From the IMG/VR virus record IMGVR_UViG_3300001683_001128, positions 1 through 20,262 of that record: DNA of 20,262 nucleotides. The stretch is one strand, 5' to 3'. Of the stretch, positions 1 to 20,262 are shown piece by piece. The position numbers and the translations under genes were made by a program. Within the stretch, counting starts at the first letter, position 1; each line of letters begins with the position of its first letter. The notes under the pieces were generated by a model. The model was not told the origin of the DNA, made no database searches, and saw nothing but the letters and a program-made list of their open reading frames with translations. Source of the DNA: a virus.

Positions 1-630
1 TTACTCACTGATTACGCAATTATTACTTTGGGTGGTAAATTAAAAAGAAAGGAACGTGTATCAGGTAGGTTTGCGGATGTGATTAGTAACTTATACTTAT
101 GCTCTGCTGTGTTAAAACAATTTGAAAATCAAGGTTGTCCGAAAGATGATTTACCATTGATGCATTGGTCTTGTCAACATACCCTCTATGAAGCACAACA
201 AGCTTTAGTTGAGGTTATGAAAATATTACCCTTTAGTGGTGGTATTAGTAGATTAATCATTTTTCCATTTGGTAAACCATACTCTTCACCAACAGATAAA
301 TTAGTTCATCAAACAGCTTCCATTTTACTAAATGATACCGAAACAAGGGATCGTTTAACGCATGGAATTTATGTTAACGATAGAGAAGATGACGCAACAG
401 GTCGTATTGAATGTGCATTTAAAGCGGTACTTGCCGCTATACCAGTTGAGAAAAAAATCAGACAGGCACAAAAAAATGGTTTATTAGTTAATACTATTAG
501 AACTCAATTATTGGACAACGCCCTTGAGATAAACATCATTACACTTGAAGAACGTGGATTGCTAGATGAGGCAGAAAGAATGCGAAGTCTTGCAATCGAA
601 GTAGACGATTTTGAAACACTAAAAGTATAA
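1..630 (+). CDS. fadE: Acyl-CoA dehydrogenase FadE, C-terminal part (truncated by window edge)
   Basis: The frame is open from base 1 (reads LLTDYAIITLGGKLKRK), so the TTG at 28 is not the start; about 209 C-terminal residues are seen. The protein resembles the C-terminal DUF1974 region of the long FadE acyl-CoA dehydrogenases of Gammaproteobacteria: SGRFADVISNLYLCSAVLK, then LPLMHWSCQ, RDRLTHGIYV and the terminal EVDDF motif. FadE proteins are usually around 800 residues, so the FAD-binding catalytic core lies outside the window. The family performs the first oxidation of fatty acyl-CoA in beta-oxidation. GC is about 35% by hand count, clearly above most of the AT-rich phage genes downstream. 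It ends 61 bp before a phage spike gene on the same strand. The identification is strong; whether it belongs to the phage genome, a host flank or a misassembly is unresolved. Confidence 0.88.
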   Translation, partial: LLTDYAIITLGGKLKRKERVSGRFADVISNLYLCSAVLKQFENQGCPKDDLPLMHWSCQHTLYEAQQALVEVMKILPFSGGISRLIIFPFGKPYSSPTDKLVHQTASILLNDTETRDRLTHGIYVNDREDDATGRIECAFKAVLAAIPVEKKIRQAQKNGLLVNTIRTQLLDNALEINIITLEERGLLDEAERMRSLAIEVDDFETLKV

Positions 631-652
631 AAATAATTAAAGTATAAAAATA
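622..652. repeat. 14-bp direct repeat across the fadE end
   Basis: AAAGTATAAAAATA occurs at 622-635 and again at 639-652. The first copy overlaps the last fadE codons and the stop codon, the second lies in the spacer. A shorter related copy, AGTATAAATAG, follows at 652-662 and contains late promoter 1. The copies are AT-rich, so chance or slippage is possible. Confidence 0.6.
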
Positions 653-653
653 G

Positions 654-661
654 TATAAATA
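654..661 (+). promoter_or_regulatory. T4-type late promoter 1 (TATAAATA)
   Basis: An exact match to the T4 late-promoter -10 consensus TATAAATA lies 30 nt before the ATG of the spike gene. T4 late promoters need no -35 box and are read by the gp55/gp33/gp45-modified host polymerase. The spacing agrees with two further copies in this window. The start downstream of it has no clear Shine-Dalgarno sequence. Confidence 0.7.
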
Positions 662-691
662 GTTATATTAATAATAATATAGTTATTTGAT

Positions 692-1951
692 ATGGAAAAT
701 TATTTTGGAAAAAATGGGTTTATTTGGTTTATAGGCGTTGTCGAAGACCGAATGGATCCAGAAAAACTTGGTAGGGTTAGGGTTAGATGTATTGGGCATC
801 ATACCGAAGATAAAGCGGATATAGCAACAAAAGACCTATCATGGTCAACTGTTATGTCACCAACAACAACACCATCGATGGATGGTATGGGGTCTACACC
901 TCCATTTCTTGTAGAAGGGTCATGGGTTACTGGCTTTTTTATAGATCAATACAGACAAGAATCTATTATAGTTGGATCTTTGCCTGGATTCAATACCAAA
1001 AAAGATACTATTACAAGAGGGGATAAAGGATTTTCTGATCCAGCTAGTATATATCCTAAAAATGGTATGGATTATGACACTAATAAATTAGGAAGAGATG
1101 GAGGGTATAATAAAACCCATCCATCATATATAAACAGATATTCTAAAAGAATATGGTCTGGAAGTGACGACAATCCGGATAATATACAAATAGCCACAAA
1201 ACCTAATAACAAATCTGTTGATCCCAGTGGAACTGATGATATTAGAAAAATGTGGTCAGAACCAGAACCTAAATTAGGGCTATCAACTCGATATCCATTT
1301 AACCATATACAAGAATCTGAATCTGGCCATATTCATGAAATTGATGATACGCCAGGCGCAGAAACAATTTTAAATTATCATAGATCTGGAACATTTGAAG
1401 AAATTTTACCTGATGGTTCTAAAACTACTAAAATTGTTGGATCTGAATATGAAATAACTATATACGATAAAAACGTTTATATCAAGGGTAAATGTAATAT
1501 AACCATTGATGGTGATTGCAGACAATTGGTTAAAGGTGATTATGTATTAGAAGTTTTTGGTGATTATACTGAAAAAATTCATAAATCAAAGCACACAAAA
1601 ATTGGCGCTTCTGGTGAAGGAAATTATACATATGAAATAAATGGTAATCGTTCTGGTCATATTAGTGATACAGATAAATTAACTATAGATTCAAATTATT
1701 CTAGAATTTGTAAAGGCAATCATACAGATAAAGTAAATGGTACATATGATACTACAATTTTAGAAGATTATAATACAATGGTTGATGGAACATCTTTATT
1801 TTCATGTAAAGGTAATATTACAATAGCATCATATACAGAAAATGTTAATATATTCGCTGTTATGGATTTAAATTTAGATGCTGTTATGGATGTAAATATA
1901 AATGCAGATATGTATATGTACGCTACCGCTTTAGAAATTTATTTAAACTAA
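692..1951 (+). CDS. 5: Baseplate hub / tail spike protein, gp5-like, without lysozyme domain
   Basis: This 419-residue protein is the likely trimeric central spike under the tail tube. Residues about 10-100 form a gp5/VgrG-type OB fold (FIGVVEDRMDPEKLGRVRVR, later GSWVTGFFIDQ and ESIIVGSLPG). Residues 100-200 are a polar linker. From about 205 the protein enters the spike stem with YPFNHIQESESGHIHEIDDT and YHRSGTFEEI, then short beta repeats rich in G, D, N and K to the end, as expected for a triple-stranded beta-helix. T4 gp5 is 575 residues and carries a T4-lysozyme domain between the OB fold and the helix; here the linker is too short for one and I see no E...D...T catalytic arrangement. 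It is the first gene after late promoter 1. Seven bases separate it from the next gene. Confidence 0.85.
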   Translation: MENYFGKNGFIWFIGVVEDRMDPEKLGRVRVRCIGHHTEDKADIATKDLSWSTVMSPTTTPSMDGMGSTPPFLVEGSWVTGFFIDQYRQESIIVGSLPGFNTKKDTITRGDKGFSDPASIYPKNGMDYDTNKLGRDGGYNKTHPSYINRYSKRIWSGSDDNPDNIQIATKPNNKSVDPSGTDDIRKMWSEPEPKLGLSTRYPFNHIQESESGHIHEIDDTPGAETILNYHRSGTFEEILPDGSKTTKIVGSEYEITIYDKNVYIKGKCNITIDGDCRQLVKGDYVLEVFGDYTEKIHKSKHTKIGASGEGNYTYEINGNRSGHISDTDKLTIDSNYSRICKGNHTDKVNGTYDTTILEDYNTMVDGTSLFSCKGNITIASYTENVNIFAVMDLNLDAVMDVNINADMYMYATALEIYLN

Positions 1952-1958
1952 TATTAAT

Positions 1959-4900
1959 ATGTATAAAATAATTGCAAATGTTTCATATTCTAAAATAGGA
2001 AATCCGTATCATACTATTGATTATTTATTACCAGATAATACTGAAAATATAAAAGGTGATAACTTTGGTTTACATATACATTATCATGGTGGGACATGGG
2101 GAGAATCAGAAATTCCATTTTCTCAAGGTGGTGATAAAAATGAACAAATAGAAGTAACACTAGCTAAACATGCCGCATATATAGTTTCCAATCAAGACCC
2201 AGATGGTACAATAATAGCCCTAGTTAATTATAGACTTTCGGGAGAGGTATCATTAACAGATATGTATAATGATGTAATTACATCATTTAAGCACATATTA
2301 AATGATACAATTGATGGTGGTTTAAATGTTAATCAAACTAAAATATCAATATCTGGTGCTGGCTCGGGAGCTCATTTAGTTGCATGTATGGTTTCAAGGC
2401 CATTTGATCTTAAAAAGACATTCCTAAATTTAATAAATGATGTAATACTATATGGATTGCCAGGCAATCTTAATGATTATAAAGAAATATCTGTTAATCC
2501 ATATGGATTAATTTGGAATTGGACAAAAGTTTCTTCATCAGGTCTTGAATTTAGTCCAGAAGGCGCATGGTTTAATTCATGGGTAAAAAATTCCGAATTA
2601 ATTGATTATAATCCTAAAACTTTAATGGAAGGTTTTAGGGGTAATATAAATTTTACCCCAAGATTTAACCTTCATATGTTCCATGGTCGTAATGATATAA
2701 CATCAGATGTTAGAAGTGCTATAGAATTTTTAACAGCATATAAAAAAGTATCCGGTGCTGGATCTGGATATTCAGATGAATCAGAAATAGCAATACAAGA
2801 ATTATATATTGCTTATTTTGGTCGTCCCGCTGATCCATCAGGTTTTAAATATTGGTTAGATTCATTATCTAACGGAGTAACAATCACATCAATTGCAAAT
2901 GCATTTGCAGCTTCAGAAGAATGGCAGGTAATTAATGCATTAAATACAAATGATTTCTTGATATTAATATATCAACAATGTTTTGGAAGGGGATATAATG
3001 TCAAAACCCCCCCATCATCAGCATCAGAAACATCATTGCAAAAATTATACATTGCTTGGTTTGGTCGCCCAGCTGATCCAGAAGGTCTTATTTATTGGGG
3101 ATTACATTTAGACAGTGGATCTACAACTATAAACGATATAGCAACAAATTTTGGTGTTCATTCACCATCTATTCTTGCTTTAAATACAAATGATTTCTTA
3201 ATATTAATATATCAACAAGCATTTTCTAGAGTATATAATCCAGGCTTATCATCAAATAATCCAGTATCATCAGCATCAGAAACATTATTACAAGAATTAT
3301 ATATTGCTTGGTATGGTCGTCCAGCTGATCCAGAAGGTCTTTCCTTTTATGGAAATGCATTAGACAATGGATCTACAACTATAAACGATATAGCATTTGA
3401 GTTTGCAAACTCATCTGAAGGACAAATATTTATAAATCTCGGCACAAATGCATTCTTATCAGCGGTATATCTACAATCATTTTCAAGAGGGTATGATAAT
3501 GCAGTAGGTGCTGATGGTACATTCTGGTATGATGCAATTGAAAGTGGTGCTACCACCAAAGAATTGGCAATGGTGCAAATTCTTCAGGGTGCTGGAGGTT
3601 CTGATTATACAGCACTGAGTAATAAAGTTATAGTTGCAAAAACATATACTGAGGCAGTAACTAATGATAATAAAATTTATTCTGGAAATATTGCCGCATT
3701 AGAAGCATCATTTGTTATAGATAGAGTTACATCAGATTCTTCTACAGTGTCTCCAGGCAATACAGCGGCACAAACTGCGGTTGATAATTTACCATTTGGT
3801 AATATTGTTGATGGAGATAATATTACTACTGGAGCTGGTGTTGATGGTACATTTTGGTATGATGCAATTGAAAGTGGTGCTACCACCAAAGAATTAGCGA
3901 TGGTGCAAATTCTTAACGGAGCTCAAAATGCTGATTTTTCTGCAATGAGTAATAAAGTTATAGTTGCAAAAACATATACTGAGGCAGTAATTGATGACAA
4001 TAAAGACTTTTCTGGTGCATCAGCAATTTCTACATCTCAATCCATTCTAGCCGCTGTTACATCAGATTCTTCTACAGTGTCTATAGGTAACACAGCGGCA
4101 CAAACTGCGGTTGATGCCTTGAATTCTGCTCCACCACCAAATCCTAATTTAGGCCCTGATGGTTCATATTGGTTTGATCAAATTGAAAGTGGCGAAATGC
4201 CCAAAGGATTGGCCGCAGCAAATATTATTTGGGGAGCTCAACATTCAGATTCCATAGCAGTGCAGAATAAAGTCACTGTAGCTCGAAATTTTACTTCCGA
4301 AATAATTAAAACAAATAAAGACTTTTCTGGTGCATCAGCAATTTCTGCATCTAAAACCGTTCTGTCTGTTGTTACATCAGATTCAGCTACAGTGTCTATG
4401 GGTAATGACGGGTCAAAAATTGTAATCGATAATTTACCTCTAAGTGATGAGGAAGGTGTTCCTGTAATTCACGCTTCTATGAAAATTTATGAAAATTCTG
4501 GACATGCATTAGAAGGATTATATACAGATCCAACACAACAAACAGACACATTAATACCTCATCCATATACATTCCCTAGAGATGGTTCACTTAGTTATAC
4601 AGAAGAAAATCTTGGTTCTATTACATCATTATTATCTGATTTTAAAGCTGCATCCGCATCTGCCCCTAAATTTGATTATACTAACGATCCTATAATGAAT
4701 ATGAATATAGGTGGAATTCCTATATTAGATGATAATGGCGATGTAACATTATCAGAAGGAGCATTAAAGGGATGTGGAGTTAATATGGCAATAGATTTTC
4801 TTGATGAAAATTTAAATAAAGTTTTAGATAAAGGAAAAACTATTGACAAATTCACTTCAGCTTTAGCTTGGTGTTCAGAACTTCAATCATTAGGAGATGA

Positions 4901-5900
4901 TATTATTGGTAATATCAGGGGCGAATTAAATATACCATCTATATCAGATATAACAGATAGTCTTCCAGAATCAATAGGTTCAATAGCTGAAACTGCAGTT
5001 AAGGCTGGTGCAATATATGAATCTGTGCAGAATGGTGGACTTGATATATCAACTCTTAATAATGCAATGTCGGTTATGAATACAGATTATGGAGATGCAT
5101 TAGGTAGTATTGGATTAGACTCTAATAAAATTATGAGTATTGTAAGTGGTGGTGATTCAATTTCATCCATACTTAATGGTGGTAGTTTATGTGAAACTAT
5201 GCCAAATATATCAAAATTAGCTTCAGGAGAAGTTTTAGAAATTTTAGCTCCTGTGGAATTAGCAACTAAAGATATTAAACCTGAAATGGCCAAACCAGAA
5301 GATATTGATATAATAGCTTCTGATAATATTAAAAAAGAATTAGAAACAGAACTCAAACCAACCAATTCTTTAACTGCTAAAAATAAAGAAGTAACTAAGA
5401 GTTTTGTACAAAATACCAATGAATTAATTGGTATATCTTTAGGAGTAACAACAAAATTAAAATTAGAACTTCCTATATCAGATAATCCTAGAGATTTCCG
5501 TGAAAATCCCACACAAATGCATTATTCTATTACTAAACCTATAACAGATATAGCTAAAAATCTAGATTCAGGGATACCAAGATCCACGCCTGGATTAGTT
5601 GATACAGATGTTGGTGTTCAACAATTGAATTCATTTGTTAATAATAGATCTTCAGATGAAGATCCAAGAGGTGCATCAGGTAATATGATAGCTGATATGT
5701 CAAATATATTAACTTCTGGTATTAATTTCAGCAATGAAGAATTATCAAATTATACAGATCCTAGTTCTTTAATAAATATTATTAAATCTAAACTACCGAA
5801 TGAAGATTCTACTATATTACCAACAGGATTATTAAATTTTGATGATCCTAATCATGAAGGTGTTCAAAAGATTAAAGATATTCATGAAGAAATTAAATAA
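1959..5900 (+). CDS. Virion protein: alpha/beta-hydrolase split by DUF4214 repeats, plus unassigned C-terminal region
   Basis: This protein has 1313 residues in a mosaic layout. Residues 1-270 look like the N-terminal part of an esterase/BD-FAE-type alpha/beta-hydrolase: oxyanion motif HGGTW at 43-47, a nucleophile-elbow region GAGSGAH at 133-139, and acid strand HGRND with Asp246. Residues about 275-515 hold three DUF4214-type units (LYIAxFGRPADPxG). Residues 519-827 hold three longer units of the S-layer-associated DUF4214 type (DGTFWYDAIESG, NKVIVAKTYTEAV). The hydrolase then resumes with GVPVIHASMKIYENSGHALE, giving a candidate catalytic His849. Residues about 890-1313 match nothing I recognise and look like a virion component. 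No signal peptide is visible. Its place between gp5 and PAAR suggests a baseplate-associated enzyme or host-contact protein. Substrate and activity are unknown, and the consensus nucleophile position is Gly (135) with Ser at 136. Confidence 0.75.
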   Translation: MYKIIANVSYSKIGNPYHTIDYLLPDNTENIKGDNFGLHIHYHGGTWGESEIPFSQGGDKNEQIEVTLAKHAAYIVSNQDPDGTIIALVNYRLSGEVSLTDMYNDVITSFKHILNDTIDGGLNVNQTKISISGAGSGAHLVACMVSRPFDLKKTFLNLINDVILYGLPGNLNDYKEISVNPYGLIWNWTKVSSSGLEFSPEGAWFNSWVKNSELIDYNPKTLMEGFRGNINFTPRFNLHMFHGRNDITSDVRSAIEFLTAYKKVSGAGSGYSDESEIAIQELYIAYFGRPADPSGFKYWLDSLSNGVTITSIANAFAASEEWQVINALNTNDFLILIYQQCFGRGYNVKTPPSSASETSLQKLYIAWFGRPADPEGLIYWGLHLDSGSTTINDIATNFGVHSPSILALNTNDFLILIYQQAFSRVYNPGLSSNNPVSSASETLLQELYIAWYGRPADPEGLSFYGNALDNGSTTINDIAFEFANSSEGQIFINLGTNAFLSAVYLQSFSRGYDNAVGADGTFWYDAIESGATTKELAMVQILQGAGGSDYTALSNKVIVAKTYTEAVTNDNKIYSGNIAALEASFVIDRVTSDSSTVSPGNTAAQTAVDNLPFGNIVDGDNITTGAGVDGTFWYDAIESGATTKELAMVQILNGAQNADFSAMSNKVIVAKTYTEAVIDDNKDFSGASAISTSQSILAAVTSDSSTVSIGNTAAQTAVDALNSAPPPNPNLGPDGSYWFDQIESGEMPKGLAAANIIWGAQHSDSIAVQNKVTVARNFTSEIIKTNKDFSGASAISASKTVLSVVTSDSATVSMGNDGSKIVIDNLPLSDEEGVPVIHASMKIYENSGHALEGLYTDPTQQTDTLIPHPYTFPRDGSLSYTEENLGSITSLLSDFKAASASAPKFDYTNDPIMNMNIGGIPILDDNGDVTLSEGALKGCGVNMAIDFLDENLNKVLDKGKTIDKFTSALAWCSELQSLGDDIIGNIRGELNIPSISDITDSLPESIGSIAETAVKAGAIYESVQNGGLDISTLNNAMSVMNTDYGDALGSIGLDSNKIMSIVSGGDSISSILNGGSLCETMPNISKLASGEVLEILAPVELATKDIKPEMAKPEDIDIIASDNIKKELETELKPTNSLTAKNKEVTKSFVQNTNELIGISLGVTTKLKLELPISDNPRDFRENPTQMHYSITKPITDIAKNLDSGIPRSTPGLVDTDVGVQQLNSFVNNRSSDEDPRGASGNMIADMSNILTSGINFSNEELSNYTDPSSLINIIKSKLPNEDSTILPTGLLNFDDPNHEGVQKIKDIHEEIK
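2790..3510 (+). repeat. Three DUF4214-type repeat units in coding sequence
   Basis: Three units of roughly 240-250 bp begin near 2798, 3040 and 3292. Each encodes an LYIA.FGRPADP.G core, an ITSIA or TTINDIA helix and (first two) an NTNDFLILIYQQ segment. DNA identity is high in places: ACAAATGATTTCTT followed by ATATTAATATATCAACAA recurs 240 bp apart near 2945 and 3185, and CTACAACTATAAACGATATA recurs near 3120 and 3372. This points to duplication rather than ancient divergence. Confidence 0.8.
3513..4437 (+). repeat. Tandem coding repeats, S-layer-type DUF4214 units
   Basis: Unit 1 (3513-3842) and unit 2 (3843-4157) are 330 bp apart in phase; 3513-3584 and 3843-3914 differ at three of 72 positions, and 3618-3660 is identical to 3948-3990. 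Unit 3 (from 4158) is more diverged in its first half, but its later part (ACTTTTCTGGTGCATCAGCA near 4322) repeats unit 2 at 315 bp spacing. All are in frame. Local near-identity suggests recent duplication or gene conversion. Confidence 0.85.
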
Positions 5901-6135
5901 CAATAATAACACAAGATTAAATCGTTATATAACACAGAGAAGAGTAAATCATCTTCCTACGATACATAATGATTCTATAGAATCTATGTGGAAAAATGAT
6001 CCATACTTTAATAATGACATTATTAAGGAACAATCTGGATATACCGATCTGGAATACAGAACACATTTTTCTAGATCGGAATTGATAGAATTATTTGAAT
6101 TATACAATCAACTCCAGGCAGAATTGTCGGAATAG
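5884..6135 (+). CDS. Small protein of unknown function
   Basis: The protein has 83 residues and starts MKKLNNNNNTRLNRYITQRR. I choose the ATG at 5884, which overlaps the preceding stop by 17 bp, over the ATG at 5839, because the longer form would overlap 62 bp and start with non-conserved-looking residues. It is charged, has no membrane segment, and its C-terminal third (FSRSELIELFELYNQLQAEL) is predicted helical. I do not recognise the family. Its position between spike genes makes a small baseplate or chaperone role possible but unproven. Confidence 0.6.
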   Translation: MKKLNNNNNTRLNRYITQRRVNHLPTIHNDSIESMWKNDPYFNNDIIKEQSGYTDLEYRTHFSRSELIELFELYNQLQAELSE

Positions 6136-6142
6136 GATACTT

Positions 6143-6538
6143 ATGCATAAATATAAATTTAATCTTACAAAAGTAATAGATGGTGATACAATTGACGGAC
6201 AAATTGATTTAGGATTTAATATATTATATAAAGTTCGTATAAGATTATCTGGAATAGACACTCCAGAAACCAGAACTAGGAATTTAACAGAAAAAAAGTA
6301 TGGTATTGAAGCAAAGAATAAACTTTTAGAATTACTTACGGCCGATTCTGAAGATATTGTTGTTCAATCACACGGTCTTGGTAAATTTGGTAGAGTTTTA
6401 GGAACTCTTTATGTTGGAGATAAAAATATCAATGATATCATGATATCAGATGGTTATGCAATTGAATACCATGGTAATAAAAAAATAGAAACTTCCAAAT
6501 TATTAGAAATGCTTGATTTAGTACGTTCAAAGAAATAG
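6143..6538 (+). CDS. Staphylococcal nuclease-like (SNase) endonuclease
   Basis: The 131-residue protein is a minimal SNase/thermonuclease domain, a Ca2+-dependent family that cleaves DNA and RNA phosphodiester bonds. The catalytic and metal residues of the family can all be placed: Asp13 and Asp15 in VIDGDT, Arg34 and Asp39-Thr40-Pro41-Glu42 in RLSGIDTPET, and Arg84 in GKFGRVLG, matching Asp19/21, Arg35, Asp40, Thr41, Glu43 and Arg87 of the S. aureus enzyme. The ATG at 6143 is preferred over the upstream one at 6095, which would overlap the previous gene; GGAT lies a few bases upstream. No signal peptide is seen. The location inside a structural operon suggests either host-nucleic-acid degradation late in infection or packaging with the virion; the sequence does not decide. 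Confidence 0.85.
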   Translation: MHKYKFNLTKVIDGDTIDGQIDLGFNILYKVRIRLSGIDTPETRTRNLTEKKYGIEAKNKLLELLTADSEDIVVQSHGLGKFGRVLGTLYVGDKNINDIMISDGYAIEYHGNKKIETSKLLEMLDLVRSKK

Positions 6539-6545
6539 GTAAAAT

Positions 6546-6953
6546 ATGGCACATCCAGTAGCTCCATATAAAAAAACTCCAGCTGTAGCTAGAGGTGATC
6601 AAGTAGATATTGTAAATACTAATCATGGTTGTCAATCTACAACTACAACTGATGAATGTTCTGATGATGTATTTGTAAATGGTATTGGTATACATAGACA
6701 GGGCGATAATAATACAATTCACTTAGTAAGTTATGGTATTTGTGTTCCACATCAAACACCTATAACTATAGGATCAATAACTGTATTTGCAAATTCAATG
6801 GGTGTTGCTCGCGTGGGTGATTATTATACTGGTGGAGAAAATGTTTCTTGTAACGATACGGATGATGATAATAACCAAGACAATAATTCGAATAATTCGA
6901 ATGGATCGCATGATGTATTTGCAGGGCCAATAAACTCATGTTATTCATTATAA
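6546..6953 (+). CDS. PAAR-domain spike tip protein (gp5.4-like)
   Basis: The 135-residue protein has the PAAR layout: N-terminal TPAVARGDQVDI, DVFVNGIGIHRQGD at 41-54, HQTPITIGSITVFANSMGVA at 69-88, RVGD at 89-92 and a closing DVFAGP at 123-128. Several His and Cys residues (His27, Cys29, Cys38, His50, Cys66, His69) are candidates for the buried metal site. PAAR proteins cap the gp5/VgrG spike as the membrane-piercing point. A stretch at 103-121 is almost only Asn, Asp and Ser and interrupts the fold just before the final strand. The stop codon lies inside late promoter 2. AGGT near 6537 may serve as a weak ribosome-binding site. Confidence 0.85.
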   Translation: MAHPVAPYKKTPAVARGDQVDIVNTNHGCQSTTTTDECSDDVFVNGIGIHRQGDNNTIHLVSYGICVPHQTPITIGSITVFANSMGVARVGDYYTGGENVSCNDTDDDNNQDNNSNNSNGSHDVFAGPINSCYSL

Positions 6954-6956
6954 ATA
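6949..6956 (+). promoter_or_regulatory. T4-type late promoter 2 (TATAAATA)
   Basis: Exact late-promoter consensus, 31 nt before the gp25 start. Its central TAA (6951-6953) is also the stop codon of the PAAR gene, so the promoter is built into the end of the upstream reading frame. Confidence 0.7.
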
Positions 6957-6987
6957 ATAAGATACAATAAGAAATGGTAATATTCAT

Positions 6988-7392
6988 ATGAATAAAGATA
7001 TTTTTAAAACGCCCGATAAGCGTTGGAAAGATTTTGATTTAAATTTTTCCACTCATCCTGATACTGAAGATTTAACATTTCTTATTGATGATAACGCAAT
7101 AAAAAGATCAGTAAAAAATTTAATATTTACAAATAGAACAGAAAAATTATTTAATCCTACATTTGGTTCTGATATAACGTCAATGTTATTTGAAGATATT
7201 GACATAGTAGGTGTATCTTTTATTAAAGATACTATATTTAAATTATTACATACATATGAACCAAGAATTATTACTTCTGATATAAGAGTATCTTCGTTAA
7301 GTAATAATTTACGCGTAACAATTGAATATAGAATTATATCTAAACCAGAAGAATTACAAGTAATAGAAACGCTCATAGAAAGGATAAGATAA
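6988..7392 (+). CDS. 25: Baseplate wedge subunit gp25
   Basis: The 134-residue protein is of typical size for gp25 (T4: 132) and contains the family core at 43-70: NLIFTNRTEKLFNPTFGSD followed by LF. The glutamate and the N-P-x-F-G pattern are the hallmark of the GPW/gp25 family, also found in type VI secretion (TssE). The protein joins wedge and hub and helps start sheath assembly. The gene is first in its unit after late promoter 2 and its TAA overlaps the next ATG by one base (TAATG), which suggests translational coupling with gp6. Confidence 0.9.
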   Translation: MNKDIFKTPDKRWKDFDLNFSTHPDTEDLTFLIDDNAIKRSVKNLIFTNRTEKLFNPTFGSDITSMLFEDIDIVGVSFIKDTIFKLLHTYEPRIITSDIRVSSLSNNLRVTIEYRIISKPEELQVIETLIERIR

Positions 7393-9248
7393 TGAGTACA
7401 ACAGATAAATTGGGGTCAACTACCGAGCAAGATTTTGATGAAATTAAAAATAATTTAAAAATTTATTTAAAAAATCAAGGAGAATTTACAGATTATGATT
7501 TTGAAGGATCTGGTGTTTCATCCTTAATAGATATTTTGGCCTATAATACCCATTACATGGCATTGACTGCAAATATGACTGCCAATGAAATGTTTTTAGA
7601 TTCTGCAGTTCTGAGGAATAATGTTGTATCTCATGCTAGAAATTTAGGATATACACCTAAATCTAAAAGATCCTCTAAAAATGTTATAACTCTAACTGGA
7701 TTTACACAAAGTGGTGGATCTTCTAATCAAATAGAAACAGTAATATTACCTAAAGGATCTAAATTCTCATCTGGGGATTCGGGTAAATTTTATACATTTG
7801 TAACTAATAAAGAGTATTCATGTATCAGTTATGATGGATCTATTTTATTTGAGGATATAGAAATATTTGAAGGTAAATATGTCACCAATACTATTACAGT
7901 ACAGGAAAATGAAAAACAAATATATGAAATACCAAATAGAAATATTGACACCACTACCCTTAAGGTTAGTATAAAAGATTCTATATCTTCTACAACTTTT
8001 AAAGAATATAAATTAAATAAATTATTAACAGATTTTAATTCATCTTCAGGAATATATGAAGATTCAGAGTACTTTTTTCTTCAAGAAGGACATGATGAAA
8101 AATATGAAATATATTTTGGTGATAATGTTCTCGGTAAAAAATTAACTCCTGGCAATATTATTGAAATAACCTATATTATAACTTCTGGCCCTGAAGCTAA
8201 TGGAATTAAAACTTATACAAGAAAAGATTCTACTCCATATATAGGTTCACTTACATTAACAACAAATTCACCTTCATATGGTGGTGGTTTATTAGAATCA
8301 ATTGAATCTGTAAAATTAAGTGCCCCAAATACATTTATGGCTCAAAATAGAGCTGTGACTTCTAGAGATTATGAACATTTTGTAAGAGAAATATATCCAG
8401 AATTAACACAGATATCAGTATGGGGTGGTGAAGCGAATGATCCACCAATATATGGTAAAACATTTATAGCAATCAAACCTTTTACAAATGCAATTAAAAA
8501 AATAATACAAGATAGATTAAAAATATATAATGTAGCTTCTATTACACCAGAAGTTATAGAACCATATTATATGTTTCTTGAATTGAATGTGGATTTTATT
8601 TACGATAATACTATAACAAAATTTACTGAAAATCAATTATCTTCATTAGTTCGCGAAACTGTAGATAATTATAATTCTAGTACATTGTTGGAATTTAATA
8701 CACCTTTTAGATATTCAAATTTTTCCTCTTTAATTGATAATACAAATAAAGCTATAATATCTTCTAATACCACAATTAAAGTTAAACAGTATATAAAACC
8801 TTTACTAGGAACTGATCATTTATATGAAATTAATTTCTCTAATAAATTATATAATCCTTATGATTCATACAAAGGCCTTGAAGGTAAAGGATCTGTTTGG
8901 TCAAATGGGTTTTATAAAGATGGTGATAATAATATAATATTTTATCTTAAAGATTCTGGTTCGGGTAAATTAGAACTTTATTATCATCCTACTGGATCTA
9001 CAGAAATGGTAGTACTTGATAATGAATTTGGTACAATAGATTATATTGATAGGTATCCACTTCTTTCTGATGTTAATACAGAAGGGAAGATTATAATACC
9101 TTCATTAAATATAACAGGATTTCCTGGCAGAGATGAGTTTTTAATATTAACAACAATATTTAAATTTAATGATGTTGTTCCTATTAGAAATCAATTAATT
9201 CAAATTGAATCTATTAATATAGTTGCAACAAAAAATGAAAGTATCTAA
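7392..9248 (+). CDS. 6: Baseplate wedge subunit gp6 (Baseplate J family)
   Basis: The protein has 618 residues, close to T4 gp6 (660). The N-terminus has the wedge pattern with FEGSGVSSLIDILAYNTHYM and LRNNVVSHARNLGYTPKS. Near residue 320 is the Baseplate-J signature AVTSRDYEHFVREIYPE followed by VWGGEANDPPIYGKTFIAIK. gp6 forms the inner ring of the baseplate that opens on contraction. A good AAGGA lies before the start. The one-base TAATG overlap at both ends ties gp25, gp6 and the next gene into one translated unit. Confidence 0.9.
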   Translation: MSTTDKLGSTTEQDFDEIKNNLKIYLKNQGEFTDYDFEGSGVSSLIDILAYNTHYMALTANMTANEMFLDSAVLRNNVVSHARNLGYTPKSKRSSKNVITLTGFTQSGGSSNQIETVILPKGSKFSSGDSGKFYTFVTNKEYSCISYDGSILFEDIEIFEGKYVTNTITVQENEKQIYEIPNRNIDTTTLKVSIKDSISSTTFKEYKLNKLLTDFNSSSGIYEDSEYFFLQEGHDEKYEIYFGDNVLGKKLTPGNIIEITYIITSGPEANGIKTYTRKDSTPYIGSLTLTTNSPSYGGGLLESIESVKLSAPNTFMAQNRAVTSRDYEHFVREIYPELTQISVWGGEANDPPIYGKTFIAIKPFTNAIKKIIQDRLKIYNVASITPEVIEPYYMFLELNVDFIYDNTITKFTENQLSSLVRETVDNYNSSTLLEFNTPFRYSNFSSLIDNTNKAIISSNTTIKVKQYIKPLLGTDHLYEINFSNKLYNPYDSYKGLEGKGSVWSNGFYKDGDNNIIFYLKDSGSGKLELYYHPTGSTEMVVLDNEFGTIDYIDRYPLLSDVNTEGKIIIPSLNITGFPGRDEFLILTTIFKFNDVVPIRNQLIQIESINIVATKNESI

Positions 9249-11599
9249 TGAATATTTCAAATAGAATAAAGGAACAATTTCCAGAATATATTCGACAAGA
9301 TCATCCGAAATTTGTAAATTTTATTGAAAATTATTACAAATTTCTTGAATCTGCCGAATTAAAATTATTAATGCAATCTGGTACTTTTATTGTAGGCGAA
9401 ACTGTACAGGGTTCTGTGTCTAAAGCTGAAGCTATAATTAATTCAATTGACACAATAAATTCTAGAATATTTGTATCAACTCAAAATGCATTTGTTCCAG
9501 AAGATATTATATCTGGATCTACTTCTTCGGCGTATGGTAATTTTGTATCATATACACCAAATCCAGTTCAAACAATCGATCAACTTCTTGCATATAGAAA
9601 TGTTGATTCTTCTATAGATTTATTTTTTGATGAATTCCGAAAAGAATTCATGGCAACTATACCAAAAAGATTAACGGATTCACTAGATAGAAACAATTTA
9701 ATAAAAAATATTAATTCTCTTTATAAATCAAAAGGAACTACAGATGGTCATAAATTATTTTTTAAAATACTATTTAATGAATTAACTGATGTATATTATC
9801 CAGCAAAAGATATATTAAAACCAAGCCACGGTGATTGGGTATATGACACAATAATTAGAGTTTATGGCCAAATTTCTGACCCATCAGTATTAAATGGACA
9901 AAGACTTTATCAACGGAATGATCCATTATCATCTATTGTTAATAGTGCATCTGTTGATATTGAATTTGCTCATACTATATACGGCGATGAAGGTATCGAA
10001 TTAAACATTAATAAAGAAACTATTAAAGGTAAATTTATTAGTGGAGAAATTGGTCATATTATGGGGACTGATGGAATTGATTATTATTTCGAATTAGCTG
10101 AATTACCAACAAAAATAATAATATCAAATTCTGGCCAATATTATAAACAAGGGGAAGAAGTAGTATTATCAGGATTTCAATTTCCACCAATAGCTAAAAT
10201 ATCTAATACTTCAATTGGTTCATTATTAGATGTTGATATAATTAATGGTGGTAATAATTATGTGATTGGTGATAAATTAATTTTCACTAATACTGGTTCA
10301 CAAGGATATGGCACAAAAACGGCATCAGGAGAAATTGAATCACTTGGTGGTGAATTTACTCTTGAAGATAGTTTATCAACTATTATACAAGAAGATTATA
10401 CAGAATATTTAAGTGGTGTTAATGGTAATCAATTTATTCAAGAAGATGGCACAGCAGACATATCTAGTATATTATTGCAATATAGTGGCCAAAATTATGA
10501 TTCTATTCCTATATTATCAATATCATCAGTATTAGGTGAAGCAGAAGAAATTATATTAACATCTGACAATATTGGTGGTATATTAGATATAGATATATTT
10601 GAGCCTGGATTTAGATATACACCAATGGGTGATATTAATGCATATGAATCTTTAGTTATAAGAGACTTTTCTGGAATAGTTGATCTTACTATAATAGGAA
10701 AATATGTTACATCTTCGTCTGGTGGATCTGGACAAATTATAACTTTTTCACCATTAACAAAAGTATTAAAAGTTAGAGTAGATTCTGGCACATTTTTAAT
10801 TGAAGATACTTTAAATATTAATAATAATAATGGGTATTGTAAGATTCATTTAAATGAATCTGCTAAAATGAGCATTTCAACAAGTGTAATTTTTAATTAT
10901 CCTGGCAAATATATAGGTGAAAATGGATTTGTATCATCATTTGCAAAACGTATACAGGATTCGGTATATTATCAAGATTTTTCATATGTTGTTAAAATCG
11001 GAAGATCTATTAATTATTGGAAAGAAGAATTAAAAAGTACTATACATCCTGTTGGGTTTAATTTATTTGGTGAAGTTAATGTTATCAACTTACTAAATGT
11101 TGGTATTAAAGTGCCTACCGCTGATTGCACCACATTTACTCCAGATTTATTCTCTACATTATTTGTTATATTTGAAACTAAATTACAAATACCAGAAATT
11201 GTCTCACATGGAAGATATAGAATATCTAGATGGGATAAAAAGGAACATATAAGAACTAGTCCTATAACTGGAGTCAAAAATCAAAGAAGAATTGAACAAT
11301 TTAAATTTGCACAAACTGAATTTCTACTAAATAATGAATGGGATCCAAATGGTAACTATGATATTTCATTAGAAGATAATACTGGTTCTATAGAAGCCGA
11401 AAATGGAGATTTAATTGTTCAACAGGTTGGAAGATGGCTACAATCAGATACATTGCGTTATGGTGGACATAAAGGTAGAGGATATCCAATAAAATTTATA
11501 AATGATTATTTTCCATCAATATCCGCTGTTATAGATTATCCTGAAAATTACACACCGATTACACCACCTTCAGAAATAACAATTAAAAAAATCATATAA
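9248..11599 (+). CDS. Baseplate/virion structural protein at the gp7 position
   Basis: The protein has 783 residues. The N-terminus (FPEYIRQDHPKFVNFIENYY, then SSIDLFFDEFRKEFMATIPK and LYKSKGTTDGHKLFFKILF) is the type I associate with the large protein found between gp6 and gp8 in marine T4-like phages. T4 has gp7 (1032 residues) at this place, but I cannot show sequence homology to T4 gp7. The middle (about 280-530) is beta-rich with repeated small modules such as GGNNYVIGDKL and GFRYTP. Residues 47-66 and 88-103 contain a G-S-x-S-x-A-x-G module also present in the next two proteins. The end has a polar region with WDPNGNYDISLEDNTGSIE. It starts by TAATG overlap with gp6. A wedge role is inferred from position. 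Confidence 0.7.
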   Translation: MNISNRIKEQFPEYIRQDHPKFVNFIENYYKFLESAELKLLMQSGTFIVGETVQGSVSKAEAIINSIDTINSRIFVSTQNAFVPEDIISGSTSSAYGNFVSYTPNPVQTIDQLLAYRNVDSSIDLFFDEFRKEFMATIPKRLTDSLDRNNLIKNINSLYKSKGTTDGHKLFFKILFNELTDVYYPAKDILKPSHGDWVYDTIIRVYGQISDPSVLNGQRLYQRNDPLSSIVNSASVDIEFAHTIYGDEGIELNINKETIKGKFISGEIGHIMGTDGIDYYFELAELPTKIIISNSGQYYKQGEEVVLSGFQFPPIAKISNTSIGSLLDVDIINGGNNYVIGDKLIFTNTGSQGYGTKTASGEIESLGGEFTLEDSLSTIIQEDYTEYLSGVNGNQFIQEDGTADISSILLQYSGQNYDSIPILSISSVLGEAEEIILTSDNIGGILDIDIFEPGFRYTPMGDINAYESLVIRDFSGIVDLTIIGKYVTSSSGGSGQIITFSPLTKVLKVRVDSGTFLIEDTLNINNNNGYCKIHLNESAKMSISTSVIFNYPGKYIGENGFVSSFAKRIQDSVYYQDFSYVVKIGRSINYWKEELKSTIHPVGFNLFGEVNVINLLNVGIKVPTADCTTFTPDLFSTLFVIFETKLQIPEIVSHGRYRISRWDKKEHIRTSPITGVKNQRRIEQFKFAQTEFLLNNEWDPNGNYDISLEDNTGSIEAENGDLIVQQVGRWLQSDTLRYGGHKGRGYPIKFINDYFPSISAVIDYPENYTPITPPSEITIKKII

Positions 11600-11602
11600 A
11601 TA
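11595..11602 (+). promoter_or_regulatory. T4-type late promoter 3 (TATAAATA)
   Basis: Exact late-promoter consensus, 28 nt before the gp8 start. As at promoter 2, the stop codon of the upstream gene (TAA, 11597-11599) lies inside the element. An AAGG ribosome-binding site follows at 11618-11621. Confidence 0.7.
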
Positions 11603-11630
11603 ATATAATAAAATATAAAGGCAATTCCTT

Positions 11631-12983
11631 ATGAGTTCAATAGTATTAAATAAATTTAGAATAGAAAATGCAAATGTATTTTACGATTCATTTGCAAGCA
11701 GTAATTATTATCTTTCTTTAGGAAGGCCTAATTCTTGGGTTGATGATGAGTCACCACCAACTGCGTTTGAATCAAACCCACAAATATATAAAATTTATAG
11801 AGATATTATTTTCTCATTATATATAAATCAAGCTAGTGTAGCAATGGTTATTCCTAGAATAAATTGGATATATGATACAATTTATGATATGTATAATGAT
11901 GGTTATTCATCATCAAATCCATCTAGTACTGGTGCTACATCATTATCAGATTCTAAATTCTATGTAATGAATTCATCATATAATGTATATGTATGTTTAA
12001 GTAACAATTCTGGTGTACCATCTACTATTGAACCTACAGGTACATCAATTAATAACATTGTTCCTTCTGATGGATATATATGGAAATATTTATATACTAT
12101 ACCGACATCAGAAGTACAAAAATTTCTTTCTTTGGATTTTATGCCAGTTTTAGAAGATAGTACGATTGCTTCATTTGCCGTACCTAGCTCTATTGAAACT
12201 GCTATAATAACTTATCCAGGCAGTGGGTATGTTACGGGAACACATACACTTGTTATGCATGGTGATGGTTCTGGTGGTAGTATTGATATAACTGTAGATT
12301 CTAATGGTATAATAGATTTTGTTAATATACCAGCAGTAAATATGGGAACAGGTTATTCTTTTTCCTATATAGATTTAACTTCAATAGAAGACACTTCTGT
12401 TACAACTGTGCCAGCTGTAATTGATTTAATTATTAGTCCTTCCGCAGGTTTTGGTGGAGATAATAAAACATTATTTAATGCCGTATTTGTTATGACATCA
12501 GTAACAGTTTCTGATGATGGTTCTAATAGTGATATTATCACAAACCAAGAATTTCGTCAAATATCATTAATTAAAAATCCTACATCTTCAGGAGGATTAA
12601 CTACGGCATTATCATTATCAGCATTAAAAGTGATGAATGTTTCTGGATTTGGTACTACAAATTTTATAAAAGATGAAACGATAGTTGGTTCTAGTACTGG
12701 TGCCGAGGCAACAGTTGTTACTTTTGATCCGATCACAGGAAAATTGGAATATATACAACAATCAGAAACAGGACTAGGACTAGATTCTTTAGGTGATATT
12801 AAAGATTTTAGTACAGGAGATGTATTATCATCTTCAGAATCCGGTGCTGCAGCTGATGTGGACGGATTTACTGTACCAGAACAAGATTTATATTCAGGTA
12901 GTATATTATATACAGAAAATAGACCGCCAATATATCGGACGACAGACCAAGAAGAAAATATTAAATTAGTAATTGAATTCTAA
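11631..12983 (+). CDS. 8: Baseplate wedge subunit gp8
   Basis: The 450-residue protein aligns with T4 gp8 (334 residues) at diagnostic places: the start SKFR/LNKFRIENANVFYDS, VIPRINW near 80, the turn PSDGYIWKYLYTIP, FRQISLIKNP near 309 and the C-terminus ENRPPIYRTTDQEENIKL, which is nearly that of T4 (ENRPPIIMAMDQTEEINIL). The extra length sits in two places: about 190-300 (TYPGSGYVTGTHTL, beta-rich) and about 340-415, which carries a GSSTGAEATVV module. gp8 is the wedge protein that binds gp10, gp7 and gp6. It is the first gene after late promoter 3. Confidence 0.93.
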   Translation: MSSIVLNKFRIENANVFYDSFASSNYYLSLGRPNSWVDDESPPTAFESNPQIYKIYRDIIFSLYINQASVAMVIPRINWIYDTIYDMYNDGYSSSNPSSTGATSLSDSKFYVMNSSYNVYVCLSNNSGVPSTIEPTGTSINNIVPSDGYIWKYLYTIPTSEVQKFLSLDFMPVLEDSTIASFAVPSSIETAIITYPGSGYVTGTHTLVMHGDGSGGSIDITVDSNGIIDFVNIPAVNMGTGYSFSYIDLTSIEDTSVTTVPAVIDLIISPSAGFGGDNKTLFNAVFVMTSVTVSDDGSNSDIITNQEFRQISLIKNPTSSGGLTTALSLSALKVMNVSGFGTTNFIKDETIVGSSTGAEATVVTFDPITGKLEYIQQSETGLGLDSLGDIKDFSTGDVLSSSESGAAADVDGFTVPEQDLYSGSILYTENRPPIYRTTDQEENIKLVIEF

Positions 12984-12995
12984 ATAGGAATAATA

Positions 12996-15900
12996 ATGGG
13001 AATAAAAACAGATCTAAATGTCGCTCCGTATCATGATGATTTTACAGAGGACTCAGAATTTTACAGGGTATTATTTAGGCCTGGGTATTCTATTCAAGCT
13101 AGAGAATTAACCACACTTCAAACTATGCTACAAACCCAAATCACTAGATTTGGTAAACATATGTTTAAAGAAAATTCTATGGTTATTCCTGGCCAAGCCA
13201 CTCTTGATTTAGAATATGAAGCCGTAAAATTACAACCTTCATTTGATTATCCAGATCCATTTGATACAACACAAACTATTTCATCTGAGCCGGATTATTA
13301 TGTTGATGAATATATCGGTTCTATTATAACAGGTGCTACATCAGGTGTTTCTGCAAAAGTTGTTAATGCGGTTCAATTAACTTCAGATGATCCTATCACA
13401 TTATATGTAAAATATACTAAAACGGGTACAGTAACTGCTACAGATGGAACAGTTTCTGAAACATCATTTTTCATTGAGTCTGAAAAAATATCTTCGGATA
13501 AAATTATATCTGTATTTTCAGAAAATGATAATTCTGCAATAACTTTAGATTCAGATGCTACAGCTGTTGGTTGTGCAATTTCAATTAATCCTGGCGTTTA
13601 TTTTGTTAGGGGTCATTTTGTACAAAATATCCAAAAAACAATAATTCTAGATAAATATACAAATTTACCTTCCTATTCTATAGGGTTTAAAATTAATGAA
13701 TTATTAGAAAATCCAGAAAATGATAACAGTTTATTAGATAATTCAACTGGTACAACAAACTTTTCTGCTAAAGGGGCCCATAGATTAAAAATTGAATTAG
13801 AGTTTACCGCCTTTAACTTAAATACTTTACCAGACAGTAATTTTATTGAACTTATTAAAGTAATAGATGGAATTATAGTAGAAAGGGTTAATCGTACTGA
13901 TTATTCACTAATTGCTAAAGAAATGGCTAGAAGAACTTATGATGAATCGGGCGATTATACATTAGGATCCTATAATTTTAATTTAAGAGAACATCTCGAC
14001 AATGGATATAATGGTGGTGTATACACAACTACAGGTGATGAATCTAAAATGGTTCTGCAAGTATCTTCTGGTAAATCATATGTTAAAGGGTTTGAAGTTC
14101 ACACTCATATACCAAAATTTATAACTATTGATAAAGCTAGAGATTATTCATCTAAACAGAATGGATTAATTCCTACAAAATTTGGCAATTCTATTATTAT
14201 AACTAACGTATCAGGTATGCCTGATATTGTTGGTGATCATTCTAATATTACACAATACAATGAAGTATTATTATTTGACAAATTAACTACTATAGTTGGT
14301 CAAAGTTCAGGAAATCAAATTGGTAGTGCCAGAATAAAAGCATTAGAATACATTATGGGGGATATATCAATACCCGGCGAGCCAGGATATAATGCCCATT
14401 TATTTGACATTCAAATGAATTTAGATATTGATGTTGATCAATCGTCATCATATGCAATTGGTTCTTATATAAAAGGATCTATATCTGGTGCTACTGGATA
14501 TGTAGTGGAATCTACTACAAATCTTGGGTATGTAAAATTAAATAACACCACTGGAAAATTTGTAAACTCTGAAATTTTAGTATCATCAAATACAAATGAT
14601 ACCACTGGATCGTCTATATTAGGCTTTACTAAATGGAGTATTAGTAATGTTAAACAATTATTATCTACAGTTTTTGCTGGTGGTACTAATACATTCACTG
14701 CAGATGTAGATTTAAATAATTTTAAACTGATTATTGGACGGTCAACTTTAAATTATACTGCTGGTGTTGGTTATGGTACTGTGGATTTAACAGGGATTGG
14801 ATCAACATTTGATCAAGAATTATTAATCGGTGATATAGTTAGATATGAAGATTTTGGTGTAACATTATCTCTTGTAATAACATCAGTTATAGATAAAGAA
14901 AATGCCACATCTGATATTATATCAAATAATGCAAGTGTTGTATTTTCTACTGCTGCTGAAATATTTAATGCAAATCTTACTAGAGTAAGAACCACATTAG
15001 ATCCTGGCACAAATCCTACTCTACTATTCCCATTCAAAAAAAGGAATATTAAATCTCTTAAAATAGAACCATCTACAATATCAGATACTATATTTGAATA
15101 TAAACGACAATATATAGGCGTTGCAGATTCTAATGGAACTATATCATTTAATTGTAGTTCCATTGAAACATTTGGAGATTTGACTAATAAAAACTATATA
15201 TTATCTACTGAATCTGGCACACCTGCATATGTTGATATTAGTAGTAGTACTACAGGTATAGGTACAAATTCTATATCAATAACCAATACAAATTTAATTA
15301 ATCAGTCTGTTAAATTATTAGCAACAATTAAAAAATCTATTGGACAAGAAAAAACAAAAACAATAAACAAATCTACTAAAAGAATAGTATCTTCTAATTC
15401 ACTACTTGACTCTTATGGTCATAGAGTATTTGATGATACAATTTCTCTTGGAGTTACTGATGGATTTCAATTAAGAGCAGTATATGCTTCATCTGACCCG
15501 TTAAATCCAGCAGTTAGTCCAACATTAACTATATCAAATTTACAAGGTGCAACATCAGGAACTATTAATCCTGGCGATATATTAACAGGAGATCTTACAA
15601 ACGCACTCGGTGTGGTTATTTCCTTTGATTCGACAACAAATGTTATTGAATATTATTCAACATCTTATAATTTTGCTGTAAATGAAACTATATTATATAA
15701 TGATAATACCGCTACAATTTCTAGTTTAACTGATGGTGATGATAATATAGCCCAAAATTATATGTTAGATAGAGGACATCGACCATCTTATTATGATGTC
15801 TCTAGAATAGTTAGAACTAAAAATGGATTAATACCAAACCAAAAACAACTATTAATAATTTTTGATTATTTTACTCATTCATCAACAGGTGATTATTTTA

Positions 15901-18900
15901 CAATTGATTCATACGAAAATCAGATTAATAGATCCGATATTCCTATTAATATAATAAACACAACATCTTATAGTTTAGGAGATGTTTTTGATTTTAGAAG
16001 TTCAGTTTCTGTTCCTACTACCAATATCAATCATTTTATATTTGCAAATAGATCATTTGATTCTACTGGTGCGAATGTTATCAATCCACCTAGAATAAAT
16101 CATTCTATTACCACAGATTTTGAATATTATCTTTCTAGAATTGACCATCTTTATTTAAAACCTAATGGTGGATTTGTTATTCAAAAAGGTACTTCTTCAG
16201 AAGTACCAGTAGCTCCACCTCAATTGAAAGATTCGATGAAATTGTGTGCTATTAGTATACCAGCCTTTACCGAAGATTTAAGTCTGGTTAATATTATTAA
16301 AATTGATAACAAACGATATACTATGAGAGATATCTCTTCTATCGTTAAAAGATTAGACAGATTAGAATATTATACATCTTTAAATTTATTAGAATCTGAT
16401 ACTACGAATATGCAAATATTCGATGCTAATGGTTTTGATAGATTTAAATCGGGGTTTATGGTAGATAATTTTAATTCTTTTGCTTCAGGTAATTGGAATC
16501 ATATTGATCATAATGTTTCTATTGATCCAGATATTGGTATATTAAAACCATCAATTTCAGTACGCGATTGGAAACTTCGCGAACATATTGACGATGCTTC
16601 ATATATGAGATGGCTTCAAGAAGGACTTACAGAGACTCAAATATCAGCATCTAAAATTACAGCTGATATTAATAGAAGTGGTAATAATTATAGAAAAACT
16701 GGCCCTTTAATAACACTACCTTATGAAGATGTTATATTTACATCACAACATTTTGCTTCTCATATTGAAAATGTAAATCCTTATGCAATTCAAGTTTGGA
16801 CATCTGGAACTTTAAAATTAGATCCGCCTGGCGATACATGGATAGATACAAACAGCACAAGACATGATATAAATGTAGCGGGAAATTTTGATGCTGTGGC
16901 AAGAGATGCGGCAACTATGGGAACATTATATAATGCTTGGACAAATGTAGGCTCACCAACAGAATCTACTGTATCAACTTCGCAATTAACAACTGTTGCT
17001 GGAGAGCCTAGAATTACTGGCCCTTTACAGGATCTCATGGGGATAACAGGTCTACCAATGAGTTCCTTGATGGATCCAGGCACCAATCATCTTGATTGGG
17101 CTGTCCTCGCACATCAACAGTTTATTACTCAGGGAGCACTCGCGGGATGGGTGGAAGAACAACCTAATATTAAACAGATGCTGGCAGATGATCCTAATAT
17201 ATTTGATGATATTGCTGATGAATTGGTAATGGGTGACGGAACAATCGGTGGAGATAACTCCCTTCGCCAACTAGATCTAGAAACCCTTCGGGGCATCCCT
17301 TTAGATTCCCCAGTATATGCTGGCGTAAGATATCTTAGGGAAACAACACAACAAACTGAGTTTCAAACAGAAAATTTTACTGATATAACAACCATATCAC
17401 AAAACCAATCCAGATCTGGATTCACAATGCGAGCTGAGGAAGTAATTACTACGTCATTCACTGGTATGGATAAAAGAGAGGGTAGACTTCTTGCAAAAAT
17501 AAGAGCAAACAAAATTCGAATTTCTGCTTCAAATATGAAGCCAAACACAACTATATATCCATTCTTTGATGGATATGCAATATCAACCAATGTTTATAAT
17601 ACAGATGAGTCTACCGGCCCATTTATGACTGATGAATCTGGTTCTTGGTCAGGATATTTCAATTTACCCAATGGAATATATGATACAGGGGAAAGTGTTC
17701 TTAAATTAACAGATCATAAATTTAATAGTAATATTAAAGGGATAGTAAAGACAACATCAGAAGGTGTATATTCTACTCATGGTAGAGAAATGATAGAAGA
17801 CTGGAATTTTACATCTACTAGAAATGGTAGATTAAGTCCGGTAATGGTGACAGATCAAACTCTACTTAACAGTCCAGCTCATAAACGTACAGAAACATCT
17901 TCAACTACTTCTCAGCGGACAGGCCCGACTACGCAAGTGGACATTGGTGAAGCTAGTACTGATTGGGCTAGAGTAGACGGCAAACTAGTTTATATTGATC
18001 CATTAGCACAAACATTTGTTGTTGGTAACAATGAGCCTGGCGGTGTTTCGTCTGAGAGAGGCGGTGTATTTATAACTAAAGTTGATTTATTTTTCCAAAC
18101 TAAAGATGAACATCTCCCTGTAAATGTATCTATAAGAACCACATTAAATGGATACCCTACAACAACAATTGTACCATTTGGCGAAGTTATATTAAACCCT
18201 GTAGATGTTAATATTCCAACACCTAATAGTGATGGTACTACACCAACTGAAATGATACCAACAACTTTTACATTTGAGGCTCCTATTCATCTTAAAGAAG
18301 GTCATGAATATTGTATAGTTATTATTTCTAATTCAAATGAATATACATGTTGGGTATCAACACTCGGTGAAAAAGATCTTGCTGGGAATTCTATTTCTAC
18401 AAATCCACATCTTGGTGTATTTTTTAAATCACAAAATGCTTCAACATGGACACCAGAACAAGAAACAGATTTAGCATTTACTTTATATAAAGCTGAATTT
18501 GATACTGCTTCTTCTGGTCTTGTTAGATTTAAAAATAAATTATTAGTTGATGCATTTACAGTTATTCCTAATGGACTCGAATTTAAATCTGGACAAAATA
18601 AATTTAAAGTCCATAAGAGTAATCATGGATTTTCTCCAGCAACAACTTCACATACTGTACAGATTACTTCTGCTTCTGAAATTATTGCTGGTAATGGTAT
18701 AGCGGGAATTCCATTATCAGAAATAAATAAAATTCATACAACTATCACTGATATAGAAACTGATTCTTTTTGTTTACCAACAACCACTTTTGCAAATGCA
18801 ACAACCAGAGGTGGTGGTAGGATAATTAGAAGTTCTAGAAATCTTCCATATGAAATAATTCACCCAACATTAAGAACTATAGATTTTGAGGATACTTCAA

Positions 18901-19607
18901 TACAAGCCAATATAACTACAACTACTGCAGGGTATAAAGATAAAAATGGTACTGTTATTGAAAGTGCTTATAATAAAACAAGATCAGAAAATATATCTTT
19001 AAATTCAGATTTTCGGACAGAAACACCTTCAATTCTTGCTTCTGACCTTAATGAAGCTTCATCAATGGAAGGATCTGAATCTTTAAATCTTAACATTATA
19101 ATTAAATCAGAAAATAATAATGTTTCACCTGTTATTGATACAGATTTTATGTCTTGTCAATTGATTGCCCATAGAATTAATTCTGTTAATTCTGCAAGTG
19201 ATGTAGGAGGTCTTACTGAATATGTCACATCAACAGAAGCTAAAGGTGATAATAATTTAGCTGTATATATTACAAGAGAAATTAAACTTGAAGTTCCTTC
19301 ATCTTCTATACGAACTATGTTTGCAGGGGTTGTTGAGTCTGAGTGTGATATTATAGTATTATATAAATTAAAACCAACAGGTTCAACTGAAGTATTTGAT
19401 GAAATTGGTTGGGAATATTATAATATTGATGGAAAACCAGATTTAACATTACCAGTATCATCACATTCTAGTGAATTTTATGATAGATTATATACTGCAG
19501 ACGACCTTGATGAATTCGAATCTTTTGCAATTAAAATAGTTATGAAATCTACCAACCCAACTAAACAACCCACTATTAGAGATTTTAGATCTATAGCATT
19601 AGTATAA
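12996..19607 (+). CDS. Very large DUF4815-like virion structural protein
   Basis: The protein has 2203 residues. The N-terminus (PYHDDFTEDSEFYRVLFRPG, QARELTTLQTMLQ, then INPGVYFVRGHFV) fits the DUF4815 family of large structural proteins in marine T4-like phages. Recurrent S-G-A-x-G beta modules occur near residues 106, 491 and 860. Around 1045-1190 is the conserved-looking block with DRLEYYTSLNLLE and VRDWKLREHI. Residues about 1330-1450 are a helical, GC-richer stretch unlike the rest. The C-terminal 500 residues are beta-rich (DPLAQTFVV, LKEGHEYCIVI, then VPSSSIRTMFAGVVESECDI) and may be a surface or assembly region. AGGA lies before the ATG. It is placed at the baseplate periphery by context; a link to host-contact or tail-fibre attachment is inference. 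Confidence 0.8.
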   Translation: MGIKTDLNVAPYHDDFTEDSEFYRVLFRPGYSIQARELTTLQTMLQTQITRFGKHMFKENSMVIPGQATLDLEYEAVKLQPSFDYPDPFDTTQTISSEPDYYVDEYIGSIITGATSGVSAKVVNAVQLTSDDPITLYVKYTKTGTVTATDGTVSETSFFIESEKISSDKIISVFSENDNSAITLDSDATAVGCAISINPGVYFVRGHFVQNIQKTIILDKYTNLPSYSIGFKINELLENPENDNSLLDNSTGTTNFSAKGAHRLKIELEFTAFNLNTLPDSNFIELIKVIDGIIVERVNRTDYSLIAKEMARRTYDESGDYTLGSYNFNLREHLDNGYNGGVYTTTGDESKMVLQVSSGKSYVKGFEVHTHIPKFITIDKARDYSSKQNGLIPTKFGNSIIITNVSGMPDIVGDHSNITQYNEVLLFDKLTTIVGQSSGNQIGSARIKALEYIMGDISIPGEPGYNAHLFDIQMNLDIDVDQSSSYAIGSYIKGSISGATGYVVESTTNLGYVKLNNTTGKFVNSEILVSSNTNDTTGSSILGFTKWSISNVKQLLSTVFAGGTNTFTADVDLNNFKLIIGRSTLNYTAGVGYGTVDLTGIGSTFDQELLIGDIVRYEDFGVTLSLVITSVIDKENATSDIISNNASVVFSTAAEIFNANLTRVRTTLDPGTNPTLLFPFKKRNIKSLKIEPSTISDTIFEYKRQYIGVADSNGTISFNCSSIETFGDLTNKNYILSTESGTPAYVDISSSTTGIGTNSISITNTNLINQSVKLLATIKKSIGQEKTKTINKSTKRIVSSNSLLDSYGHRVFDDTISLGVTDGFQLRAVYASSDPLNPAVSPTLTISNLQGATSGTINPGDILTGDLTNALGVVISFDSTTNVIEYYSTSYNFAVNETILYNDNTATISSLTDGDDNIAQNYMLDRGHRPSYYDVSRIVRTKNGLIPNQKQLLIIFDYFTHSSTGDYFTIDSYENQINRSDIPINIINTTSYSLGDVFDFRSSVSVPTTNINHFIFANRSFDSTGANVINPPRINHSITTDFEYYLSRIDHLYLKPNGGFVIQKGTSSEVPVAPPQLKDSMKLCAISIPAFTEDLSLVNIIKIDNKRYTMRDISSIVKRLDRLEYYTSLNLLESDTTNMQIFDANGFDRFKSGFMVDNFNSFASGNWNHIDHNVSIDPDIGILKPSISVRDWKLREHIDDASYMRWLQEGLTETQISASKITADINRSGNNYRKTGPLITLPYEDVIFTSQHFASHIENVNPYAIQVWTSGTLKLDPPGDTWIDTNSTRHDINVAGNFDAVARDAATMGTLYNAWTNVGSPTESTVSTSQLTTVAGEPRITGPLQDLMGITGLPMSSLMDPGTNHLDWAVLAHQQFITQGALAGWVEEQPNIKQMLADDPNIFDDIADELVMGDGTIGGDNSLRQLDLETLRGIPLDSPVYAGVRYLRETTQQTEFQTENFTDITTISQNQSRSGFTMRAEEVITTSFTGMDKREGRLLAKIRANKIRISASNMKPNTTIYPFFDGYAISTNVYNTDESTGPFMTDESGSWSGYFNLPNGIYDTGESVLKLTDHKFNSNIKGIVKTTSEGVYSTHGREMIEDWNFTSTRNGRLSPVMVTDQTLLNSPAHKRTETSSTTSQRTGPTTQVDIGEASTDWARVDGKLVYIDPLAQTFVVGNNEPGGVSSERGGVFITKVDLFFQTKDEHLPVNVSIRTTLNGYPTTTIVPFGEVILNPVDVNIPTPNSDGTTPTEMIPTTFTFEAPIHLKEGHEYCIVIISNSNEYTCWVSTLGEKDLAGNSISTNPHLGVFFKSQNASTWTPEQETDLAFTLYKAEFDTASSGLVRFKNKLLVDAFTVIPNGLEFKSGQNKFKVHKSNHGFSPATTSHTVQITSASEIIAGNGIAGIPLSEINKIHTTITDIETDSFCLPTTTFANATTRGGGRIIRSSRNLPYEIIHPTLRTIDFEDTSIQANITTTTAGYKDKNGTVIESAYNKTRSENISLNSDFRTETPSILASDLNEASSMEGSESLNLNIIIKSENNNVSPVIDTDFMSCQLIAHRINSVNSASDVGGLTEYVTSTEAKGDNNLAVYITREIKLEVPSSSIRTMFAGVVESECDIIVLYKLKPTGSTEVFDEIGWEYYNIDGKPDLTLPVSSHSSEFYDRLYTADDLDEFESFAIKIVMKSTNPTKQPTIRDFRSIALV

Positions 19608-19867
19608 TGACAGATAAAATTAGTTCAAAAAAGGTATATAGAGATGAAAATGGTTCATTAATCTCTAGAAAATCTGAATATGAAAAATATAAATTAAAAA
19701 TGCAACCTATTAAAGATATAAATACTTTAAAAGGTGAATTATACGAATTCGTTTCAGAATTAAATAATATGTCTTTAATGTATTTGGAAATTAAAAATGA
19801 TATTTCTGAAATAAAAATGTTATTACAAGAAATAAAGGAAATTAAAAATGACAATACCAGTAACTGA
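19607..19867 (+). CDS. Small coiled-coil protein of unknown function
   Basis: The 86-residue protein starts by TAATG overlap with the giant gene. The N-terminal half is basic and polar; residues about 45-82 (ELNNMSLMYLEIKNDISEIK onwards) show heptad-like spacing of I, L and M and should form a helix or coiled coil. No family is recognised. Coupled position suggests it is made with the giant protein, possibly as an assembly or bridging factor. Confidence 0.7.
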   Translation: MTDKISSKKVYRDENGSLISRKSEYEKYKLKMQPIKDINTLKGELYEFVSELNNMSLMYLEIKNDISEIKMLLQEIKEIKNDNTSN

Positions 19868-20048
19868 ATTAAGTGATTCATTTGACCAATGGCGAGTAAA
19901 TACAAATCAAAATGGTACAAATATTGGAGATACCGCAACATTGGCGACTACTTCTACTAATCTGACGGATGCGATTAACGAAACTCAGAACTTAGCACAA
20001 GCGGTGAATGATAATTCTATTGCAATGGCAATAGCACTAGGAGGATAA
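19848..20048 (+). CDS. Short SFxQWR-type structural protein
   Basis: The 66-residue protein overlaps the previous gene by 20 bp and has AAAGGA at 19834-19839, eight bases before its ATG. The sequence LSDSFDQWRVNTNQNGTNIG followed by TNLTDAINETQ resembles the N-terminal module of many marine T4-like tail-fibre and structural proteins, where it is usually followed by a long fibre. Here the frame ends after the module with ALGG and stop. It may be a stand-alone attachment protein or a shortened fibre gene. Confidence 0.7.
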   Translation: MTIPVTELSDSFDQWRVNTNQNGTNIGDTATLATTSTNLTDAINETQNLAQAVNDNSIAMAIALGG

Positions 20049-20049
20049 T

Positions 20050-20262
20050 ATGGCAAACAGTTTTAAAAATGCTGGTATTGAAGTAGGTACATCAAGAACA
20101 ACTTTATATACATGCCCTGTATCAGCAACTGCAGTTATTCATGCATTATATATATCTAATGTGGGTACCGTAAATGCCACAGCAGATATTGAAATAACAA
20201 TTGACGGTGGAACTACATATAGATATATCGGTAAAGGATTAGAAATACCAGACGATTCAACA
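20050..20262 (+). CDS. Virion structural protein, N-terminal part (runs off window)
   Basis: The ATG at 20050 follows a strong AGGAGG at 20039-20044 with five-base spacing, and the frame stays open for 71 codons to the window edge. The translation starts MANSFKNAGIEVGTSRTTLY, then CPVSATAVIHALYISNVGT and ITIDGGTTYRYIGKG. This short beta-sandwich type resembles small structural proteins of marine T4-like phages with a TxxYTCP pattern. The ribosome-binding site is the best in the window, suggesting a product needed in many copies. Confidence 0.75.
   Translation, partial: MANSFKNAGIEVGTSRTTLYTCPVSATAVIHALYISNVGTVNATADIEITIDGGTTYRYIGKGLEIPDDST

Follow-up and report, generated by a model that had tools for sequence, protein, structure and literature searches.

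The esterase fold is not always linked to catalysis, and neuroligins and the GID1 gibberellin receptor, which carry this fold and have lost a catalytic residue, are thought to function in binding. In phages, tail-spike deacetylases and esterases such as that of phage PP99 place an esterase-type domain in the host-contact apparatus and act enzymatically on O-polysaccharide (PMC6989608). The structural gene clusters of marine T4-like phages carry additional carbohydrate-binding proteins (PMC7029224) and, among bacteria, DUF4214 of segmented filamentous bacteria is considered likely to serve in surface anchoring (PMC12780176). Here we consider a protein of a T4-type baseplate cluster that brings together an alpha/beta-hydrolase domain with glycine at the nucleophile position, an array of DUF4214 and other repeats, and a C-terminal module homologous to the proteins encoded after gp5 in related phages.

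The locus and the gene position after gp5

The window analysed is the complete IMG/VR record IMGVR_UViG_3300001683_001128, of 20,262 bases, and it carries a T4-type baseplate cluster with the gene order gp5, a 1313-residue open reading frame (ORF), an SNase-type nuclease, a PAAR tip protein, gp25, gp6, a wedge protein and gp8. The features of the ORF are summarised in Table 1. Only eight bases separate the gp5 stop codon from its start. In the gp5-like protein the OB domain exceeds the Pfam cut-off, the C-terminal trimer domain scores 28.6 bits, slightly below the cut-off of 30.9, and no lysozyme domain was detected. A preliminary description of this DNA had followed the reading frame to about residue 867, but a single open frame extends to residue 1313, with frame and composition unbroken throughout. 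PHROGs and NCBIfam yielded nothing useful for the protein.

Table 1. Features of the gp5-proximal region of the window
Feature	Residues	Window position	Strand	Basis
gp5-like baseplate hub/spike protein		692..1951	+	Pfam Gp5_OB 4.8e-24, Gp5_trimer_C 1.7e-6
Whole ORF, 1313 aa, immediately 3' of gp5	1-1313	1959..5900	+	
Alpha/beta-hydrolase domain without last strand and His	1-271	1959..2771	+	Pfam BD-FAE; AlphaFold; Foldseek esterases
HGGTW oxyanion-hole motif	43-47	2085..2099	+	HGG and W in 80/80 relatives
Nucleophile elbow GAGSG, no Ser at nucleophile position	133-137	2355..2369 (Gly135 codon GGC 2361-2363)	+	
Lid/cap-like region between strands 6 and 7	170-234	2466..2660	+	Low-confidence AlphaFold model
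Predicted strand 7 (237-241), HGRND loop (Asp246), helix 247-264	237-264	2667..2750	+	AlphaFold without guiding alignment there
Three DUF4214 units	274-348, 357-427, 440-513	2778..3497	+	Pfam PF13946, alignment, DNA repeats
Three repeats of about 105 residues		3512..4422 (DNA copies 3512-3777, 3842-4107, 4157-4422)	+	
Candidate last strand and His849 of hydrolase	833-856	4455..4526	+	Sequence reading; YENSGH kept in sister contig L015
Region homologous to 'CGIDL' protein 3' of gp5 in related phages	~938-1120	4770..5318	+	hhalign

The preliminary description had placed the protein in the spike region and had missed a conserved C-terminal module which ties it to the baseplate cluster. In related contigs the gene following gp5, in several cases directly, encodes a protein of 250-390 residues with its N-terminus at or near the motif MPCGIDL. 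A profile built from 14 of these CGIDL proteins aligned by hhalign with the C-terminal region over about 155 columns (E 3.9e-5, score 43.5), while 40 shuffled controls scored at most 21.5 and other parts of the ORF 15-17; the ORF shares both homology and gene position with the CGIDL proteins. The match begins at their extreme N-terminus, which argues that about 930 residues were added in the window lineage. Judged from this alignment, these residues are fused ahead of a conserved baseplate-neighbour protein, an arrangement that the first reading had not noticed. In two further relatives, contigs L012 (1479-2453) and L013, the position after gp5 is occupied by a 324-residue protein in which an endolysin-type domain was recognised (phrog_894, 2.5e-14 in L012), which suggests that it accommodates host-surface functions.

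Only one close relative of the ORF was found, contig L015, with 87% identity across the C-terminal part. There a differently arranged array is joined to that part, and the contig begins within the array with the hydrolase part out of view. At window positions 5889-5890, 29 bases of L015 are absent and the frame is shifted such that the ORF ends about 80 residues early, the rest of the L015-like C-terminus lying in the window ORF at 5839-6135; this may be a real deletion or an assembly slip. On the other side of gp5, immediately upstream, window positions 1-630 encode the C-terminal 209 residues of an acyl-CoA dehydrogenase of the FadE type (Pfam ACDH_C 3.6e-68), with matches in only three phage records. 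Five related contigs (L004, L007, L009, L010 and L011) have, upstream of gp5, one gene resembling those of thiamine enzymes (MNLGHFLIKQLRLYGAEHIFGIPGD) and another resembling those of short-chain dehydrogenases, which are possibly auxiliary metabolic genes.

The hydrolase domain and its nucleophile elbow

An N-terminal alpha/beta-hydrolase, as proposed in the preliminary description, is borne out by profile and structural comparison. Residues 1-271 alone match the Pfam family BD-FAE (PF20434) with 29.0 bits, above the curated cut-off of 26.8, and the whole protein scores 24.2 bits, below it. Sequence evidence for the fold covers residues 1-168, and the AlphaFold model extends the canonical elements to residue 264. 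Two AlphaFold runs were made, of 890 and 271 residues, using relatives aligned only to about residue 146 (one row slightly beyond), so that the regions of the acid and histidine were not steered by them. Residues 1-148 were modelled with pLDDT values of about 80-93, except for a loop near 41-80, and from residue 237 onwards confidence in the 271-residue run was only moderate, with block means of 42-57. In the 271-residue run strands were placed at 2-9, 19-25, 36-42, 84-89, 124-134 and 159-165, and the canonical strand-helix order is present through strand 5, the elbow and strand 6. Esterases were the best Foldseek matches, some of them spanning about 300 columns. No close relatives of the hydrolase part were found in phages, viral contigs or plasmids.

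The HGG oxyanion motif of catalytic esterases is present within HGGTW, which the preliminary description had noted. It also gave the elbow as residues 133-139, but the catalytic serine is missing from it. In an alignment with 80 bacterial relatives of residues 1-271, collected by a scan of bacterial genomes and free of gaps at the elbow, position 135 is serine in all 80 and glycine in the window, and position 136 is alanine in 79 and serine in the window (codons GGC TCG). Both elbow glycines occur in 80/80 relatives, and the window retains the flanking residues of the elbow. PDB alignments likewise put Gly135 in the nucleophile column, and the GxSxG pattern of catalytic esterases is thus replaced by GAGSG. 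The viral and phage collections yielded no relative of the hydrolase part, so that Gly135 rests on one contig. Two adjacent residues depart from the family, which makes a single base error an unlikely cause. The earlier label of enzyme is therefore doubtful. By its sequence the domain is probably a pseudoenzyme, except in the case of a one-residue shift of the elbow, with which Ser136 could in principle serve as nucleophile.

The repeat array and the possible position of the last strand

The preliminary description envisaged a hydrolase split by about 580 residues of DUF4214-type repeats. There is a real array with three DUF4214 units, matching the Pfam profile PF13946 in three stretches (85.1 against a curated cut-off of 23.2, E 3.4e-24), but it extends over about 560 residues (272-832). 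Moreover, only its first 240 residues or so are of DUF4214 type, and the remainder consists of three copies of a different repeat of about 105 residues, with 71-80% DNA identity to a reference copy. Sequence resembling this second repeat follows DUF4214 in two other viral loci (L105 and L107), where the tail clusters of phages include DUF4214 proteins in the vicinity of sheath or lysozyme genes. In L107, a putative zinc protease (HELGH; 3137-4171) and a 1171-residue cadherin/calcium-repeat protein (4995-8507), both with DUF4214, adjoin a tail sheath gene on a phage contig, and in L105 two DUF4214 proteins (4965-6206 and 4057-4614), one encoded on each strand, are flanked by tail genes and a phage lysozyme gene. 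The earlier term S-layer-like is weakly grounded: a Caulobacter control genome gave no DUF4214 match, leaving a relation to RsaA-type S-layer proteins unsupported, and the nearest solved relatives are phycobilisome linkers. A match of the DUF4214 profile to one of these, the core-membrane linker ApcE (E 4.9e-7), hints that DUF4214 shares the linker-domain fold.

Residues 242-246 (HGRND) and 833-852 (GVPVIHASMKIYENSGHALE, with His849) lie in frame as first described. The catalytic roles given to Asp246 and His849 were readings by eye, and in motif scans these residues rank 38th of 1280 and 10th of 1295 positions, respectively, neither exceeding shuffled sequences. In the AlphaFold model of residues 1-271 the chain runs into the array after helix 247-264 with no final strand and no histidine, which fits a last strand lying elsewhere in the protein, and GVPVIHASMKIYENSGHALE, followed by a helix-like stretch, resembles the missing elements. 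Of the checks proposed at the outset, structure prediction of residues 1-890 folded the segment 1-148 well but gave pLDDT values below 50 for 808-890, and the joined halves, compared with Pfam and profiles, gained nothing over the split sequence or decoy joins. The spacing from Asp246 to His849 in the joined sequence would be 37 residues, against 30-33 in 15 relatives. We consider a split of the hydrolase by the array to be plausible and somewhat more likely than not.

Two other lines on the catalytic histidine were set aside. A MAFFT alignment suggested His242 of HGRND, in an unsplit domain, but AlphaFold sets this residue after strand 7, the usual place of an HGxxD motif, and HGTAD occupies this site in a true BD-FAE relative. 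A scan with formamidase-type histidine regions ranked His1188, in the C-terminal module, highest and His849 129th, this branch being too divergent for judgement.

A reading without any split, which we hold to be rather unlikely, is that an incomplete hydrolase half (1-271) became joined to the front of the DUF4214 repeats and now persists as a folded binding domain or is decaying, with residues 833-936 a linker and the SGH of that segment coincidental. It would account for profile matches confined to residues 17-168, for a joined sequence that scores like decoys, for the rank of His849 within the shuffles and for the poorly modelled segment 808-890. Yet it leaves residues 1-271 without the strand that closes the fold. 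It also has to accommodate the origin of 833-936, which must have arrived with the added part since the proteins after gp5 in related phages have nothing ahead of CGIDL, and the strand-then-GH pattern is kept in L015 (YENSGH) despite the variable array around it. Also considered, and very improbable, is a false assembly of the hydrolase 5' part with the repeats. Repeats are prone to misassembly and the hydrolase-array junction is present on one contig only, but the copies across the array are only 62-85% identical at the DNA level, so that the array is not an obvious artefact. Furthermore, frame and composition are continuous, gp5 precedes and the baseplate gene order follows, and the point at which the array meets the C-terminal part recurs on L015 as a second contig.

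The protein might also be an active esterase or deacetylase, removing acyl groups at the host surface ahead of injection and using a shifted nucleophile (A134-G-S136-G-A138) with Asp246 and His849. Serine one residue on, with small residues on either side, readable acid and histidine residues, and the existence of tail-spike deacetylases such as the one cited above are all compatible with this, but the gap-free alignment of the elbow with relatives that invariably carry serine at position 135 speaks against it, and a shift would have to be compensated by two changes in the stretch from strand to helix; we regard it as improbable. A split pseudo-hydrolase is the reading pursued below.

A possible role at the host surface and comparison with known proteins

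The protein would be an accessory of the T4-type central spike or baseplate, with synteny and homology suggesting that the module from about residue 938 onwards attaches it there, at the spike or the hub. In the window lineage the residues fused to the front would then provide a hydrolase with a serine-to-glycine change and a DUF4214-type array, the latter most likely inserted in the loop that precedes the last strand, such that the hydrolase may form a head from which the array projects as a side arm. Having no nucleophile, the esterase-shaped pocket would most likely bind an acylated or acetylated polymer of the host surface without cleaving it, while the array would add adhesion of the type found with surface proteins of bacteria and hold the spike at the envelope. 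From its anatomy, an esterase domain that is dead but retains its oxyanion motif would most plausibly serve as a binding head, in view of the array and the parallels from DUF4214 in tail clusters and from carbohydrate-binding proteins. The 1313-residue protein thus probably holds on to the host surface and does not cut it. That it is a spike- or baseplate-anchored adhesin, made up of a dead esterase and surface-protein repeats, with the array inside the hydrolase and a C-terminal baseplate module, we rate at close to even chances. The fuller proposal, that an esterase became a host-surface receptor on the central spike by loss of its nucleophile and insertion of an adhesin array before its last strand, is tentative and less likely than not. 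The split-enzyme architecture first described was a fair reading which missed the nucleophile, overstated the S-layer likeness and left the split unproven.

If correct, the position beside the spike gene is one where marine T4-like phages exchange host-contact domains, exemplified by the endolysin-type domain in one relative and the dead esterase with adhesin repeats in the window, and the pseudo-hydrolase would represent a little-noticed type of phage receptor-binding module.

Compared with known proteins, the domain shares strand and helix order, the HGG-W motif and the elbow position with BD-FAE, Abhydrolase_3 and kynurenine-formamidase-type hydrolases (PF20434, PF07859; PDB 4e15, 4zrs, 1lzk), and differs in its glycine nucleophile position, in residues 1-271 lacking the last strand and histidine in place, and in the very large array ahead of the candidate last strand. 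DUF4214 surface and secreted proteins of bacteria (PF13946) have DUF4214 units followed by an NK-VA helical repeat, as in the phage ORF, but here the units lie inside a baseplate-cluster protein instead of opening a calcium-binding-repeat protein. The CGIDL proteins (L002-L011, L145-L158) have the gene position and the aligned columns in common with the ORF, whereas they start at or near CGIDL and have no counterpart of its long N-terminal extension. With the PP99-type spikes the protein would share an esterase-type domain in the host-contact apparatus, but it lacks the nucleophile for their enzymatic action. If our reading holds, it would work like neuroligins and GID1, in which a non-catalytic hydrolase fold is used for binding, although it belongs to a phage and to another hydrolase branch, and carries a DUF4214 array.
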